Source: Bacteroidota bacterium
GTDB taxonomy: Bacteria > Bacteroidota > Ignavibacteria > Palsa-1295
Reading direction: 5' to 3'
NCBI GenBank assembly: GCA_018266755.1
Contig: JAFDZW010000002.1
Coordinates: 124,001 to 188,000 of the forward strand
Length of the DNA stretch: 64,000 nt
A program made the position numbers and the translations under genes. The notes under the pieces were generated by a model. That model did not search any database. It saw only the letters and a list, made by a program, of their open reading frames with translations, and was not told the DNA's origin. Below are positions 1 through 64,000 of the stretch, piece by piece (the first letter of the stretch is position 1; every line of letters begins with the position of its first letter).

Positions 1-74
1 CCCTCTTACGGGAAATTCTGCGCGAGATCGAACTCGACATTGACGGTTTGGAGAATGCGTTGAAGCAACTCTGA
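1..74 (+). CDS. 3' end of an unidentified protein (partial)
   Basis: Only the last 23 codons and a TGA stop (72-74) are in the window; the reading frame begins at base 3. The tail (ending GLENALKQL) alternates acidic and leucine/isoleucine residues like an amphipathic helix. The family cannot be named from so little. The gene converges on ftsK with 14 bases between the two stops and no clear terminator between them. Confidence 0.5.
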   Translation, partial: LLREILREIELDIDGLENALKQL

Positions 75-88
75 GCAGTCGCTTGCCC

Positions 89-3000
89 CTACACCAGCCC
101 CTGCAAATACACATCGAGCTGAGCATCCGTCTCCACGAGAACTTCTCTGGCTTTTGCGCCATCAGCGGGACCGACGATGCCGGTGCGTTCTAATTCGTCG
201 ACAATGCGTGCTGCGCGGGAGTAGCCGATCTTCAAACGGCGCTGCAGCATGGAGGTGCTAGCCTGTCCGTGTTGCACGACGCAGCGCGCTGCATCTTCGA
301 ACATCGGGTCGAGGTCACCGTCATCCGAACCGCCGCCGGAGCCGCCGCGTTGCTTGACTGACGGCAATCGCCACGGGTGCGAGTACGAATAACCCGGACC
401 ACGCTGGTTCGCGATGGCTTCGACAATTCCTTCTACTTCTTCGGTGGAGATGTACGGCGCTTGCAAGCGGATCGGCTTCGGTGTGCCGCTCGGCAAGTAG
501 AGCATGTCGCCGTTACCGAGCAATTGTTCTGCGCCCATCGAATCGAGGATCGTGCGCGAATCGACTTTCGTCGCAACCTGATAGGCGATACGCGCCGGGA
601 AATTTGCTTTGATCACGCCCGTGATGACATCCACCGACGGGCGCTGCGTGGCAAGTATGAGATGAATGCCGACGGCGCGGGCCATCTGCGCCAATCGGCA
701 GATCGGCTCTTCGATGTCGCGGCCGGCGGTGATCATGAGGTCTGCAAGTTCGTCGATCACAACGACGATGTACGGCAGATGATAATGCTGCTCGTCCTGC
801 GTGCTCTTGAGCTTGCCTTGTGCAACTTTGAGATTGTAATCCGCAAGCGAGCGTACAGCGGCTTTCGCAAGTTTATCGTAGCGACGCTCCATCTCGATCA
901 CACAGGCTTGCAATGCAAGCACGGCATACGCCGGCGTCGTGACGATCTCCTCGCCCACTTCCGGCGAGACGATCAGGAAGTGATCTTTGAGTGCGCGATA
1001 GAGCGAGAGCTCGATCTTCTTCGGATCGACGATGACGAACTTCACATCGCGCGGACTCTTCGCATAGAGAAGCGACGTCAGAATGCCGTTCACACCGACT
1101 GACTTACCCGCGCCGGTCGCACCGGCGATGAGCAAGTGCGGCATCTTCGAAAGATCGTCAATATAGACGTCACCCGAGATCGTCTTGCCGAGCGCGAGCG
1201 GCAGGTTCATCTTCGAGTTGATGAATGCGGGGCTTTCGAGCACCGAGCGCATGTGCACCATCTTCGGATGGTCATTCGGGATCTCGATACCGATCGTGCC
1301 ACGTCCGGGCATCGGCGCGATGATGCGAATGCCGCGCGCCTTCATCGCGAGCGCGATGTCGTCGGTGAGGTTGCCGACCGTCGAAACCTTCACGCCTTCT
1401 GCGGGAGTAAACTCGTAGAGCGTTACGACAGGACCCGGCGTCACGACGATATTCTCAATCTCGACACCGAACTGTGCGAGCTTATCGCGAAGGATCGTGC
1501 CCTTCATCTCGAGCTCTGCTGCATCGGCATCCAACTCATCGCCCGGACGCGATGGCGTCAGGATCTCGATGGAGGGATGACGATACTTTGCCAGACTTTC
1601 GTTGTACGGATTCTCGGGGATGATATCCGACGGCACCGAGCCGAAGAGCGTGGTCGCAACTTTCTTCTCCGCAGGGATCACCGGCGCAGCCGCCGCAATC
1701 GCTGGGATGTCGGGAATCACTTCGTCGATCGATTTCGAGTGCGGCAACACTTCGTTCGACAATGCTTTTTCATCGCCGATCTCGATTGCCGGCACAACTG
1801 CTTCGGGTGCAGGAAGCTGCGACTCAGCCGTTGGTTCTTGTTCCTCGATAGGCTGCACGTGCGGCACCGAAGCGATCGGTGGTGTCGGCTTGGGCGCAGG
1901 TGCAAGCGGCTCATCGGCAATATCGCTCGGCAGGATGCGAACTGCTTTGTGTGCAGGGATGCTCGCGCCGCCATTCGACAGGCGCGACATCGCGGCTGCT
2001 TTGTCGCCGAGGAGACCGTCGTCCGAGCGGGTGATGCGCGTCGGGTTCGGTCGTGGTGCGGGTACGCCGTTCTTCGGTGCGGGGCGTACTTTCAGGAATG
2101 GGGTCTCGTCCGCTTTCGCCGTGGCAGGGGCGTTCTGTCGGATCGTAATGATATCCCGGGCAGGGTTCTCGTGTTGTTCGTCTTCTTCGTGTACCGGCGG
2201 TTCGAACTTCGGCTCCGGCGCAATAATGACATTCTTCGGCAACTCTTGCTTTGGTGCCGCACGCTTGATCGTCACTTCCGGCTCGGCTGATTTCTTCGCT
2301 TGCGGTGCAGCATGGACGACCGGTGCTTTCGGTTCGGGTGTTGGCGGGACGGGCTCATGAGCTTCGATACTCACATCTTCACCGAGCGGTTCATCGAGAT
2401 CAATCCCATTCTCTTCGGCATGTTTGCGCGCACGACGCGCTTCGCGCTTGTCCCAAAACTCGATCAGCTTGAGTCGCGTCTTCGCCGTCACGCCCGTGTA
2501 CCCTTCCTGCAAGCGGCGGAATGTGAGCTCGATATCGAGATCGATCGCAAAGACAAGCATCACGACAAAACTTGTCGCGTAAATGATCAGCGCACCGATC
2601 GAACCGATAAGCCGGGTAAACGTTTGCCCGAGGAATTGCCCCACGGCGCCAGACCATTCACGATCGAGATGCGGTAATACCTGAATCAGCTGTGTCGTCC
2701 CGATCGTTGCGGAGAACAAGATCGCGCAGATCAGCATGAAGCTCGTTGCAAGCGTCAGGCGTCGGCGCTGCTTGGCGCTGAAGCGGAAGAGCGCAAGCGA
2801 CCACCATCCCATAAAGAACGGGAAGATGATCGAGGCGTAGCCGATTGTTTTATTGATAAAGAAATTCGCGATCATCGCGCCGACAAGCCCGACCCAGTTA
2901 TGGACGGTGTCGGCGTTCGCGTTGACGACCGGATCGCTGCGTAAAAAGATCGCGGGAAGATCGCCGATACGCGTTTCAGCCTGCGGCGCATCTTGTGCAC

Positions 3001-3517
3001 TGTAGCTGACGATCGCTAAGAGGATGAAGACCGCCATAACGACAAGGATTACGCCGAGCGACTGGCGCTTCTTGACATTCGTATCCGGCTTCTTCGGTGG
3101 TGTCTTGAGCTTCAGTTCGATCTGCTCACCGTCGGTTGCGGCGGTAGCAGCGGCTTTGCTGGAGCGGCGACGGGTTTTAGTCGGTGTGGGTGCTGGCTCC
3201 GGATCCGGTTCTTCTGCGGCAACTTCCTCGAGTTCTTCACTCAGTCGCTTCGGCATCGGCCGAGCTCCGCGAGCGCGGCGTGTCCGTGTCGAAGGTTCTA
3301 CCGAGGGTGGGATATCTAATGGCCGGCGACGAGCAAAGGCAGGTTCTGGATCGTCGAGAGCCGGGTCGTCTATCTCTTGCGGGTAGAGGAATTCGTCTTC
3401 TTCCTGGGGGTACAGGGGCGGTGCAGAATATCCGCGTGCGGCACCATTCGAACCGCGGTTCGAACCGTTACCATACGGCGTGTATTGTCGAGCGGATCTG
3501 GCTTCCTGTCCCGTCAC
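89..3517 (-). CDS. ftsK: DNA translocase FtsK/SpoIIIE
   Basis: Septum-anchored ATPase that pumps chromosomal DNA during division and dimer resolution. The N-terminal part holds about four membrane segments (roughly residues 155-330). A long Pro/Glu/Ala-rich linker follows (about 360-640), then the motor with Walker A GATGAGKS near residue 799, Walker B VVVIDELADL, and a C-terminal winged-helix gamma domain (about 1055-1130, with RRLKIGYSRAARIVDELE) that in the family reads KOPS sites. The length (1142 aa) fits FtsK with an expanded linker. Start choice: the frame is open to a TTG at 3559, but a TAnnTTTG-like -7 box covers 3557-3564, so the GTG at 3515-3517 is preferred. It lies downstream of comB on the same strand with a short gap and may be cotranscribed in part. 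The family call is firm; the exact start is not. Confidence 0.93.
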   Translation of the reverse strand: MTGQEARSARQYTPYGNGSNRGSNGAARGYSAPPLYPQEEDEFLYPQEIDDPALDDPEPAFARRRPLDIPPSVEPSTRTRRARGARPMPKRLSEELEEVAAEEPDPEPAPTPTKTRRRSSKAAATAATDGEQIELKLKTPPKKPDTNVKKRQSLGVILVVMAVFILLAIVSYSAQDAPQAETRIGDLPAIFLRSDPVVNANADTVHNWVGLVGAMIANFFINKTIGYASIIFPFFMGWWSLALFRFSAKQRRRLTLATSFMLICAILFSATIGTTQLIQVLPHLDREWSGAVGQFLGQTFTRLIGSIGALIIYATSFVVMLVFAIDLDIELTFRRLQEGYTGVTAKTRLKLIEFWDKREARRARKHAEENGIDLDEPLGEDVSIEAHEPVPPTPEPKAPVVHAAPQAKKSAEPEVTIKRAAPKQELPKNVIIAPEPKFEPPVHEEDEQHENPARDIITIRQNAPATAKADETPFLKVRPAPKNGVPAPRPNPTRITRSDDGLLGDKAAAMSRLSNGGASIPAHKAVRILPSDIADEPLAPAPKPTPPIASVPHVQPIEEQEPTAESQLPAPEAVVPAIEIGDEKALSNEVLPHSKSIDEVIPDIPAIAAAAPVIPAEKKVATTLFGSVPSDIIPENPYNESLAKYRHPSIEILTPSRPGDELDADAAELEMKGTILRDKLAQFGVEIENIVVTPGPVVTLYEFTPAEGVKVSTVGNLTDDIALAMKARGIRIIAPMPGRGTIGIEIPNDHPKMVHMRSVLESPAFINSKMNLPLALGKTISGDVYIDDLSKMPHLLIAGATGAGKSVGVNGILTSLLYAKSPRDVKFVIVDPKKIELSLYRALKDHFLIVSPEVGEEIVTTPAYAVLALQACVIEMERRYDKLAKAAVRSLADYNLKVAQGKLKSTQDEQHYHLPYIVVVIDELADLMITAGRDIEEPICRLAQMARAVGIHLILATQRPSVDVITGVIKANFPARIAYQVATKVDSRTILDSMGAEQLLGNGDMLYLPSGTPKPIRLQAPYISTEEVEGIVEAIANQRGPGYSYSHPWRLPSVKQRGGSGGGSDDGDLDPMFEDAARCVVQHGQASTSMLQRRLKIGYSRAARIVDELERTGIVGPADGAKAREVLVETDAQLDVYLQGLV

Positions 3518-3556
3518 AAAAAAATCTAATTCCCCACAATATAGAACTTTTCCCCA

Positions 3557-3564
3557 CAAATATA
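3557..3564 (-). promoter_or_regulatory. Putative Bacteroidota -7 element upstream of ftsK
   Basis: On the minus strand this reads TATATTTG, an exact match to the TAnnTTTG -7 consensus of the Bacteroidota housekeeping sigma factor. It sits about 40 bases upstream of the GTG start at 3517 and overlaps the alternative TTG start at 3559. No convincing -33 element was found. Confidence 0.4.
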
Positions 3565-3609
3565 ATCACAAATTGCGGGTATTGGTTCTATCGTTGTGAA
3601 AAAAGAGGA

Positions 3610-4344
3610 TTAGATCTTCTTTTTAATGACAGTCTGTTCCATGACCGGGACGATCGGGACGCTATCAACTTGGCTGGAGGTGACGATATCGTCGGCAAAT
3701 CCGATGGAGGTGAGGTACTTCCCGTGGTCGCTCTGCTGCAGGGTGCCGAGAATATCGCGGCCGTATTCTTTTGCAATCGACAGTACCGTGCGTGCGCTGT
3801 CGGTGAGTTCGATCTCACGTTGCTTGGAAAGATGATCCACGAGCATACCGGCGCAAGTGGCATCTTCGAGCGAGAAATCGTCTTCGCGGCCGCTGCAGAC
3901 GATCGTCAGGCCGGTCTCTTCAATATCTGGCAGCGCGAGCAGCGCATTAACCGACGCACTGAGGTTCACAAAACCTGCGACGTAGCAATGACGAGCATAC
4001 TTCGAGCGGGTGAGCGCGACAGCGCCGTTCGTCGTCGTGAGGATCAACGACTTTCCTTCGACCGCCTCCTTCGTGTACTCCGCGGGCGAGTTACCGAGCT
4101 TGAACCCTTCGATGCGCTTCCCCCCTCGTTCGCCACAGAGGATGGTGGACGTACTGAAGAGATTCCCGACGATCTTCATTGCCTGATCGACCGACGCGAC
4201 CGGAATGATCTCGCGCGCACCGGCAGCCATCGCATACGTGATGGTCGTCGATGCGCGAAGCACGTCGATGACGACGACGGTCTTATCGCGAAGCAATAAT
4301 TCGTCGATATGCGATGGGCTGAAATATACTCTGACTCGTATCAT
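3610..4344 (-). CDS. comB: 2-phosphosulfolactate phosphatase family protein (ComB)
   Basis: ComB hydrolyses 2-phosphosulfolactate to sulfolactate in coenzyme M biosynthesis. In bacteria without coenzyme M the family is widespread and its substrate is uncertain. The 244-aa length matches the family. Signatures include VVVIDVLRASTTI near the N-terminus, the GERGG segment followed by GFKLGNSP, LTTTNGA, and CSGREDDFSLEDATCAG. The ATG start leaves almost no N-terminal extension. It lies upstream of ftsK on the same strand. The fold assignment is secure; the physiological reaction here is inference. Confidence 0.88.
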   Translation of the reverse strand: MIRVRVYFSPSHIDELLLRDKTVVVIDVLRASTTITYAMAAGAREIIPVASVDQAMKIVGNLFSTSTILCGERGGKRIEGFKLGNSPAEYTKEAVEGKSLILTTTNGAVALTRSKYARHCYVAGFVNLSASVNALLALPDIEETGLTIVCSGREDDFSLEDATCAGMLVDHLSKQREIELTDSARTVLSIAKEYGRDILGTLQQSDHGKYLTSIGFADDIVTSSQVDSVPIVPVMEQTVIKKKI

Positions 4345-4524
4345 TCTGGAGCTAATGCGCGTCGGGTCTTATTTTGAAGAGCGCAATACAACGACAATTC
4401 CCAGTGGCTGGTTCAGGGGGTAATCCGTATGCATCACATATGCAGTGCAGACGAACCTCGGGCGTGGAACAATTCCTGACGCTTCGTTGATGTTTCGAAT
4501 GATATTTCCATCGTTCATTGTCCT

Positions 4525-5511
4525 ATGCCCCATTGGTATCATCGTAGCATTGCGTATGCCGTCATCGCACAGATCGTTCTTCTGCTTTCTCTTTCACGTG
4601 AACTACGTGCCCAAGTGAGTACGGATACTCCCGATACATCGAAGGCCTATAATCTCGGGCGCGCGGTCAATTCTTCCCGTGATGAATCCTTCCCGTATAT
4701 CGCAACAGGGAATACGATTTTATACTTTACCTCGCGACGATTGACGAACAGTGATCTCCAGACCGACCGATGCTATTTTTCGACGCGCAATACCGATAGC
4801 ACGGGCGGAGAATGGAGCGCACCGAAGCTGTTGGAGGCATTCCATTCTGCGCTCTCCGCGAGCGGATCGATCTGTTTCGACGCAAGCGGTCGTGTGTACT
4901 TCGCCTCGGCCGAGCGTAACCCCGAACGAAATTATGTTTCGATCTACGAAGGACGATTCGACAGCGCCGGAGAATTACAGATCCGTGACTTGGGCGCACC
5001 GGTGAACGGTCATTCATGGAATTCCCAAATGAGCGTCACGAGTGACGGGAATACGATGTATTTCGCATCGGATCGTACTTCCCCCGATGGCGCAAGAAGT
5101 GGGATGCGTATTCCGCACATCTGGGTCACACACAGAACCTCCGAATCAACGTGGTCAACGCCAACGATGCTCGGCGAGCATGTCAACCGAACCAATTATA
5201 CTGCTACCCCGTGGATCTCACCAAACGGGAAAGTACTTTTGTTCGCATCCCAGGGAAATACCGTTCTTCGAACCCTCAGGATATATTACTGCAAGAAGGT
5301 CGGCCCGGGAGACGACGACTGGTCCGAGCGAATTGCCCTTCCTGCCCCGATCAATGCAGAGAATAATTCGCTCTGTCCAATGGTCGCGGCAGACGGGCAT
5401 ACGATCTATTTCGCATCCGACCGGAGCGGAGGATACGGCGGTTTGGATTTATACAAAACCCAACTACCGAAGCGGGTGCTCGACGACATCGGCACGGCAT
5501 TCGCCCGATGA
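4525..5511 (+). CDS. Exported PD40/TolB-type beta-propeller protein
   Basis: 328-aa protein with an N-terminal signal peptide (hydrophobic stretch in residues 10-25, cleavage likely after LRAQ). It carries repeated PD40 propeller blades: motifs of the form 'I/MYFASDR' recur four or five times (for example ILYFTSRR, MYFASDRTSPDG, LLFASQG, IYFASDRSGGYGGLDLYK). In Bacteroidota this fold occurs in periplasmic or outer-membrane proteins, often next to OmpA domains, and is presumed to bind peptide or peptidoglycan-associated partners. No OmpA or sorting domain is present, so a soluble periplasmic protein is likely. It is monocistronic and ends at a strong bidirectional terminator. Confidence 0.8.
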   Translation: MPHWYHRSIAYAVIAQIVLLLSLSRELRAQVSTDTPDTSKAYNLGRAVNSSRDESFPYIATGNTILYFTSRRLTNSDLQTDRCYFSTRNTDSTGGEWSAPKLLEAFHSALSASGSICFDASGRVYFASAERNPERNYVSIYEGRFDSAGELQIRDLGAPVNGHSWNSQMSVTSDGNTMYFASDRTSPDGARSGMRIPHIWVTHRTSESTWSTPTMLGEHVNRTNYTATPWISPNGKVLLFASQGNTVLRTLRIYYCKKVGPGDDDWSERIALPAPINAENNSLCPMVAADGHTIYFASDRSGGYGGLDLYKTQLPKRVLDDIGTAFAR

Positions 5512-5521
5512 TGTGAAAACG

Positions 5522-5549
5522 AAAAAGCCCGGCATTAGCCGGGCTTTTT
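5522..5549. terminator. Bidirectional intrinsic terminator
   Basis: A perfect 12-bp inverted repeat (AAAAAGCCCGGC / GCCGGGCTTTTT) with an ATTA loop lies between the convergent PD40 and OsmC genes. It has A and T tracts on the correct sides for both directions. Confidence 0.93.
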
Positions 5550-5572
5550 GTTTGCGCAAAAAGAAACAAGAC

Positions 5573-6004
5573 TCAGACGAGTTTGCCTTCGGCCGTGATC
5601 TCGGCGTTGAGTACGCGCGACACCGGGCAGCCAGCCTTCGCGGTTGCGACGGCTTCCTGGAACTTCGCGGCATCCGCACCCGGGATCTTCGCCGTCGTCG
5701 TGAGGTGGATCTTGGTAATCGTCCAGTCGCCCGATGCTTTGTCAATCGTCAGCGCGGCAGACGTATTGAGTTCTTCGGCCGTCATGCTCATCGAATCGAG
5801 CACGAAGGCGAGCTTCATCGTGAAGCAGGCTGCGTGTGCGGCGGCGATCAACTCTTCCGGGTTGGTGCCATTCTCATCGCCAAAACGGAACGCAGTGTTA
5901 TATGCTGCGTCGAGCGTCTTGGTCTGGGTCGAAACATGTCCCTTGCCATCCTTGCCAGCGCCATTCCACTTTGCGTTGCCGGTACGTGTAAATGCTGTTG
6001 CCAT
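5573..6004 (-). CDS. OsmC-family peroxiredoxin
   Basis: 143-aa thiol-dependent hydroperoxide reductase of the OsmC/Ohr fold, expected to reduce organic peroxides in the cytoplasm. The first catalytic Cys lies in the HAACFTMKL segment and the second in AGCPVSRVL. The N-terminal MATAFTRTGNAKWNG and the GTNPEELIAAAHAACF core are typical of OsmC rather than Ohr. The frame is open 53 codons upstream, but the ATG at 6002-6004 gives the normal family length. The gene stands alone and shares a bidirectional terminator with its convergent neighbour. Confidence 0.93.
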   Translation of the reverse strand: MATAFTRTGNAKWNGAGKDGKGHVSTQTKTLDAAYNTAFRFGDENGTNPEELIAAAHAACFTMKLAFVLDSMSMTAEELNTSAALTIDKASGDWTITKIHLTTTAKIPGADAAKFQEAVATAKAGCPVSRVLNAEITAEGKLV

Positions 6005-6238
6005 GATATTTCTGTAGTTTGGGTGAATAAACTCTGTTCGAAGACTAGTATGAACAGTATTCGCGGAAGAACGGATTCCGAGAGCGAACCGGACCATGGA
6101 GTGATATTGTGAGGAGAAATTTCGCCCGAACAACGCAATCAGAAATCTCGAAACGTGTGCCACGCTTCGAATGCGTACATTGCTTCGTAGTCAGCTGCGC
6201 GAACTCCTCGCAATGACATGTACACCAGTGAGCCCGAC

Positions 6239-7132
6239 TTAGGTCGTCGCCTTATACTGCACCGGCGGCTTCCAACTCTGCGCACCTCGGATTCCTTGTT
6301 CGTCGAGGATTTTTTGCAGGATCGGTTCGACCTTTTGCCGCTGTGCTTCGTCCTGGATCCGATGAGTGAGTTCGTCATAGGCCGAGCGTTCCGGGATGTT
6401 ATGGATCGCGTAGGTCACGACCTCGGATACTTTCTGCACCTTCCGCTTTTGAATGTAGAGCCATGTCGCAACCGCCATCACGACAACGATGCCGGCAACA
6501 AGCGACCAGATGATCCAACTGCTCGTACTCTTGACCTCTTTGCTCGTATTGTTGATTCCGTGATTGAGCGTATCGAGCAATGCGTGAATATATGCCTGAG
6601 GATAAGTACCGATCAGATGATTGACGAGTGTATCGAGCCGCATCTTGGTCGAATCTCCGATCGCGCGTTCGAGCAAGGCCGCAACATTATCCTGCGTCTT
6701 CTTGCCTAACACATCCTGCAGGATAAGCCCCACTTGCAGCCGCGCACTTCGACCGACGGCATTGATAAGCGAGTCGAGCCCGAGCCGGGTCTTTTTGCCC
6801 GTCAGAATACTAACGACACCGGAGATCGTCGAGTCGATCTTCGCGCGAGTCTTCGCATCGAGCAACGTGTCCTGTGCGCTTGCGACGAGTGTCGATGCAA
6901 GCGAACCGACAAGCGAGTCAAGTTGCTTCGTCGTTTTGGCATTGAGTAGAGAGTCCTTCACGCCGGTAATGAGCCCGCTGCCAACTGCACGAGTGAGCGA
7001 ATCGATACGGATGAGCTTCAGGTCGTTGAGTGCTTGCGTGACTTCGGGTGTGTGTACGGTTACGCAGCTTCCCACGGCGAATGGAAGCAGTACTGCGAGG
7101 AGAACGATGCGAATGCGATGGACGATGCTCAT
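6239..7132 (-). CDS. Lipoprotein with helical DSL repeats and a C-terminal membrane anchor (unknown function)
   Basis: 297 aa. The N-terminus looks like a lipoprotein signal (hydrophobic core, then VGSC as lipobox with Cys near residue 23). Residues of about 35-200 are degenerate helical repeats built around 'LDSL' motifs (QLDSLVGSL, KIDSTISG, GLDSLINAVG, RLDTLVNHL). A transmembrane helix (about 215-238) is followed by a basic segment and a helical tail ending in a KPPVQYKATT segment. A lipid anchor plus a second membrane span suggests a protein that could bridge membranes or a scaffold, but this is inference. No family is recognised. An IR element (7176-7265) lies just upstream. Confidence 0.6.
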   Translation of the reverse strand: MSIVHRIRIVLLAVLLPFAVGSCVTVHTPEVTQALNDLKLIRIDSLTRAVGSGLITGVKDSLLNAKTTKQLDSLVGSLASTLVASAQDTLLDAKTRAKIDSTISGVVSILTGKKTRLGLDSLINAVGRSARLQVGLILQDVLGKKTQDNVAALLERAIGDSTKMRLDTLVNHLIGTYPQAYIHALLDTLNHGINNTSKEVKSTSSWIIWSLVAGIVVVMAVATWLYIQKRKVQKVSEVVTYAIHNIPERSAYDELTHRIQDEAQRQKVEPILQKILDEQGIRGAQSWKPPVQYKATT

Positions 7133-7175
7133 ACGGGCGATGGGATATATACTATACGATGCAACTTGTCGTCGA

Positions 7176-7265
7176 TGTCATTGCGAGCGCTGTGTGGAAT
7201 CCGCAGCGGCAACTCATTTCGGAAGCCACGGTTGTCCCGGTTTCCTCTCTGAGGTCGCAATGACA
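7176..7265. repeat. Dispersed inverted-repeat element, CATTGCGAG type
   Basis: Bounded by an 11-bp perfect inverted repeat (TGTCATTGCGA at 7176-7186, TCGCAATGACA at 7255-7265). The interior is about 70 bp with further partial complementarity. The ends resemble the CATTCTGAGCG family found elsewhere in this window (22064, 29110, 55174). It lies in the gap between the lipoprotein gene and the NTF2-like gene. Confidence 0.7.
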
Positions 7266-7273
7266 TTGGTGGA

Positions 7274-7789
7274 TCATTTCTTCTTCTTAAACAGACTTGC
7301 GATCGCTGCCCGCAACGTATAGATCGGGCTTTGCGGAAACATCAGCAGGAATTGCCCCAGCTTGGTGTTCGTATCGCGGATGACACCGATCGAGGCAAGG
7401 ATCTCCGTCTTGTCGAAGTAATTCACCTCCTTGATCAGCTTCCCGTTTTCGTCGAACTGATATAAGATGGCTCCTTGATAGGTCAGGGTCTTCCCCGTCG
7501 GCGGCAGCCCGGAGAAATCTCCGAGATGTGTGCCGACGAACTTGTATTGCAGGAAGACGTGACGCGACTCCTCGTCTTTGATCATGTGTTCGATCTCGAC
7601 CTTCATATCCGGCACACCGGCCATCGTATCGTGATAGAACGTGCTGATCGCGTCGCGCGAAGTGAAGGCCTCGTTGTTGGCATATATTTTATAATATGCG
7701 CCGTCGGGTCCGATGGTTGCCATCGTCGCTTCGAGGCTATGAATGTTCTCTGCCTCGATATGAGCTTTTGCAAGTGCGATAAGATCCAT
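7274..7789 (-). CDS. SnoaL/NTF2-like protein
   Basis: 171 aa from the ATG at 7787-7789; an in-frame start 15 codons upstream would run into the preceding gene. The fold is recognisable as an NTF2-like cone of the SnoaL type (start MDLIALAKAHIEAEN, then SRDAISTFYHD, and the ester-cyclase-like DFSGLPPTGKTLTYQGAILYQFDENGKLIKE). Members bind or isomerise small hydrophobic substrates. It follows the membrane-GMC oxidoreductase gene with a 10-base gap and is probably cotranscribed, suggesting it acts on the substrate or product of that oxidase. Substrate unknown. Confidence 0.8.
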   Translation of the reverse strand: MDLIALAKAHIEAENIHSLEATMATIGPDGAYYKIYANNEAFTSRDAISTFYHDTMAGVPDMKVEIEHMIKDEESRHVFLQYKFVGTHLGDFSGLPPTGKTLTYQGAILYQFDENGKLIKEVNYFDKTEILASIGVIRDTNTKLGQFLLMFPQSPIYTLRAAIASLFKKKK

Positions 7790-7799
7790 GTGTGATAAT

Positions 7800-10700
7800 T
7801 TATGCGTGATGTGCAAGGATTGACTTGGCCGCAAGCGAGCTCATCGCAAGGATGGTCCACTGCGGATTGACGGTGATCCCCGTCGGAAAGAGCGAGGCAT
7901 CGGCGACATAGACGTTCGACAATCCGTCGACTTGAAATGCGCCATTAACCACACGCTGCGACTTCAGCGGCGACGAATCACCCGCCATCATATTGCCGCC
8001 TTGCGGATGTGCAGTGGCGAAGAAGACATCGGCCATGCGAAGCGGATAATCGTCGAGCGCATCCGAGAAGCGTTCGATGTTCGGCTTCGTGAGGTCGAGG
8101 TCGATACCCGGCCGTGTCGGCAGAACGATATTCTTTGCTCCCGAAGCGGCAGCGAGTTCGACGAGGGTCTTGAGCGCATACTTTACCTTCACGACATCCT
8201 GATCGCCGAGCGACCAGTCGATCGGGCGACCGGTCAGCAGATCGGCCTTCTCCTGAATGACGCCGCGCGGCTCCGAACCGACAAGCGCACCGTAGTTGAC
8301 GAGCTTGCGATAGTCGTTCATCGTCCGCTCGCGGCGATCGAATTGAAATGGGAGCGCCAGTGCGAACGACGCCGGCGGATTGAAGTACGTCTCGAACATC
8401 GCCGACGCATTCGGCCCGCGAATGCCGAGCGTGATCTGCGTACCGTCCCATGCATCGAGCATCTCGTTGAACGCGATCGTTGCAGGGAATGCGAAGTTGC
8501 ATGCGACACGCTGACCGACGTTTTTCTTGATATTGCTCTGCATCAGAATGTGGCTCGAACTGATCACACCGCCCGCAAGCACAACTGCTTTGCGAACTTT
8601 CACGACTTTTAACGTGCCGGTATTCATACGCAACAGCACGCGATCGACGCGGCCGTTCGTTTGGTAGAGTTGAACTGCCGTCGTGTTCGATACCGTCTTC
8701 ATTCCTCGTCCTTCTGCCCACGGGATGTACGTATCGAGCATTGAACGCTTGCGCATGTACTTGTTTCCCATGTTCCAGAATCCGTCGCCGAGATCGTTGC
8801 GGTAGTTCACCGTCAACTCTTCGAGTACAGGATTACCTTTATCGTCGAGCAGCTTTACATCGTGTGTCGCATTATAATTATCGACGCTCATCTTGAAGCG
8901 CTCACGGACTTTTTTGTTGATGCCCTGGTCCTCCGAAAGTAAATGAATATCCAGCTCCTTCGCCGTTTGCGCATACTCTGCGTCGAGGTTGCTGATATCG
9001 ATCCCATAGGTATTCTGCCATTCAGTGCGCATCTCGGGCGGCATCTGCAGGCAGACCGCATTATTGATCACGGTTGTTCCGCCGACCGCTTCGCCTTGCA
9101 GAATCATCATGTCGAACTTCTTCGTCAATTGCAGGCCACCTTCCTTGTAGAGCTTCTGCAGCATCTCCATCTCGTTGTCGTTCATATCCTGCAGCGGCGA
9201 GTAGCGATTTCCGCGTTCGACGAGAAGAATCTGCGACGGATCGGTCGCACCCGAACTTGCAAGACGATATGCACACGTTGCCCCGCCGGCGCCAGAACCG
9301 AGGACGATGTAATCGACTTCGTCCGGGATGCGCGGTTCGTCGGTTCGCGTCACCACGCGCGGAGCCGTCAGCTTCGTACCGGCGGGTGTATCGGGTTTGA
9401 AATTGGCGGGGTCGGTATGATCGACGGGCAGCGGTGCCACACCTGTCGTCGGCGGCAATTCTGTTCGGAGCTCGCCCTGGATCGCGGCGCGCGCTTCGGT
9501 CGGGATATAGCCGATCGCCGCACGATTGTTCGGCAGCGAGTAGTACGCATTCGCGACAAGCGAATACGATGCAAGCCCGATCTGTGCCGATAGCTCGGCA
9601 AGCTCCGGCACGAATGCTTGTTCGCGCTCGCGCGGTGTGCGCATCAGATATTTCCGCAAGAAGTACCGCTGCTCGTCGGGCGCCATTGCCGAGAACGTCG
9701 GATGAAACATGTAGACTGTCGGGAAGATATGCTCGACAATCCAGAACGGAAAATTCAGCAAACCGCGCTTGCGGCCGCGAATGCCGGCGATGTATTTGTC
9801 GATCAGTTGCAAGACGCTCGTCTGGTCCTGTGCATCGGCTTTGAAAAACGACTCTGCCAGACTTTCGACATTGCGCGCACTCGACGGATTCATCGCCGTG
9901 ATCACGTAGTCGATATTATAGGTCATCTTTCGGAAGACGACGATCAGCACTGCACAAAGGCCATCGAGCACGAAGTGCATCACGTAGTACGAAGGCACCG
10001 CCACATGCGCACCGCTGCGAGTAAGGATCAGCGGTGTGCCGAAGATGAGCCACGGGATCGTCGTAATGACGGTGAGCGAATATGCGAACAGTAGTGTGCC
10101 CATCAGACTATCGCGTAACTGTTCGAACCGCGCCATCATGATTGCAAGCGTCCCCATGGCTGCACACATCGTGAACGTATTGCAGAGCATCGCATCCAGC
10201 GAACCGAACACTGCACCGATCCCCGACTCGCCATCGAGGCACAATCGCGCATACAGCGCAATCGCGATGAAGCCGAACATCACGACAGCGAGGGTATAGA
10301 AGAAATATTTTGTCAGGGTCAGCGGCACCGAATACACATCGGGCATCTTCACGCGGTAATAATCCCGGCTAGCTTTGTTACGCAGGAGTATCCAGGTAAA
10401 GATCGCAACCATCACGCCGTCGACAATCGCCGAAGTCAGCAAAAAGTCATGATATGCAAGTGTCGCAGGCGCGAAGAAGTAGAAACCGAGCGAGCCGGCT
10501 GTCGAGACGAGGTGGGCAATAAGCATCACGAGCGTCGAGTACCAGCGAACCTGCTTGTTATATGCCCCGATCCACCCGCACAAGACCATTACCATGATCT
10601 TGCTGAACGTGTTGATCAGCAGCGCAGGATTGTCGAATGCCATGACCAACAGCCCCTTCACACTTGCCGGCCAGGGCGAGATACCGAGGAAGCCGACGAC

Positions 10701-11324
10701 GAGCAGCATCACATAGATAAAGTACCCAAGCGCGAGCAAGCGCAATACCCAATACTCGATATCGTGTACCGGCTTGGCGACCGTCTCGTTCGTCCACTCG
10801 TCCGGAAAGAGATTTTGTTTCTGCTCCATGGTCGGGTCGGTGCTCTTTTGTCGCCAGATGACGGTTGCTGCGAGGCGGATCACAAAGAGCGTGAACGCCC
10901 CGAGGATGAGCCCATCGAACGACCATGCCACGAAAAAGCGCAACGGATAGATCGAGATATTCGAGATGAAATTACCGTCGTTATACATCCACGGTGCGAC
11001 GCCGCCGGTATCGCGGACATTCGCCTGGAAATACATATCCATCGAGAACCCGATCGTCACGACGACGAGATAGAACACAAGGCTCGACGACTTGCGCAAA
11101 CTCACCAGTAGCGGCCCCATCACGACTGCCATTGCGACAGAGCCGAGGATGGTGATGTAGTCCTCCCGGAAGTGGATGATCGGGATCGGCCCGCTTTGAA
11201 TGTAATTGAATACGAGCGCGATCACGAAACTGGTGACAAAGCCAAGCGTTAGCCGCTTTCCACCCGAGATCGAGTCGAGCGGATCGGGGCCCGTGTAGCC
11301 ACGGAAGTTGAAAATGGAGATCAT
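7800..11324 (-). CDS. Membrane-domain/GMC oxidoreductase fusion protein
   Basis: 1174 aa in two halves. Residues of about 28-465 form roughly ten to twelve hydrophobic segments with no recognised transporter signature. Residues 466-660 are a soluble linker (including MRTPREREQAFVPELAE) that resembles the N-terminal region of long-chain alcohol oxidases. Residues 668-1174 are a GMC flavoprotein: the FAD dinucleotide motif GSGAGG at 677-682 and, near the C-terminus, HPQGGNMMAGD and VADASLFPTGITVNPQWTIL, which hold the conserved active-site His and the second FAD contact. GMC enzymes oxidise alcohols (sterols, long-chain alcohols, sugars) with FAD. The attached membrane domain suggests a membrane-embedded lipid substrate or a quinone acceptor; this is inference. 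Middle gene of a three-gene leftward operon. Confidence 0.85.
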   Translation of the reverse strand: MISIFNFRGYTGPDPLDSISGGKRLTLGFVTSFVIALVFNYIQSGPIPIIHFREDYITILGSVAMAVVMGPLLVSLRKSSSLVFYLVVVTIGFSMDMYFQANVRDTGGVAPWMYNDGNFISNISIYPLRFFVAWSFDGLILGAFTLFVIRLAATVIWRQKSTDPTMEQKQNLFPDEWTNETVAKPVHDIEYWVLRLLALGYFIYVMLLVVGFLGISPWPASVKGLLVMAFDNPALLINTFSKIMVMVLCGWIGAYNKQVRWYSTLVMLIAHLVSTAGSLGFYFFAPATLAYHDFLLTSAIVDGVMVAIFTWILLRNKASRDYYRVKMPDVYSVPLTLTKYFFYTLAVVMFGFIAIALYARLCLDGESGIGAVFGSLDAMLCNTFTMCAAMGTLAIMMARFEQLRDSLMGTLLFAYSLTVITTIPWLIFGTPLILTRSGAHVAVPSYYVMHFVLDGLCAVLIVVFRKMTYNIDYVITAMNPSSARNVESLAESFFKADAQDQTSVLQLIDKYIAGIRGRKRGLLNFPFWIVEHIFPTVYMFHPTFSAMAPDEQRYFLRKYLMRTPREREQAFVPELAELSAQIGLASYSLVANAYYSLPNNRAAIGYIPTEARAAIQGELRTELPPTTGVAPLPVDHTDPANFKPDTPAGTKLTAPRVVTRTDEPRIPDEVDYIVLGSGAGGATCAYRLASSGATDPSQILLVERGNRYSPLQDMNDNEMEMLQKLYKEGGLQLTKKFDMMILQGEAVGGTTVINNAVCLQMPPEMRTEWQNTYGIDISNLDAEYAQTAKELDIHLLSEDQGINKKVRERFKMSVDNYNATHDVKLLDDKGNPVLEELTVNYRNDLGDGFWNMGNKYMRKRSMLDTYIPWAEGRGMKTVSNTTAVQLYQTNGRVDRVLLRMNTGTLKVVKVRKAVVLAGGVISSSHILMQSNIKKNVGQRVACNFAFPATIAFNEMLDAWDGTQITLGIRGPNASAMFETYFNPPASFALALPFQFDRRERTMNDYRKLVNYGALVGSEPRGVIQEKADLLTGRPIDWSLGDQDVVKVKYALKTLVELAAASGAKNIVLPTRPGIDLDLTKPNIERFSDALDDYPLRMADVFFATAHPQGGNMMAGDSSPLKSQRVVNGAFQVDGLSNVYVADASLFPTGITVNPQWTILAMSSLAAKSILAHHA

Positions 11325-11358
11325 GTTGTCAAGCGATGAAGTGGGTAAAAAAATCGGC

Positions 11359-11718
11359 TTACTTGGTCGATGCGTTGCGAAGCCCGATCGTCGTCCAGAT
11401 TGCCGTCAGAAAATCCGGCACACCGAGCAGCACGAGATTGATCTTCGCGAGATCGAGCACGACCATAATGAAGAGGATGAGCGTGAACGACAGACGGCCG
11501 TACACCGACGCTTTGAAGAAGTTCGTATTCTCTTGCTGCGCGGCACGCAGATAAAAGAAGCCGAGCACGGCGACCTCCAGACCGAAGACTCGCAGCCACA
11601 GGTCACCCTGCGGATCGAAGCCGATCATCGTGAGTTCGTTCGGATATACCAGAAGGCTCAAGCCTCCGACGAGCGCGTACGTGCCATGCACAAGGGCGCT
11701 CCTTGCTGCTGTTGTCAT
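11359..11718 (-). CDS. Small four-helix membrane protein upstream of the GMC fusion
   Basis: 119 aa from the ATG at 11716-11718, start MTTAARSALVHG. It contains about four hydrophobic segments (for example TYALVGGLSLLVYP, FGLEVAVLGFFYL, LILFIMVVLDLAKI). It is first in the leftward operon: 34 bases separate its stop from the start of the membrane-GMC fusion. No family is recognised, although small polytopic proteins of this shape are common partners of membrane oxidoreductases. Its position argues for a role in the same complex. Confidence 0.65.
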   Translation of the reverse strand: MTTAARSALVHGTYALVGGLSLLVYPNELTMIGFDPQGDLWLRVFGLEVAVLGFFYLRAAQQENTNFFKASVYGRLSFTLILFIMVVLDLAKINLVLLGVPDFLTAIWTTIGLRNASTK

Positions 11719-12076
11719 ATTCTGTTGTATAGCGATGAAGAAAAACAATGCTCACACACGCGGACTCGAACAATAGGCTTCAATTGCTCATGGCAATCCT
11801 GGGGAGAAGCAGTAGTCCGTGTGCTCTATGATGTTTGATAAACGTGTATCCTAAACTCGTTATATGGTGGCAGGCTGGTTGTACTACCGTGCCCGACCGA
11901 CTTCAGCGGCCGCAGTGGCCGTCATGAAGCAAACTTAGTTATTTCGGTTCTTCAGCTCCGTCGTATCCTATTACGGAGCAATGTCTTGAAATACAAAATG
12001 TTCTCTCGGTCCCATGGAAATAAATATACGACAAAGTTGAGGGGAATGCAAGAACAGGACGCGAATTGTGGGTTTG
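11719..12076. other. Intergenic region, 358 bp
   Basis: Lies between two leftward genes. It must contain the promoter of the small-membrane-protein/GMC/SnoaL operon and the 3' end of the T9SS protein transcript. A short GC-rich patch (CAGCGGCCGCAGTGGCCG around 11908-11926) has weak self-complementarity. I see no convincing terminator, RNA gene or open frame. Confidence 0.4.
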
Positions 12077-14578
12077 CTACCGGGCGACCACGAAACGGCA
12101 GACCCGAGTCTCGTTGCGCATTACCAGTCTGGCTTCATAGACGCCGGCGGGAAGACATGACACATTGACCACGAGCTCATTCCCCTCTCTCTCGACTCCG
12201 CAGCCAACCACCGGCCGCGCTGCGACATCAAAGAGCTGGATCCCGATGTCCGGTGCATCACCAACCGGAATGCGAACGACTCGCGTGGAAGGATTCGGGT
12301 AGAGTGTCGCGACGAAAGCGGGTGGGCTCTGTTGCACGGATGATGTCCGCACAGCCACGATCTCGGACTTATAGACACCCGAGCTCTTCGTCCCGAGCCA
12401 GAAGCGCTCGCCATCAAACGCGAGCGAGGTGACATCCTTGGCATGCAATCCACCGTTCAGACCGTACCACGTCTTGCCGAAGTCGTCTGAGGCATACACT
12501 CCTCTGCCATACACAAGAGCGAGGATGCTCGAATCACGAAGTTTGGCCACCGCGCGGCCATCGTTCGCTTCTGGTAGAGACATTGACAAAACACGAGAGC
12601 CTTTATCAAATACGCTAATCCCATTGGCGGCGGCGACAAAGGCGAACTCACCGAGGTCAAGCACGTCATTCACTTTGGTCCGGTAAAAACCCGGCACCCA
12701 TAAGAAGCTTCCGGAAGTTTGCCGCAGCCAAGTCACCCCGCTATCAGGAGCACCGCCAACCAGGCTCCAAGAACTTCCGGAATCAGCCGAGACTTGAAGC
12801 TGACTGGCCAAACTACAACAACTCGGGGACATCAAATTACTGAAGGCATATAGCAGAGTGTCGCGAGGTCGTCCGAGAAAGAGGTGATCCACCGACTGAC
12901 GATAGGCGTTTGGGATACAGCATGGAATAAGGGGAAGAGCGCTCCACGTGGCTCCCGTGTCCCGAGAAATAGCGAGATTTCTTCCCGGGATATTGAGGTA
13001 CATAAGTGACCCATCTATCAACAGCTCCCGTGCGACGCCGAGATTCAATCCACGAGACATCCAACTTGTTCCGCCGTCGCTGGAAATGCGAACCGACGAA
13101 GAGACAGCGTAGATATTGTGGTTGGAATCGACAGTCAGTGCATTGATGGTGTCTAGTAGAGGTGTTTGGTACCAGAACACGGAGTCTGACGCATTATCGA
13201 TCTCGGCACGCAACGGGACAGTGAAGCGCTGAGTAACCGACGAATCATAGTAATGGATCGGGTAACTGATGTCCGCCGTACCGTTGTAGTCACCTCCAGT
13301 CGCATGAATCGCAACACGGACAACTTCCGAATCGGAGACTCGCAGATTCGAAGCGATTTTAAACGGATAGGCAGTGGTAGCGCAGCGAACGGAATCAGAG
13401 ATGCAGTAGGTGGGGAGATGGAAGGCGAACTGTTGGGTATCGCGAACTCGAGACGCGGCGATAAATCGCAACGCCGGTGGCACGATTGAATCAGGCGCGA
13501 TCGTTGCGTGGATCAACGTTTGCAGTGTATCCAGATGGGTACTTCCATCGAAGCCTTTGAATGTGTACTGCGCATTTAGTGACGCCTGAAATTCACCCGA
13601 AATTCCGGGGCCGCACGCAAGCCGCACAGTGACATCCGTATCAGATCGCGTAACGTTCAAAATCTTGAATGGGAAAGTCAGGCTATCGAATCGGAGCGAT
13701 AAAACACGTCCATCGATTCTGTATCGAAAAGTCGATGACTTCCTCTCCCCTACAGGTAGGCTGAATCGAATGGAATCCCCCAGTGCTTGTAATCCCAAAG
13801 TAGCCAATTGTGGGAATACGAATGTCGGAGCGTTCGCAAACACAGAGTCGATGCCTTTCTGCTGTAGTGTGAGTCCGAGTGATGAGGGATACGAAGTTGT
13901 GTTCCGAAACGGCCCCTTATAGGAAACAAACGATATCCAGAGCGGCCACTTTACCGCATGCGGAGGGATGGATGTCACCAAATTGCCGACGGAATCGGTG
14001 ATAGCGCTCATAACGACACCTGAGACAGAATCGACGGTAAGACGGACACCGTTGAAGACGATTGGCGTCTCAGTGTAGTTAGAGATGAGCAATATACATT
14101 TCCCTTCATAGCGGCGTTGTGCCCAGTTAGCCGTCATTGGGATACCCTCTGTATGCGGCCTCAACAGCACCATGGAATCCGGCCGGATGCCGTATCCGGT
14201 GAAGCATACGGAGAATCTGCCGGAACTCTGATCGCAATGACTCTGAAATGGAGTGTAGATTACTTCATAGTCTTCACATGCTGTGATTGTGTCTGCTGAT
14301 CTTGGCCTAAAGTAGATATCATAGGTGCTGGATGGGCCTGCCTGACGATATACCCACTTAAATGCGAATGTATCCTCATACGGCCCATAAAAGTTAATTC
14401 CTGCAACTTCGCGACTGTTGCATAATGGATTCCTCTGACGTGCTGTCTCCACGATGTTCACCGTCGCAACCAGATCGGTATCACCTATGAGGGCAGCGTG
14501 AACTTGTCCGAATGAGTCGCTACCTCCAATAAGGAGAAGAAGGCTCGCGAATACAATATGGCGTGCGGACAGATTCAT
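12077..14578 (-). CDS. T9SS-secreted protein with BNR/sialidase-like repeats
   Basis: 833 aa starting at the ATG at 14576-14578 (MNLSARHIVF), which begins a good signal peptide cleaved after SFGQ; an in-frame start 14 codons upstream would spoil it. The first about 450 residues are beta-rich domains with paired cysteines. Residues of about 470-740 contain Asp-box motifs (SSDGGTSWMSRG, SRDTGATWSAL, SADSGSSWSL, SDDFGKTWYG), as in sialidase/photosynthesis-factor propellers. The C-terminal 75 residues are a type A T9SS sorting domain (LYPNPSTRVVRIPV ... LPAGVYEARLVM). Expected to be released or anchored at the cell surface. The ligand is unknown; Asp-box propellers in this context need not be glycosidases. 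Confidence 0.85.
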   Translation of the reverse strand: MNLSARHIVFASLLLLIGGSDSFGQVHAALIGDTDLVATVNIVETARQRNPLCNSREVAGINFYGPYEDTFAFKWVYRQAGPSSTYDIYFRPRSADTITACEDYEVIYTPFQSHCDQSSGRFSVCFTGYGIRPDSMVLLRPHTEGIPMTANWAQRRYEGKCILLISNYTETPIVFNGVRLTVDSVSGVVMSAITDSVGNLVTSIPPHAVKWPLWISFVSYKGPFRNTTSYPSSLGLTLQQKGIDSVFANAPTFVFPQLATLGLQALGDSIRFSLPVGERKSSTFRYRIDGRVLSLRFDSLTFPFKILNVTRSDTDVTVRLACGPGISGEFQASLNAQYTFKGFDGSTHLDTLQTLIHATIAPDSIVPPALRFIAASRVRDTQQFAFHLPTYCISDSVRCATTAYPFKIASNLRVSDSEVVRVAIHATGGDYNGTADISYPIHYYDSSVTQRFTVPLRAEIDNASDSVFWYQTPLLDTINALTVDSNHNIYAVSSSVRISSDGGTSWMSRGLNLGVARELLIDGSLMYLNIPGRNLAISRDTGATWSALPLIPCCIPNAYRQSVDHLFLGRPRDTLLYAFSNLMSPSCCSLASQLQVSADSGSSWSLVGGAPDSGVTWLRQTSGSFLWVPGFYRTKVNDVLDLGEFAFVAAANGISVFDKGSRVLSMSLPEANDGRAVAKLRDSSILALVYGRGVYASDDFGKTWYGLNGGLHAKDVTSLAFDGERFWLGTKSSGVYKSEIVAVRTSSVQQSPPAFVATLYPNPSTRVVRIPVGDAPDIGIQLFDVAARPVVGCGVEREGNELVVNVSCLPAGVYEARLVMRNETRVCRFVVAR

Positions 14579-14670
14579 GATGCCACAATATATGAAATTA
14601 TTGGGAAAATACAAAGTCAATAGTTGATACCCTAGCCCTCAAAGCATGAGATAGATGCTCACAATTAAGC

Positions 14671-15147
14671 CTATTGTGGCAGTATCCGCTTCCACTCCTC
14701 CGATTCCGCCACTCGTTTGATCACCGCATTTCTCTCTTCGAGGAAGCGCGTCATATAGTTAGTGAGAATGAGTGCATTGAAGAGCTTGCCGAGCGGACCC
14801 ATCGGCGATTCGAAATCGAAATAGTCGGTCATGAGGCACTTGCCGTTCTGGTCGGCGAAGTGGTGTTCGTGACGCATGGAGCGGAAGGCACCTTTGAGCA
14901 TCTCATCGCAGAAATAGGTTGGGCGTCGGGTCTCCGATATCAATGTGGTGAGGTTCTGCCAGACGCCGAAATGTTTCGCGCGCCATGTGACGGTCTCGCC
15001 TGCGTTCATCACGCCGGCGCGCACGCCGGCGACGATATGCTCGCCCGTGCTCGACGTTGAGAGTTGGTGCAGGTCGACGCTCAGCGAGAGGTCGAAGCAG
15101 CGCTCGAGCGGAGCCGCAATCAGTGTCTGCAGAGTAATTCGCGGCAT
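14671..15147 (-). CDS. SRPBCC (START/polyketide-cyclase fold) protein
   Basis: 158-aa ligand-binding helix-grip protein. The start MPRITLQTLIAAPLERCFDL is the usual first strand and loop of SRPBCC proteins, followed by GETVTWRAKHFG and a HHFADQNGKCLMTDYFDFESPMG segment. It follows the haloacid-dehalogenase gene with a 10-base gap, so the two are probably cotranscribed. Such proteins bind lipids or other small hydrophobic molecules; the ligand is not predictable. Confidence 0.83.
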   Translation of the reverse strand: MPRITLQTLIAAPLERCFDLSLSVDLHQLSTSSTGEHIVAGVRAGVMNAGETVTWRAKHFGVWQNLTTLISETRRPTYFCDEMLKGAFRSMRHEHHFADQNGKCLMTDYFDFESPMGPLGKLFNALILTNYMTRFLEERNAVIKRVAESEEWKRILPQ

Positions 15148-15157
15148 GGGATCGTGG

Positions 15158-15919
15158 CTATCGTGAGGATTCTATGAATCGGACAAGATCGCCCATCGTA
15201 CGGCCGGTCGCATCGGCTCCCGGGCCGAGCTCTTCGGCTGGCGAACCGAGGCGGTTCAACCAGTACGTCGGATATCCGAACGCTTTCGCACCTGCGGCAT
15301 CCCACCCGGCAAATGCGACAAACAGGATCTGGTCTTTGCGGAGCTTCAACACATCGACCCCGAGTTGGTACGCACGTGGTTCGGGTTTGTATGCCTTCAC
15401 TGTATCGGTGCTGATCACGGCGTCGAACATCGTTGTCAGTCCGGAATTCTTCAACCCGGAGCGAAGGATCCGTTCGGTCGCGTTCGAGAGAAAGCAGATC
15501 GTGAGTCCGAGTTCTTTCATCCGTGCCAATGCCGGGGCAACGTCGGGAAATGCCTTGAGGTTGAAATATGCGTTCGGGAGTGTTGTCTTCGCATCAGTCG
15601 TGAGTTCGACTCCGGTTGCTTTAGCGGCAAAGACAAGCGCGTCGGCCGTGACCGTTTCAAAATCGGCATACTGCCCTTCCAACGATCTAAGCCACATGTA
15701 CTCGAACTGCCGGGCTTTCCATACATTGCTCAGGGCTGCGCCTTTACCGGGAAAGAGTTTTTCCACGGTCTCGAAGACGGGACGCGGATCCAGAATAGGA
15801 AAGGCATCGAATGCAACAGCCTTGAATCGTCCGGATGTCCGAGTGTCGGCCATTGCAGACGAGGCAAGCAGACCAAGCGCGGCGCTCTGAGTAAGCACAA
15901 GAAATTCACGTCGTTTCAT
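15158..15919 (-). CDS. Tat-exported haloacid-dehalogenase type II-like hydrolase
   Basis: 253-aa HAD protein. The N-terminus MKRREFLVLTQSAALG carries an RR-x-F-L Tat motif and a signal cleaved near SAMA, so the folded enzyme is predicted to be periplasmic. HAD motif I has the nucleophile in VAFDAF (Asp38), but the usual YGTL that follows is PILD. Motif II is LSNATE, motif III Lys is in KAYKPEPRAYQ, and motif IV is AGWDAAGAKAFGYP. The family hydrolyses C-halogen bonds of 2-haloacids. The altered motif I and the replaced Ser/Asn pair before WD make the substrate uncertain. It sits between lpdA and the SRPBCC gene on one strand. Confidence 0.8.
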   Translation of the reverse strand: MKRREFLVLTQSAALGLLASSAMADTRTSGRFKAVAFDAFPILDPRPVFETVEKLFPGKGAALSNVWKARQFEYMWLRSLEGQYADFETVTADALVFAAKATGVELTTDAKTTLPNAYFNLKAFPDVAPALARMKELGLTICFLSNATERILRSGLKNSGLTTMFDAVISTDTVKAYKPEPRAYQLGVDVLKLRKDQILFVAFAGWDAAGAKAFGYPTYWLNRLGSPAEELGPGADATGRTMGDLVRFIESSR

Positions 15920-15972
15920 CGTAGTTGGGTGGTACCGGATCCTCGACGCTCACAGCGCATGAAGCGCTGCGC

Positions 15973-17436
15973 CTACAGATGGATCGCCTCTCCCATCGCC
16001 ACCGAGCTTGCTTCCATGACGGCTTCGCTGAGCGTCGGGTGCGGGTGGATGGTCTTGAGGATGCTCTCGGCCGTTGCGCCGTGCGAGCGGGCGATGGCTA
16101 GCTCTTCAAGCAGCTCAGTCGCTTCGGGGCCGATGATGTGCGCGCCGAGCAGCTCGCCGTACTTTTCGTCGAAGATCAACTTCACAAACCCTTCGGTGCG
16201 ACCGATGGCACGGGCCTTGCCAAGCGCCGAGAACGGGAATTTGCCGACCTTGTATGCAACGCCAGCCTCTTTGAGCGCACGCTCCGTCTTGCCGACAGAC
16301 GCTACCTGCGGCTGACAGTACGTACAGCCCGGGATGTTGTCGTAGTCAACGGTATGCGCATGGCCGAGCGCGATATGCTCTGCCGCAACCAAGCCTTCCG
16401 CGCTCGCAACGTGCGCAAGCCACGGCGGACCCGCGACATCGCCGACCGCGTAGATGCTCGGAATGCTCGAACGCATATACTCGTCGACATCAATGAAGCC
16501 CTTCGTCATCTTCACGCCGAGCTTCTCGAGACCGATATTCTCGGTGTTGCCCTGCACGCCGATGGCGATGAGCGTACACTCCGCGTCGATCTTCTCTTTC
16601 TTGCCGTCGGCAGTTTCGATCTCGACCGTCGTGCCGTCCTTGCCGACTGCGACGTTACTGACCTTCGTGTTGGTGTAGATCGTCATACCGGCCTTCTTGT
16701 ACATCTTCTCAAGCTCGGCAGATACTTCCGTGTCTTCGACTGGCAGGATGTTCGGCAGCATTTCGATGATTGTGATCTTCGTGCCGAACGTGTGATAGAA
16801 ATACGCGAACTCGATGCCGATCGCACCCGAACCGACGATCGTCATCGACGCCGGGATGTGATCCATGTTCATTGCTTCGCTTGCGGTGAGGATGCGCTTG
16901 CCGTCGGCTTTCAAGCCGGGCAGCACGCGTGCGCGAGCGCCGGTGGCGACGATGATGCGTGCGGCCGAGATCGTCTTCTTCGTGCCGTCTTTGAGCGTCA
17001 CTTCGACCGAGTTCGCCGAGGCCAGCGTACCCGTCCCGTTAATGAGCTCGATCTTGTTCTTCTTGAAGAGATACTCGATACCGCGGACGTTCTTATCGAC
17101 CACGCCGCGGGAGCGCTTGATGATGGCGCCGAAATCGACCTTCAGGTTATCATAGGTAATGCCCCAATCCTTCGGCGCCTCTTTGAACTCGGAATAGATC
17201 TCCGCATTCTTCAGCAGCGCCTTGGTCGGAATGCAGCCCCAGTTGGTGCACACGCCGCCGAGGCGATCGCGCTCGACCGTCGCGACGCGCAGGCCAAGCT
17301 GCGACGCACGAATGGCCGCCGGCTCACCGCCCGGGCCACCGCCAAGCACGATGAGATCGAAATCGAACGAGTGATTCTTATTAAATGGCGTTGCCGCCCC
17401 TGCCGCAGGCGCCGTTGGGCTCAGAAGATTTGACAT
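15973..17436 (-). CDS. lpdA: Dihydrolipoyl dehydrogenase
   Basis: 487-aa E3 flavoenzyme that reoxidises dihydrolipoamide in 2-oxoacid dehydrogenase or glycine-cleavage complexes. FAD motif LGGGPGGEPAA, redox-active disulfide GGVCTNWGCIPTKALL, NAD motif IVGSGAIGIEFAY, and C-terminal catalytic HPHPTLSEA. The ATG at 17434-17436 is preferred because the 12 codons before it encode no family sequence. A short Ala/Pro-rich N-terminal tail precedes the FAD domain. No E1 or E2 genes are next to it; the following leftward genes are the HAD and SRPBCC proteins (53-base gap). Confidence 0.97.
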   Translation of the reverse strand: MSNLLSPTAPAAGAATPFNKNHSFDFDLIVLGGGPGGEPAAIRASQLGLRVATVERDRLGGVCTNWGCIPTKALLKNAEIYSEFKEAPKDWGITYDNLKVDFGAIIKRSRGVVDKNVRGIEYLFKKNKIELINGTGTLASANSVEVTLKDGTKKTISAARIIVATGARARVLPGLKADGKRILTASEAMNMDHIPASMTIVGSGAIGIEFAYFYHTFGTKITIIEMLPNILPVEDTEVSAELEKMYKKAGMTIYTNTKVSNVAVGKDGTTVEIETADGKKEKIDAECTLIAIGVQGNTENIGLEKLGVKMTKGFIDVDEYMRSSIPSIYAVGDVAGPPWLAHVASAEGLVAAEHIALGHAHTVDYDNIPGCTYCQPQVASVGKTERALKEAGVAYKVGKFPFSALGKARAIGRTEGFVKLIFDEKYGELLGAHIIGPEATELLEELAIARSHGATAESILKTIHPHPTLSEAVMEASSVAMGEAIHL

Positions 17437-17511
17437 GAAATTCGGTTGTGCAACAAATCGGCGGGATAACAACCGAAGCGTGGGGAAAAGTCCGACTCGG
17501 ACCCGGTCGTC

Positions 17512-19749
17512 CTACCGCACGAACTGTGTCACCGCGAGTCGTTGTCCGAACCGTGTCGCCACCGCGATGTACGCTCCCTGTGACAAGGAGCGAGCATTCA
17601 ATCGGTAGGTTGATCCCCCACACACTGCTTCGGTGAGCGTTACGAGCCTTCGACCCAGAAGATCAAATATCTCCACCTCCGTACCGTTGAGTTCTGTCTG
17701 ACCACTCAATGTAAAAGAGAGGTCATCGTCCGAGCCTGAGACAGTTACTGTGCAACTTCCATCAACCAGTGCACGACGAGGGACACTTGCAAACGCTTGG
17801 TTGTTCGTCCAGATGCCTTGTCCGTTCGTAGATACGTATAGTTGTCTGCCCGAGGTGAGAAGCAACTGCAGCGGCTGCCCACCGCCCACATCTAACGGCT
17901 CTTGATCCCAGGTATCTCCGGTGAGCGAACACGAGTACAACCCAAGATTCGTCGCTGCGTAACAACGCCCGCCGGCGATGGCCAGATCGTGCACGCTGTC
18001 GGCGATCAGGCTGAGCCATTGATCCCAGGTCGCCCCACCATCGGTCGAGCGGAACACGCCATCGCCAAGCGTTCCGGCGATGACCGTCGAAGTGCCCGAA
18101 CATTTGAGCACACTTACGGCTGTATTCCGCAGTCCAGTATTCGCTTTCGTCCAGCTCGAGCCACCGTTGGTCGACTTGTAAATCGACGGTGTGTACCCGA
18201 TCCAGATCGTGCCAATGGGATCGGTAGCAACGCTCAGCAATTGAGTTCCTGTCTTCGGCGTCGGAACCGCTTCCCACGTAACACCTTGGTCGGAAGTGGC
18301 GAGCAGCGGAGTGTTGAGATCTGAGAACAACCCATAGAAGGAATTCCCAAACGAGGCCGAGCCGAAGATCCCACCGACGAGCAATGTCGTTTGTTGCTCG
18401 TACGAGAACGGTGTCTGCGCGCCGGCATACCACACTCGTGTCGGTACGTAGGGTGCGTCGAAATAATACACATCGCCGTTGTCGGCGACGAACGGTCTGC
18501 CGTACGTTGTCGGCAACAAGTATGGCTTTGACCACGACGCACCACCATCGGAGGAGGTCCACGACGTTGGGACGACATAGTCCAGCGTCGAGCTCAGTGT
18601 TGAATCATGGACATAGAGTAGCCCCTTCGCGATCTCCTGCATCAGTGGCACCGCTGCAACGGGCATGCCGATCCCCTTCCATGTGGCGCCAAGATCTGTG
18701 GTCGAATAGATCCCAGCAGTCCCCGATCCGCTGTTACCCGGAGCCGTGTTCAGGATGACCGCACCAGCAGAGTCCACCGAAAGATTCGAAGATGTGAGCA
18801 CAACACCGTCGGGGATCTGCCTAAAGCTTGTCCAGCTTCGGGCGGTATCACGGCTGTACACCAGTTGAATGTTCGGATTGCGCTTGGTCGTGTCGATATC
18901 GGCAATGCCATAGAGTGTCCCGTCAGCAGCCACGCAGCACGTCCGGAAACGAGCCGTACTATTATATTGGCCACCGTACACAGCGATCGAATCGCGAAAC
19001 TCCCACGTGTCGTCCGGTCGCAGAATATAGATCGTATTGGCAAAACACATCAGAATCCCCGCCTCACCCATCGAGACCATCTGCGGGATCTGGGTATAAT
19101 AGACCGTTTTCATATCCGGGGGAAAAGCAATGGTGGTGCTGGTGCCGGTTTGCGGATCATACCTTACCAACTGTTCAGTATTAGGCGATGTCGAACCAAG
19201 TAAGAGACAACGCCCACGGGTATCAATCACCATATCGGAGGTTGACATCGGAATGGAAGCGACGGAGTCCCAGTAACGCCCGTCGTTAGTCGATCGGTAC
19301 AGCGGATAGCCGGCAGCCGGATAGTACGGAATCCCGACAGAGGCATAGTACTCGTAGGCTGACGTTCTGCACACTTGTGAAACCGGCCTGCTGTGGATCA
19401 GCGGCTCCCACGTAACCCCGTCGTCGCTGGAGCGATACAGACCCACACTCGACGCCGAGACGTAAGGACTGGCCGTATAGTAATACCGGTTCGCTCCAAA
19501 TTTGCTGTAACGCACGGTCCCTTGCCCGATCCATCCGCTCGGGCCCGGCAGATACTTCCACGTCTGATCTAACGCGGAGCGTTCGAACATCCGTCCGTCA
19601 GCCAACTGAGTCGTGATCGCGCCGCCTGGATCACATTCCACAAACACCGGATACCCTTCGACCGGACCGGTAAGCTGGTACCACTTCTGTGTCTGAGCAA
19701 CTACCGATGTCGATAACATCAGCAGCAAGAGAAAGACAGGACGCTTCAT
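17512..19749 (-). CDS. T9SS-secreted BNR/Asp-box beta-propeller protein
   Basis: 745 aa starting at the ATG at 19747-19749 (MKRPVFLLLLMLST) with a signal peptide ending VVAQ. The body is almost entirely Asp-box blades (SSDDGVTWEPL, SRDTARSWTSF, STTDLGATWKGIG, SSDGGASWSKP, TSDQGVTWEAV, STNGGSSWTK, STDGGATWDQW), the pattern of a photosystem-stability-factor or sialidase-type propeller, possibly two. The last about 75 residues form a T9SS sorting domain (TELNGTEVEIFDLLGRRLV ... LSQGAYIAVATR). It is a paralogue in architecture of the 12077-14578 and 26194-29067 proteins. Confidence 0.86.
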   Translation of the reverse strand: MKRPVFLLLLMLSTSVVAQTQKWYQLTGPVEGYPVFVECDPGGAITTQLADGRMFERSALDQTWKYLPGPSGWIGQGTVRYSKFGANRYYYTASPYVSASSVGLYRSSDDGVTWEPLIHSRPVSQVCRTSAYEYYASVGIPYYPAAGYPLYRSTNDGRYWDSVASIPMSTSDMVIDTRGRCLLLGSTSPNTEQLVRYDPQTGTSTTIAFPPDMKTVYYTQIPQMVSMGEAGILMCFANTIYILRPDDTWEFRDSIAVYGGQYNSTARFRTCCVAADGTLYGIADIDTTKRNPNIQLVYSRDTARSWTSFRQIPDGVVLTSSNLSVDSAGAVILNTAPGNSGSGTAGIYSTTDLGATWKGIGMPVAAVPLMQEIAKGLLYVHDSTLSSTLDYVVPTSWTSSDGGASWSKPYLLPTTYGRPFVADNGDVYYFDAPYVPTRVWYAGAQTPFSYEQQTTLLVGGIFGSASFGNSFYGLFSDLNTPLLATSDQGVTWEAVPTPKTGTQLLSVATDPIGTIWIGYTPSIYKSTNGGSSWTKANTGLRNTAVSVLKCSGTSTVIAGTLGDGVFRSTDGGATWDQWLSLIADSVHDLAIAGGRCYAATNLGLYSCSLTGDTWDQEPLDVGGGQPLQLLLTSGRQLYVSTNGQGIWTNNQAFASVPRRALVDGSCTVTVSGSDDDLSFTLSGQTELNGTEVEIFDLLGRRLVTLTEAVCGGSTYRLNARSLSQGAYIAVATRFGQRLAVTQFVR

Positions 19750-19939
19750 TGTGATCTGCAAAAGATGATTCGATGACCCATCAAGAACCCGCAAGGGTAT
19801 GAAAAGTTACAAGCACGTACACTGGTTGAGGCTCGCAACACTCGAAGAGGAGAATTGGCGACCGACTTAGAGCAACTGCGGAACCCGTAACAACAACAAT
19901 CTACAAGCAGCCACAACGCCCATAGATTATCGCACCCCC

Positions 19940-20004
19940 AGATTCCTCCCGTTGGTCGGAATGACAAGACCGAAAGATATGCCATTCCGACGAAGGAGGA
20001 ATCT
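19940..20004. repeat. Inverted repeat, CATTCCGA...AGGAATCT type
   Basis: Left arm 19940-19963 begins AGATTCCTCC and ends GTCGGAATG; right arm 19983-20004 reads back CATTCCGAC and GGAGGAATCT. The arms pair with a few unpaired bases across a 19-base loop. The sequence resembles the CATTCTGAGCGAAGCGAAGAATCC family. Confidence 0.65.
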
Positions 20005-20052
20005 ATTACAACGAGAATCGACTTCCCGTGACGAGAAGGGGGTTTTTTCCTG

Positions 20053-20145
20053 TTTGCTTACGCCTATGTAAGGGTTTGTAAAATCTTCAACCTGCGTAAG
20101 CAAAGTAGATAATAGGCCCTCACGTTATGGGAGGGTTGGGGAGGG
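20053..20145 (+). repeat. Degenerate copy of the TTGCTTACGC / CCCCTCC dispersed element
   Basis: Shares order and spacing with the copies at 29233-29375 and 41801-41902: TTTGCTTACGC, an AT-rich middle, CTGCGTAAGCAAAG, then a G-rich tail with CCCTC...GAGGGTTGGGGAGG. The first two blocks are themselves an inverted repeat. Confidence 0.55.
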
Positions 20146-20295
20146 ACTTTCGGACACACATATTTTTCAGTAAGCAGGAATGTACGCCACATCCCAATGT
20201 ATCCAGGCTAACTCACAGTTGTAAAGAGCAGCGCTGCCGAGGAGGTAAGCGCGGCCCTATATCGCATCCTTGCATGCGATAAAGCATCGGATTGA

Positions 20296-20320
20296 AAACA
20301 CGAATCTAAAATTCGTGTTT
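20296..20320. promoter_or_regulatory. Perfect inverted repeat in the sulP upstream region
   Basis: AAACACGAAT (20296-20305) and ATTCGTGTTT (20311-20320) form a perfect 10-bp inverted repeat with a 5-base loop, ending 24 bases before the sulP start and 9 bases before a TATTTTTG box. The position fits an operator. Confidence 0.5.
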
Positions 20321-20329
20321 GGCATGTCG

Positions 20330-20337
20330 TATTTTTG
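20330..20337 (+). promoter_or_regulatory. Putative -7 element for the SulP transporter gene
   Basis: TATTTTTG matches the Bacteroidota TAnnTTTG consensus and lies 7 bases before the ATG at 20345. If used, the transcript would be nearly leaderless. Confidence 0.4.
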
Positions 20338-20344
20338 TGCAGTA

Positions 20345-22027
20345 ATGAAGATACAACTGCCGCTTGCCTTTACTCCGAAGCTCGTCACCACCCTACGCTC
20401 CGGTTATACAAGACAAGATTTCTATAAAGACCTCGTTGCGGGGCTGATCGTTGGCACCGTTGCGCTGCCGCTTGCCATTGCGTTCGGTATCGCCAGCGGC
20501 GTGACGCCGGAAAAAGGACTCATCACGGCGATCGTCGCGGGGTTTATTATCTCTGCACTCGGCGGGAGCCGCATCCAGATCGGCGGGCCCACGGGCGCGT
20601 TCATCGTCGTGATCTATGGCGTCGTGCAGAAGTTCGGCGTGGACGGGCTGATGATCGCAACCGTGCTCAGCGGCATCGTCGTGCTCGTGATGGGCCTTGC
20701 GAAGCTCGGGGGCGTCATCAAGTTCATCCCTGCGCCGGTGATCACCGGGTTCACGTCCGGCATTGCGATCATCATCTTTTCATCGCAGATCAAAGATCTG
20801 CTCGGCTTGCAGATGGGTGCGGTCCCGGCAGAGCTCATCGAGAAATGGAGCGCGTACGCGCAGCATGTGGCCGATATCAACTGGTGGGCCGCAGGCGTGG
20901 CGCTGGCGACAATCGCGATCATCGTCTATTGGCCGCGCGTGACGACGAAGATCCCCGGGCCGTTCATTGCACTCATTGTGATCACGGTGCTCGTGCAAGC
21001 GCTGAACATTCCGGTCGAGACGATCGGCTCGAAGTTCAAAGTGCTCGGCGGTTCGATCCCCGCGCCGCAAGTACCTCACATGACGTTCGCGGCGGTCAGA
21101 GAGTTGATCCCGTCGGTCATTACGATGTCGATCCTGATCGCGATCGAGTCGCTGCTCTCGGCCGTGGTGGCCGACGGCATGCTCGGGACGAAGCACCGTT
21201 CGAACATGGAGCTCGTCGCGCAGGGCATTGCGAACATCGCTTCCCCGCTCTTCGGCGGCATCCCGGCCACTGGCGCGATCGCACGCACGGCAACGAACAT
21301 CAAGAGCGGCGGCCGTACGCCGGTCGCCGGCATCGTGCATGCGCTCTTTCTATTACTCGTGTTGCTCGCGATCGGCAAGTATGCGTCGATGATCCCGATG
21401 CCGGTGCTTGCGGCGATCCTCGTGATCGTCAGCTACAACATGAGCGAGTGGCGAACATTCAAGAGCATGCTCAAAGCGCCGAAGAGCGACGTGATGATCC
21501 TCGTGACGACATTCGTACTGACGGTGGTGATCGACCTGACGGTGGCGATCGAGGTCGGGATGATCATGGCGGCGTTCCTCTTCATGCGCCGCATGGCGCT
21601 CGTGACGAATGTGAGCGTGATTACCAACGAGTTCAAAGACGAAGCCGACCCCGAGATATCGCAGACGCTTCTCAATACGGCGATCCCGAGTGGTGTACAG
21701 ATCTTTGAAATCAACGGCCCGTTCTTCTTTGGTGCCGCGGAGAAATTTTCCGAGACGATCCGCGACCTCGGCACGCCGCCGAAGGTGATGATCCTGCGCA
21801 TGCGCAACGTCCCTGCGCTCGATGCGACGGGGATGAAAGCGATCGAAGACATTTGGAAGAAGAGCGCACAGCGCGGAAGCTTGTTCCTCATCGCCGAGAT
21901 CCACTCGCAGCCGTTCATCGCGCTTGAGCAATCGGGTTTGCTCGCGAAGTTCGGTGAAGACAAAGTGCTCGGCAATCTCGAGCTTGCGCTTGGCGCAGCG
22001 AAGCAATGGCTTGGTGAAACGGTATAG
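20345..22027 (+). CDS. SulP family anion permease with STAS domain
   Basis: 560 aa from the ATG at 20345; 25 codons of open frame upstream lack family sequence. The N-terminal SulP module has about ten to twelve membrane segments (for example DLVAGLIVGTVALPLAIAFG and the GLYTAIVAG-like GLITAIVAGFIISALGGSR, followed by QIGGPTGAFIV). The C-terminal STAS domain is at about 440-555, with VMILRMRNVPALDATGMKA containing the conserved D-A-T-G. SulP proteins move sulfate, bicarbonate or related anions with H+ or Na+. The substrate cannot be read from sequence. It stands alone with a hairpin and -7 box upstream. Confidence 0.94.
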   Translation: MKIQLPLAFTPKLVTTLRSGYTRQDFYKDLVAGLIVGTVALPLAIAFGIASGVTPEKGLITAIVAGFIISALGGSRIQIGGPTGAFIVVIYGVVQKFGVDGLMIATVLSGIVVLVMGLAKLGGVIKFIPAPVITGFTSGIAIIIFSSQIKDLLGLQMGAVPAELIEKWSAYAQHVADINWWAAGVALATIAIIVYWPRVTTKIPGPFIALIVITVLVQALNIPVETIGSKFKVLGGSIPAPQVPHMTFAAVRELIPSVITMSILIAIESLLSAVVADGMLGTKHRSNMELVAQGIANIASPLFGGIPATGAIARTATNIKSGGRTPVAGIVHALFLLLVLLAIGKYASMIPMPVLAAILVIVSYNMSEWRTFKSMLKAPKSDVMILVTTFVLTVVIDLTVAIEVGMIMAAFLFMRRMALVTNVSVITNEFKDEADPEISQTLLNTAIPSGVQIFEINGPFFFGAAEKFSETIRDLGTPPKVMILRMRNVPALDATGMKAIEDIWKKSAQRGSLFLIAEIHSQPFIALEQSGLLAKFGEDKVLGNLELALGAAKQWLGETV

Positions 22028-22063
22028 GAAGCGGCAGAGAACGGAGCCTCCCTGCGTTCCAGC

Positions 22064-22092
22064 AAGGGATTCTTCGCTTTGCTCAGAATGAC
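22064..22092 (-). repeat. CATTCTGAGC-type dispersed repeat (single arm)
   Basis: Reads AAGGGATTCTTCGCTTTGCT then CAGAATGAC. It is near-identical to the right arm of the inverted pair at 55174-55256 and similar to 29110-29150. It lies 37 bases after the sulP stop. Confidence 0.75.
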
Positions 22093-22195
22093 GTTACTGA
22101 TTGAGGTCTTATACTGAACTACCCCGGAGAAAACGTGGGTACCTTTTCGTTGGTGCGGATTGTTATGTAGCCTGACTCAACAACTGTATCTCGCT

Positions 22196-22762
22196 ATGCG
22201 CGACAACGGCATTCATCTTACGGGATTGTCGTCGTCGATCGCGAAGGTCAAATTCGCAACGGCAAAACAGTTGGTAGAGCTTGCCAAGACCCACCCCGAG
22301 ACACTCTATCCTGCGTTCGATTCGATCGTCCCGATCCTTGACGACCACAACAATATTCTCAAATGGTGCGCGACCGATGCCATCGGCTATCTTGCATGCA
22401 CCGATGACCGGCACCTGATCGATACACTGCTGCCGCGGCTATTTCGGATGCTGCGCGACGGAAAGCTCATCACGGCCAATCATGCGGTTGCGGCGCTTGG
22501 GCGCATCGCAAACGCACGGCCAGAGCTACGGCATGCGATCACCGGCGAGCTGCTCAAAGTGGAGCGCTACACTTTCGAAACGAGCGAGTGCCGCAACATC
22601 GTCATCGGCAAGACGCTCGAAGCGTTCTCGGAGTATGCGCACGAGGACCGCGAGAACCCGAAGATCGTCTCCTTCGCTGAACGTCAACTTCGCAACACGC
22701 GCCCCGCAACGCGCAAGAAAGCGGAGCGGCTGCTGAAGAAACTTGTCGTCGAAGCATCGTAG
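22196..22762 (+). CDS. HEAT-like helical repeat protein
   Basis: 188 aa from the ATG at 22196; a TTG 12 codons upstream is possible. The sequence is a run of paired helices (AKQLVELAKTHPETLYPAFDSIVPILDDHNNILKWCA in part, then AVAALGRIANARPELRHAITGELLK), the pattern of HEAT/ARM solenoids. No catalytic motif. Such proteins are protein-binding scaffolds, and no partner is suggested by context. It converges on the LamG lipoprotein gene with one base between the two stops and no terminator. Confidence 0.72.
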   Translation: MRDNGIHLTGLSSSIAKVKFATAKQLVELAKTHPETLYPAFDSIVPILDDHNNILKWCATDAIGYLACTDDRHLIDTLLPRLFRMLRDGKLITANHAVAALGRIANARPELRHAITGELLKVERYTFETSECRNIVIGKTLEAFSEYAHEDRENPKIVSFAERQLRNTRPATRKKAERLLKKLVVEAS

Positions 22763-22763
22763 A

Positions 22764-24008
22764 TCATTGCTCTTTCGCCAATGTGCTGATCTCGCTCGCG
22801 CTCAGGACGCGGTTGTAGATCCTGACGTCGTCGATCGCGCCTTGGAAGAAGCCGGAAACCATATTGTCGGAGGTCGTCCCTGCCCCGATCAGCAGCCCCC
22901 GCTGCTGTGTCGTACGTCCAGGATTTCCACTCCAGGTCCCACTGGCGGCAATCGCACCGTCGAAGTACATCGTCACCTTGTTTCCGTCTGCAGTGCATAC
23001 GATCGAATGCCAGCCGTTATCCAACACACTGGAGCGATCGATTACCGTAAATGCAAACGAGCTTCCCGTTCCGTACAGCCACTCGATATTATTGCTTGTC
23101 AACCAGAGAGTATACCCATTGAACGAGTTACCGAGGTACTTGTCAATGATCGAGAAATTACCGTTCGCGCTTGGGTTGGGCGCTTTGATCCAGAGAGAGA
23201 CTGTGAGGGTCGAACTGTTCATCTCTTCGTCAGGCTGGGCAGTTGCAACCGTTGAACCGCCGTTGCAGAGAAGGGCCTGCTTCTGGCCGGAACGCGAAAC
23301 CCCAAACGTAGCAGACGTTAAGTCCAGATCACGTCCGTTCCCACTCGCATCATGTCCATCGCCGTCGAACGGGTAATACACGAGGAGTCCGTCCGTCGGA
23401 ATATCACCAACACCGCTCAGTATAAGAGTGACCGTGCTGGTCTGTCCGATCGCAACCACCGTGCTCTTTGATGATGTCGAGAACCCTGTCTTTGACGCTC
23501 GCACACTGTAGCTGCCTGCCTGCACGTTCGAGATCGCAAAGTGTCCGCCCGCATCGGTCTGTACCGCGCTCGTCGCGGGGACGGTCGTTACATCGGCTCC
23601 AGCGATTCCCACCCCACCCGTGTCGGTCACGGTTCCAACGAGGATCCCTGTGGTCAATGGAGCAGGATTGAGTCTGATGATCGCCGTTGTCGTCTTCCCT
23701 GCTACAACGTTTACCGCCGCACTTCCTGTACCCGTTGGCTCCTTCGACGCAGTGACAGTATAAAAGCCGGGCGTCAGGTCCGGCAGTGTATACGACCCGG
23801 TCGCATCCGAAAGCAACTGACTCGACGCCGGCGAACTTGAGATCAATGCACCCGAAACCCCTGTGCCGTTCGAGTCGATGACCGTACCGGAAATCGTGCC
23901 CGTTGTCGGCGAGGAAGTAACAACATCCTTCGAACAACCGATGAAGATACTCAGGAATGGAAGGATAATCAGGATGATTTTGGTGCTCAAACGATCGATC
24001 GCGTTCAT
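22764..24008 (-). CDS. Lipoprotein with two carboxypeptidase-regulatory-like domains and a LamG domain
   Basis: 414 aa. Lipoprotein signal with lipobox FIGC (Cys near residue 25). Two beta-sandwich CarboxypepD_reg-like domains follow (about 36-115 and 120-198; motifs GTVIDSNGTGVSGA and GTVTDTGGVGIAGA, each with 'D..G.Y/F.L/I..L/V..G.Y.V.A.K'). A concanavalin/LamG-like domain is at about 205-410 (LLVYYPFDGDGHDASGNGRD ... AIDDVRIYNRVLSASEIS). It is probably surface- or periplasm-exposed and carbohydrate-binding by analogy. No T9SS domain. Confidence 0.83.
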   Translation of the reverse strand: MNAIDRLSTKIILIILPFLSIFIGCSKDVVTSSPTTGTISGTVIDSNGTGVSGALISSSPASSQLLSDATGSYTLPDLTPGFYTVTASKEPTGTGSAAVNVVAGKTTTAIIRLNPAPLTTGILVGTVTDTGGVGIAGADVTTVPATSAVQTDAGGHFAISNVQAGSYSVRASKTGFSTSSKSTVVAIGQTSTVTLILSGVGDIPTDGLLVYYPFDGDGHDASGNGRDLDLTSATFGVSRSGQKQALLCNGGSTVATAQPDEEMNSSTLTVSLWIKAPNPSANGNFSIIDKYLGNSFNGYTLWLTSNNIEWLYGTGSSFAFTVIDRSSVLDNGWHSIVCTADGNKVTMYFDGAIAASGTWSGNPGRTTQQRGLLIGAGTTSDNMVSGFFQGAIDDVRIYNRVLSASEISTLAKEQ

Positions 24009-24153
24009 AGTGATATATTATGTAGTACTAATATACCGATTGTCCGAAGTATTGTCACACGATCTGGCGGGCACTTATGAATGCCGATTTTACCTGATAC
24101 GCCCGATAATCCCGTAAATTTGACCGATTCAATAGATTGATTTCGATTCCAGG

Positions 24154-24861
24154 ATGAAATTTCGCGGACTCTTAAAGGGCCTGTTCTTTTTCTTGCGACT
24201 GCACATCATCTTCGAGCCGCTGGCCAAGGTGATGCGCTTTGCCTCGGGCCTCTCTGCGGTCTCGAAGTGGATCAGCCAGCATTCCCCGAACGTCAAGTTC
24301 AACGATTTCTACACGTTCAAGCGCGATTACGACAAGCGCTACTCGCTCTATGAGCATGTCTGTACCTCCGAGAATCTGCAAGAGTTCGACTACCTCGAAT
24401 TCGGCGTAGCCTCCGGTCTGTCGCTGAAATGGTGGACGGCCAACAATAAGAACCCCAATGCGCGGTTCTACGGCTTCGACACGTTTACCGGACTCCCCGA
24501 AGATTGGGGCCCATACAAGGCCGGCGACATGAACTTCGGGCCGCCGCCGCAGATCGCCGACGACCGCATCAGCTACCAGACCGGCCTCTTCCAACAGACA
24601 CTACCCGTATTTATCAAGGAACATCGGCTCGACCGACGGCTGGTGCTGATGATGGACGCCGATCTCTACAGCTCGACGCTGTATGTCCTGACGTCTCTCG
24701 CCCCATATCTAAAGAAGGGCGATATCATTTTCTTCGACGAATTCAACGTTCCAGCCCACGAATACCTCGCCTTCACCGATTTTGTTCGGTCGTACTACCT
24801 GAAATACGAGGTCATTGGAGCGGTGAGTAATTTCTATCAGGTCGCAATCAAAGTATTATAG
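24154..24861 (+). CDS. TylF/macrocin O-methyltransferase-like SAM methyltransferase
   Basis: 235 aa. The Rossmann motif is EFDYLEFGVASGLSLKWW, followed by ARFYGFDTFTGLPEDWG and the metal/acidic strand LVLMMDADLYSSTLYVL, and DIIFFDEFNVPAHEY. These are the hallmarks of the TylF-like class I methyltransferases that act on sugars or glycan hydroxyls. A hydrophobic N-terminal helix (GLFFFLRLHIIFEPL) may tether it to the membrane. Monocistronic; the acceptor is unknown. Confidence 0.8.
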   Translation: MKFRGLLKGLFFFLRLHIIFEPLAKVMRFASGLSAVSKWISQHSPNVKFNDFYTFKRDYDKRYSLYEHVCTSENLQEFDYLEFGVASGLSLKWWTANNKNPNARFYGFDTFTGLPEDWGPYKAGDMNFGPPPQIADDRISYQTGLFQQTLPVFIKEHRLDRRLVLMMDADLYSSTLYVLTSLAPYLKKGDIIFFDEFNVPAHEYLAFTDFVRSYYLKYEVIGAVSNFYQVAIKVL

Positions 24862-24992
24862 CGATTAGGCACCCACAACCTCCTAATTTCTATAGCGATA
24901 GAAACTTATCCCCCGAAGGGGAGTACAATCTCCAGTTTTTGGTAGTAAATTAGTAGGGAATATTTAAGGCATTTGCCCGTCTTAACAGCGGT

Positions 24993-26123
24993 ATGAGTAG
25001 CTTCGCACTTGATGTCACGCGCAACAAGTCGGATCGGCTGTGGCTTCGCTCTCCACAGTGGGACCTGACGTGGGTGTCGCTTTCGGCAGTTTTGATGATT
25101 ATCCCGTACGGGACGTACTATCTCGGTCAGGCTATCGGCTTCGACCCGGATTTTGCTCGCAATACGGTCAATACCATCATCGCATTCGCGATCGGCGGGC
25201 CGCACATGTATGCGACCTACACCCGCACGATTCTCGAGCCGACATTCCGCAAACGGTACTGGACGATCATTCCGATGGCGTTCATTATTCCCTCGCTGGT
25301 GATCTACTCGGCGATCTTCCATTTTACGTATCTGCTGACGTTCTTCTTTTTCTGGGCGAGCCTTCACGTGCTCGACCAGATCGTCTTCATCGTCGATTGC
25401 TACACCGACCGCCAGAAGTCCGTGCTGACGCGCTATTCGAAGCCGATCGACTACGCCGTTGTGCTCACGGCGCTCTATCCGATGGCGATGTACCGATTCA
25501 CGCACAACACGTTCACCGTCGGGCAGAACCTGCTCTACTTCCCGGAAGCGTTGAAAGTGGACGCGGTCTGGATCATTGCAAGCGTCCTGTTCGGCGCGTC
25601 GTTCTTGCTCTTTGTCGCAAAGACGATCCGCGAGTTCCAGCTCGGCATCGGCAACATTCCGAAGACGTTGTTGATTGGTGTCACTGTGCTCGCGACGTTC
25701 TTCACGCCATTCTTTCATGAGTTGGATGTTGCGTTTCAGGGGCTCAACTCGTGGCACTCTTTCCAGTACCTCGGCCTGACCTGGTACATCAACCGTCTGC
25801 GCTACGAGCGCGGCGAGATCACGAACCCGCGCATGAAACGGCTCGCTGAACCCGGCAAATGGTGGAAGTTCTACGGCTTCACCGTCTTCGCAGCGCTCAG
25901 TGCGATCTCGGTCATCGGCATCCTCCTGCTCACGCAGCAGTATCACCACCTCAGTTTCGATCAGGCGTACTACATGATCATCCTGTGCTTCCTGCTGACG
26001 CACTATTACCACGACTCGATCCTCTTCCGCCACTCCGAGGACATCCGCACCGACGCCAAAGACGTCGGTCTCGTCACGACAGCCCAACCCGCCTACGCCT
26101 TCGCCAGAGAGCGGGAGGATTGA
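24993..26123 (+). CDS. Multipass membrane protein with conserved-looking histidines (unknown)
   Basis: 376 aa with about nine hydrophobic segments. Histidines sit in or next to them in suggestive contexts: GGPHMYATY (H71), WASLHVLDQ (H125), PFFHELDV (H242), NSWHSFQYL (H255) and THYYHDSILFRHSED (H337, H340, H347). This layout is loosely reminiscent of Brp/Blh-type carotene dioxygenases or other membrane di-iron enzymes, but no diagnostic motif is complete. A family name would be a guess. ATG start with a hydrophilic N-terminal about 25 residues. Ends at a clear terminator. Confidence 0.65.
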   Translation: MSSFALDVTRNKSDRLWLRSPQWDLTWVSLSAVLMIIPYGTYYLGQAIGFDPDFARNTVNTIIAFAIGGPHMYATYTRTILEPTFRKRYWTIIPMAFIIPSLVIYSAIFHFTYLLTFFFFWASLHVLDQIVFIVDCYTDRQKSVLTRYSKPIDYAVVLTALYPMAMYRFTHNTFTVGQNLLYFPEALKVDAVWIIASVLFGASFLLFVAKTIREFQLGIGNIPKTLLIGVTVLATFFTPFFHELDVAFQGLNSWHSFQYLGLTWYINRLRYERGEITNPRMKRLAEPGKWWKFYGFTVFAALSAISVIGILLLTQQYHHLSFDQAYYMIILCFLLTHYYHDSILFRHSEDIRTDAKDVGLVTTAQPAYAFARERED

Positions 26124-26147
26124 GTGACGCACAAAGTGAATTTTAGC

Positions 26148-26171
26148 AAAGGCTCCGAACGGGGCCTTTTT
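26148..26171 (+). terminator. Intrinsic terminator
   Basis: AAAGGCTCC (26148-26156) pairs with GGGGCCTTT (26161-26169) across a GAAC loop with one G-U pair, followed by T residues. It ends the His-rich membrane protein transcript. Confidence 0.8.
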
Positions 26172-26193
26172 GTATGTGTAACCATGACGATGT

Positions 26194-29067
26194 GTGCACG
26201 TTATCGATACAGCGCAATTGGATAGAACAAAGCACACATCCAACAACTGGTATACTGCTTGCATCGACCGCTCATGGTTATGGTGGTGGATTGTGAGCTT
26301 TGCGGTAGTCAACCTGGCCTTTTCCGACCTCGCGAGCGGGCAATGGAGACAAGTGCACAACTTCGGCAACTTCAATCACTACGTTTCGACGGTTTGTTTT
26401 CCCACCGGTGTTGATACAGGCAAATTCGTTTGTCTAGTAGGCACGACGAACTACACGCAGGCGCCGACGAATGCCGAAGTGTGGCGAACAACGGATGGCG
26501 GTGCCAATTGGCAGCTGAGTTTTCGGTCCATCTACGGAATTGAGTTTGGAATCTCCGAGATCGTTTTCAAAGATAGTTTGACTGGTTGGTTTGGCATGCG
26601 AGCCGGTGGAGCAGCTGGTTTAGGTGGTTGTTACAAAACGACCGATGGCGGTGCAACATGGGAAAAACTAACTCTCGACGCAAATACCTCTGGAAGTGAT
26701 AATTGCACGGCGGTCTGCTACAACAGGACCAGTGGAATTCTTTTCCTATCGCGTTGGGAAGCTCCCGCGCTTTGCTCACGCGACGAGGGCCTCTCGTGGC
26801 TTCCGATCATAAGTGGAGGTCAGCAGACAGGTGGAAATGGATTAGCATTTGACGAAGGGAAGACAGGTATTTTGTCTACGGTAGGAAAGATATCCGGTGG
26901 CTCACCTGCATACCTAACCTTTGACGGAGGAAACTCTTGGACAAGGAGCACCATCGATTCCGAGGCATGGCAACCCTGCATGCACCAGGGAAATTTCTTC
27001 CTTGCCAGCGAGAACGCCTCATCGGGAAATGAGAGGGGACTTATACTACGCAGCTCGGATGCAGGTAACACTTGGATCGCATCGCAGCCCCTGCCTTTTG
27101 TGATCACAGGTACAATCCGTGCGGACTCGGGGAGGCTGTTCGTACAGGCCTCAGACAACACAGTGGTGCCTGGTCACCAGTCAAATGGGTCGGGTGTCTA
27201 CGTGGTCTCAAATAGTCTAGCTGGTTGGCATTCAATTTGCGGCCCTAGTGCCGATCGTGATATACGGTTTACTGCTCTTAACAACCACGTCTGGGCGAGC
27301 GACATGCTGGGCACCTTGTGGTCAAATACGACCGGGATCGGAGGTGACGCAACGCTTCAACTATCCACGGATAGTCTTTCTTGTAATGTTTCCGGTTGTC
27401 CGTCGGACGTGGACACCGCCATCGAATTCACATTCTTCGATCCGTGCAACGGCGACCAAGCCACGTTTGTGGGAGCGACCCTCAGCGGTTCGTCCGCATT
27501 TTCAATCGTTCATCCTTCGGACAGCGTTAGGACGATTCACCCCTCCGACAGCATTGTACTTCGCTACCACGGTACGGGTGTCTCCGAAGACAGCGCTGCG
27601 CTACATCTGCGCCTTCATTTGGGCTTCGTCGATAAAGATACCACTATCTCCCTGCATGGTTCGAGTCGCGTAGCTCCTGCTGTACCCATACTCTCATTTA
27701 GCAAACTGTCGTTCGATCACAGCGGGTGTTTGTCAACTGATACGGCCGTTTCAATTACGTATCGCGATACCTGCAGCGGACAGGAGGGAACGCTCGTTCA
27801 GGCTAAACTCCAGGGCTCATCGAATTTCATACTCCTCTCACCGACAGACTCGCCTCGCGTACTGACTGCGAATGATTCGATCCGAATCCGCTTTAGCGCA
27901 ACCCCGGGTGAAACAGACACCGCGCAACTTTTCCTGCGGCTAGAATTGGGTAACACAGAAATCGACACGACGATCTCAATTGTCGGCACGAGTAACAAAC
28001 AGGTCGTCAGGCCCCAGCTATCGGCAACTACGCTTTCATTTGCTGCGATACGATGCCGAAGTAGTCTCGATTCGGTAATCACGTTTGTATTCATCGATAG
28101 CTGTAGCGGCCAATCGGCCGATCTCATCAGCGCCACACTTGTCGGTTCCCAGAGCTTTACATTGCTTTCGCCATGGGATGTGCCACGCACGACACATGCA
28201 GGCGATTCCATCGTGATACACTACGCCCCGCAGATGAGTGGCACGGATAATGCTCAACTCCTCCTCAAGTTTCGTCTCGGCACTTCAGAGTATGATACCA
28301 CGATCACCCTCACCGGCGCAGGGCGGATCCAGAAGGAGAACCTGACGCTGCGTTCCGCGTTCATAACACCATCCGTCGCCACAGGGCAAACCACGAATCT
28401 CGTCATCACTCCAGATAAAGCGATTTCATCTCGTGGCTTGTCAAAGATTGAGTTTGATCTACTCTACAACGGCGACTTGCTCGAAAAGACGGCCGAAGCA
28501 ACGAACGTTGGCGGTGCCACGATAGTGACCACACCCCTAACCCCTTTCCTCGGAAAGGAGAGAGGGGTTCATGTCGTTGTCAATGCTAATGACATGTCTC
28601 TCGACCCGACGCTGGCCATAGCACGACTCACGTTCAAAGCATACCTGACAGATACGACCTCAACGACAGTTGCCATCTCCAACCTTCAGCTCAATGACGG
28701 CGATCAGGACTTTTCAAACTGTGTCCTCTCGGCGGATACCTCTGCGACAACGTTCACGCTTGCGCTGCAATGCGGAGACAGTATCCTTTCTCGCTTTCTT
28801 CGGACGAAGGGGCTCTTCATCGATGCAATCCGTCCGAATCCGTCGTCAGGAGCGGTAAGGCTTTCGGTTCGTTCGGCGGCGGCTGGCGTGGCCGAGATCG
28901 AAGTGGTCAACACACTCGGCGAGGTCGTCTGGCAAGAACAGCAGAATATTCCGAATGGCGATGCGATGATCCGGCTCGATCTGGGCGGACTTGCGAACGG
29001 GATCTATTATCTACGAGTCCGTACTGGTGAGCGTGCCTGCGGCGGGAGTCTGGTGATCGAGCGGTGA
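26194..29067 (+). CDS. Large T9SS-secreted protein: Asp-box propeller, three ~105-residue repeats, cohesin-like domain
   Basis: 957 aa from a GTG at 26194; a TTG at 26218 would also leave the signal peptide (WLWWWIVSFAVVNLAF, cleavage near ASGQ) intact. An N-terminal about 370 residues has Asp-box motifs (TTDGGANWQLS, TTDGGATWEKL, DGGNSWTR, SSDAGNTWIAS). Three tandem homologous domains follow (about 390-490, 495-600, 603-708), each with a Cys-x-x-x...DxCxG pattern, a 'DS(V/P)R' turn and ending 'DTTI(S/T)'. A cohesin-like domain at about 710-840 is interrupted by a short segment, TPLTPFLGKERG, encoded by a dispersed repeat (28529-28570). The C-terminus is a T9SS sorting domain (AIRPNPSSGAVRLSV ... 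LANGIYYLRVRTG). Confidence 0.85.
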   Translation: MHVIDTAQLDRTKHTSNNWYTACIDRSWLWWWIVSFAVVNLAFSDLASGQWRQVHNFGNFNHYVSTVCFPTGVDTGKFVCLVGTTNYTQAPTNAEVWRTTDGGANWQLSFRSIYGIEFGISEIVFKDSLTGWFGMRAGGAAGLGGCYKTTDGGATWEKLTLDANTSGSDNCTAVCYNRTSGILFLSRWEAPALCSRDEGLSWLPIISGGQQTGGNGLAFDEGKTGILSTVGKISGGSPAYLTFDGGNSWTRSTIDSEAWQPCMHQGNFFLASENASSGNERGLILRSSDAGNTWIASQPLPFVITGTIRADSGRLFVQASDNTVVPGHQSNGSGVYVVSNSLAGWHSICGPSADRDIRFTALNNHVWASDMLGTLWSNTTGIGGDATLQLSTDSLSCNVSGCPSDVDTAIEFTFFDPCNGDQATFVGATLSGSSAFSIVHPSDSVRTIHPSDSIVLRYHGTGVSEDSAALHLRLHLGFVDKDTTISLHGSSRVAPAVPILSFSKLSFDHSGCLSTDTAVSITYRDTCSGQEGTLVQAKLQGSSNFILLSPTDSPRVLTANDSIRIRFSATPGETDTAQLFLRLELGNTEIDTTISIVGTSNKQVVRPQLSATTLSFAAIRCRSSLDSVITFVFIDSCSGQSADLISATLVGSQSFTLLSPWDVPRTTHAGDSIVIHYAPQMSGTDNAQLLLKFRLGTSEYDTTITLTGAGRIQKENLTLRSAFITPSVATGQTTNLVITPDKAISSRGLSKIEFDLLYNGDLLEKTAEATNVGGATIVTTPLTPFLGKERGVHVVVNANDMSLDPTLAIARLTFKAYLTDTTSTTVAISNLQLNDGDQDFSNCVLSADTSATTFTLALQCGDSILSRFLRTKGLFIDAIRPNPSSGAVRLSVRSAAAGVAEIEVVNTLGEVVWQEQQNIPNGDAMIRLDLGGLANGIYYLRVRTGERACGGSLVIER
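28529..28570 (-). repeat. CCCCTCC-type palindromic repeat inside a coding sequence
   Basis: Hairpin-forming stretch ACCCCTTTCCTCGGAAAGGA with a flanking AGAGGGGTTC, matching the outer arm of the elements at 29233-29375 and 41801-41902. It is read in frame as TPLTPFLGKERG within the T9SS protein. Confidence 0.75.
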
Positions 29068-29109
29068 TAGGGGGATGCAAGGTGCCATAAGGGTGGCGAG
29101 GCTCCGCCG

Positions 29110-29150
29110 AAGGGATTCTTCCCCTTCGCGTTGCTCAGGGTCAGAATGAC
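29110..29150 (-). repeat. CATTCTGAGC-type dispersed repeat (variant arm)
   Basis: AAGGGATTCTTCCCCTTCGC followed by GTTGCTCAGGGTCAGAATGAC: the same family as 22064-22092 and 55231-55256, with a small insertion. Confidence 0.7.
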
Positions 29151-29165
29151 AGGTGGTTCAATGTA

Positions 29166-29187
29166 GAGACGCGCATATGCGCGTCTC
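29166..29187. repeat. 22-bp GAGACGCGC palindrome
   Basis: Perfect palindrome: GAGACGCGCAT followed by its reverse complement ATGCGCGTCTC. Copies at 29425, 41624 and 41946. Confidence 0.85.
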
Positions 29188-29232
29188 ATGGTTCGGAAAG
29201 TACCAATGATTGATTGAGTGGTTTGCGAAAGC

Positions 29233-29375
29233 ACCACCCCACCCCCTCCTTGTAAAGGAGGGGCGCTCTTATTTGTCTTTGCTTACGCTGAAGTCAAGAT
29301 ACCGCCAGTATCTTCAAGCCGGCGCAAGCAAGGAAAAACAGTTGCCCCTCCTTTACAAGGAGGGGGTGGGGTGGT
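29233..29375. repeat. Full-length ~143-bp palindromic element (MITE-like)
   Basis: Terminal arms ACCACCCCACCCCCTCCTTG... (29233-29264) and its inverse ...CAAGGAGGGGGTGGGGTGGT (29344-29375). Each arm also has its own small hairpin (CCTCCTT/AAGGAGG). The interior is TTTGCTTACGC ... GCGCAAGCAA with a central AGATAC/GTATCT pairing, so the whole unit can fold as one long hairpin. It codes for nothing. Confidence 0.8.
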
Positions 29376-29424
29376 TGCCTCGGGCGGTGCGAATCTTTCA
29401 GAAAGCAAGAACAGGCGGACAGCG

Positions 29425-29446
29425 GAGACGCGCATATGCGCGTCTC
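29425..29446. repeat. 22-bp GAGACGCGC palindrome
   Basis: Identical in sequence to the copy at 29166-29187. The two bracket the long palindrome at 29233-29375. Confidence 0.85.
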
Positions 29447-29825
29447 CACAATAGCCCCAGGTGCTCGGAATATTAATTCGTTCATAGGCACCTTGACACT
29501 GGTTCTTGAATGATGTATCTTGTTCTTGAAGTGACGGGCACCAGGCGTCACAGATTCAAAATATCCATTGAAATGCAAATCCACATATACTCAGACCGCA
29601 AGCTCCCAGTTCTTCCGGTCAGGTACTCAGTTGCCCGGGTGTGTGCACAATTATGTTGTTGATGATTTATGTACTTACAGACCGAATCCCGCAAATTGGC
29701 ACCTCACTGGTAGAGCAATGCTGAATCTTCGAAAGGCTGCCAAAATTTCATCGTTCGTATTTCCCCAGGCCGCGAGAAGGACGGGACATTTTCGGCTCCG
29801 CCGTCGTTCTACTCTCCCCTATCGC

Positions 29826-29834
29826 AAAGGAAGG
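29826..29834 (+). promoter_or_regulatory. Ribosome binding site of the S1-domain protein
   Basis: AAAGGAAGG ends 6 bases before the ATG at 29841. It is one of the few clear Shine-Dalgarno sequences in the window and it decides the start in a frame that is open 91 codons further upstream. Confidence 0.7.
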
Positions 29835-29840
29835 ACCAAG

Positions 29841-31118
29841 ATGGTATTCGATATCGACGCACACGATACGCCGACCGCAGCAGCTTCGACCGAAGCCCCT
29901 GTACCGGCACCTGTAACGGAAGACATCACCACGCATGTTGACGGCCAGTTGTCGCCGACATCCGCTCACTTCGAAGAGCTTCGCAAGCAAAAAGCGACAC
30001 TCAATGCGAAGGTGCTGAAGTGGGCCCGTAACGGCCTCGAGGTTTCGCTCGAGGATGGCACGGTCGCGTCGATGCCGAACAACCATATCGATCTCGATCC
30101 CGATCGCAATATCGCCAAGTACTTCGGCAAGACGTTGCCTGTTCGCGTCCTCGATGTTCGCCATGAGAACGGCGCCGACCATGTGCGCGTCTCGCATCGC
30201 ATGGTTCTCGAAGAAGAACTTCGCAAGAATGCAAAAGATACGCTCGAGCATCTGAACGTCGGCGACACCGTCGATGTGAAGGTGAAGTCGTTCAACATCA
30301 AGGATGTCGTCCTCGATATGGGCCCGGGCGTCGAAGCGGTGATCCTCGGCAAAGACCTTTCGTGGCAGCGGTTCAATCACCCGTATGAGATCTGCAAGCG
30401 CGGCGAAACGCTCAAGGCAAAAGTTCTGGAGATCGACAATCGTAAGCGCTTCGTTCGCTTCGGCGTGAAGCAACTGACACCCGACCCGATGGTCGAGAAG
30501 TTTGCAGGCATATCCGAAGGCGATGTCGTAAATGCGACGGTCGTTTCGATCGTCGATCAGGGTGCGGAAGTTTCGTTACCGAACGGGATCGTCGCATTCC
30601 TGCCGATCTCGGAGATCTCGTGGGATCGTATCCCGACGGTCTCCGACGGCGTATCGATGGGCGAAGAGTTTGAAGTAAAGTTGTTGACCATCGAGCCGAA
30701 GCGCCATCGCGTGACCTGCTCGAAAAAGCGGTTGATCGAAAACCCGGCCCGTCAGCGCGAAGAGACGTATCGTCTGAATTCGGATCACAACGCCACGATC
30801 AAAGAAGTCACGAAGGGCGGCCTTGTCGTCACGTTCGAAGACGGCAACGAAGGGTTTGTCCCGCGTCGCGAGCTGAGCCACGATCGTATCGAACGTTTGG
30901 AAGATGTCTTCCGCAAGGACAAGCCGATCGAAGGACTTCGAGTGATCGAATACGATCGCCGCAATGGGAAGATCGTCCTGTCGCTGATTGCCGCCGAAAA
31001 GGAAGCGCAGCGCACGACGCTTCGCCAGTACCGTGCTACATCGAGTGGATCGAGCTTTACGCTCGGCGAACTCGGCTCGCTCAAAGAGAAGCTCGAAGCG
31101 GCAGAACGCGGCGAGTAA
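29841..31118 (+). CDS. S1 RNA-binding domain protein (30S ribosomal protein S1-like)
   Basis: 425 aa. An Ala/Pro/Thr-rich N-terminal tail of about 40 residues precedes four tandem S1 (OB-fold) domains: about 50-120, 130-205, 212-290 and 298-375 (for example LNVGDTVDVKVKSFNIKDVV, ISEGDVVNATVVSIVDQGAE). The third and fourth are the closest to canonical S1 (VAFLPISEISWDR; EGFVPRRELSHDR). Bacteroidota/Chlorobiota S1 usually has about six domains and nearly 600 residues, so this is either a shortened S1 or a paralogue. The role would be mRNA binding on the 30S subunit. The start is set by an AAAGGAAGG ribosome site. Confidence 0.85.
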   Translation: MVFDIDAHDTPTAAASTEAPVPAPVTEDITTHVDGQLSPTSAHFEELRKQKATLNAKVLKWARNGLEVSLEDGTVASMPNNHIDLDPDRNIAKYFGKTLPVRVLDVRHENGADHVRVSHRMVLEEELRKNAKDTLEHLNVGDTVDVKVKSFNIKDVVLDMGPGVEAVILGKDLSWQRFNHPYEICKRGETLKAKVLEIDNRKRFVRFGVKQLTPDPMVEKFAGISEGDVVNATVVSIVDQGAEVSLPNGIVAFLPISEISWDRIPTVSDGVSMGEEFEVKLLTIEPKRHRVTCSKKRLIENPARQREETYRLNSDHNATIKEVTKGGLVVTFEDGNEGFVPRRELSHDRIERLEDVFRKDKPIEGLRVIEYDRRNGKIVLSLIAAEKEAQRTTLRQYRATSSGSSFTLGELGSLKEKLEAAERGE

Positions 31119-31143
31119 CGATCATTGACACTACGAGTGATAC

Positions 31144-31178
31144 GAAGCGCGGCCACATGGTCGCGCTTCTGATTTTTA
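31144..31178 (+). terminator. Intrinsic terminator after the S1-domain gene
   Basis: GAAGCGCGGCC (31144-31154), loop ACAT, GGTCGCGCTTC (31159-31169): an 11-bp stem with one G-U pair, followed by TGATTTTTA. Confidence 0.85.
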
Positions 31179-31185
31179 CGATCCG

Positions 31186-33153
31186 ATGTTGTGTGCTTGG
31201 TCGCAACAATCTGTTTGTTGTGCCATTTCTGACATCGATCGTGTTTACTACGCGACTATCACCGTTACTGTAGAAGGCGCTCTGACCCGATCGCAACACA
31301 TACTCTGTACCGTTCTGCTGACGCTGCTCGGCTCTTCGGCTGTAGTGGCCCAACCGCAGACACTTCGCCTGCCACCGTCGCTGGAGCGCGAATTGAAACT
31401 TCGGGGAGCGAACATTCCGCGTGTCATTCGTTTCAGCGATACGGTCAAAGCCGACAAGATCATCGCACAAAGTCTTCGTTCCAATTCTGGGAAAGAGCTG
31501 GATTCGACGATGGTCCACGACTCGGCGATCGTCACGATCGACTCCGCCGTATCGCTCTCGAACAAGGAGTGGCTCGACTCGATGATCGCGGAGTTGCCCG
31601 AAACGGAGCGAACACCGCAAGGACTCCGCTTTCATTACCCGGACCGTATGATGGTAACGACCGCACGGCGCCAAGTGCCGTTCGATTCGTCGCTGCCGAT
31701 GCGAATGGATCCTGTGTCGAAAGAAGATCTGCCCCTCTTCGACGAACTTTCGACGCCAAAGCCAGTGATCGCCGCTGCACCACCACGCTATACCCTTCTT
31801 GTTGGCGTCGGCACGCCGTATGCCCCGATGATCGAGGCTGGCGCCCATGTGGTGAGTACGGACCGCTCGAGTATCGACGTACACGGATCGTATATCAATC
31901 GCATCGCGTCGGAAAGTCCGTTCGCGAACGAATGGAAAGCTGGTGCAACCGGCATCTTCTCGTTCCCCTCCGAGCAAATCCCGCTGCGCGACGCAAGCCC
32001 CGTGCTCACGGCACGGCTCGGAGCCAGATCGCTGTCTCGTGATCTCGTTACCGATAGCGGACGTATCGATGCGGCACTCACCCGCTCGGAACTTGGTCTT
32101 CGATTCGATGTCGGTTCGACCGAACGACTCCGTGCTTCCGCATCGGCCGACCTCTCGTTCTTCACCGACAATGCCGCGACTGGACTATCGGAGAGGCACG
32201 GTGCAGTTGGCATCACGATGGATCATCGTGCGAGCAATTCAACATTGGCGTATACGATACGACTGCGCTACGATGGTGCAAACGCCGCATCATCATTGTC
32301 TGGCAGTACGGGCATCGGCGCAGCAACGCTATCGGCCGGCCTGCTTTCGGCATCCGACCAATTCATCGGTTGGACGGCGGGCGCATCGCTGATCCTCGCT
32401 GCCGATCCGGTAATGAATACGACGTATCTCTTCCCGTGGCTTCGTGCGTCGACGCAAGTGACACGAGATCTTTCATTCTACGCCGAACTGAAACAGGATG
32501 CGACCGCCGGTAGCTACGACGAACTTGCTGCGCGAAATCCGTTCTACGCTCCGATGCAGATCGCACATGATACACTGCTTCGGTCGCTCTTGACAACCGA
32601 CGATCGGCGAGCAGCGATCGCGAAATATCAGGCGACGCTCGGGGCCAGTTACTTTCTTTCGAGTGACGAGTATTTGCGTTGCACCATCTCGTTCGGCACG
32701 ACGCACGGTGCTCTGGAATTCGGTTCGATGCAGGATTCCGGTGCGATCACCCGGTATTATGCGCTCCCCACCGATATACATATTGCGATCTTCGAAGCGG
32801 ACGCAGCGATTGAGTTCTTCCGCAACGACCGGCTCACACTCGATCTGCGCTTCGCGTCGACACGCTCGGTACAGGACGACAAACAGCTCCCGTTCGAGCC
32901 GATCGTCAACGCACATGCCAGCTACACGTTCGGCTCTCTGAGCGAGAAACTACGACCGATGCTCGGCGTTGGAATACTTTCACGCACAACGGCAAATTAC
33001 GTGTTCCTCAACGCCGGAGCAGATTACCGGATCGACGAAAGGTGGTCGCTGGGACTACGTTTAGAGAATCTCCTTGGCAGCGACGGGAGTTTCTGGGTAC
33101 CGTACAACGAGAATGTCAGACGCGCACGTCTCACCCTCAGCGGCTCGCTATGA
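31186..33153 (+). CDS. Outer-membrane beta-barrel protein (unknown)
   Basis: 655 aa from the ATG at 31186, just past a terminator. A hydrophobic segment (LCTVLLTLLGSSAVVAQ, about residues 40-57) looks like the true signal peptide, so translation may begin further in at a non-ATG codon that I cannot identify. After a ~150-residue periplasmic-type region, the rest alternates aromatic/polar beta strands with Gly/Asp turns and ends RARLTLSGSL. The penultimate segment YRIDERWSLGLRLENLLG is typical of TonB-receptor-like barrels. No plug domain or TonB box is visible. Probably an outer-membrane porin-like or receptor-like barrel. Confidence 0.6.
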   Translation: MLCAWSQQSVCCAISDIDRVYYATITVTVEGALTRSQHILCTVLLTLLGSSAVVAQPQTLRLPPSLERELKLRGANIPRVIRFSDTVKADKIIAQSLRSNSGKELDSTMVHDSAIVTIDSAVSLSNKEWLDSMIAELPETERTPQGLRFHYPDRMMVTTARRQVPFDSSLPMRMDPVSKEDLPLFDELSTPKPVIAAAPPRYTLLVGVGTPYAPMIEAGAHVVSTDRSSIDVHGSYINRIASESPFANEWKAGATGIFSFPSEQIPLRDASPVLTARLGARSLSRDLVTDSGRIDAALTRSELGLRFDVGSTERLRASASADLSFFTDNAATGLSERHGAVGITMDHRASNSTLAYTIRLRYDGANAASSLSGSTGIGAATLSAGLLSASDQFIGWTAGASLILAADPVMNTTYLFPWLRASTQVTRDLSFYAELKQDATAGSYDELAARNPFYAPMQIAHDTLLRSLLTTDDRRAAIAKYQATLGASYFLSSDEYLRCTISFGTTHGALEFGSMQDSGAITRYYALPTDIHIAIFEADAAIEFFRNDRLTLDLRFASTRSVQDDKQLPFEPIVNAHASYTFGSLSEKLRPMLGVGILSRTTANYVFLNAGADYRIDERWSLGLRLENLLGSDGSFWVPYNENVRRARLTLSGSL

Positions 33154-33260
33154 TCGCGGTTTGAATGCGACACCCCTGAAACAAAGAAGGAGTTTTCCGT
33201 GTCTTAACACAGATTTTACCCAGTCGTGGGGTAGGCTCGGCACATCCGAAACCGCAACGT

Positions 33261-34022
33261 ATGAATTCGAGAAGAGACTTTTTGAAACAAGCTCTTGGAG
33301 CGACGCTCGTCACTGCAGCCGCACCAATGGTGTGCGCATGTGGGTCGAAGGTATTTGCCATGGGTGGCATTGATAATGGAATACTTGGTACGATCCAGAT
33401 CAAGAACTTCCTCAGCACCTACCCGGCATTGAAGGCAATAGACGGTTCTGTAATTTACCGTCCACCGACACCGAATAATACCAAACCAATTGTCATTACC
33501 TGCACAGGTACCGGACCTTATACATTTAGCATACTGACAGCCATTTGTACGCACCAAGGGTCAACGGTACAAGCATACACGAAGGCTCGTGGCTATATCT
33601 ATTGTTCGACCCACGGCTCAAGATATGGTATTGATGGAAGCGTATTGAATGGACCTGCCACCCTCCCCCTCTCTTCCTATACCTATGAATACGACGCGGC
33701 AAACGACATTCTTTCGATTACCGGCTCGAAGTTGACCGACGGTGTCTCCGAGACCTCTTCGGGCTCGTTGCAGTTGATGCAGAATAGCCCAAACCCGTTT
33801 ACCGAACGCACAAGTATTCGGTTTACTACTCCGTCCGATGGTCACGTAGTTTTCACGGTGAGCAATGAGACCGGGACAGAGGTCGCAACACTCGTTGAGG
33901 GACTCCTTACCGGCGGAGATCATACCGTCGAATTCAATGGCGATGCACTCGCGGCAGGCGTGTACTTCTACCGCCTCTCAACCCCGCATGGAACGCTCGT
34001 CAAGCAGATGGTAAAACAATAA
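33261..34022 (+). CDS. Tat-exported Rieske [2Fe-2S] protein with a T9SS sorting domain
   Basis: 253 aa. MNSRRDFLKQALGAT is a Tat signal (SRRDFLK consensus) ending around AAAPMVCACGS; Cys25/27 might be a lipobox. The Rieske ligands are C96-T-H98 and C115-S-T-H118, 16 residues apart, in the usual CTHQGS and CSTHGSRYG contexts, in the order C-x-H ... C-x-x-H. Residues of about 170-253 are a T9SS type A sorting domain (LMQNSPNPFTERTSIRF ... LAAGVYFYRLSTPHG). Rieske clusters transfer electrons in quinol oxidases and oxygenases. A folded cluster protein exported by Tat and then addressed to T9SS would be a surface redox protein; that route is inference. It lies in its own transcript between a beta-barrel gene and a bidirectional terminator. 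Confidence 0.88.
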   Translation: MNSRRDFLKQALGATLVTAAAPMVCACGSKVFAMGGIDNGILGTIQIKNFLSTYPALKAIDGSVIYRPPTPNNTKPIVITCTGTGPYTFSILTAICTHQGSTVQAYTKARGYIYCSTHGSRYGIDGSVLNGPATLPLSSYTYEYDAANDILSITGSKLTDGVSETSSGSLQLMQNSPNPFTERTSIRFTTPSDGHVVFTVSNETGTEVATLVEGLLTGGDHTVEFNGDALAAGVYFYRLSTPHGTLVKQMVKQ

Positions 34023-34042
34023 GACCCGACGTTGGAATACTA

Positions 34043-34077
34043 CAGAACGGGACCCGGAACGTGGGTCCCATTCTGTA
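34043..34077. terminator. Bidirectional hairpin terminator
   Basis: ACAGAACGGGACCC (34043-34056) and GGGTCCCATTCTGT (34064-34077) form a 14-bp stem with one mismatch (G-U in one direction). It lies between the convergent Rieske and beta-barrel genes. Confidence 0.8.
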
Positions 34078-34087
34078 TTCAACAAAG

Positions 34088-35053
34088 TCAAAGCATCCAC
34101 TGCACTCCGCCAGCGAGCCGGTAGGACTGCCCAAACTGTTCGCCGTTCAGATATTGCCGAACGGGAATTTCGGCACGTGCATCGAACGAGAGTGCATCAT
34201 TGAAGTGAATGCGCAACCCTGGTGCAACAAAAAATATCGATCCGCCGGAGTCATCGATTGTTGTTCCATCCTGAGTTTCCTTCGCTCGAATCTCCCCGCC
34301 GAAAGCGAATGTGAGAAATAATGCCGTCGAAGCAGCTTCGTCCGGCAATAGTCTGAAGCGTGCACCGACATCGGCATTGGCGTAATTGCCATAGCGATGT
34401 CCGCGAGCGCCGGTACCGGTGAAACCCGCAAGAGCATTGATCCCGACGGTCCACCGCTCCCTCGACCAGATCGCCCCCACGCCTGCCAACCAATCGGTCG
34501 AGCCGCTGCCAGGTTGAAGGTCGATATCCATATACTCGCCGGCGAATTGCCGATCGGTTCGTCCGGTGGGGAGCTTTACACCCGCTGTCGCACTGAGCAC
34601 GACGAGCGCGTCGTCCCACGACGTCTGATCACTTGCCCGGAGCATGAGACTCAAGTCTCCGAAACCGTTCGCCGACGGGCTGACGATCTTGGTCCCGCCA
34701 TCTTCAGGGAAGTCGCTTGCCGTTCGGACGACGTACGGCACATTCACGACCGCTGTAAGTGGTGTCTCGGTAAAGCGGTAGAAGAATGTGAACTGGTTCG
34801 TCAGATAGGATTCGTGAAGGTTATCGGGGTTCGGAATCGAGTTCGAGCCTTCATATTTCGATCCGAGCAGTAATGACCTGACCTCATATCGAATACCCGA
34901 TCCTCCTGCTTCGAGCGCCGTCAATCCTTGCGAACATTCGCAATAATCGCACTCCGAAAGCGGTGATGCAGGGAGATGAATATTGCACCATTGTGCGGAT
35001 ACAGAGACAACACTACAAAGTAGGATGCACACAGAAACAATGATTGATTTCAT
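34088..35053 (-). CDS. Outer-membrane barrel with an N-terminal Cys motif (possible metal handling)
   Basis: 321 aa from the ATG at 35051-35053 (MKSIIVSVCILLCSVVS), with a signal peptide ending VSAQ. Just after it is a cluster CNIHLPASPLSECDYCEC (C23, C35, C38, C40), then a beta-barrel pattern of alternating strands with acidic/Gly turns, ending in the aromatic-rich RLAGGVQWML. It probably forms an outer-membrane channel of the transporter-like (meta-pathway phenol/'putative beta-barrel porin') shape. The Cys cluster and the Cys-motif protein cotranscribed upstream suggest metal binding; this is inference. Confidence 0.65.
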   Translation of the reverse strand: MKSIIVSVCILLCSVVSVSAQWCNIHLPASPLSECDYCECSQGLTALEAGGSGIRYEVRSLLLGSKYEGSNSIPNPDNLHESYLTNQFTFFYRFTETPLTAVVNVPYVVRTASDFPEDGGTKIVSPSANGFGDLSLMLRASDQTSWDDALVVLSATAGVKLPTGRTDRQFAGEYMDIDLQPGSGSTDWLAGVGAIWSRERWTVGINALAGFTGTGARGHRYGNYANADVGARFRLLPDEAASTALFLTFAFGGEIRAKETQDGTTIDDSGGSIFFVAPGLRIHFNDALSFDARAEIPVRQYLNGEQFGQSYRLAGGVQWML

Positions 35054-35139
35054 AATAAAAAAGCACATGCCTTTGAACGGTAATACAAGTACGGGCATAG
35101 CCTACGCCCGCGTAGATAGTTAGTCCTGGAAGAAACCGT

Positions 35140-35514
35140 TCAGGCACGAGGAGGGCGAAACGGACTCTCGAGCAGTCCGTGGAGTGTCGGTTTATAAGGA
35201 TCGAATGATGCCAGATCACGGTGCACGTCAGGAGCTTGCAATACGAACGCAGTGGGGATCGTCGGCTGCGGATCGGCAATCTGAATTCTGCTGCCGGATG
35301 AGGGTGACGACTCATCGGCACTACCCGATCGATCGGCGATCTCCTTCACATGACATTGCCCCTTACAACATGGCTTCGTAGGGTTCTCGCAATGTTCGAT
35401 AAAGAAGTTTTTCGCGACCGTCGAATAGGCGAGCCACACGGCGGTTGCTCCGTTGTAATAGAGCCCCAATACCAGCAAAAGTACGATATGCAGGGTGGTT
35501 CGGCGCATCGGCAA
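35140..35514 (-). CDS. Small membrane-anchored Cys-motif protein
   Basis: 124 aa. One N-terminal hydrophobic segment (HIVLLLVLGLYYNGATAVWL) then NFFIEHCENPTKPCCKGQCH (C42, C49, C50, C54, with H41 and H55). This resembles a small-protein motif common in Bacteroidota of the form 'C-x-N-x-x-K-P-x-x-x-C-x-G-K-C-x-x-K', often near metal-transport genes; I recall this pattern but cannot check it here. A Ser/Pro-rich tail follows. An alternative start is two codons in (35506-35508). It is first in a leftward pair with the 34088-35053 barrel (86-base gap) and divergent from pckA. Confidence 0.65.
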   Translation of the reverse strand: MPMRRTTLHIVLLLVLGLYYNGATAVWLAYSTVAKNFFIEHCENPTKPCCKGQCHVKEIADRSGSADESSPSSGSRIQIADPQPTIPTAFVLQAPDVHRDLASFDPYKPTLHGLLESPFRPPRA

Positions 35515-35621
35515 ATCGTAGAACAGAACCCCCCGGGGATTCGTTTTAATACGTCCTGCTCACCGCGAGGAATTCTTAATTGTCATCTCCGGCGAACAGA
35601 CCGACTATATATTCGATCACA

Positions 35622-37211
35622 ATGAGCCAAGAAAAGACACAGTCTACTGCGCTGCTCCACGATCACGGAGTTTCGCATTCACGTATTCATTTTAATTTAT
35701 CTGCCGAAGAACTCTACGCCGAAGCGCTATCGCGAGGCGAGGGCAGACTTGCTTCCAATGAAGCGCTTGTTGTTTCGACCGGCAAGTTCACCGGTCGCAG
35801 CCCGAAAGATAAGTTTATCGTTCGCCACCCGTCGAGCGAGAAGCATGTGTGGTGGGGCACGGTCAACCGTGACATTTCCACCGAGCAATTCGATCGCCTC
35901 TATGCCAAGATGCAGGCGGCAATGAACGAGAAGGAGCTTTTCGTTGCTGATCTGTATGCCGGCGCAGACCCGACGTACAAGTTGAATGTCCGAATCATTA
36001 ATGAGTATGCCTGGCATAATCTGTTCTGCCAGAACCTCTTCATCGTTCCGAGCGCATCGGAGATCGCGCAGCACCGTCCGCAGTTCACGGTCATCGACAT
36101 TCCGTCGGTGAAAGCCGACCCGTCTACCGACGGAACGAACAGCGAGACGTTCATCGTGCTCAATATCGAGAAGGGGCTCATCCTGATCGGCGGTACCGAG
36201 TATGCGGGCGAAATGAAGAAGTCGATCTTCACGACGCTCAACTACCTCTTGCCGCTGCAGAATGTGATGCCGATGCACTGCTCGGCGAACATCGGACCGG
36301 ATGGCGATACCGCCATTTTCTTCGGTCTCTCCGGCACTGGCAAGACCACTCTCTCCGCCGATCCGCTACGCAAGCTCATCGGTGACGACGAGCATGGTTG
36401 GAGCGACAAGGGTGTCTTCAATTTCGAGGGCGGTTGCTACGCGAAGTGCATTAAGCTCTCGCAGGAGCACGAGCCACAGATCTGGAGCGCGATCCGACGC
36501 GGGTCGGTGCTCGAAAATGTGGCCATTGACGAGAAGGGCGTGCCGGATTACAACGACGGTTCGCGCACAGAGAATACCCGTGCTGCCTATCCGCTCGAGT
36601 ATATCGACAATGCCGTCATCCCGAGCGTCGGTGGACATCCGAAAAACATCGTGCTCTTGACTGCTGACGCATTCGGCGTACTTCCGCCAATCTCGAAGCT
36701 TACCAAAGAGCAAGCGATGTATCACTTCATCAGCGGCTATACAGCAAAGCTCGCCGGTACCGAACGCGGCGTCACCGAACCCGAACCGAACTTCTCGACG
36801 TGCTTCGGAGCGCCGTTTATGGTGCATCACCCGAGCGTGTATGCCGAGCTCCTCGGCAAGAAGATCGACGAACACGGTTCGAAGATCTGGTTGGTCAATA
36901 CCGGATGGACCGGAGGTCCGTACGGTATCGGCAAACGTATGCATCTGCCGTATACCCGAGCGATGGTCAACGCTGCGCTTGAAGGCAAGCTCGACGGCGT
37001 CGATACGATGATGGACCCTATCTTCGGGCTGCACATTCCGAAGTCGGTGCCCGGAGTCCCGAACGAGATATTAAACCCGCGCGATACGTGGGAGGACAAG
37101 TCTGCCTACGACCGCGATGCAAAAGATCTCGCAGTGAAGTTCGTCGAGAACTTCAAGAAATTCGAAGCCGGTACTCCGGACGAGATCAAGAACGCCGGAC
37201 CGAGAGCCTAA
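35622..37211 (+). CDS. pckA: ATP-type phosphoenolpyruvate carboxykinase
   Basis: 529 aa from the ATG at 35622. Catalyses oxaloacetate + ATP to PEP + ADP + CO2 (gluconeogenic), reversible. The kinase-1 loop [11 protein letters not shown], the kinase-2/metal motif [15 protein letters not shown], the substrate site GRSPKDKF, and TGWTGGPYG are all present. Length is normal for the ATP family. Divergent from the Cys-motif pair. The start has no strong ribosome site. PEP made here could feed the pyruvate kinase at 46830 and NeuB at 56757. Confidence 0.98.
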
Positions 37212-37245
37212 CACAGTTTCGACCGTTACGGTCGTTTCATCGGAC

Positions 37246-37271
37246 AAAACCCGCCCACACGGCGGGTTTTT
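37246..37271 (+). terminator. Intrinsic terminator of pckA
   Basis: AAAACCCGCC (37246-37255), loop CACAC, GGCGGGTTTT (37261-37270) and one more T. A second perfect small inverted repeat, GACCGT-T-ACGGTC, precedes it around 37221-37233. Confidence 0.9.
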
Positions 37272-37311
37272 CTTTGTCCTGAAATTTCGGGAACGAACTT
37301 GCAGTAATTTG

Positions 37312-37336
37312 ACTTTATAATTCAAAGTACTTTATA
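37312..37336. promoter_or_regulatory. Putative operator of the winged-helix regulator (copy 1)
   Basis: A 25-bp sequence holding the perfect palindrome AAAGTACTTT (37324-37333) within TTCAAAGTACTTTATA. It is 17 bases before the start of the 37353 gene. It matches the copy at 38298-38322 with only two differences over 25 bp and includes a repeat of ACTTTAT on each side. Confidence 0.65.
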
Positions 37337-37352
37337 CCATCCATCAATTACT

Positions 37353-37979
37353 ATGGAAACCATCAATGCACAAGAAGACCTAGCCTTCATCCGAAAGATG
37401 ATGACCGATTCCAGTACCATTATGGTCGATGACGGAAAGCCGTCAATCGTATGGGGTATCATCGTTGCCCTCGGAATGATCGTTACCTACATTTCAGCCC
37501 TCCTGGAGAAAGACCTCGGAACCGGATGGATGTGGATCGGTCTGTCGATCCTCGGCTGGGCCTACGTGTATTTTTATAAGATCCGGAAGGTCAAGAAGCT
37601 CAGGATGCGCACGCTGACAAGCCGCTTGCTGGGCTCAATCTGGGGCGCATGCGGCGTCTGCATCGGCCTGGTCATTACATTGACATTCGTCTCACCGCAA
37701 ATCTCGGGGGAATACCTAATTCATCCGTTGGCGATCATGTCCATCACGTCGATCATTGCGGGTATGGCGTATTACGTCAGCGGAATCCTATATGACAAAA
37801 CTTGGGTTCGCAACATTTCCTACGGATGGTGGCTCGGTGCAATCGAGATGATGCTTTGGCCATCTGTGCATTCGCTCGGTGTGTACGCTCTAATGCTCAT
37901 TGCATTTCAGGTTGTCCCCGGGGTTCTATTATATCGCAGCTCGAAACGAGAACTTTCGACGATCGTAGCACAATCGTGA
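37353..37979 (+). CDS. Polytopic membrane protein cotranscribed with a winged-helix regulator
   Basis: 208 aa with a cytoplasmic N-terminal about 30 residues (METINAQEDLAFIRKMM) and about five or six membrane segments: SIVWGIIVALGMIVTYISAL, MWIGLSILGWAYVYFY, IWGACGVCIGLVITLTFV, IMSITSIIAGMAYYVSGI, and two near the C-terminus. No enzymatic signature. Its stop codon overlaps the GTG start of the downstream regulator, so the two are translationally coupled and probably function together. Its upstream region carries a palindromic operator-like site. Confidence 0.72.
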   Translation: METINAQEDLAFIRKMMTDSSTIMVDDGKPSIVWGIIVALGMIVTYISALLEKDLGTGWMWIGLSILGWAYVYFYKIRKVKKLRMRTLTSRLLGSIWGACGVCIGLVITLTFVSPQISGEYLIHPLAIMSITSIIAGMAYYVSGILYDKTWVRNISYGWWLGAIEMMLWPSVHSLGVYALMLIAFQVVPGVLLYRSSKRELSTIVAQS

Positions 37980-38269
37980 AGAATTTCGACTACCAGCAGA
38001 TCGACGAACTCATCCATTCGCGCATCCGGCTCGCGATCATGGCCGTTTTGGCTTCGGTCGACGAGGCAGAGTTTACGTACCTGCGCGAGAAGGTCAACAC
38101 GACCGACGGGAATCTGAGCGTACATCTGAAGAAGCTTGAGGAAGCGAAGTACATCGCCGTGAAAAAGAGCTTCCAGGATCGTAAACCGATCTCGCACTAC
38201 AAGATCACCTCAACCGGGAGAAAGGCATTCGAGGCATACATCGACAGCCTCGAGAAGATGATCCGCTGA
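37976..38269 (+). CDS. Winged-helix transcriptional regulator (MarR/HTH_34-like)
   Basis: 97 aa from a GTG at 37976 that overlaps the previous stop (GTGA). IHSRIRLAIMAVLASV, then the helix-turn-helix region EFTYLREKVNTTDGNLSVHLKKLEEAKYI with a basic wing (FQDRKPISHYKITSTG), is the small winged-helix type of the MarR-related HTH_34 family. It would bind a palindrome as a dimer. The AAAGTACTTT sites at 37324 and 38310, in front of its own operon and of the next gene, are the obvious candidates. Confidence 0.85.
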   Translation: MKNFDYQQIDELIHSRIRLAIMAVLASVDEAEFTYLREKVNTTDGNLSVHLKKLEEAKYIAVKKSFQDRKPISHYKITSTGRKAFEAYIDSLEKMIR

Positions 38270-38297
38270 TATTTTTTCGCAGTTTTTTTATCCATTA

Positions 38298-38322
38298 ACT
38301 TTATTTTTCAAAGTACTTTATA
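38298..38322. promoter_or_regulatory. Putative operator of the winged-helix regulator (copy 2)
   Basis: AAAGTACTTT at 38310-38319 inside a 25-bp match to 37312-37336. It overlaps the start codon of the 38322 lipoprotein gene, so bound repressor would block transcription or translation initiation directly. Confidence 0.65.
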
Positions 38323-39056
38323 TGGACACCGAATCAAAATCCCATGCCCCAACCTTCCGCTTCAGAAGCGTCTTCTTCCTCATTTGGCTTACCGCCTGTT
38401 CAAACGACCCGGTAGCGACCGTGCCCGTCGCGACGAACCATCAGCTCCACGTCGGCGACACCTTCCGGTACGGCGAGTACTCCACCGACGAATCGGGAGT
38501 GCGCATTCCCGGGTCCGATACAACGCGTGAAGCGTCCGTCGTGGCAGTTGGACAGCCGCTGTTCGGAAGGTCCAACGTGTCGGTGGTCGCCACAGGTCGT
38601 GACACGACGTATTTGGCCGTAGGCGCTGACTCATCGGTGATAATCTGGGAGGAGGAGATCCCGATCCTCAACGGCATTAGCCTACCGGGTCGTTGGTTCG
38701 TTTTCCCGCAGACGATCGGTACGTTCGTCGTCTGCGACAGCACGGTCGAAACATCGCTCGCCGGTATGGAGGCAACCGTAGAAATGAAGATGACGTCTGC
38801 ATTCGTGAGCAAGTCGTCACTGGGTGTCTCGACGAAACAGTATGACGCGATCAACTGCGCGAAACTCGTCACCGTGACCGTGACACTCCCGTCGATCGAC
38901 CAGAGCTACACAACCGTCGTTCGAGTGGACTACTCATACATTCCGACGATTGGCTACTTCGGCCGAAAGACGGTCAACACCAACAGCAACTCCAGCTACA
39001 GCCCGATGCCGAATGGCAGTGTGGTCGATTCGCTTGTCTCGGTCAGTCTTCGGTAA
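38322..39056 (+). CDS. Lipoprotein in the winged-helix regulon (unknown)
   Basis: 244 aa from the ATG at 38322. It has a lipobox LTAC after a hydrophobic segment (FLIWLTAC, Cys near residue 27). The body is beta-rich with repeated Val/Thr strands and aspartates, with one pair of well-spaced aromatic strands (TTYLAVGADSSVIIWEE); no conserved domain is recognised. The start codon overlaps an operator-like palindrome shared with the upstream operon, implying joint regulation. It converges on the PNGase-F-like gene with 19 bases between stops and only a weak 6-bp hairpin. Confidence 0.65.
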   Translation: MDTESKSHAPTFRFRSVFFLIWLTACSNDPVATVPVATNHQLHVGDTFRYGEYSTDESGVRIPGSDTTREASVVAVGQPLFGRSNVSVVATGRDTTYLAVGADSSVIIWEEEIPILNGISLPGRWFVFPQTIGTFVVCDSTVETSLAGMEATVEMKMTSAFVSKSSLGVSTKQYDAINCAKLVTVTVTLPSIDQSYTTVVRVDYSYIPTIGYFGRKTVNTNSNSSYSPMPNGSVVDSLVSVSLR

Positions 39057-39075
39057 CGACGAACGTATTCGTCCC

Positions 39076-41343
39076 TTACTGCAACACCACCATCTTTGAA
39101 AGGCGGCGCTGGCCGTACTCTATCCGGACAATATAACTGCCTGCAGTGTAGTGTTGCATGTCGATCTCAATGCGCGGACCGTCATCCTGGGTGACGGTTC
39201 GCGTGACGAGGTCCTTCCCAAGGATGGAGCTAACCGTGATCGTCATGCTTCCTTCGTAGCTTCCGGAGGGTGAAAGATCGAGCGCGATGCGTTCGTGCGC
39301 CGGATTCGAAACGATGCGGAAGTCGAGCGGCGACTGAAACTGTGATACCGGAACGGACGATTGTCCCAACACTTGGAACGGAATGATCTCTCGGCCGCCG
39401 AAACTTGCGAGATTATTGGATGTCGTTGCATTCCAGATCACGACCTTCTTATCATCGCGTAACGAGTAGCTTCCGAACTTCGCGCCCTGGATGAACCACG
39501 GATACAGTCCTTGCGGGATCTCGCTTTCATCATAGATGATGAAGCGGTAGCAACCCGTTGCCAATCGGAATGTGTCCTTCACGCTCTCGCCATCCGCAAA
39601 GCCGCCCTGGCTATAGAGGATCTTGTCCGATGCATCGCGCACCTCATAACGGATGCCATTGTCAATGCCCGCAGAGGACATGTCATCGACTTTCAATGCC
39701 AGTGCGATCACGCTCGAATAGATCTTCGGCATGAAATAGACCGAGCTGCCCGTATTGTTGTTCGTGTACTCGTCGGCCGTGCCGTTGGGCTGGTCCAGCA
39801 CGACATTGAACGTGTTGGTGTCGGTGCCGAGATTTATGCCCGGCAGGGTGATGACACCGGTCTGGTAATACTTCAACAGACCGGTCCACTGAAACGTATG
39901 ATCGGTCGCGCCGTTGATGCCGTAGCGGATCGTAAGCGATGTCAGATCCGACTTCCCGTTGTTTCGAATATCGATGATCGGCGCCATCTGAGAGCAGATC
40001 GGGTTCGTACGCTTGAACTGGGGTTCGTTCGTCGGAGCCTCGATCGCCATGATGGCCACATCGGTATTGTATTTCGGTCCTTTCGAATAGATCGCCTGCG
40101 CCTGCACAGCGTAACCGCCACCGGACACATTGTAATCTTCGAACCGGTAATCGACATTGATCGAATCTCCCTTTTTGCCGTAGGCCGTCAGATCGTAATC
40201 CCACGGATCTACTTTGTCGCCGGGACACCAACCGGCGCGGCTGAGTGTCCACGTACCGGTCTGCGGATAGGCCGGGTTGAACATGCAGTCGGTGCGCCAG
40301 AGGTGTTGCTCATAGCGTTTCGTCCCGTCGAGCCAGATCTCATGCGTCCGCTCCAAGAACTCTGCCGCGGCCGAAGGTCCGGCGTTGCCATGACCGGTCG
40401 TAAACGTACGGAATGTCACGAAGTCAGCATTGGGGTCCATGTACACGTTCACCGGTTTGACGTAGTTCGAGATCGGGTCGTTGACGTTACCGTACGGATA
40501 ATAGCCATCGTAGAGGCGGTCCACACGATACGTCTCGCGTGCCGGCGAGCCTTCGATCATGTCGAACGACAACGAGTACAGCGAGCCTTGCGTGTAGCCG
40601 TCGTAGGTGGACAAGAACTCGACACTGTCGTGCATCAGGAATGCGTAGTCGGTCACATCCATCGTCCACACATAGGTCCAATTCGTCGGGAAACCCTGTC
40701 CGTACGGAGTGATGTAGCGGGCGACCTCATAATCGAACGTCCGCTCATACGGCCAGTACGCCTTGACCGTCTTCAGATGGTACACGCTATCAGGACGGAC
40801 ATAGAACGAATCGACTTTCGCACCAGTGTTATCATATAAAAAATTCCAGTAACCGGCAGGCCATACGGTGACAGAATCGATCGGCTTCCATGGGTTGACA
40901 AAATTCTGATAGAGCATGATCTGCACCGAGGCAGAAGCTGCGGTATCCGTCTTCTTCTTTGTGGAGTTATATGACGTCGTGATCGTCGGCGAATGGCTGA
41001 ACTGGAAGGAGTCCTGCATTCCGCCGTTGACGGTGAAGTTCGGCGCATCTTTCAGTACCGAATCGATGATGCCGGTATGCTGGCGGAGGATGACCTTCGT
41101 CGTGTAATCCCATTGGCCGCAGCTTGGCTTCGGACATGTCAACCGGTAACGCAGCAACACTTTTTCGTAATGTCCTCCGGCCGCAGGAAAGACGCCCCAA
41201 TTATGGATCGTCCCGGGGAATTGGTCCCAGAGGTGCTTATCAACGACAACGACGTGGGTCGTGTCGCCTACTTTTGCCTGAAGATCGGTAATACCGATGA
41301 GCACCAGCAATGCGGCGCAAAGTACAACGAGGGGATTCTTCAT
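39076..41343 (-). CDS. T9SS-secreted peptide-N-glycosidase F-like protein
   Basis: 755 aa from the ATG at 41341-41343 (MKNPLVVLCAALLVLIG), with a signal peptide ending LQAK/V. Two-part PNGase-F fold: an N-terminal jelly roll with CGQWDYTTKVILR, where the Asp matches the catalytic Asp of PNGase F, and a C-terminal jelly roll with HEIWLDGTKRYEQHLWRTDC ... GTWTLSRAGWCPGDKV. PNGase F cleaves N-linked glycans from asparagine. A beta-rich region and a T9SS sorting domain (FRIVSNPAHERIALDL ... YTAGSYIVRIEYG) follow. Surface deglycosylation of host or environmental glycoproteins is the inference. The frame is open far upstream of the chosen start, without family sequence. Confidence 0.85.
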   Translation of the reverse strand: MKNPLVVLCAALLVLIGITDLQAKVGDTTHVVVVDKHLWDQFPGTIHNWGVFPAAGGHYEKVLLRYRLTCPKPSCGQWDYTTKVILRQHTGIIDSVLKDAPNFTVNGGMQDSFQFSHSPTITTSYNSTKKKTDTAASASVQIMLYQNFVNPWKPIDSVTVWPAGYWNFLYDNTGAKVDSFYVRPDSVYHLKTVKAYWPYERTFDYEVARYITPYGQGFPTNWTYVWTMDVTDYAFLMHDSVEFLSTYDGYTQGSLYSLSFDMIEGSPARETYRVDRLYDGYYPYGNVNDPISNYVKPVNVYMDPNADFVTFRTFTTGHGNAGPSAAAEFLERTHEIWLDGTKRYEQHLWRTDCMFNPAYPQTGTWTLSRAGWCPGDKVDPWDYDLTAYGKKGDSINVDYRFEDYNVSGGGYAVQAQAIYSKGPKYNTDVAIMAIEAPTNEPQFKRTNPICSQMAPIIDIRNNGKSDLTSLTIRYGINGATDHTFQWTGLLKYYQTGVITLPGINLGTDTNTFNVVLDQPNGTADEYTNNNTGSSVYFMPKIYSSVIALALKVDDMSSAGIDNGIRYEVRDASDKILYSQGGFADGESVKDTFRLATGCYRFIIYDESEIPQGLYPWFIQGAKFGSYSLRDDKKVVIWNATTSNNLASFGGREIIPFQVLGQSSVPVSQFQSPLDFRIVSNPAHERIALDLSPSGSYEGSMTITVSSILGKDLVTRTVTQDDGPRIEIDMQHYTAGSYIVRIEYGQRRLSKMVVLQ

Positions 41344-41477
41344 AGTGTGCTGTGATGCAATTGAGCGACTTACAGAATGCCGACGACGAAGGAATCGTTC
41401 GTATATCCAAACTCGGTCTGTAACCTCCTTATTTTTCATCCGAACATCGCTACACACGCGCACAACCTCCCCTAACG

Positions 41478-41503
41478 AAAACGTCCGCCGAAGCGGACGT
41501 TTT
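41478..41503 (-). terminator. Leftward terminator hairpin
   Basis: AAAACGTCCGC / GCGGACGTTTT, perfect 11-bp stem. On the minus strand the loop reads TTCG closed by C-G, a very stable tetraloop, with T residues after it. Probably ends the ABC transporter transcript or read-through from it. Confidence 0.8.
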
Positions 41504-41623
41504 GCGAAACCTGATGGTGCCCATTGTTGGGTTTTTTCCATGGATACAATATAATAGGTCAAGGTGCCTGTGGAAGATTTAATATTACGCGCACCTGTGG
41601 GAATGAAGGTGTAGGGTGTTGTA

Positions 41624-41645
41624 GAGACGCGCACATGCGCGTCTC
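41624..41645. repeat. 22-bp GAGACGCGC palindrome
   Basis: GAGACGCGCACATGCGCGTC then TC; one central mismatch compared with the perfect copies at 29166 and 29425. Confidence 0.8.
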
Positions 41646-41800
41646 CTCTTCCGTCATGTCCTTGCTTCTCGGAGACACGCACAGCCGAGTGTTAATTTAG
41701 GCGACTAAGTCTCTATTTTTATACGATTCAATCCGAGTGATTGCAGTTCTTTACGGGTCTTTATCGGTTTCGGTGCCTTACTATTCCTGCAATTGAACAT

Positions 41801-41902
41801 CCTTGCTTGCGCCGGCTTGAGGATACTGACACCATTTTGAATTCAGCGTAAGCAAAGACACTAAGAGAGCCCCTCCTCGACGAGGAGGGGTTGGGGTGGT
41901 TC
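41801..41902 (-). repeat. TTGCTTGCGC / CCCCTCC dispersed element
   Basis: Homologous along its length to the reverse complement of 29233-29375 (CTTGCTTGCGCCGGCTTGA, CAGCGTAAGCAAAGACA, CCCCTCC...GGAGGGG, TTGGGGTGGT). One outer arm is missing, so it is a truncated copy. Confidence 0.8.
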
Positions 41903-41945
41903 TTTCGTACACCGCCCAACTAACTATGGACACTATCCGAACGAT

Positions 41946-41967
41946 GAGACGCGCATGTGCGCGTCTC
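41946..41967. repeat. 22-bp GAGACGCGC palindrome
   Basis: GAGACGCGCATGTGCGCGTC then TC; one central mismatch. It lies 25 bases from the stop of the ABC transporter. Confidence 0.8.
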
Positions 41968-41991
41968 TACGATACATTGGTATTGTCCGCC

Positions 41992-43785
41992 TTAATTCTT
42001 CATCCGCATCACGCCGGTTTCGGCGAGGACTTTGGCGGCGCCGTGGGTGCGTTCGCCGATCTGTTGGCGCCACATGGCAAAGTAGAGTCCCTTCTCGGCG
42101 AGGAGGTCGTGGTGTTTACCGGCTTCGACGATCTCGCCGCGTTCGAGCACGTAGATACGATCGGCATGCATGATCGTCGAAAGGCGGTGCGCGATCATGA
42201 TCGTCACCAAATCCGACCCTGAGCTAACGTCGCGGATCGTCTCGTTGATCTCTTCTTCGGTCAGCGAGTCCAGTGCGGACGTCGCTTCGTCGAACACGAG
42301 CAGGTCGGGTTTGCGCAGGAGCGCGCGCGCGATCGAAAGGCGCTGCTTCTCGCCACCGGATACCTTCACGCCGCCTTCACCGATCACGGTATCGAGGCCA
42401 TCAGATGCGCGCGCAAGCAACCCTTGACACGATGCTTTGTTGAGCACGTCCATACATTCTTCATCCGTCGCGCCCGGTCGCACGAACTGTAAGTTCTCTC
42501 GGATCGTCCCGCTAAAGAGCTGCGTATCCTGCGTGACAAACCCGATGCGCTCGCGGAGTTCGTCGAGATCGATCTGCGAACCCGAGATGCCGTTATAAAG
42601 TACGTCGCCTTCCTGCGGACGGTAGAGCCCGACGAGCATCTTCACGAGCGTGGTCTTCCCTGCCCCCGACGGCCCGACAAAGGCAATCGTCTCGCCCCGA
42701 TTAACGGTGAACGAGATATGCTGCAAGGCCGGATACTTCGCCGACTGATGTTGAAACGAGACGCCTTTGAATTCGAACTCCTTGAGCATCCCGATCGCCT
42801 TCGGATGCGCCGGTTTTTCTTCCGGCTTCGCGCTCATGATGTCCGAGAAATTCTGCAGCGACGCTTCTGCCTCGCGATACATTGCAATGATGTTGCCGAT
42901 TTCCTGCAACGGACCGAAAATGAAGAACGAATAGACCCACAACGAAAAGAACTGGCCCGGCGCGATCGCACGGGTGAAGATCAAATAGAGCATCAATAGC
43001 AGCAGCGACAAACGCAAGAAGTTGATCGTCGTGCCTTGCAAAAAGCTCAGCTTGCGTACATACTTTACCTTCTTGAGTTCGAGCGCCAGAATCTTATCGG
43101 TCGTCGAGTTCAATCGGTCGATCTCCTGATGTGTCAGCCCGAGGCTTTTTACAAGCTCGATATTCCGGAGCGATTCGGTCGTCGAGCCCGCCAGCGCGGT
43201 CGTCTGGGCAACGATCGTCTTTTGGATGTTCTTGATACGACGCGAGAGTGTGAGGCTCAGGAACCCGATCAGCGGAGCGATCATGAAATACACCACGGCG
43301 ATCGCCCAATGCAAGTACAGTGCATACACCGTGACAAAGATGATGCCGATCACGGAGGTGAACACGACGTTGATCGTCGATGCGATCAGGCGTTCGATAT
43401 CCGTTCTGACCTTCTGCAGCTTGCCGAGCGTCTCGCCGCTTCGCTGGTCTTCGAACATCGAGTACGGCAACTCGAGCGAGTGGCGCACGCCGTCGGTGTA
43501 GATGCGCGCACCGAGTCGGTTGGTGATTACATTGATATAATAATCCTGGAAATTCTTTGCCACACGCGAGACGAACGCCGTTCCGGCCGAGAGCAAGAGC
43601 ATAAAGCCGACACCCGTAAAGAACTGCTGGGTCGTGTAGGACGAGAACTTCAACGCGTAAGTATCGACAATACGACCGAAGATGTAGGGGTCGAGCAGCG
43701 AAAAGATCTGGTTGACGGCAGCAAGTCCCAACGCCAACGCGACGAGCGGGCGATAGTACTTCAGGTACGATATTAATATCTTCAT
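41992..43785 (-). CDS. ABC transporter with fused permease and ATPase (MsbA/LmrA type)
   Basis: 597 aa half-transporter, presumed homodimer. Six membrane segments in residues of about 15-315, then the ATPase: Walker A GPSGAGKTTLVKM, Q-loop FVTQDTQLFSG, signature VSGGEKQRLSIARALL, Walker B LLVFDEATSALDSL and the switch His in IAHRLSTIM. This group exports lipids, peptides or drugs; the substrate cannot be read. ATG start 7 residues before the first helix. It lies downstream of the NtrC-type regulator on the same strand (77-base gap), which may control it. The last residues (ETGVMRMKN) have no special motif. Confidence 0.95.
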   Translation of the reverse strand: MKILISYLKYYRPLVALALGLAAVNQIFSLLDPYIFGRIVDTYALKFSSYTTQQFFTGVGFMLLLSAGTAFVSRVAKNFQDYYINVITNRLGARIYTDGVRHSLELPYSMFEDQRSGETLGKLQKVRTDIERLIASTINVVFTSVIGIIFVTVYALYLHWAIAVVYFMIAPLIGFLSLTLSRRIKNIQKTIVAQTTALAGSTTESLRNIELVKSLGLTHQEIDRLNSTTDKILALELKKVKYVRKLSFLQGTTINFLRLSLLLLMLYLIFTRAIAPGQFFSLWVYSFFIFGPLQEIGNIIAMYREAEASLQNFSDIMSAKPEEKPAHPKAIGMLKEFEFKGVSFQHQSAKYPALQHISFTVNRGETIAFVGPSGAGKTTLVKMLVGLYRPQEGDVLYNGISGSQIDLDELRERIGFVTQDTQLFSGTIRENLQFVRPGATDEECMDVLNKASCQGLLARASDGLDTVIGEGGVKVSGGEKQRLSIARALLRKPDLLVFDEATSALDSLTEEEINETIRDVSSGSDLVTIMIAHRLSTIMHADRIYVLERGEIVEAGKHHDLLAEKGLYFAMWRQQIGERTHGAAKVLAETGVMRMKN

Positions 43786-43812
43786 GGGTGGTCTGCGTGG
43801 GGCAGTAAGAAT

Positions 43813-43831
43813 GAGCGTATCCGCGTCTCTA
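43813..43831. repeat. Degenerate GAGACGCGC-type repeat remnant
   Basis: GAGCGTATCCGCGTCTCTA lies in the ABC transporter/response regulator gap. It keeps the CGCGTCTC arm but the palindrome is broken. Confidence 0.4.
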
Positions 43832-43862
43832 CGCAGGAACAGGCGCCGGGTAACAGACGATC

Positions 43863-45428
43863 TTACTCGAGATCGTCGAGATCGACATCCTCGCCGCTCC
43901 CTTTATCCTTCGTCAGCCCGAACTTGCGCATTTTCGTATAGAGGTGCGAACGCTGGATGTTCATTGCTTCGGCGGTGCGGCTGATATTCCAGTTGAATTC
44001 GCGCAGTCGTTCTTCGATATAAATCTTCTCGGCGCGGTCTTTGAAATCCTGGAATGTGCCGGCAGCCAGCGCTTCTTCGAACGGATGAATTCCCGCCCCC
44101 GCGTATGCCTCGACTTCGGCCGCTTTGATACGCGCCATATCGGCGGGGGTCAGGATGACGCTCTTTGCCAGTTCGTCGTCTACACTCGCCGGGCTCGCGG
44201 CGGCCCCAGCAGACGGAGCCACGGAAGGTTGGGCCGGGCTTGCGCCAGGCATCATACTGAATGCAACACCAAGGCGTTCGACGTCTTCGCGGTGCACCGT
44301 CTCTGCGCCGGTAAGGATCACGATGCGCTCGATGACGTTACGAAGCTCGCGGATGTTGCCGCTGTACGGAAGCGAGACGAGCAAATGGATCGCCCCTTCG
44401 TCGAACTTCGGCGCGCGACGCTTCGCTTCGGCAGCGAACTCCTCGGCAAACGCACGCACGAGCATCGGGATGTCCTCGCGCCGTTCGCGCAGCGGCGGAA
44501 CAAAGATCGGAATGACGTTCAGGCGGTGATAGAGATCTTCGCGGAACCGTCCGCCGCGGATCTCCTCCGGCAAATTCTTATTGGTTGCGGCGATCAGTCG
44601 CACATCGACTTTGATCGGCTTGCCGCTCGACGAACCAACGCGCTCGATCCATCCTTCGTCGATCACCTTCAATACTTTTGCTTGCGCTTCGAGCGACATA
44701 TCGCCGATCTCGTCGAGGAAGAGCGTGCCGCCGTCGGCTTGCTCGAACTTCCCGATGCGCTGTGCCTGTGCGCCGGTGAACGAGCCTTTTTCGTGGCCGA
44801 AGAGTTCGCTCTCGATCAGATCGCGCGGAATCGCAGCACAGTTCACTTCGATGAACGGCATCTCGGCTCGGCGCGAGCCTTTGTGAATGCCGCGGGCGAC
44901 GAGCTCCTTGCCCGATCCGTTCTCGCCGGTAATAAGTACCCGTGCTTCCGTCGGAGCGACACGTTCGATCATGGATCGGATGTTGCGCATCGCAGCCGAA
45001 TTGCCGAGCATATTCTCGCGTCCTTGCAGGCGCTCGCGCATGATGCGAACCTGCGTTTCGAGATGCTTCTTCTCGGTAGCGTTACGAACGATGAGCAATA
45101 ACTTTTCCCGATCCGGCGGCTTCTCGACAAAATCGAACGCGCCGAGCTTCGTCGCTTCGACCGCGGTTTCGATCGTTCCGTGACCGCTGATCATGATCAC
45201 CGGCACATCGGAGCGTATCTCGCGAATGCGCTGCAACGTTTCGAGACCGTCCATGCCCGGCATCTTGACATCGAGGATGATGCAATCGACCGGTGTCCCA
45301 TCGTTGATAATCTTGAGGCCGTCCGAACCCGACTCGGCGGTCAGCACCGAGTGTTTTTCGTATTCGAAGATCCACGCAAGTGTATCGCGGATCCCCGCTT
45401 CGTCATCGATAATGAGGATGTGCGCCAT
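43863..45428 (-). CDS. Sigma-54-dependent response regulator, NtrC family
   Basis: 521 aa. Receiver domain at 1-120 with the acidic pair in IIDDEAG, phospho-Asp in IILDVKMPG, and KPPD near the end. AAA+ domain at about 140-385: Walker A GENGSGKE, the sigma-54 contact loop as GSFTGA (Ser for the usual Ala) and DEIGDMSL. C-terminal Fis-type helix-turn-helix at about 460-505 (NWNISRTAEAMNIQRSHLYTKMRKFG). It activates sigma-54 promoters when phosphorylated by an unlinked kinase; no kinase gene is adjacent. It lies just upstream of the ABC transporter on the same strand. Confidence 0.95.
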   Translation of the reverse strand: MAHILIIDDEAGIRDTLAWIFEYEKHSVLTAESGSDGLKIINDGTPVDCIILDVKMPGMDGLETLQRIREIRSDVPVIMISGHGTIETAVEATKLGAFDFVEKPPDREKLLLIVRNATEKKHLETQVRIMRERLQGRENMLGNSAAMRNIRSMIERVAPTEARVLITGENGSGKELVARGIHKGSRRAEMPFIEVNCAAIPRDLIESELFGHEKGSFTGAQAQRIGKFEQADGGTLFLDEIGDMSLEAQAKVLKVIDEGWIERVGSSSGKPIKVDVRLIAATNKNLPEEIRGGRFREDLYHRLNVIPIFVPPLRERREDIPMLVRAFAEEFAAEAKRRAPKFDEGAIHLLVSLPYSGNIRELRNVIERIVILTGAETVHREDVERLGVAFSMMPGASPAQPSVAPSAGAAASPASVDDELAKSVILTPADMARIKAAEVEAYAGAGIHPFEEALAAGTFQDFKDRAEKIYIEERLREFNWNISRTAEAMNIQRSHLYTKMRKFGLTKDKGSGEDVDLDDLE

Positions 45429-45501
45429 GTAGGAAGATGTGTCGTAGCGAACCCTTACTACAATGCTGAGGACTGTTTAGTTTTCTATACAGCGAAATAG
45501 G

Positions 45502-46692
45502 CTAATATCGCTTATAAGGGGTTGATATATAGCGCGATGCGTCGGCATGCGAGCCGGAGACATCTTTCATTTGCATTACCCGGTTATACATCATCAATGC
45601 ATTTTTCCGATCGCCGCGAACGTCGTACGCCTCCCCCATCAAGAGCTCCGACTTCGCAATCCACCACGTCACTTCGTCCGGGGTAACTTTGCGAGACAAC
45701 AAATTGCTATTATAGAGATAATACAACGCCGAATCAATGTTTCCGCCCGAGCGATACAAGAATCCTTGTCCGATGAAGTACATCGCTTCGCGAGCCTGCT
45801 TGATCCCGTAGCCTTCGCGTTGTTCGCGCGCCCGTGAGAGCATCACCCGATACGTTGAATCGTACTGCGGCAACTGACCGAGACTCACCTGGCAGAACCC
45901 CAGATAATGCAGGAAGGTCGAGTTATTCGGATACTTCGCGGCGAGGATTTGCGCGTACTTCATCGCGTTGTAGTAGTCGCGCTGATAGACATAATAGATC
46001 TTCAGCAGTTCGTACATCGCTTCGGTTCGGGAGTACGTCGCATTCTGCGCAGCGTACTCAAGCATCTGTATGCCGATGCTCTTGCTGCCGGTCGCGAACA
46101 TGCTGATGATCGGCGCGAGCGCCGGGTAGTCTTCCTTCTCGGCCTCAACGTAAAAGTTATACAGCCCACGGCCGAACATCACATCGCCATTCGACGGGAT
46201 ATGTTCTTCCAGCCGGTTGAGGTACTCGACGCCCTGCTTTGCATCGCTCAGCAGTAGATCAATCGCGTCTTCCCACTTCGGGCGAATCGCAAAAATGCGC
46301 GCATGCATGCCGAGCGCAGCGCCTTTGTAAAACAATCCGGCCAAGTCGAACTCATTGGAATCGAGCAGCGCCGTAGCGCGCGCGAGCGACTGGTACAATT
46401 GCTCGGTGTATGCTTTGTCGTAATTCGTATTGTCAGGATTGGTGACAGCACGCCAGAAGTTCACCATTGCCTTGTAGAAGAACCCCGACGGATGCTGCGG
46501 TGCTTCGGAAATCACGGAGTCGAACGTCCGGTCCGCAGCGTCGTACTCCATGTTATAAGTCAGTTCGATCCCTCGGTGAATCTGCTGGTCGATAAGTCCC
46601 GATTGAAGGATCCACTGCGACGACGCCGTCTGTACGACGGTCAAGACGAGTGCTGCCGAAATGCCGAACCTCAGGAATGTACGTCTGCTCAT
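45502..46692 (-). CDS. Exported tetratricopeptide-like protein
   Basis: 396 aa. The N-terminus MSRRTFLRFGISAALVL has an RR-x-F-L Tat-like motif and a signal ending ASSQ, though a Sec route is also possible. The rest is helical repeats with TPR spacing (AADRTFDSVISEAPQHPSGFFYKAM, AMKYAQILAAKYPNNSTFLHYLGFCQVSLGQ in part, AYDVRGDRKNALMMYNRVM). A periplasmic or outer-membrane-associated scaffold is likely. It lies between pyruvate kinase and the NtrC-type regulator on the same strand, but gaps of 73 and 137 bases leave cotranscription open. Confidence 0.75.
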   Translation of the reverse strand: MSRRTFLRFGISAALVLTVVQTASSQWILQSGLIDQQIHRGIELTYNMEYDAADRTFDSVISEAPQHPSGFFYKAMVNFWRAVTNPDNTNYDKAYTEQLYQSLARATALLDSNEFDLAGLFYKGAALGMHARIFAIRPKWEDAIDLLLSDAKQGVEYLNRLEEHIPSNGDVMFGRGLYNFYVEAEKEDYPALAPIISMFATGSKSIGIQMLEYAAQNATYSRTEAMYELLKIYYVYQRDYYNAMKYAQILAAKYPNNSTFLHYLGFCQVSLGQLPQYDSTYRVMLSRAREQREGYGIKQAREAMYFIGQGFLYRSGGNIDSALYYLYNSNLLSRKVTPDEVTWWIAKSELLMGEAYDVRGDRKNALMMYNRVMQMKDVSGSHADASRYISTPYKRY

Positions 46693-46829
46693 AGATAATA
46701 GAGTTCAACGGGACACTACGCAAAAGCCGTTCCAGAGTTCTCGGGGATACATGCGGAGCCGCTATTCAACGTCGGGTTTCGATGCTACACCCACACCTGA
46801 ACTCAATAGCGTACAGAAATGAGAACCGA

Positions 46830-48275
46830 TTAACCGAGGAAATGCACTTTGACGATATTGGTACTTGAGATCTGGAAGATGGGGTGCCCCGCCGTAAGCA
46901 CGACATACCCTGTCTGCGGAATCAGATCGTGTTGCTGCGCCGACTCCACCATATAGTTCAGCGTATCGTCGAAACTCTGCACGCGTTCGAGCTTGAGGGG
47001 GATCACGCCACGATAGAATGCCATGCGACGCAATGATGCATCTTCGGTGCTCATGCCGATGATTGGTTTGGAAAACCGATACTTCGAGACAAACCGAACG
47101 CTTCGGCCAGAGAGCGTCGCGCAGATAATAGCATGCGAGGACACTTCCTCTGCCAGGACACAGGCAGCTCTGGCAACCGAATCGACCGCCTCAAGCGAGA
47201 TATCCGACGCGGGCGCATACGTACTGCGCTTGCGCACGAAGCCGGAGCGTTCGGCCTGCAATGCAATCTCGCGCATCGTACGAACGACTTCGATCGGGAA
47301 TGCCCCCACGCTCGTCTCGGCCGAGAGCATCACGCAATCCGAACCGTCGAACACCGCATTTGCAACGTCACTCGCTTCGGCACGGGTCGGGCGCGGATGA
47401 TTGATCATCGACTCGAGCATCTGCGTAGCCGTGATGACCGGGATACCACGTTCGTTGGCCAGATCAATGATCCGCTTCTGTACCGGCGGTACTTGTTCGA
47501 GCGGCATCTCGACGCCGAGATCGCCACGTGCGACCATAATCATATCCGCAACATCGAGAATCGTCTCGATATGATCGACCGCCTCCGGCTTTTCGATCTT
47601 CGCAATGATCGGAATATCCGAACGTCGCAGTTCCGTCTGGAGCATGTGCTTGAGCTGTAGCACATCCCCCGCTCTGCGAACAAACGAAAGAGCGAGGGCG
47701 TCGACGCCGATCTCGCTGACGGCATAGCGCGCGAGTTCGCGGTCATGGTCAGTCAGCGCCGGAATACGAAGCTTCGTTCGCGGGAAGTTGATCCCTTTAT
47801 GGCTTTTGAGAATACCGCCGTTTTTCACTCGCGTGCGGATCTCCGTCTTCGAGATGATCTCGTCGACGTATAAAATGATTGCGCCGTCATCGAGCAAGAT
47901 CGGATCGTTAACAGACGTATCCTCGCCGAGATGCGGATAGCTTGTGGTGATCGTCTCCGATGTCGTCTTCCCTTCCGGGTCGAATGTAAGGACGGGGTGC
48001 GAGTCCGCAGTGATCTCCACGCCGTCTGCTTGTGCAGTTTCTCCAGTTCTGAGTTTCGGACCGGGCAGATCGCCGAGGATGGCGATATGCTCGCCAAGTC
48101 TGGCGCTAACCGCTCTGATCTTCTTTGCCGTTTCAAGATGCTCTTCCGGAGTCGAATGGGAAAAATTGAGCCGGGCGATGTTCATTCCGGCCCGGATTAG
48201 CTGCTCGATTGTTTCCTCGGAGTTGACGGCTGGGCCGAATGTGGCAATGATCTTCGTTTTCGGGCGTTCCTGCAT
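46830..48275 (-). CDS. pyk: Pyruvate kinase
   Basis: 481 aa. PEP + ADP to pyruvate + ATP, last step of glycolysis. The start motif KTKIIATFGPA, substrate/metal site MNIARLNFSHS, the active-site IIAKIEKPEAV (Lys and Glu), MVARGDLGVE and TATQMLESM are all intact. The C-terminal domain is of normal size without an extra phospho-His domain. An exact TATTTTTG -7 box lies only 4 bases before the ATG. With pckA (35622) the window holds both arms of the PEP/pyruvate node. Confidence 0.97.
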   Translation of the reverse strand: MQERPKTKIIATFGPAVNSEETIEQLIRAGMNIARLNFSHSTPEEHLETAKKIRAVSARLGEHIAILGDLPGPKLRTGETAQADGVEITADSHPVLTFDPEGKTTSETITTSYPHLGEDTSVNDPILLDDGAIILYVDEIISKTEIRTRVKNGGILKSHKGINFPRTKLRIPALTDHDRELARYAVSEIGVDALALSFVRRAGDVLQLKHMLQTELRRSDIPIIAKIEKPEAVDHIETILDVADMIMVARGDLGVEMPLEQVPPVQKRIIDLANERGIPVITATQMLESMINHPRPTRAEASDVANAVFDGSDCVMLSAETSVGAFPIEVVRTMREIALQAERSGFVRKRSTYAPASDISLEAVDSVARAACVLAEEVSSHAIICATLSGRSVRFVSKYRFSKPIIGMSTEDASLRRMAFYRGVIPLKLERVQSFDDTLNYMVESAQQHDLIPQTGYVVLTAGHPIFQISSTNIVKVHFLG

Positions 48276-48279
48276 AGGG

Positions 48280-48287
48280 CAAAAATA
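48280..48287 (-). promoter_or_regulatory. Putative -7 element of pyk, adjacent to the start codon
   Basis: On the minus strand TATTTTTG matches TAnnTTTG exactly and is followed by CCCT and the ATG. If it is the promoter, the mRNA is leaderless. Confidence 0.4.
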
Positions 48288-48530
48288 CGGCCAACAGTGC
48301 GCTCAATCAGGCAAAATCGAGGAATTTTGCGACTTACGAAAAAAAAATGTGTACGTAGTGAAACAGCGAAGCCTCACCCCGTGTCGCTCAAGAAAGGATA
48401 TTTGTGATAACACGCTTTAGAGCAGACAGGCGGATATCTCATTTCCCTTTGTAACCAGAGGAAGACACCGTTACAGCTTGCTACCCTAATTATGGGGAAA
48501 TAACAGCCGTTCACTAATCGATTAATCATT

Positions 48531-49808
48531 ATGAACACATCGTACTCATCCCGGACACTTCGAACCCTTCTGCTCGCAGTGATCGTATTCACCACTACCG
48601 AAGCGTTCGCAAGTCATGCACTCTTTGGCAGGTACTCATCGTATCGCCCACTGCGCTCGATCGCGCTGAGCTATACACCCAAGACCGACCTGCTCTTTTC
48701 CGGCACCGAACTCACTCCGGTCACCATCACGACACCAACGTTCAATGTCCCAGAGCTGATGACGCCGCTGTTCTCCGTTCAATCGGGCGGACATGATGAC
48801 GGCAACGACTCGTCGCATGGCGGCGGGGGCGACGACTCATCTCACGGCGGTGGCGGTCATGACGGTGGAAGCGGCGGCTCGAACGATTCGAGCGGCGGCC
48901 ATGGAGGACATGACAACGACAGCACCGGTCACGACGGTGGTAACGACTCGACCGGACATCACGGTGACAATGACAGCACCGGACATGATGGTGGTACCGA
49001 TTCTACGGGTCATCACGGTAATGACGATAGCACCGGACACCACGATGACGACAGCACGGGCCACGATGGAGGCAACGATTCAACCGGTCATCACGGTAGT
49101 GACGACAGCACGCATTCACACTCTGACACGCTCGATTGCGGCGGACACGGCGAGCACCACCATGGTAACAACGGTCATGATAGCGTCGAGGTCAACGACT
49201 CGACCGAGCGCGCAATGTTCGGCAATCAGCACCAATCGATTGTGATCAAGTCCGACGGCTCGACGGCCATCGTCACCCTGCAATTCACTAACGATCTCAC
49301 TCAAGCGATCGACGTGACGGGCCTGACACTGCAAACCGGTGCGAACTTCCATATCGCAGGCGAGGTACCCACCTCGACCAAACCGGTCTCGCTGCCCGCC
49401 GGAGGCAAACTGCCGATCACGATCGTCTTCGATGCAGCCGACGTCGCGGCGCACACCGACCAGCTCAATATCACGACGAATGCGCAACAGGCGACAGTTT
49501 CGCTCGAAGGGGTGCAGGTTGTTGCTGCCGGCGTGACATCAAGCGCAGATAACGGTGTGACGATTTCAATCTCCCCGAACCCCGCATCGAACGTCATCAA
49601 AGCAGGTGTGCACGGCTTGACGAACGTACGCATCGGCGTGTACACATCGAACGGAACAGAAGTATATGCTGCTTCATCGCTCGGCGAAACCTGGAGTTGG
49701 ACACCGGATGTGCGCATCGCAAACGGACAATACCTCGTCCGCATCGACGGCATAACGTCAGATGGCCACACCTACAGCACGACACGTTCTGTAATACTTG
49801 CACGCTGA
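48531..49808 (+). CDS. T9SS-secreted protein with a His/Asp/Gly-rich tandem repeat
   Basis: 425 aa. Signal peptide with cleavage near AFAS (about residue 28). Residues 87-224 are low-complexity His/Asp/Gly/Ser/Thr; within them 129-199 are eight nine-residue units of the form N/D-D-S-T-G-H-H/D-G-x. About 40 His and 40 Asp in this stretch suggest binding of divalent metal (Zn, Cu, Ni or Ca); this is inference. A beta-sandwich follows (GTAIVTLQFTNDLTQAIDV ... IVFDAADVAAHTDQLNITT), of the 'choice-of-anchor'/DUF-like Ig type. The C-terminus is a T9SS sorting domain (ISISPNPASNVIKAGV ... ANGQYLVRIDG). Confidence 0.82.
   Translation: MNTSYSSRTLRTLLLAVIVFTTTEAFASHALFGRYSSYRPLRSIALSYTPKTDLLFSGTELTPVTITTPTFNVPELMTPLFSVQSGGHDDGNDSSHGGGGDDSSHGGGGHDGGSGGSNDSSGGHGGHDNDSTGHDGGNDSTGHHGDNDSTGHDGGTDSTGHHGNDDSTGHHDDDSTGHDGGNDSTGHHGSDDSTHSHSDTLDCGGHGEHHHGNNGHDSVEVNDSTERAMFGNQHQSIVIKSDGSTAIVTLQFTNDLTQAIDVTGLTLQTGANFHIAGEVPTSTKPVSLPAGGKLPITIVFDAADVAAHTDQLNITTNAQQATVSLEGVQVVAAGVTSSADNGVTISISPNPASNVIKAGVHGLTNVRIGVYTSNGTEVYAASSLGETWSWTPDVRIANGQYLVRIDGITSDGHTYSTTRSVILAR
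48915..49127 (+). repeat. Coding tandem repeat, 27-bp unit, about 8 copies
   Basis: Units encode N/D-D-S-T-G-H-[H/D]-G-[G/D/N/S]; one copy is 24 bp. DNA copies differ at third positions but keep the period, so the repeat is under protein-level constraint rather than freshly duplicated. Confidence 0.85.
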
Positions 49809-49833
49809 GAGTTTGATTGAACGAAACTCTTCG

Positions 49834-49866
49834 GACCCCGATACTTCATTCGTGAGTATCGGGGTC
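49834..49866 (+). terminator. Intrinsic terminator
   Basis: GACCCCGATACT (49834-49845) and AGTATCGGGGTC (49855-49866): perfect 12-bp stem, 9-base loop, then TGCTGTTTGTT. It separates the T9SS gene from the ulosonic-acid-like locus. Confidence 0.9.
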
Positions 49867-49976
49867 TGCTGTTTGTTGCGAGTTCAAACTCCTCCACCCT
49901 TCCTGCGAGACCATAACGTTTGCATAATACAGTGCTAATCGTTTGATATCGGAGCATGCGTTCGCCGAGCGCGTTT

Positions 49977-50006
49977 GTAGTACGTGTTTGAACCATCACG
50001 TACTAC
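49977..50006. promoter_or_regulatory. Inverted repeat before the ulosonic-acid-like operon
   Basis: GTAGTACGTG (49977-49986) and CACGTACTAC (49997-50006), perfect 10-bp arms with a 10-base loop, end 13 bases before the first start codon of the operon. It may be an operator or a 5'-leader hairpin. Confidence 0.5.
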
Positions 50007-50019
50007 TTCGGCAACCATT

Positions 50020-51135
50020 ATGCCCCGAGACGGATACCGGCACTCTCATTCGGCAGGGTCCGAACATCGACCGAAGATCCTCTTCATCTGCGGCTCGCTC
50101 AACCAGACGACGCAGATGCACCAGATCGCTGCGGCATTGCCGGAATGCGATGCCTACTTTACCCCGTATTATGCCGACGGCTTCATCGAAGGTCTTCGCA
50201 AGCGCGGCATGGCCGAGTTCACAATTCTCGGCGGAAAGCACTTCGCCCGGACGGTAGAATACTTGCGCGATCAACAATTCGACATTGATTATCGCGGTGA
50301 GCGGTTCGAGTACGATCTCGTCGTTCGATGTGCCGACCTCGTCGTCCCGCGCAATACACGCGGGACGCGCAGCATCCTTGTACAAGAAGGTATGACCGAT
50401 CCTCGTAATCTGCGGTTTTACCTTATCAAGTATTTCGGGCTGCTCCCACGTTGGGCTGCGAGCACGGCAACCTTCGGCCTCAGCGATGAGTATGACCGGT
50501 TCTGTGTCGCAAGCGACGGATATCGCGAACACTTCATCGAAAACGGCATTCTGGCCGAAAAGCTTACGGTGACCGGTATTCCAAACTTCGACAACTGCGC
50601 GCGATTCCTCCGCAACGGCTTCCCGCACAGAGGCTATGTGCTCGTGTGCACCTCCGACATGCGTGAAACGCTGCGGTATGAGAATCGCCCGAAGTTTATT
50701 CAGAAATGCGTCGAGATCGCGGCAGGCCGTCAACTGATCTTCAAGCTTCATCCGAACGAGAACGTCGCTCGTGCGACGACAGAGATTAACACATTCGCTC
50801 CCGGTGCATTGGTCTATGCGACCGGCAAAGCGGAAGAAATGGTTGCCAATTGCGAGGTGCTCGTCACCCGATACTCGACGGTGATCTTCTATGCCGCGGC
50901 ACTCGGCAAAGAGATACACTGCGACCTTGATAATGCCGAGATCAAGGCGCTCACGCCGGTTCAGAACGGACGTGCAGCGCTCAATATTGCCGATGTCTGC
51001 CGCGACGTACTCTCGGAGGATACGAACACACTTCCCCGCGGGAATGCCAAGATCCTTCGAAAGCACGCACGGAAAAACGACATCCGGCAATTACTCGGCT
51101 CTGACAAACGCAGATCGTTTCGATACGGTATATGA
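50020..51135 (+). CDS. GT-B-type transferase-like protein (CDP-glycerol/capsule transferase family)
   Basis: 371 aa from the ATG at 50020. Two Rossmann-like halves: the first starts KILFICGSLNQTTQMHQIAAAL; the second contains GIPNFDN, LIFKLHPNEN and VTRYSTVIFYAAALGKE, the nucleotide-sugar-side features seen in CDP-glycerol glycerophosphotransferases, polysialyltransferase-like and UDP-GlcNAc-epimerase-like GT-B proteins. Either it transfers the sugar made by the cluster or it is a NeuC-like epimerase; the sequence does not decide. First gene of the operon: its stop overlaps the next start by 4 bases (ATGA). Confidence 0.72.
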   Translation: MPRDGYRHSHSAGSEHRPKILFICGSLNQTTQMHQIAAALPECDAYFTPYYADGFIEGLRKRGMAEFTILGGKHFARTVEYLRDQQFDIDYRGERFEYDLVVRCADLVVPRNTRGTRSILVQEGMTDPRNLRFYLIKYFGLLPRWAASTATFGLSDEYDRFCVASDGYREHFIENGILAEKLTVTGIPNFDNCARFLRNGFPHRGYVLVCTSDMRETLRYENRPKFIQKCVEIAAGRQLIFKLHPNENVARATTEINTFAPGALVYATGKAEEMVANCEVLVTRYSTVIFYAAALGKEIHCDLDNAEIKALTPVQNGRAALNIADVCRDVLSEDTNTLPRGNAKILRKHARKNDIRQLLGSDKRRSFRYGI

Positions 51136-51950
51136 GAACAGTCATCGTCATCCAAGCTCGAACGGGCTCGTCTCGCTTGCCGGGGAAAGTGCTATTACCG
51201 TTGGCCGGCAAGACGCTGCTTGAACGAATGATCGAACGCGTGAGCGCGTCGTCGCTTGCCGACGAGATCGTCATCGCGACTACTATCGAACCACAGGACG
51301 ATCCGATCGAGTCGCTCTGTGCAAGCACCGGGGTTCGCGTCTTTCGCGGCCACCCTACCGACTTACTCGACCGTCATCATGCAGCGGGGAAACTGCACGG
51401 CGCGGATATTGTCGTCAAGATCCCTTCCGATTGTCCGCTTATCGATCCTGCGGTGATCGACCGCGTCATCGGAACGTACCTCGAGGCACCGGATGCGTAT
51501 GACTTCGTGAGTAACCTCCACCCTGCGACCTATCCCGATGGGAATGACGTCGAAGTACTGCCGATGCACATCCTGCATACTGCGTGGCTCGAAGCCTGCC
51601 GGGATTACGAACGAGAACACACTACTCCGTTCATCTGGGAACATCCTGAGCGCTTTCGTATCGGGAATGTCCGATGGGAGAGTGGGCTCGATTACTCGAT
51701 GTCGCATCGCGTTACGATCGACTATATCGAGGACTATCAGTGCATTTGTCGCATCTTCGAAGATCTGTACACAAACGAGAATCCGATCTTCTCGCTCGCA
51801 CAAATCGTCGAGTTGCTTGAATCTAAACCTCACATTGCGAAGATCAACAACCAGTTCGCGGGCGTGAATTGGTACCGAGATCATCTCGACGAACTTCGCA
51901 CTATCACCCATGTGCAAACCCGCATTGCGCCGAATCAACTGTTCGCATGA
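51132..51950 (+). CDS. SpsF-type cytidylyltransferase (CMP-sugar synthetase family)
   Basis: 272 aa. The nucleotidyltransferase start IVIQARTGSSRLPGKVLLPL, the DLLDRHHAAGK turn, and KIPSDCPLIDP (metal-binding Asp) place it in COG1861 SpsF, related to CMP-KDO and CMP-sialate synthetases. It would activate a sugar acid with CTP. It overlaps both neighbours by 4 bases (ATGA), so it is tightly coupled with the transferase-like gene and the transketolase. In other genomes this domain is often next to or fused with GSA-type aminotransferases like the one at 53791. Confidence 0.88.
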   Translation: MRTVIVIQARTGSSRLPGKVLLPLAGKTLLERMIERVSASSLADEIVIATTIEPQDDPIESLCASTGVRVFRGHPTDLLDRHHAAGKLHGADIVVKIPSDCPLIDPAVIDRVIGTYLEAPDAYDFVSNLHPATYPDGNDVEVLPMHILHTAWLEACRDYEREHTTPFIWEHPERFRIGNVRWESGLDYSMSHRVTIDYIEDYQCICRIFEDLYTNENPIFSLAQIVELLESKPHIAKINNQFAGVNWYRDHLDELRTITHVQTRIAPNQLFA

Positions 51951-52810
51951 GTCTCGGAGCCGAACGAATCCAACATCTTGAGTCGCTTGCACTGCGCGTG
52001 CGCGAGCATATCATTCGCATGGCCACCGACGGCGGCTGTTTTATCGGGGCGTCGCTCAGTTGTGCCGACCTGCTCGTGTACATGTATTCTGAAGTATTGA
52101 ACATCTCGCCCAGCACGACCGCCGATCCGCAACGCGATTACTTCTTGCTCTCGAAGGGTCATGACGTTCCGGCGCTCTATGGCACGCTTGCAGAGCTCGG
52201 TTTCATCGATACGTCGCGTCTTACGAATCATCTCAAGACGAACGATTCGATCTATTGGCATCCGAACCGTGCCGTTGCCGGCGTGGAGTTTCACTCCGGT
52301 TCGCTCGGTCATCTGCTCTCGGTTGCGATCGGTATCGCGATGGATATCAAGCTCCGAGGCGGCTCGAACCGCGTCTTTGTCATTCTCGGGGATGGAGAAT
52401 TGAACGAAGGGACGATCTGGGAGGGAGCTCTTGTCGCGGCCGCGAAGCATCTCGATAATCTCATCGCTATCGTTGACCGAAACGGCTTCCAGGCTAATAT
52501 CCGTACCGAAGAATTACTTCCGCTCGAACCGATCGAGAACAAGTTCGCAGCCTTCGGATGGTCAGCGGCTCGTACCGATGGGCATGATTTTCTTGCGATG
52601 TCCGAGACCTTTGCCACGATTCCCTTCGCCGAAGGAGCGCCGACCGTGATCATTGCCGACACCGTACGAGGCAAAGGACTGCCCAGCATCGAAGCACGTG
52701 CAGACCGATGGTTCGTCAACTTCACGCATGATGAAGTGCGTCAGTTGCTCGGCGAACTGCACGGCCTCTCGGTCAGTACGCTTACGTCAACACCGCTCAT
52801 GGTACGCTAA
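51947..52810 (+). CDS. Transketolase, N-terminal (ThDP-binding) subunit
   Basis: 287 aa from the ATG overlapping the previous stop. SKGHDVPALYGTLAELGF, HPNRAVAGVEFHSGSLGHLL and the ThDP/Mg motif GDGELNEGTIWEG followed by IVDRNGFQ are intact. Half-size: the pyrimidine and C-terminal domains are on the next gene, as in other split transketolases. In this context it could transfer a two-carbon ketol unit onto an aldose phosphate to make a longer-chain precursor for the NeuB-like enzyme. It is separated by 15 bases from the second subunit. Confidence 0.93.
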   Translation: MSLGAERIQHLESLALRVREHIIRMATDGGCFIGASLSCADLLVYMYSEVLNISPSTTADPQRDYFLLSKGHDVPALYGTLAELGFIDTSRLTNHLKTNDSIYWHPNRAVAGVEFHSGSLGHLLSVAIGIAMDIKLRGGSNRVFVILGDGELNEGTIWEGALVAAAKHLDNLIAIVDRNGFQANIRTEELLPLEPIENKFAAFGWSAARTDGHDFLAMSETFATIPFAEGAPTVIIADTVRGKGLPSIEARADRWFVNFTHDEVRQLLGELHGLSVSTLTSTPLMVR

Positions 52811-52825
52811 CCGATCGGAACACCG

Positions 52826-53779
52826 ATGAACTACGAACAGCAACTACTCGCCATCGCACAAGCCGACGAACGCATCGTCGTGATGACCGCCGAAAACCGA
52901 GCCGCGATCCGCAACCTTCCGGCAAAACTGGGTAACCGTTTCATCGATGTCGGCATTGCGGAACAGACGATGATCGCAGCCGCGGCGGGGCTTGCACTTC
53001 GGGGCCGCATCCCGGTCGTGCATGCGCTCGCGACATTCCTCACACTCCGAGCATTTGAGTTTATTCGCACCGACATCGGGATCGGCAGACTGCCAGTCGT
53101 CATTGTCGGCGGTGTACCCGGATTTCTCTCGGAGGCAAATGGACCCACACATCAGGCCATCGAGGACATCGCGTTGATGCGCGGCATCCCCGGGATGGGG
53201 GTGTTCTGTCCGTCGGATTCCGAAGAGCTTGTCGCTGCACTGCCGCAGATCGTAGCAAGCGCGCAGCCATACTATATCCGCTACTACAGCGGAGAACCGG
53301 TCGTGATGCATTCCGCATTTGCGCTTGGCAAGGCCGAGGTCTTCTGGTCATGTTACGGGGCAGGCGCAGCAGACGATGTGGCCATACTCACCTACGGATT
53401 CCTGCTCGAACAGGCACTTGAAGCGCAACAGATCTTACAATCGAACGGTCTGAGCGTCCGGGTCGTGAATCTGCGTACGCTCTCGCCGATCGATCGTGCG
53501 GCAATCGTCGATGCGGCGACATCCGTCGAACTCCTCGTCACCCTCGAAGACCATTTTGTCATTGGCGGCCTTTTCTCGATCGTTAGCGAGTTGCTCGTTC
53601 GCGAACGTATCCTTCCGAATGTGCTCCCCATCGCTCTCGAACAGCGCTGGTTCAAACCCGCGCTGCTACAGGATGTATTGGAATACGAGGGCTTCACCTC
53701 GGAAGCAATCGCCCGAAGAATCGCCGGACGTCTCGAAGCGGCAGATGCAACCGCAGACGTCCTAACCATCAGCTACTAA
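52826..53779 (+). CDS. Transketolase, C-terminal subunit
   Basis: 317 aa. Transket_pyr domain with the catalytic Glu in RFIDVGIAEQTMIAAAAGLA, then GGVPGFLSEANGPTHQAIEDIALMR (phosphate and substrate side), and the C-terminal domain beginning at about 190 (VAILTYGFLLEQALEA). With the 51947 product it completes a heterodimeric enzyme. Only 11 bases separate it from the aminotransferase. Confidence 0.93.
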   Translation: MNYEQQLLAIAQADERIVVMTAENRAAIRNLPAKLGNRFIDVGIAEQTMIAAAAGLALRGRIPVVHALATFLTLRAFEFIRTDIGIGRLPVVIVGGVPGFLSEANGPTHQAIEDIALMRGIPGMGVFCPSDSEELVAALPQIVASAQPYYIRYYSGEPVVMHSAFALGKAEVFWSCYGAGAADDVAILTYGFLLEQALEAQQILQSNGLSVRVVNLRTLSPIDRAAIVDAATSVELLVTLEDHFVIGGLFSIVSELLVRERILPNVLPIALEQRWFKPALLQDVLEYEGFTSEAIARRIAGRLEAADATADVLTISY

Positions 53780-53790
53780 CCGCAACTACT

Positions 53791-55167
53791 ATGCCGAATA
53801 TCGTTTCTCTCGATCAGGATTACCCGATCACGCTGAACTCGGAAGCGCTCTATGCCCGCAGCGAGGGGCTGATACCTGCCCATACGCAAACATTAGCCAA
53901 AGGACCGCGTCAATATGTCGGCGGTTCGCCAAAGTATCTCGATCATGGGAAAGGCTCGCATATATGGGATGTGGACGGTAACGAATTCATCGACTTTCAG
54001 ATGGGCATCGGACCGCTCTCGCTCGGATATTGCTACAGTGTCGTCGATGAAGCGATCACGTCACAACTGGAGAAGGGCATCACATTCTCGCTCATGAGTC
54101 CGCTGGAAGTGGAAGTAGCGGAGCTGATCCGCTCCGTCGTCCCGAATGCGGAGATGGTGCGTTTCTCGAAGACGGGCTGCGATGTGACCACCGCTGCCAT
54201 TCGCCTCGCGAGGGCCTATACCGGACGCGAGAAAGTGCTCTGTTGCGGCTATCACGGCTGGCATGACTGGTATATCGGTGTCACCGATCGCAGCAACGGC
54301 ATCCCGCAGGCCGTTCAAGACCTTTCGTTCACATTCAACTACAACGACATCGAGTCCGTCCTCGCGTCCATCGACGAGAATACGGCCTGTGTGATCCTCG
54401 AACCGATCGTCTTCGAAGCGCCCCGAAATAATTTTCTGCAGGAGCTCAGCGACGTCTGCAAACGCTTCGGTGCGCTGCTTATCTTCGACGAAATGTGGAC
54501 GGGTTTTCGCCTCGCACTCGGCGGCGCGCAGGAATACTTCGGCGTGAAAGCGGATCTCGCCTGCTTCTCGAAGGCTGTGGCGAACGGTATGCCGATCAGC
54601 ATTCTCAGCGGCCGAGCCGAGATCATGCAGTTGTGCGAAAAAGACATCTTCTTCTTCACTACGTTCGGCGGCGAAGCGCTTTCGCTCGCCGCGACAAAAG
54701 CGACGATCACCGAGCTTCGCAAGAAGAATGTGCCACAACAACTGGCAGCGCAGGGCAGGAAGCTTCGCGAAGGCTATAACCGGATCGCCGAAGAACTCGA
54801 GATTTCGCACTACACCAAGTGCTCAGGCTTCGACTGTCGTACGATCGTCACATTCGATTCATCGGCAGGGAATCCGCTTGAACTGAAATCCTTAGTACAG
54901 CAGGAAATGATCAAGCGCGGCGTACTCTGGGGCGGGTTCCACAACATGAGCTTCTCGCATACCGACGCCGACATCGCGCACACGCTCGCTGCGTACCGGG
55001 AGGCGCTTGCGATTCTCAAAGTAGCTGTGGATACGGACACCGTTTCCAGTCGTCTCCGAGGTGAGCCCGTCGAACCGGTCTTCCGCCGAACGAGCAACTT
55101 CAATATGAAGCCGACGAAGGTTGTGAAGCAGAAATTAGTATCTTCATCTTGTAGTAACATAGTGTAA
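53791..55167 (+). CDS. Class III aminotransferase (glutamate-1-semialdehyde aminomutase-like)
   Basis: 458 aa, PLP-dependent. Start PNIVSLDQDYP, RFSKTGCDVTTAAIRLAR, GYHGWHDWYIG, LLIFDEMWTGFRLALGGAQ and the PLP lysine in ACFSKAVANGMP. Canonical HemL is about 430 aa. Here the C-terminal 35 residues are not family sequence: they begin VSSRLRGEPVEP, encoded by a dispersed repeat, and end VSSSCSNIV. In SpsF-type clusters these enzymes are thought to aminate a sugar keto or aldehyde group rather than make aminolevulinate. The gene is followed by a 26-bp-arm inverted repeat (55174-55256). Confidence 0.9.
   Translation: MPNIVSLDQDYPITLNSEALYARSEGLIPAHTQTLAKGPRQYVGGSPKYLDHGKGSHIWDVDGNEFIDFQMGIGPLSLGYCYSVVDEAITSQLEKGITFSLMSPLEVEVAELIRSVVPNAEMVRFSKTGCDVTTAAIRLARAYTGREKVLCCGYHGWHDWYIGVTDRSNGIPQAVQDLSFTFNYNDIESVLASIDENTACVILEPIVFEAPRNNFLQELSDVCKRFGALLIFDEMWTGFRLALGGAQEYFGVKADLACFSKAVANGMPISILSGRAEIMQLCEKDIFFFTTFGGEALSLAATKATITELRKKNVPQQLAAQGRKLREGYNRIAEELEISHYTKCSGFDCRTIVTFDSSAGNPLELKSLVQQEMIKRGVLWGGFHNMSFSHTDADIAHTLAAYREALAILKVAVDTDTVSSRLRGEPVEPVFRRTSNFNMKPTKVVKQKLVSSSCSNIV
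55045..55077 (+). repeat. In-frame RGEPVEP-type dispersed repeat
   Basis: The DNA reads GGTGAGCCCGTCGAACC within a longer stretch encoding SSRLRGEPVEP. 'GGTGAGCC(T/C)GTCGAACC' is a common intergenic palindromic repeat in many environmental genomes (recalled, not checked). Here it lies inside the 3' end of the aminotransferase gene. Confidence 0.7.
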
Positions 55168-55173
55168 GGCATC

Positions 55174-55256
55174 GTCATTCTGAGCGAAGCGAAGAATCCT
55201 TCTGGCGGAACTTCACTGCGTTTCATCAAGGGATTCTTCGCTTCGCTCAGAATGAC
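55174..55256. repeat. Inverted pair of CATTCTGAGCG-type repeats
   Basis: Left arm 55174-55199 begins GTCATTCTGAGCGAAGCGAA and ends GAATCC; right arm 55231-55256 is its exact reverse complement. The arms are 26 bp with a 31-base loop. It lies between the aminotransferase and SDR genes of the operon, so it would be in the mRNA unless it terminates transcription. Confidence 0.85.
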
Positions 55257-55302
55257 GTCTGCTTATAGAGAGCAAGCAAAGCCACTACATTCTATCACTT
55301 TT

Positions 55303-56106
55303 ATGAACGATCTGTTTTCGCTTCGCGGCAAGGTTGCCATCGTCACCGGAGCGGTCGGGTTAATCGGCAAAGAACATTGTCGCGCACTCTGCGAGGCCGG
55401 TGCTGCGGTTGTCGTCGCGGATCTCAACGAAGAACACGCGCAGGCGTTTGCAGCGACATTACCGAATGCAATCGGTGCGCAATTGGATGTGACGAGTGCT
55501 GCATCCATCGTCGCATTGCGAGATAGACTGCTTCTAACATATGGCCACATTAACGTGCTGATCAACAACGCGGCGATCAACGATATGTTCGAGAGGCCGG
55601 AGCAAGCAGGCGAACTATCGAAATTCGAGAATTACCCTCTCTCGGCATGGCAGAAATCGCTCGATGTCAACCTTACCGGTACATTTCTGTGCTCGCAACT
55701 CTTCGGTACGGAAATGGCCAAGGCCGGCAGCGGCAGCATCATCAATGTGGCGAGTACCTATGGGATCGTCGCGCCGGACCAATCGCTCTACCGAATGCCG
55801 GACGGCTCGCAGGAATTTTATAAGTCGCCCTCCTACCCGGCTACGAAGGGAGCGGTGATCTCCTTTACCCGATTTCTGGCTGCATACTGGGGACATTGCG
55901 GCGTCCGCGTGAACACGCTCTCGCCGGGCGGTGTAGAAAATAGTCAGGATCCGCACTTTATTCAAAACTATTCTGCCAGAACTCCGCTTGGCAGGATGGC
56001 CGCGCCGAGTGATTACAAAGGCGCCATCGTCTTTCTTGCAAGCGACGCATCCAGATACATGACCGGAGCGAACCTTGTCGTCGATGGCGGATGGACGGCG
56101 TGGTAA
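55303..56106 (+). CDS. Short-chain dehydrogenase/reductase
   Basis: 267 aa from the ATG at 55303. The NAD(P) motif is VTGAVGLIGKEH, followed by ADLNEEHA, the NNAA motif, the active-site SxxxY-type triad with Ser in NVASTYG and YPATKGA (Tyr and Lys), and a C-terminal DGGWTAW. This is the COG1028 type seen in flagellin-glycan and nonulosonate loci (PtmA-like). Oxidises or reduces a sugar hydroxyl/ketone. It follows the aminotransferase after the IR pair, with a 135-base gap, so it may be in a separate transcript. Confidence 0.9.
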   Translation: MNDLFSLRGKVAIVTGAVGLIGKEHCRALCEAGAAVVVADLNEEHAQAFAATLPNAIGAQLDVTSAASIVALRDRLLLTYGHINVLINNAAINDMFERPEQAGELSKFENYPLSAWQKSLDVNLTGTFLCSQLFGTEMAKAGSGSIINVASTYGIVAPDQSLYRMPDGSQEFYKSPSYPATKGAVISFTRFLAAYWGHCGVRVNTLSPGGVENSQDPHFIQNYSARTPLGRMAAPSDYKGAIVFLASDASRYMTGANLVVDGGWTAW

Positions 56107-56139
56107 CGACGTGTGACGGATTAAACCTGAATTCTGACC

Positions 56140-56661
56140 GTGGCAGCAAAAAAACTTTCCGCAGCAGAGATCAAGCGTCGAGCTCGCAAGATCAAGCTCG
56201 TGCTCACCGATGTCGATGGTGTGCTCACCGATACCGGAGTGTATTATTCCGAAAACGGTGAAGTGATGAAACGCTTCTCGATCCGAGACGGCATGGGAGT
56301 CGAGCTGATGCGCGACCGGGGTATCGAAACAGCAATCATTACCCGTGAGAAATCGCCGTCGGTCAAGAAACGCGGCCAAAAACTCAAGATGCCCTGGATC
56401 TTCCTCGGGATCTGGAGCAAGGTCGAGTTCATCCCGACAATCCTGCAGAAGACAGGGCTACAAATGGACGAACTCGCCTATATCGGCGACGACGTCAACG
56501 ATCTCGAGATCATTCAAGAGATCGCCAAGCACGGCCTGACCGCAACGCCCGGCGACGGCATGCCCGTGATTAAGCGCGAAGTACATTATATCGCACAGGC
56601 AAACGCCGGGTACGGAGCGTTTCGCGACTTCGCGGATTGGTTGCTCGCGATGCGCGAATGA
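56140..56661 (+). CDS. KdsC-like HAD phosphatase
   Basis: 173 aa from a GTG at 56140 (an ATG is not available in a suitable place). HAD motif I is VLTDVDGVLTDTG, motif II ITREKS, motif III Lys in RGQKLK, and motif IV GDDVNDLEII. This is the KDO-8-phosphate phosphatase / sialate-9-phosphate phosphatase group (C0-type, no cap). It implies that the NeuB-like enzyme makes a phosphorylated ulosonic acid. It lies between the SDR and neuB, 33 bases after the former. Confidence 0.9.
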   Translation: MAAKKLSAAEIKRRARKIKLVLTDVDGVLTDTGVYYSENGEVMKRFSIRDGMGVELMRDRGIETAIITREKSPSVKKRGQKLKMPWIFLGIWSKVEFIPTILQKTGLQMDELAYIGDDVNDLEIIQEIAKHGLTATPGDGMPVIKREVHYIAQANAGYGAFRDFADWLLAMRE

Positions 56662-56756
56662 TTTCACAATAACATCGTAACGCTTCGGTAACCAGATCGG
56701 AATGAGTATTTGTGTTGTGGTGGTGTCTTGGGATTCACTAAAAAACCAGAGACCAC

Positions 56757-57656
56757 ATGACAACTCAAGCAGTCACTTCGATCGGTTCTCGCCTTGTCGG
56801 CGACGGCCACGAGACCTACGTTATCGCCGAGATCGGTATCAATCATAACGGTTCGCTCGAGCTTGCGAAGCTCCTCATCGACGGCGCAGTCCGTGCCGGT
56901 TGCGATGCCGTCAAATTCCAGAAACGTACTCCCGAGCTTTGCGTCCCTCGCGATCAATGGTATATCGAACGCGATACTCCGTGGGGCCGCATGACCTATA
57001 TCGACTACCGGCACTATGTCGAGTTCGGCCACAAAGAATACACCGAGATCGATAAGCACTGCAAGGCGAAAGGCATTCAGTGGTTCGTCTCGTGCTGGGA
57101 TTCCCCTTCGGTCGACTTCATTGAGCAGTTCAACCCTCCGGCGTACAAACTTCCGTCGGCAGCGCTCACTGACGTAGAACTCCTGGAGAAGAAGCGATCG
57201 ACCGGCAAACCGCTCATCATCTCAACCGGCATGTCCACGATGCAAGAGATCGAAGCGGCTGTAGGCATCGTTGGTACGGAGAATCTCTTAATCGCGCATG
57301 CAACATCGACCTACCCGTGTCCGCTCGAGGAATTGAACCTCAAGATGATCAAGACGCTGAAGACGAAGTACCCGAACGTTCCGATCGGTTATAGCGGCCA
57401 TGAAACGGGATTAGCCCCGACCGCAGCAGCTGTGGCAATGGGTGCGACGTTCGTCGAGCGTCACATTACCCTCGATCGTGCGATGTGGGGCTCCGATCAG
57501 GCTGCGTCGGTCGAAGTCGGGGGGCTTTCTCGGTTGGTCGAGATGATCCGCGATATCGAAAAAGCTTCCGGCGACGGTATCAAGCGTGTCTATGACAGCG
57601 AACTCGGGCCGAAGAAAAAGCTCCGCAAGTACCAGGAAATGCCAGTGTTCGCATAA
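56757..57656 (+). CDS. neuB: NeuB-like ulosonic acid synthase, without the SAF domain
   Basis: 299 aa. NeuB-type TIM barrel: YVIAEIGINHNGSLELAKLL, CDAVKFQKRTPE, DSPSVDFIEQ, ISTGMST and IGYSGHETG followed by ERHITLDR. It condenses PEP with a sugar (phosphate) to give a 3-deoxy-2-ulosonic acid. Typical NeuB is about 340-350 aa and ends in a SAF/antifreeze-like domain that contacts the partner active site. This protein stops after KKLRKYQEMPVFA, so the SAF domain is absent or encoded elsewhere. The 5' region (95-base gap) has no obvious repeat; the 3' end is followed by a hairpin (57674-57710). Confidence 0.88.
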   Translation: MTTQAVTSIGSRLVGDGHETYVIAEIGINHNGSLELAKLLIDGAVRAGCDAVKFQKRTPELCVPRDQWYIERDTPWGRMTYIDYRHYVEFGHKEYTEIDKHCKAKGIQWFVSCWDSPSVDFIEQFNPPAYKLPSAALTDVELLEKKRSTGKPLIISTGMSTMQEIEAAVGIVGTENLLIAHATSTYPCPLEELNLKMIKTLKTKYPNVPIGYSGHETGLAPTAAAVAMGATFVERHITLDRAMWGSDQAASVEVGGLSRLVEMIRDIEKASGDGIKRVYDSELGPKKKLRKYQEMPVFA

Positions 57657-57673
57657 GACAACCTCGTATTCGT

Positions 57674-57710
57674 TCTGAGCGCAGCGCTACCCTACCCCGC
57701 TGCGCTCAGA
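57674..57710. terminator. Hairpin after the ulosonic-acid-like locus
   Basis: TCTGAGCGCAGCG (57674-57686) and CGCTGCGCTCAGA (57698-57710): perfect 13-bp arms, 11-base loop, no clear T run. The TCTGAGCG core resembles the CATTCTGAGCG repeat, so it may be a repeat serving as terminator. Confidence 0.55.
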
Positions 57711-57750
57711 GGCGGAGTATATATTCGTTCATCTCCCCCCACTCGGACCG

Positions 57751-58524
57751 ATGCTCGACCTTCGCATCCTCTCCCTTATCGTTATTTCCAGTTCGGCAAT
57801 CGCTCTTATCGCATTAGAACGCCTGTTTCCGTACGACCCGAGACAACGATTCCTTCGCGAGCAGTTCTTCAACGACCTGCTCCTTTATACGATTGTCCAG
57901 AGTTATGTCCTCGGTGTGGGGATTGCATATCTGATCGGCTGGCTCGACTCCGCGAACAGTGTCGCAAGGCTTCACATCGTTTCCTCATGGGGAATCGGCT
58001 GGCAATTCGTGTTCTTTCTTGTGCTGCACGATCTCTATATCTATTGGTTTCACCGCTGGCAGCATCACTCCACCTATCTCTGGCGCATTCATGAGGCGCA
58101 TCATTCCACTCATCACGTCGACTGGCTCTCCGGCAGCCGTTCGCATGCACTGGAGATCCTCATCAATCAATCGATTGAATTCGGCGTGATTGCACTGCTT
58201 GGGGGTGCACCGGAGGTCGCGATCTGGAAAGCGACGATCGACGCCGTCTGGGGGATGTACATCCACTCGAATCTGAATGTTCGCAGCGGTTGGCTGCAGC
58301 GGATTATTAACGGACCCGAAATGCACCGTTGGCATCATGCCACAGACGCCGATGCGCACAATAGTAATTTTTCAACCAAAATTGCCGCGTGGGACTGGCT
58401 CTTCGGGACGGCGTTCCTCCCTCTTGATCGCAAACCGCATGGATATGGGCTCGGGGACATTCACTTCCCCTCCACATATATCAAACAGCTCGTGTTTGCG
58501 TTTCGCCGCGAACACTCGAACTGA
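57751..58524 (+). CDS. Fatty-acid hydroxylase/sterol desaturase superfamily membrane protein
   Basis: 257 aa with about four hydrophobic segments. Eight His in the diagnostic motifs: HDLYIYWFHRWQHH, HEAHHSTHHVDW and HRWHHATDADAHNSNFS, which bind a di-iron centre. The family hydroxylates or desaturates lipids, sterols, carotenoids or sphingoid bases in the membrane. ATG start directly before the first helix. It lies beyond the hairpin that ends the neuB region and may not belong to it. It is convergent with the beta-lactamase-fold gene (20 bases). Confidence 0.92.
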   Translation: MLDLRILSLIVISSSAIALIALERLFPYDPRQRFLREQFFNDLLLYTIVQSYVLGVGIAYLIGWLDSANSVARLHIVSSWGIGWQFVFFLVLHDLYIYWFHRWQHHSTYLWRIHEAHHSTHHVDWLSGSRSHALEILINQSIEFGVIALLGGAPEVAIWKATIDAVWGMYIHSNLNVRSGWLQRIINGPEMHRWHHATDADAHNSNFSTKIAAWDWLFGTAFLPLDRKPHGYGLGDIHFPSTYIKQLVFAFRREHSN

Positions 58525-58544
58525 GCACTGACAAGCAATTCTGA

Positions 58545-59633
58545 CTATTTCCTCTCGGTGGCAACAATACGATCGATCACGTCATGCAGTCGTCTTAATT
58601 CCGAACGGCCCCGGTTATTCTTCCCGAGCGTGCAGATCGTCACGATTACCATATCGAGGTCAGGGATGACACATAGCAATTGTCCGCCATACCCGCTGGC
58701 GAAATATACCTGATGTCCGTGCGACTGGCGACGCCACCAATAATACCCGTATCCATTCACGTGCGGCGCGACGTCCCAGTGCGCAAGTTCGGCGTGTTTT
58801 TGCCATGACTCATCGATCCACTCGGAGGGGAGAAGTTGCCGGCCACCGGCGACACCGTGATGAAGATATAATTCGCCGAGCCTCAGGGCGTCCGTCGCCG
58901 TACACCACAATTCGGATCCACCCAGCGATCGTCCTTCTGGGTCGGTTGCCCAGCGCACGACATGAATTCCGGCGGGGATGAACAACGCGGTATCGGCAAA
59001 CGTCCGGATATCCGTCTTCACGCATCGTGAAAGAGCGACACCGAACATGTGCGCTGCGCCGGTACAATAGTTGAATGTATCACCCGGTTCGGTCTCGAAC
59101 GGAAGATCAATCATGAATCGTACGGGATCGCTCGCTGAGCAATACTCGTCGATGATCGGACCGAACTCATGGTAGCGAAACCCTGCCTGCATTTGCATTA
59201 ATTGGCGAAGGCTGAGCAGCTTGCGCAACGAATCGTCTTCACGAAGATCGGCGAGCGCTTCGGAGTCTTCGGGCGATTCGTGAAACCACACATTCTTTGC
59301 CAAACGATCGGGTATGCCGTACTCCGGCATAATCGTTAGAAACGGAGTATCAAGATCGGGGAGCAACCCACGAAGCCTCGCTGCGCCGGCGATCGACGAA
59401 ACGAAGGTCTTCGTCATCGATTTCACATTGAATGGTGTCTGAGATGTCGCTCCATGAAAATACTCCTGGCACCGAACGGAGTCATGACGTTCGACAATGA
59501 ACGCGGCAAGCGACGGGATCTGCTTCCCGGCTTCACGAACCAGGCGATCCGTTGGTGTTTGTCCGTTCGCTGGATGAGTGCTGCCGAGCAGCAGGAGTAC
59601 GATCAGACCGACAACCCGTTGCATTCGTCCCAT
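58545..59633 (-). CDS. Beta-lactamase family (class C-like) serine hydrolase, exported
   Basis: 362 aa from the ATG at 59631-59633 (MGRMQRVVGLIVLLLL) with a signal peptide ending ANGQ. An alternative ATG is three codons downstream. The catalytic SxxK is VKSMTK, and the tyrosine motif is YCTGAAH rather than the usual YSN. The family covers D-alanyl-D-alanine peptidases, esterases and 6-aminohexanoate-hydrolase-like enzymes. With the signal it should be periplasmic. The frame continues upstream through the tRNA gene, which rules out a longer start. Confidence 0.85.
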   Translation of the reverse strand: MGRMQRVVGLIVLLLLGSTHPANGQTPTDRLVREAGKQIPSLAAFIVERHDSVRCQEYFHGATSQTPFNVKSMTKTFVSSIAGAARLRGLLPDLDTPFLTIMPEYGIPDRLAKNVWFHESPEDSEALADLREDDSLRKLLSLRQLMQMQAGFRYHEFGPIIDEYCSASDPVRFMIDLPFETEPGDTFNYCTGAAHMFGVALSRCVKTDIRTFADTALFIPAGIHVVRWATDPEGRSLGGSELWCTATDALRLGELYLHHGVAGGRQLLPSEWIDESWQKHAELAHWDVAPHVNGYGYYWWRRQSHGHQVYFASGYGGQLLCVIPDLDMVIVTICTLGKNNRGRSELRRLHDVIDRIVATERK

Positions 59634-59685
59634 TGGTAGAAACGCACTATTGATAATAGAAGAACATCGGCGGGTACAAACGACA

Positions 59686-59712
59686 AACGCCGAAGGCGTT
59701 GCCTCCGGCGTT
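59686..59712 (-). terminator. Terminator of tRNA-Val
   Basis: On the minus strand AACGCCGGAGGC pairs with GCCTTCGGCGTT (12-bp stem, one G-U pair, AAC loop) and is followed by TGTCGTTTG. It lies 34 bases past the CCA end of the tRNA. Confidence 0.75.
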
Positions 59713-59746
59713 CTGAAATTCGGCATGTACCGTTCGGAATTCGAAC

Positions 59747-59823
59747 TGGTGGGCAATACAGGATTCGAACCTGTGACCTTTTCCATGTCAAGGAAACGCG
59801 CTAACCAACTGCGCCAATTGCCC
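59747..59823 (-). tRNA. tRNA-Val(GAC)
   Basis: Complete cloverleaf on the minus strand: acceptor GGGCAAT/ATTGCCC, D arm GCGC/GCGC, anticodon stem TTTCC/GGAAA with loop TTGACAT (anticodon GAC), T arm ACAGG-TTCGAAT-CCTGT. The 3' CCA is encoded. 77 nt including CCA. No other tRNA is adjacent. Confidence 0.95.
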
Positions 59824-59874
59824 GAGTCGGGACGCCTTCAACAGCCCCGTCGCAAAGCAGGTTCCGAGCCGGAG

Positions 59875-60180
59875 TTATCCGATGCGCTTGGTAAGTGTAC
59901 GGATCGTCTGTCGATCTTCGAGGCAGTCGCTAATGGCGATCACGAGTTCGCGGGTGTGCTCGTCGTAGTTATCTTCGAGGTTATCGAAGCTCTCGTTGTT
60001 GAAGCACTCATAGACCTCGACAAAGGCGTTGGCCTTCTCGTCGGAGGCGTAGACCGATACCTCGATCCCGCTCTGGGTTTCGTTGACCGCCCGGACAAAC
60101 TGCTCGACAAGGTGCTGATACTGCACGATCTTGTCCAGCTTCACCGGATAGGAAATCGTTACAATGACGGTTGCTGACAT
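59875..60180 (-). CDS. Antibiotic-biosynthesis-monooxygenase-like (ABM fold) protein
   Basis: 101 aa. The ferredoxin-like dimeric alpha/beta barrel pattern (VIVTISYPVKLDKIVQYQHL ... GIEVSVYASDEKANAFVEVYEC ... ELVIAISDCLE) fits the ABM superfamily, which contains oxygenases, haem-degrading enzymes and binding proteins. No cofactor-specific residues stand out. It is upstream of the tRNA on the same strand and divergent from the membrane protease; 51 bases separate its stop from the tRNA 5' end. Confidence 0.65.
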   Translation of the reverse strand: MSATVIVTISYPVKLDKIVQYQHLVEQFVRAVNETQSGIEVSVYASDEKANAFVEVYECFNNESFDNLEDNYDEHTRELVIAISDCLEDRQTIRTLTKRIG

Positions 60181-60317
60181 TCTTCGTAATTAAGATAATC
60201 CGTGCAAAGTTACGTCAGAAATTTGCGCGGCCCACGAAGTCCGGCTGTTCGGGATGACGGGCGATCACCATCGAAATAACCCGTCGCGAACTTACTCGTT
60301 GGGTAAACGCTTCCACT

Positions 60318-62528
60318 ATGCGCGAGACCATGATCTACCATTCCGTGCTTCGTCGCCAACTCCCCGGCATCGTGCTCGCTACGATGGCCGATGTCGCGCT
60401 CATCGCCTTAGGCAGCCCGCTGTTTCGGACGCTCGGATTTGAATATTCGGCACTGTCGGCACTCGTGCTGAGCATGATCGTCCCGTTCGCAGCGGCCACA
60501 GAGATCGATCACGATCGCCTGACCGATCGGCATGCATGGCAAGCACTCGGCGCCGTTGCAGTGTTGTATTCGCTGCTCCCATTATTGGTTTCGCTTGTGT
60601 CGCTTGTTGCCATTGCGAACTGCGCGTTTACCGATGGTCTGTTGTTCTATCTCGAGATCGTCCCCTTGACAGTGCTCGTCGGCATGCTTATCGGCATACT
60701 CTGCGCCGTATACATCGCACGGTTGTGGCTACGGCGACTCGCCATCGTACTTATCTGGGTTGTCACACTTGGATTGGGATTCGTCCCAGGATACCGAACA
60801 TCACAGATATATTCGCTGAGTTGGCAGTATGGCTTCTTCCCCGGTTTTGTTTGGGACGAATACATCCGCATTCGTCCGCAATACTGGGCGACACGAATAC
60901 ACGATCTGGTGTATCCCATTTTCTTTCTGTTGCTCGCTCTACGGGCACAATCGAAACACTGGTGGCCCATGGCAGTACTGGCGGTGGTCGTTGCTCTCTT
61001 CGTCATGGTTGGGAATACAAGCACCCCGAGCGCAAACATTGCGGTAGTCAGGGAAGACGGGAAGCGGACCGCACCGCTCACTCACACAGAAACCATTGGG
61101 AATGTACGAGTCCATTATTCGGCCTCTGCATTTACCGACGACGAGGCAGAGTATTTGCGTGCCGAAATCAGACATGCGCAAGAGGAGATCGAAGCATATC
61201 TGCACCTGCCACACCCATCGACACCACTCGATATCTATATCTATGACTCCGTCGACGATATGGATGAATATGTCGGGACTCGTTCGGCGAGCATCTCGAA
61301 ACCGTGGCAAGCTACACTATACATCGCACGGGAAAATCTGCGTTCGCTCAAGCACGAGCTTACCCATGTGATGCTCGCATCGTACGGGAGATTTCCGTTC
61401 GATGTGAGTTATAGTACCGGACTCACGGAAGGTGTCGCCGAAGCGACTGCACCGGAGTTCGATGGCATCCACTCGCTCGACGAACTCGCCGCCTCGATCC
61501 TCGAGATGCATTATGGCGACGGCGTTACCGGAATTATGGCCTTTACGGGTTTCGCATCCAATGCCTCGAGCAATAGTTATGTGCTCGCAGGGTCGTTCTC
61601 GTCCTATCTCATCCGCCGCTACGGGCCGCAGAAGTATCTCGATTGCTACACGACCCGCGACTTCGAACGATGTTTCGGCAAATCGCTCGAAGCGCTCGAT
61701 GCCGAATGGAAGAACGACATCCTGAAGCAGCCGCAAACGTTCAGCCCGTTCGATAGTGTGCGCCTTCGCTACTACTTCGATCGTCGCTCCATCATTGCCG
61801 ATCCATGTTTGCGACGAATCGGCACGCTGATGCACAACGCCCGGCTCGCATCGTCGGCAGATCGGTATCACGAGGCCGACAGCATCTATGCTGCAGTGTT
61901 GCACAAAGCTGACCGCTCCGATGCACTTTCTGGAAGAGTATATTCGTTGATGCGGCTCGGCGACTTTGCTGCAGCACTCGCCGTGCTCGATACTACCAAC
62001 CCTGGCTCGCACGACCGTATGCTTGTACCCCAGCATGTCCTGCGCGGCGACTTAGTATTCATTACAACGCGCGATACCGCTGCTGCTATGCGCGAATGGA
62101 GAATCGCCGCAGCATTACAACTCGGCAGCGACCAATTTCTGAACGCAATGGCGCGTTTGTGGTGCATAGGCGGTGCCCGCGATCTCGATTCAGTTATCTC
62201 TCGTTTGAAAGAAGCATATCGCGACGGTCACCCATTCTCTGTTGGTGGCAAGAGAGGGCTCTTGCTGCCGAGAAACGACAGCGACACACTGTTTCTGATT
62301 GGGAGGTCGTATCTGCGATCGCGACAGTTTGCCTCGGAGGGCCGATTACGCCATCAGGCGAGCGAGCTCTTTCGATGTGTTGTATTGCTCGGGGAGTATA
62401 GACGATCGCATCAAAGTGCTGAACTCGAACTGTTCACACGGTTGACAACCGAACTATCGAATCGGCTCGATGCTGTCTTTCATACTTCGCTCTCGGCATC
62501 AACTTCAGAGATCAAGACGGTGCCATAG
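60318..62528 (+). CDS. Membrane-anchored HExxH (gluzincin-type) metalloprotease
   Basis: 736 aa. An N-terminal module of about seven hydrophobic segments (residues 15-235) is followed by a periplasmic zinc peptidase domain (about 260-470) with the motif HELTH (H346, E347, H350) and E371/E375 in GLTEGVAEA as the third ligand side. This matches the peptidase-MA-like layout. The C-terminal about 260 residues are helical repeats (TPR-like pairs around 505-640). Substrate unknown. An alternative start is Met5 (60330). The last 49 bases overlap the convergent yigZ-like gene. Confidence 0.78.
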   Translation: MRETMIYHSVLRRQLPGIVLATMADVALIALGSPLFRTLGFEYSALSALVLSMIVPFAAATEIDHDRLTDRHAWQALGAVAVLYSLLPLLVSLVSLVAIANCAFTDGLLFYLEIVPLTVLVGMLIGILCAVYIARLWLRRLAIVLIWVVTLGLGFVPGYRTSQIYSLSWQYGFFPGFVWDEYIRIRPQYWATRIHDLVYPIFFLLLALRAQSKHWWPMAVLAVVVALFVMVGNTSTPSANIAVVREDGKRTAPLTHTETIGNVRVHYSASAFTDDEAEYLRAEIRHAQEEIEAYLHLPHPSTPLDIYIYDSVDDMDEYVGTRSASISKPWQATLYIARENLRSLKHELTHVMLASYGRFPFDVSYSTGLTEGVAEATAPEFDGIHSLDELAASILEMHYGDGVTGIMAFTGFASNASSNSYVLAGSFSSYLIRRYGPQKYLDCYTTRDFERCFGKSLEALDAEWKNDILKQPQTFSPFDSVRLRYYFDRRSIIADPCLRRIGTLMHNARLASSADRYHEADSIYAAVLHKADRSDALSGRVYSLMRLGDFAAALAVLDTTNPGSHDRMLVPQHVLRGDLVFITTRDTAAAMREWRIAAALQLGSDQFLNAMARLWCIGGARDLDSVISRLKEAYRDGHPFSVGGKRGLLLPRNDSDTLFLIGRSYLRSRQFASEGRLRHQASELFRCVVLLGEYRRSHQSAELELFTRLTTELSNRLDAVFHTSLSASTSEIKTVP

Positions 62529-63118
62529 AACGCAGCCTCGAGATCCGCTTTGAATGACGACGCAATTCCTTTACGGACCGACACGCGAACGGTGATGTTC
62601 TCGCCGAACTCCGCAGATCGCGCAGCGATCTCATATTTGGCGAGGAATCGTTCAAGTGCGGAGTGCAGATCGTACGAGCACACGATCTCAAACTGCCGAA
62701 GGAGCAGAATTTCCGTTCGCTGCGAATGGGCAACCGCCGACGACGCCGCCTCGCTATATGAGCGAACCAGCCCGCCGGTGCCGAGTTTCGTCCCGCCGAA
62801 ATAACGCGTCACAACACATAGAATATTCGTGAGCCCTGCACCCGCAAGCACCTGCAGAATGGGTTTTCCAGCGGTGCCGGAAGGCTCACCGTCGTCGGCC
62901 GCACGTGTAAGCTCGCCGCGAATCCCGAGGCGATACGCGTAACAGTGGTGCGTGGCATCGTAGAACTCCTTGCGGATACGCTCGAGATGGTCGTCTGCTT
63001 CTTCTTTGGACGAAACGGGGATCAGATCGGCAATGAATCGGGACGAACGTTCTTTGAGCTCGCGCGCACGCAGCGGTGCGGCGATGGTGACGTAGGAGTC
63101 GGTCTCGTTCGGGTTCAT
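62480..63118 (-). CDS. YigZ/IMPACT-family protein
   Basis: 212 aa from the ATG at 63116-63118 (MNPNETDSYVTIAAPLRAREL); four codons of frame precede it. The IMPACT core is complete (EFYDATHHCYAYRLG, DDGEPSGTAGKPIL, VTRYFGGTKLGTGGLVRSY), with a C-terminal DUF1949-like domain. In other bacteria the family is linked to the ribosome/translation stress response. Divergent from bshA. The 3' end overlaps the metalloprotease gene tail-to-tail by 49 bases, an unusual arrangement. Confidence 0.95.
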   Translation of the reverse strand: MNPNETDSYVTIAAPLRARELKERSSRFIADLIPVSSKEEADDHLERIRKEFYDATHHCYAYRLGIRGELTRAADDGEPSGTAGKPILQVLAGAGLTNILCVVTRYFGGTKLGTGGLVRSYSEAASSAVAHSQRTEILLLRQFEIVCSYDLHSALERFLAKYEIAARSAEFGENITVRVSVRKGIASSFKADLEAAFYGTVLISEVDAESEV

Positions 63119-63143
63119 CGAAGGATGCAAACAAGATTATGCG

Positions 63144-63151
63144 TACTTTTG
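63144..63151 (+). promoter_or_regulatory. Putative -7 element of bshA
   Basis: TACTTTTG matches the TAnnTTTG consensus and lies about 45 bases before the bshA start in the divergent promoter region shared with yigZ. Confidence 0.4.
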
Positions 63152-63195
63152 ACCGCGAAGATTGTTAAACACCCGAACGTATTGTTATTGCGGCT

Positions 63196-64000
63196 ATGAA
63201 CATTGGCATCACATGTTATCCGACCTACGGCGGCTCCGGCATTGTGGCAACGGAGCTCGGCAAATCGCTTGCACAACGAGGGCATAAAGTACACTTCATC
63301 ACGTATGCACTGCCGATGCGCCTGACTGGTATCGGTACCGTCGGCGACGCAGCATATATCGATAACATTTTCTACCACGAGGTGGAAATGTCCACCTATC
63401 CCCTCTTCGAGTTTCCGATGTACGAACTCGCGCTTGCGAGCAAGATGGTCGAAGTAGCTCGCTATGAGAAGCTCGACCTGATCCATGCACACTACGCTAT
63501 CCCGCACGCAACGAGCGCGTATCTGGCGAAACAAATCCTCGGCGGCGACCTCAAGATCGTCACTACGCTGCACGGCACTGACATCACGCTCGTCGGGCAG
63601 GAACCGAGCTTCGAACCGTTGATGAAATTCTCGATCGAAGCATCCGACATCGTGACATCGGTCTCCGAATTTCTCAAACGCGAGACGATCGAGAATTACG
63701 GCATCCGCAAAGACGTCATTGCCATCCCGAACTTCGTCGATACCGAAATCTTCCGCCCGATCCCGACCGCGAAGAACCTGCGTCGCATGCTCGCACCGAA
63801 CGCCGAGAAAGTATTGGTTCATGTGTCGAATTTCCGTGCGGTCAAACGTGTCAGCGATGCCATCAAGGCGTTCAAGCTGGTGCTCGACCGTGGTGTGAAA
63901 GCCAAGTTCTTGCTCGTTGGCGACGGGCCGGACCGCGCCGAGTGCGAATCGCTCGCCCGCCAGCTCGGCATCTGGAATCACACCCGATTCCTCGGTAAGC
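63196..64000 (+). CDS. bshA: N-acetyl-alpha-D-glucosaminyl L-malate synthase BshA (partial)
   Basis: First step of bacillithiol synthesis: transfer of GlcNAc from UDP-GlcNAc to L-malate. The first 268 codons are visible and the frame runs off the window end. GT4-family N-terminal half: MNIGITCYPTYGGSGIVATELG, HAHYAIPHATSAYLAK, TTLHGTDITLVG, SEFLKRETIENYG and the BshA-typical HVSNFRAVKRVSDAI, then LLVGDGPDR. An ATG start at 63196. It points to bacillithiol as the low-molecular-weight thiol, in line with the OsmC protein at 5573. Confidence 0.95.
   Translation, partial: MNIGITCYPTYGGSGIVATELGKSLAQRGHKVHFITYALPMRLTGIGTVGDAAYIDNIFYHEVEMSTYPLFEFPMYELALASKMVEVARYEKLDLIHAHYAIPHATSAYLAKQILGGDLKIVTTLHGTDITLVGQEPSFEPLMKFSIEASDIVTSVSEFLKRETIENYGIRKDVIAIPNFVDTEIFRPIPTAKNLRRMLAPNAEKVLVHVSNFRAVKRVSDAIKAFKLVLDRGVKAKFLLVGDGPDRAECESLARQLGIWNHTRFLGK

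Follow-up and report, generated by a model that had tools for sequence, protein, structure and literature searches.

A Rieske protein with a twin-arginine signal and a type IX sorting domain in a genome of the Ignavibacteria, and a proposed Tat-to-T9SS route of export

Results and Discussion

The gene and its surroundings

The window, the whole stretch of 64,000 nucleotides that was analysed, carries on its plus strand an open reading frame at 33261..34022 (ATG at 33261, TAA at 34022) encoding a protein of 253 amino acids that begins MNSRRDFLKQALGATLVTAAAPMVCACGSKVFAMGG. Domain and structure matches resolve this protein into a twin-arginine (Tat) signal, a central Rieske domain and a C-terminal sorting domain (CTD) of the type IX secretion system (T9SS), all three on a single polypeptide. 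The twin-arginine motif, S-R-R-D-F-L-K, lies in the n-region at residues 3-9 (33267..33287, with RR at 33270-33275) and is followed by a weakly hydrophobic h-region and c-region, recognised from the Kyte-Doolittle peak, at residues 10-33 (33288..33359). Within the latter are two candidate cleavage sites: a possible signal peptidase I site, V-F-A/M, after residue 33, of which VFA aligns to LLA of a relative, and a lipobox-like V-C-A-C at residues 24-27 (33330..33341), a possible alternative site for signal peptidase II, of which CAC is also found in another relative. The Rieske [2Fe-2S] domain extends over residues ~43-155 (33387..33725) and contains the ligand pairs C96-T-H98 (33546..33554) and C115-S-T-H118 (33603..33614). 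A linker of residues 156-176 (33726..33788), disordered in the structural model at residues 160-167 (pLDDT <50), leads to the T9SS type A sorting domain at residues 177-253 (33789..34019), which starts with NSPNPF and ends with AGVYFYRLSTPHGTLVKQMVKQ.

The gene stands alone, with no redox genes beside it within the window. Its upstream neighbour encodes a protein of 655 amino acids without a Pfam match, and its downstream neighbour is convergent and encodes an outer-membrane-barrel-like protein. A terminator-like hairpin was found by scanning between the convergent genes (34049..34069, plus strand), where a similar number is expected by chance; the signal from terminator and promoter scans around the gene was near chance level. 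Two more large proteins with C-terminal T9SS sorting domains flank the gene at 26194-29067 and 39076-41682, the former being among the sorting-domain matches listed for the genome.

Domain and structure assignments

Both targeting signals scored above the cut-offs of their NCBIfam models, the Tat signal (TIGR01409) at 18.1 bits against 16.7 and the T9SS type A domain (TIGR04183) at 32.1 bits against 23, over residues 177-253. Pfam Rieske (PF00355) matched at 28.7 bits, above its cut-off of 20.3, while Pfam Por_Secre_tail (21.4 bits, cut-off 27) and TAT_signal (14.1, cut-off 22.7) fell below theirs. Residues ~46-155 aligned to PDB chains of Rieske proteins of the b6f and bc1 types and to those of the arsenite oxidase small subunit AioB, and phmmer matched the domain to 8hn2 at 3.6e-9. 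An AlphaFold2 model built with ten family members as input had a mean pLDDT of 77, with the Rieske domain and the C-terminal beta domain both well predicted. Using this model, Foldseek matched the Rieske part to 8hn2 (E 1.6e-6, TMt 0.71) and, separately, the C-terminal part to the T9SS protein PorU (6za2) and the CTD of mirolase (8qb1; TMt 0.61). The C-terminal sorting domain thus has the CTD fold, as does T9SS type A cargo.

A sequence-only reading of the locus had named SRRDFLK at the N-terminus, both Rieske ligand pairs in the centre and a T9SS sorting domain in the last ~80 residues, and each of these parts was borne out by the model scores and the structure matches. Two features had escaped it: the replacement of the disulfide cysteines and the lipobox-like VCAC inside the signal. 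In bc1-type Rieske proteins two cysteines beside the cluster form a disulfide. The query has the CxH and CxxH ligand pairs within a Rieske fold, and both cysteines of the bc1/b6f-type disulfide beside them are replaced by Ser/Thr (CTHQGS / CSTHGS). The Rieske [2Fe-2S] cluster is characterised by EPR at g about 1.9.

Conservation of the architecture

Homologues were sought with a profile of the signal and Rieske part in 391 genomes of the class and 395 of the phylum; a named-genome scan with the full-length query returned mostly sorting-domain-only matches. The loci fetched contained 42 distinct Tat-Rieske-CTD proteins, from approximately ten families of the class together with one from another class. 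Twin arginines were present in all 42. In relatives at 25-36% identity R4, R5, C96, H98, C115 and the glycines of the CTD were invariant, and H118 was present in at least 90%. Invariance of the twin arginines, ligands and CTD glycines at this level of identity, with RR in every homologue, is more than would be expected by chance. A chance co-occurrence of the three parts was considered and ruled out by the homologues with the same arrangement.

Spacing of the ligands was normal in 36 of the 42 proteins. In the other six, encoded at five loci of which one carries two such genes, the second loop was altered to C-x3-H, C-x6-H or CPH, and one of them is a relative from the query's own family; judged by their sequences, these proteins may have lost the cluster or may bind it differently. 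Among the 36 proteins of normal spacing, both disulfide cysteines were found in 24 and neither in 12, the query included. Given that the query lacks both disulfide cysteines and that the second loop is altered in 6/42, the presence of a cluster is uncertain in some members.

Tat-type signals among the sorting-domain proteins of the genome

At least 150 sorting-domain matches were obtained in this genome, and N-termini were compared for 115 CTD proteins in the stretches around such matches. In nearly all of them the signal was of Sec type, strongly hydrophobic and with a cleavage site of the AQ type. Signals of the form RRxF[LV] were found in six: the Rieske query, four DUF1501 proteins and a CueO-like multicopper oxidase. 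Tat signals are known to be of low hydrophobicity. In these six proteins the peak hydrophobicity of the h-region lay between 1.5 and 2.0; in 107 others its median was 2.84 (Mann-Whitney p=4e-5). Start codons for this comparison were assigned by one rule for all proteins, with a simple script whose scoring itself draws on hydrophobicity. The h-region of the query was weakly hydrophobic by this measure, with a peak 11-residue Kyte-Doolittle value of 1.95. The RR motif and a Tat-like h-region are thus found together, in one and the same set of proteins, Tat character being judged here from signal composition. A loose RR in five other CTD proteins was not counted, their signals being hydrophobic and Sec-like.

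The search for further Tat-signal proteins ending in sorting domains, proposed as a check in the sequence-only reading, therefore yielded five more in this genome, and a sample of DUF1501 proteins extended the result across the phylum. The four DUF1501 genes lie at 113.8 kb of contig C1, 89.6 kb of C2, and 841 kb and 1331 kb of C5. Proteins sampled from 20 genomes across the phylum had RR in 19 cases and RK in one, a share for which the sample was unselected; all 20 had the sorting domain, a share that is not a population frequency because the sample was chosen for long frames. A DUF1800 gene often comes directly after the DUF1501 gene, as at two of the four loci in this genome, where the DUF1800 protein has an RR signal of its own. 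The multicopper oxidase (C5, 1303960-1305942, minus strand) combines an RRTFLA signal with a T9SS sorting domain and so adds another cofactor enzyme that bears the two signals. Like the query, the DUF1501 proteins and the oxidase carry the signal pair in the same genome, and the former do so phylum-wide; unlike it, they have central domains unrelated to the Rieske fold. Comparison of sequences thus places the arrangement in many bacterial families and documents its recurrence in unrelated proteins.

Export machinery and proposed route

The genome encodes the Tat translocase component TatC (204 bits) and the T9SS proteins SprA/Sov, the translocon (793 bits), PorU, the sortase (687 bits), and PorV (319 bits), the gene for which adjoins that for PorU. 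The GldM model had no match in this genome, nor in any of the control genomes, which leaves the negative without weight.

The reading favoured here, to which a probability of roughly 0.72 is given, is a relay in which Tat and then T9SS would bring a pre-folded, cluster-loaded Rieske protein to the cell surface. The protein would fold in the cytoplasm and acquire its [2Fe-2S] cluster there, and its twin-arginine signal would have it moved in the folded state across the inner membrane by the Tat translocase. Signal peptidase I, cutting near residue 33, would most likely then remove the signal, and the CTD would bring the protein to PorV/SprA for folded passage across the outer membrane, where PorU would cut off the CTD to leave a one-electron carrier, surface-bound or released. 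This two-step path had been put forward in the earlier reading, and the comparative evidence favours it (RR throughout the family, low hydrophobicity, the machinery, and the DUF1501 and multicopper oxidase proteins); Tat use, loading of the cluster before export, T9SS passage and an electron-carrier role are what we infer from that evidence.

Export by Sec despite the RR would mean that the protein crosses the inner membrane unfolded, that the cluster is inserted in the periplasm or absent, and that ordinary T9SS passage follows. Sec signals can contain RR, and the altered ligand loops of some relatives would suit such a route. Periplasmic Rieske proteins, however, are classic Tat substrates, and together with RR in all 42 homologues, the low hydrophobicity of the h-region and the strongly hydrophobic Sec-type signals found instead in the genome's remaining CTD proteins this makes Sec export improbable by a wide measure. 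It would nonetheless agree with reviews, which assign T9SS effectors to Sec (PMC5445135, PMC10202324). Less credible still is a C-terminal domain that serves for binding alone, as an Ig-like (FlgD-type) module with no secretion signal, on a protein that stays in the periplasm. A FlgD_ig match of 18.3 bits, under the cut-off, and the loss of the N-terminal PNPF motif of the CTD in some relatives of one family (f4) point that way; against it stand the TIGR04183 score well above cut-off, the fold match to T9SS CTDs, the PNPF start and the basic end, as type A CTDs typically have them, and the presence in this genome of at least 150 such domains with SprA, PorU and PorV.

The lipobox-like motif raises a different outcome, that of a Tat lipoprotein. 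Signal peptidase II would cut before Cys27 (MVCA/C) and a lipid would anchor the Rieske protein, in the periplasm or the outer membrane, its CTD being idle or giving surface display of the lipoprotein. M-V-C-A-C matches the prokaryotic lipobox pattern, T-C-A-C occurs in a relative, and most CTD-less Tat-Rieskes of the lineage, a group with two members in this genome, look like lipoproteins. A broad lipobox was found in 25 of 35 CTD-less Tat-Rieskes as against 3 of 42 bearing a CTD (Fisher p=3e-9), and a strict one in 13/35 as against 6/42 (p=0.03), counts that are not independent events since the CTD state changed only about three times on the tree, too few for an independent-contrast test. 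The cysteine at +1 is accordingly not conserved in the family, being missing from most CTD-bearing homologues, though the query, in its VCAC, and a few more proteins have it. In addition, the V-F-A site downstream resembles one for signal peptidase I, and the other CTD proteins inspected in this genome include no convincing lipoprotein. VCAC keeps lipidation of the query protein within consideration, as an unlikely outcome.

The distribution of lipoboxes may be read as that of an anchored Tat-Rieske which acquired a sorting domain and lost the anchoring lipid, and Tat-Rieskes with and without the CTD may be read as having alternative destinations. The two CTD-less genes in this genome are in tandem at 117767-118842 of contig C2 (minus strand), on the same contig as the query and ~39 kb away, and both have lipoboxes and lack the sorting domain.

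Relation to described systems

That described T9SS cargo uses Sec, the premise of the sequence-only reading, agrees with the reviews (PMC5445135, PMC9251779, PMC10202324), according to which such cargo is exported by Sec and folds in the periplasm; a 2023 review extends this to all T9SS effectors (PMC10202324). The signal of the query is Tat-type. A Sec-type signal is the point at which the query differs and is no defining part of the T9SS sorting signal. T9SS is described as moving cargo in the folded state, and its SprA channel measures ~7 nm across (PMC7463736). With type A cargo such as RgpB and mirolase the query shares a C-terminal TIGR04183 domain of ~75 residues, the CTD fold and a genome that encodes the machinery; it differs from them in its Tat-type signal and metal-cluster domain.

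Tat-exported Rieske proteins, namely the bc1/b6f subunit and AioB, likewise have a twin-arginine signal, the Rieske fold and CxH/CxxH ligands, and b6f-type and AioB-type proteins are the best Rieske matches of the query. Unlike them, the query has a T9SS sorting domain and lacks a membrane hinge, an adjoining gene for a partner oxidase and both disulfide cysteines. Export in two steps, by Sec or Tat and then across the outer membrane, is known from the type II system (PMC9127263). Its Tat substrates resemble the proposed route in their folded Tat crossing followed by a second machine at the outer membrane; here that second machine would instead be T9SS, reached by way of a C-terminal sorting domain.

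What appears to be new, on the strength of these signals, is T9SS type A cargo with Tat in place of Sec, and earlier mention is possible in the subscription literature. A literature search, with most subscription papers outside its reach, returned no paper linking DUF1501 with T9SS and only one general review for Rieske proteins with T9SS. If the proposed route is correct, T9SS would also accept cargo arriving already folded with its cofactor, and the surface repertoire of these bacteria would be widened to redox enzymes assembled in the cytoplasm. With Tat-CTD proteins one could then test directly whether a fully folded, cluster-loaded protein can get through the SprA channel. A wider proposal, offered tentatively and with rather more doubt than belief, is that a general Tat-to-T9SS relay operates in Bacteroidota and relatives, by which proteins that carry a cofactor or otherwise fold in the cytoplasm (Rieske, multicopper oxidase, DUF1501) might cross both membranes folded, the Rieske members serving as a heme-free surface electron carrier between the redox chains of the envelope and donors or acceptors outside the cell.

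Gene neighbourhoods and electron transfer

A part in extracellular electron transfer had also been suggested for the query. This suggestion fared less well than the assignment of the domains: the gene is without a redox neighbour in the window, and none of the genome's CTD proteins that were inspected had a CxxCH heme motif, on which ground a chain of surface cytochromes was rejected for this genome. Redox neighbours are present at approximately half of the relatives' loci. A gene for a NuoE-like thioredoxin [2Fe-2S] protein is directly upstream of the Rieske-CTD gene at seven loci in families f24, f27, f29 and f30; downstream in f29 and at one f30 locus (three loci) is a gene for an ethylbenzene-dehydrogenase-type heme-binding lipoprotein. 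At three loci of family f19, the genes form a conserved run, in which one or two for CCP/MauG di-heme lipoproteins come before the Rieske-CTD gene and one for a second Tat-Rieske, a lipoprotein, comes after it. These neighbours make an electron-carrier role plausible for the Rieske-CTD protein, and the loci of the homologues suggest heme proteins as its electron partners in some lineages. A role in electron transfer at the surface is possible and is held less firmly than the route of export. In the query's own family, the Rieske-CTD gene is followed by a gene for a CTD-bearing M1 peptidase.
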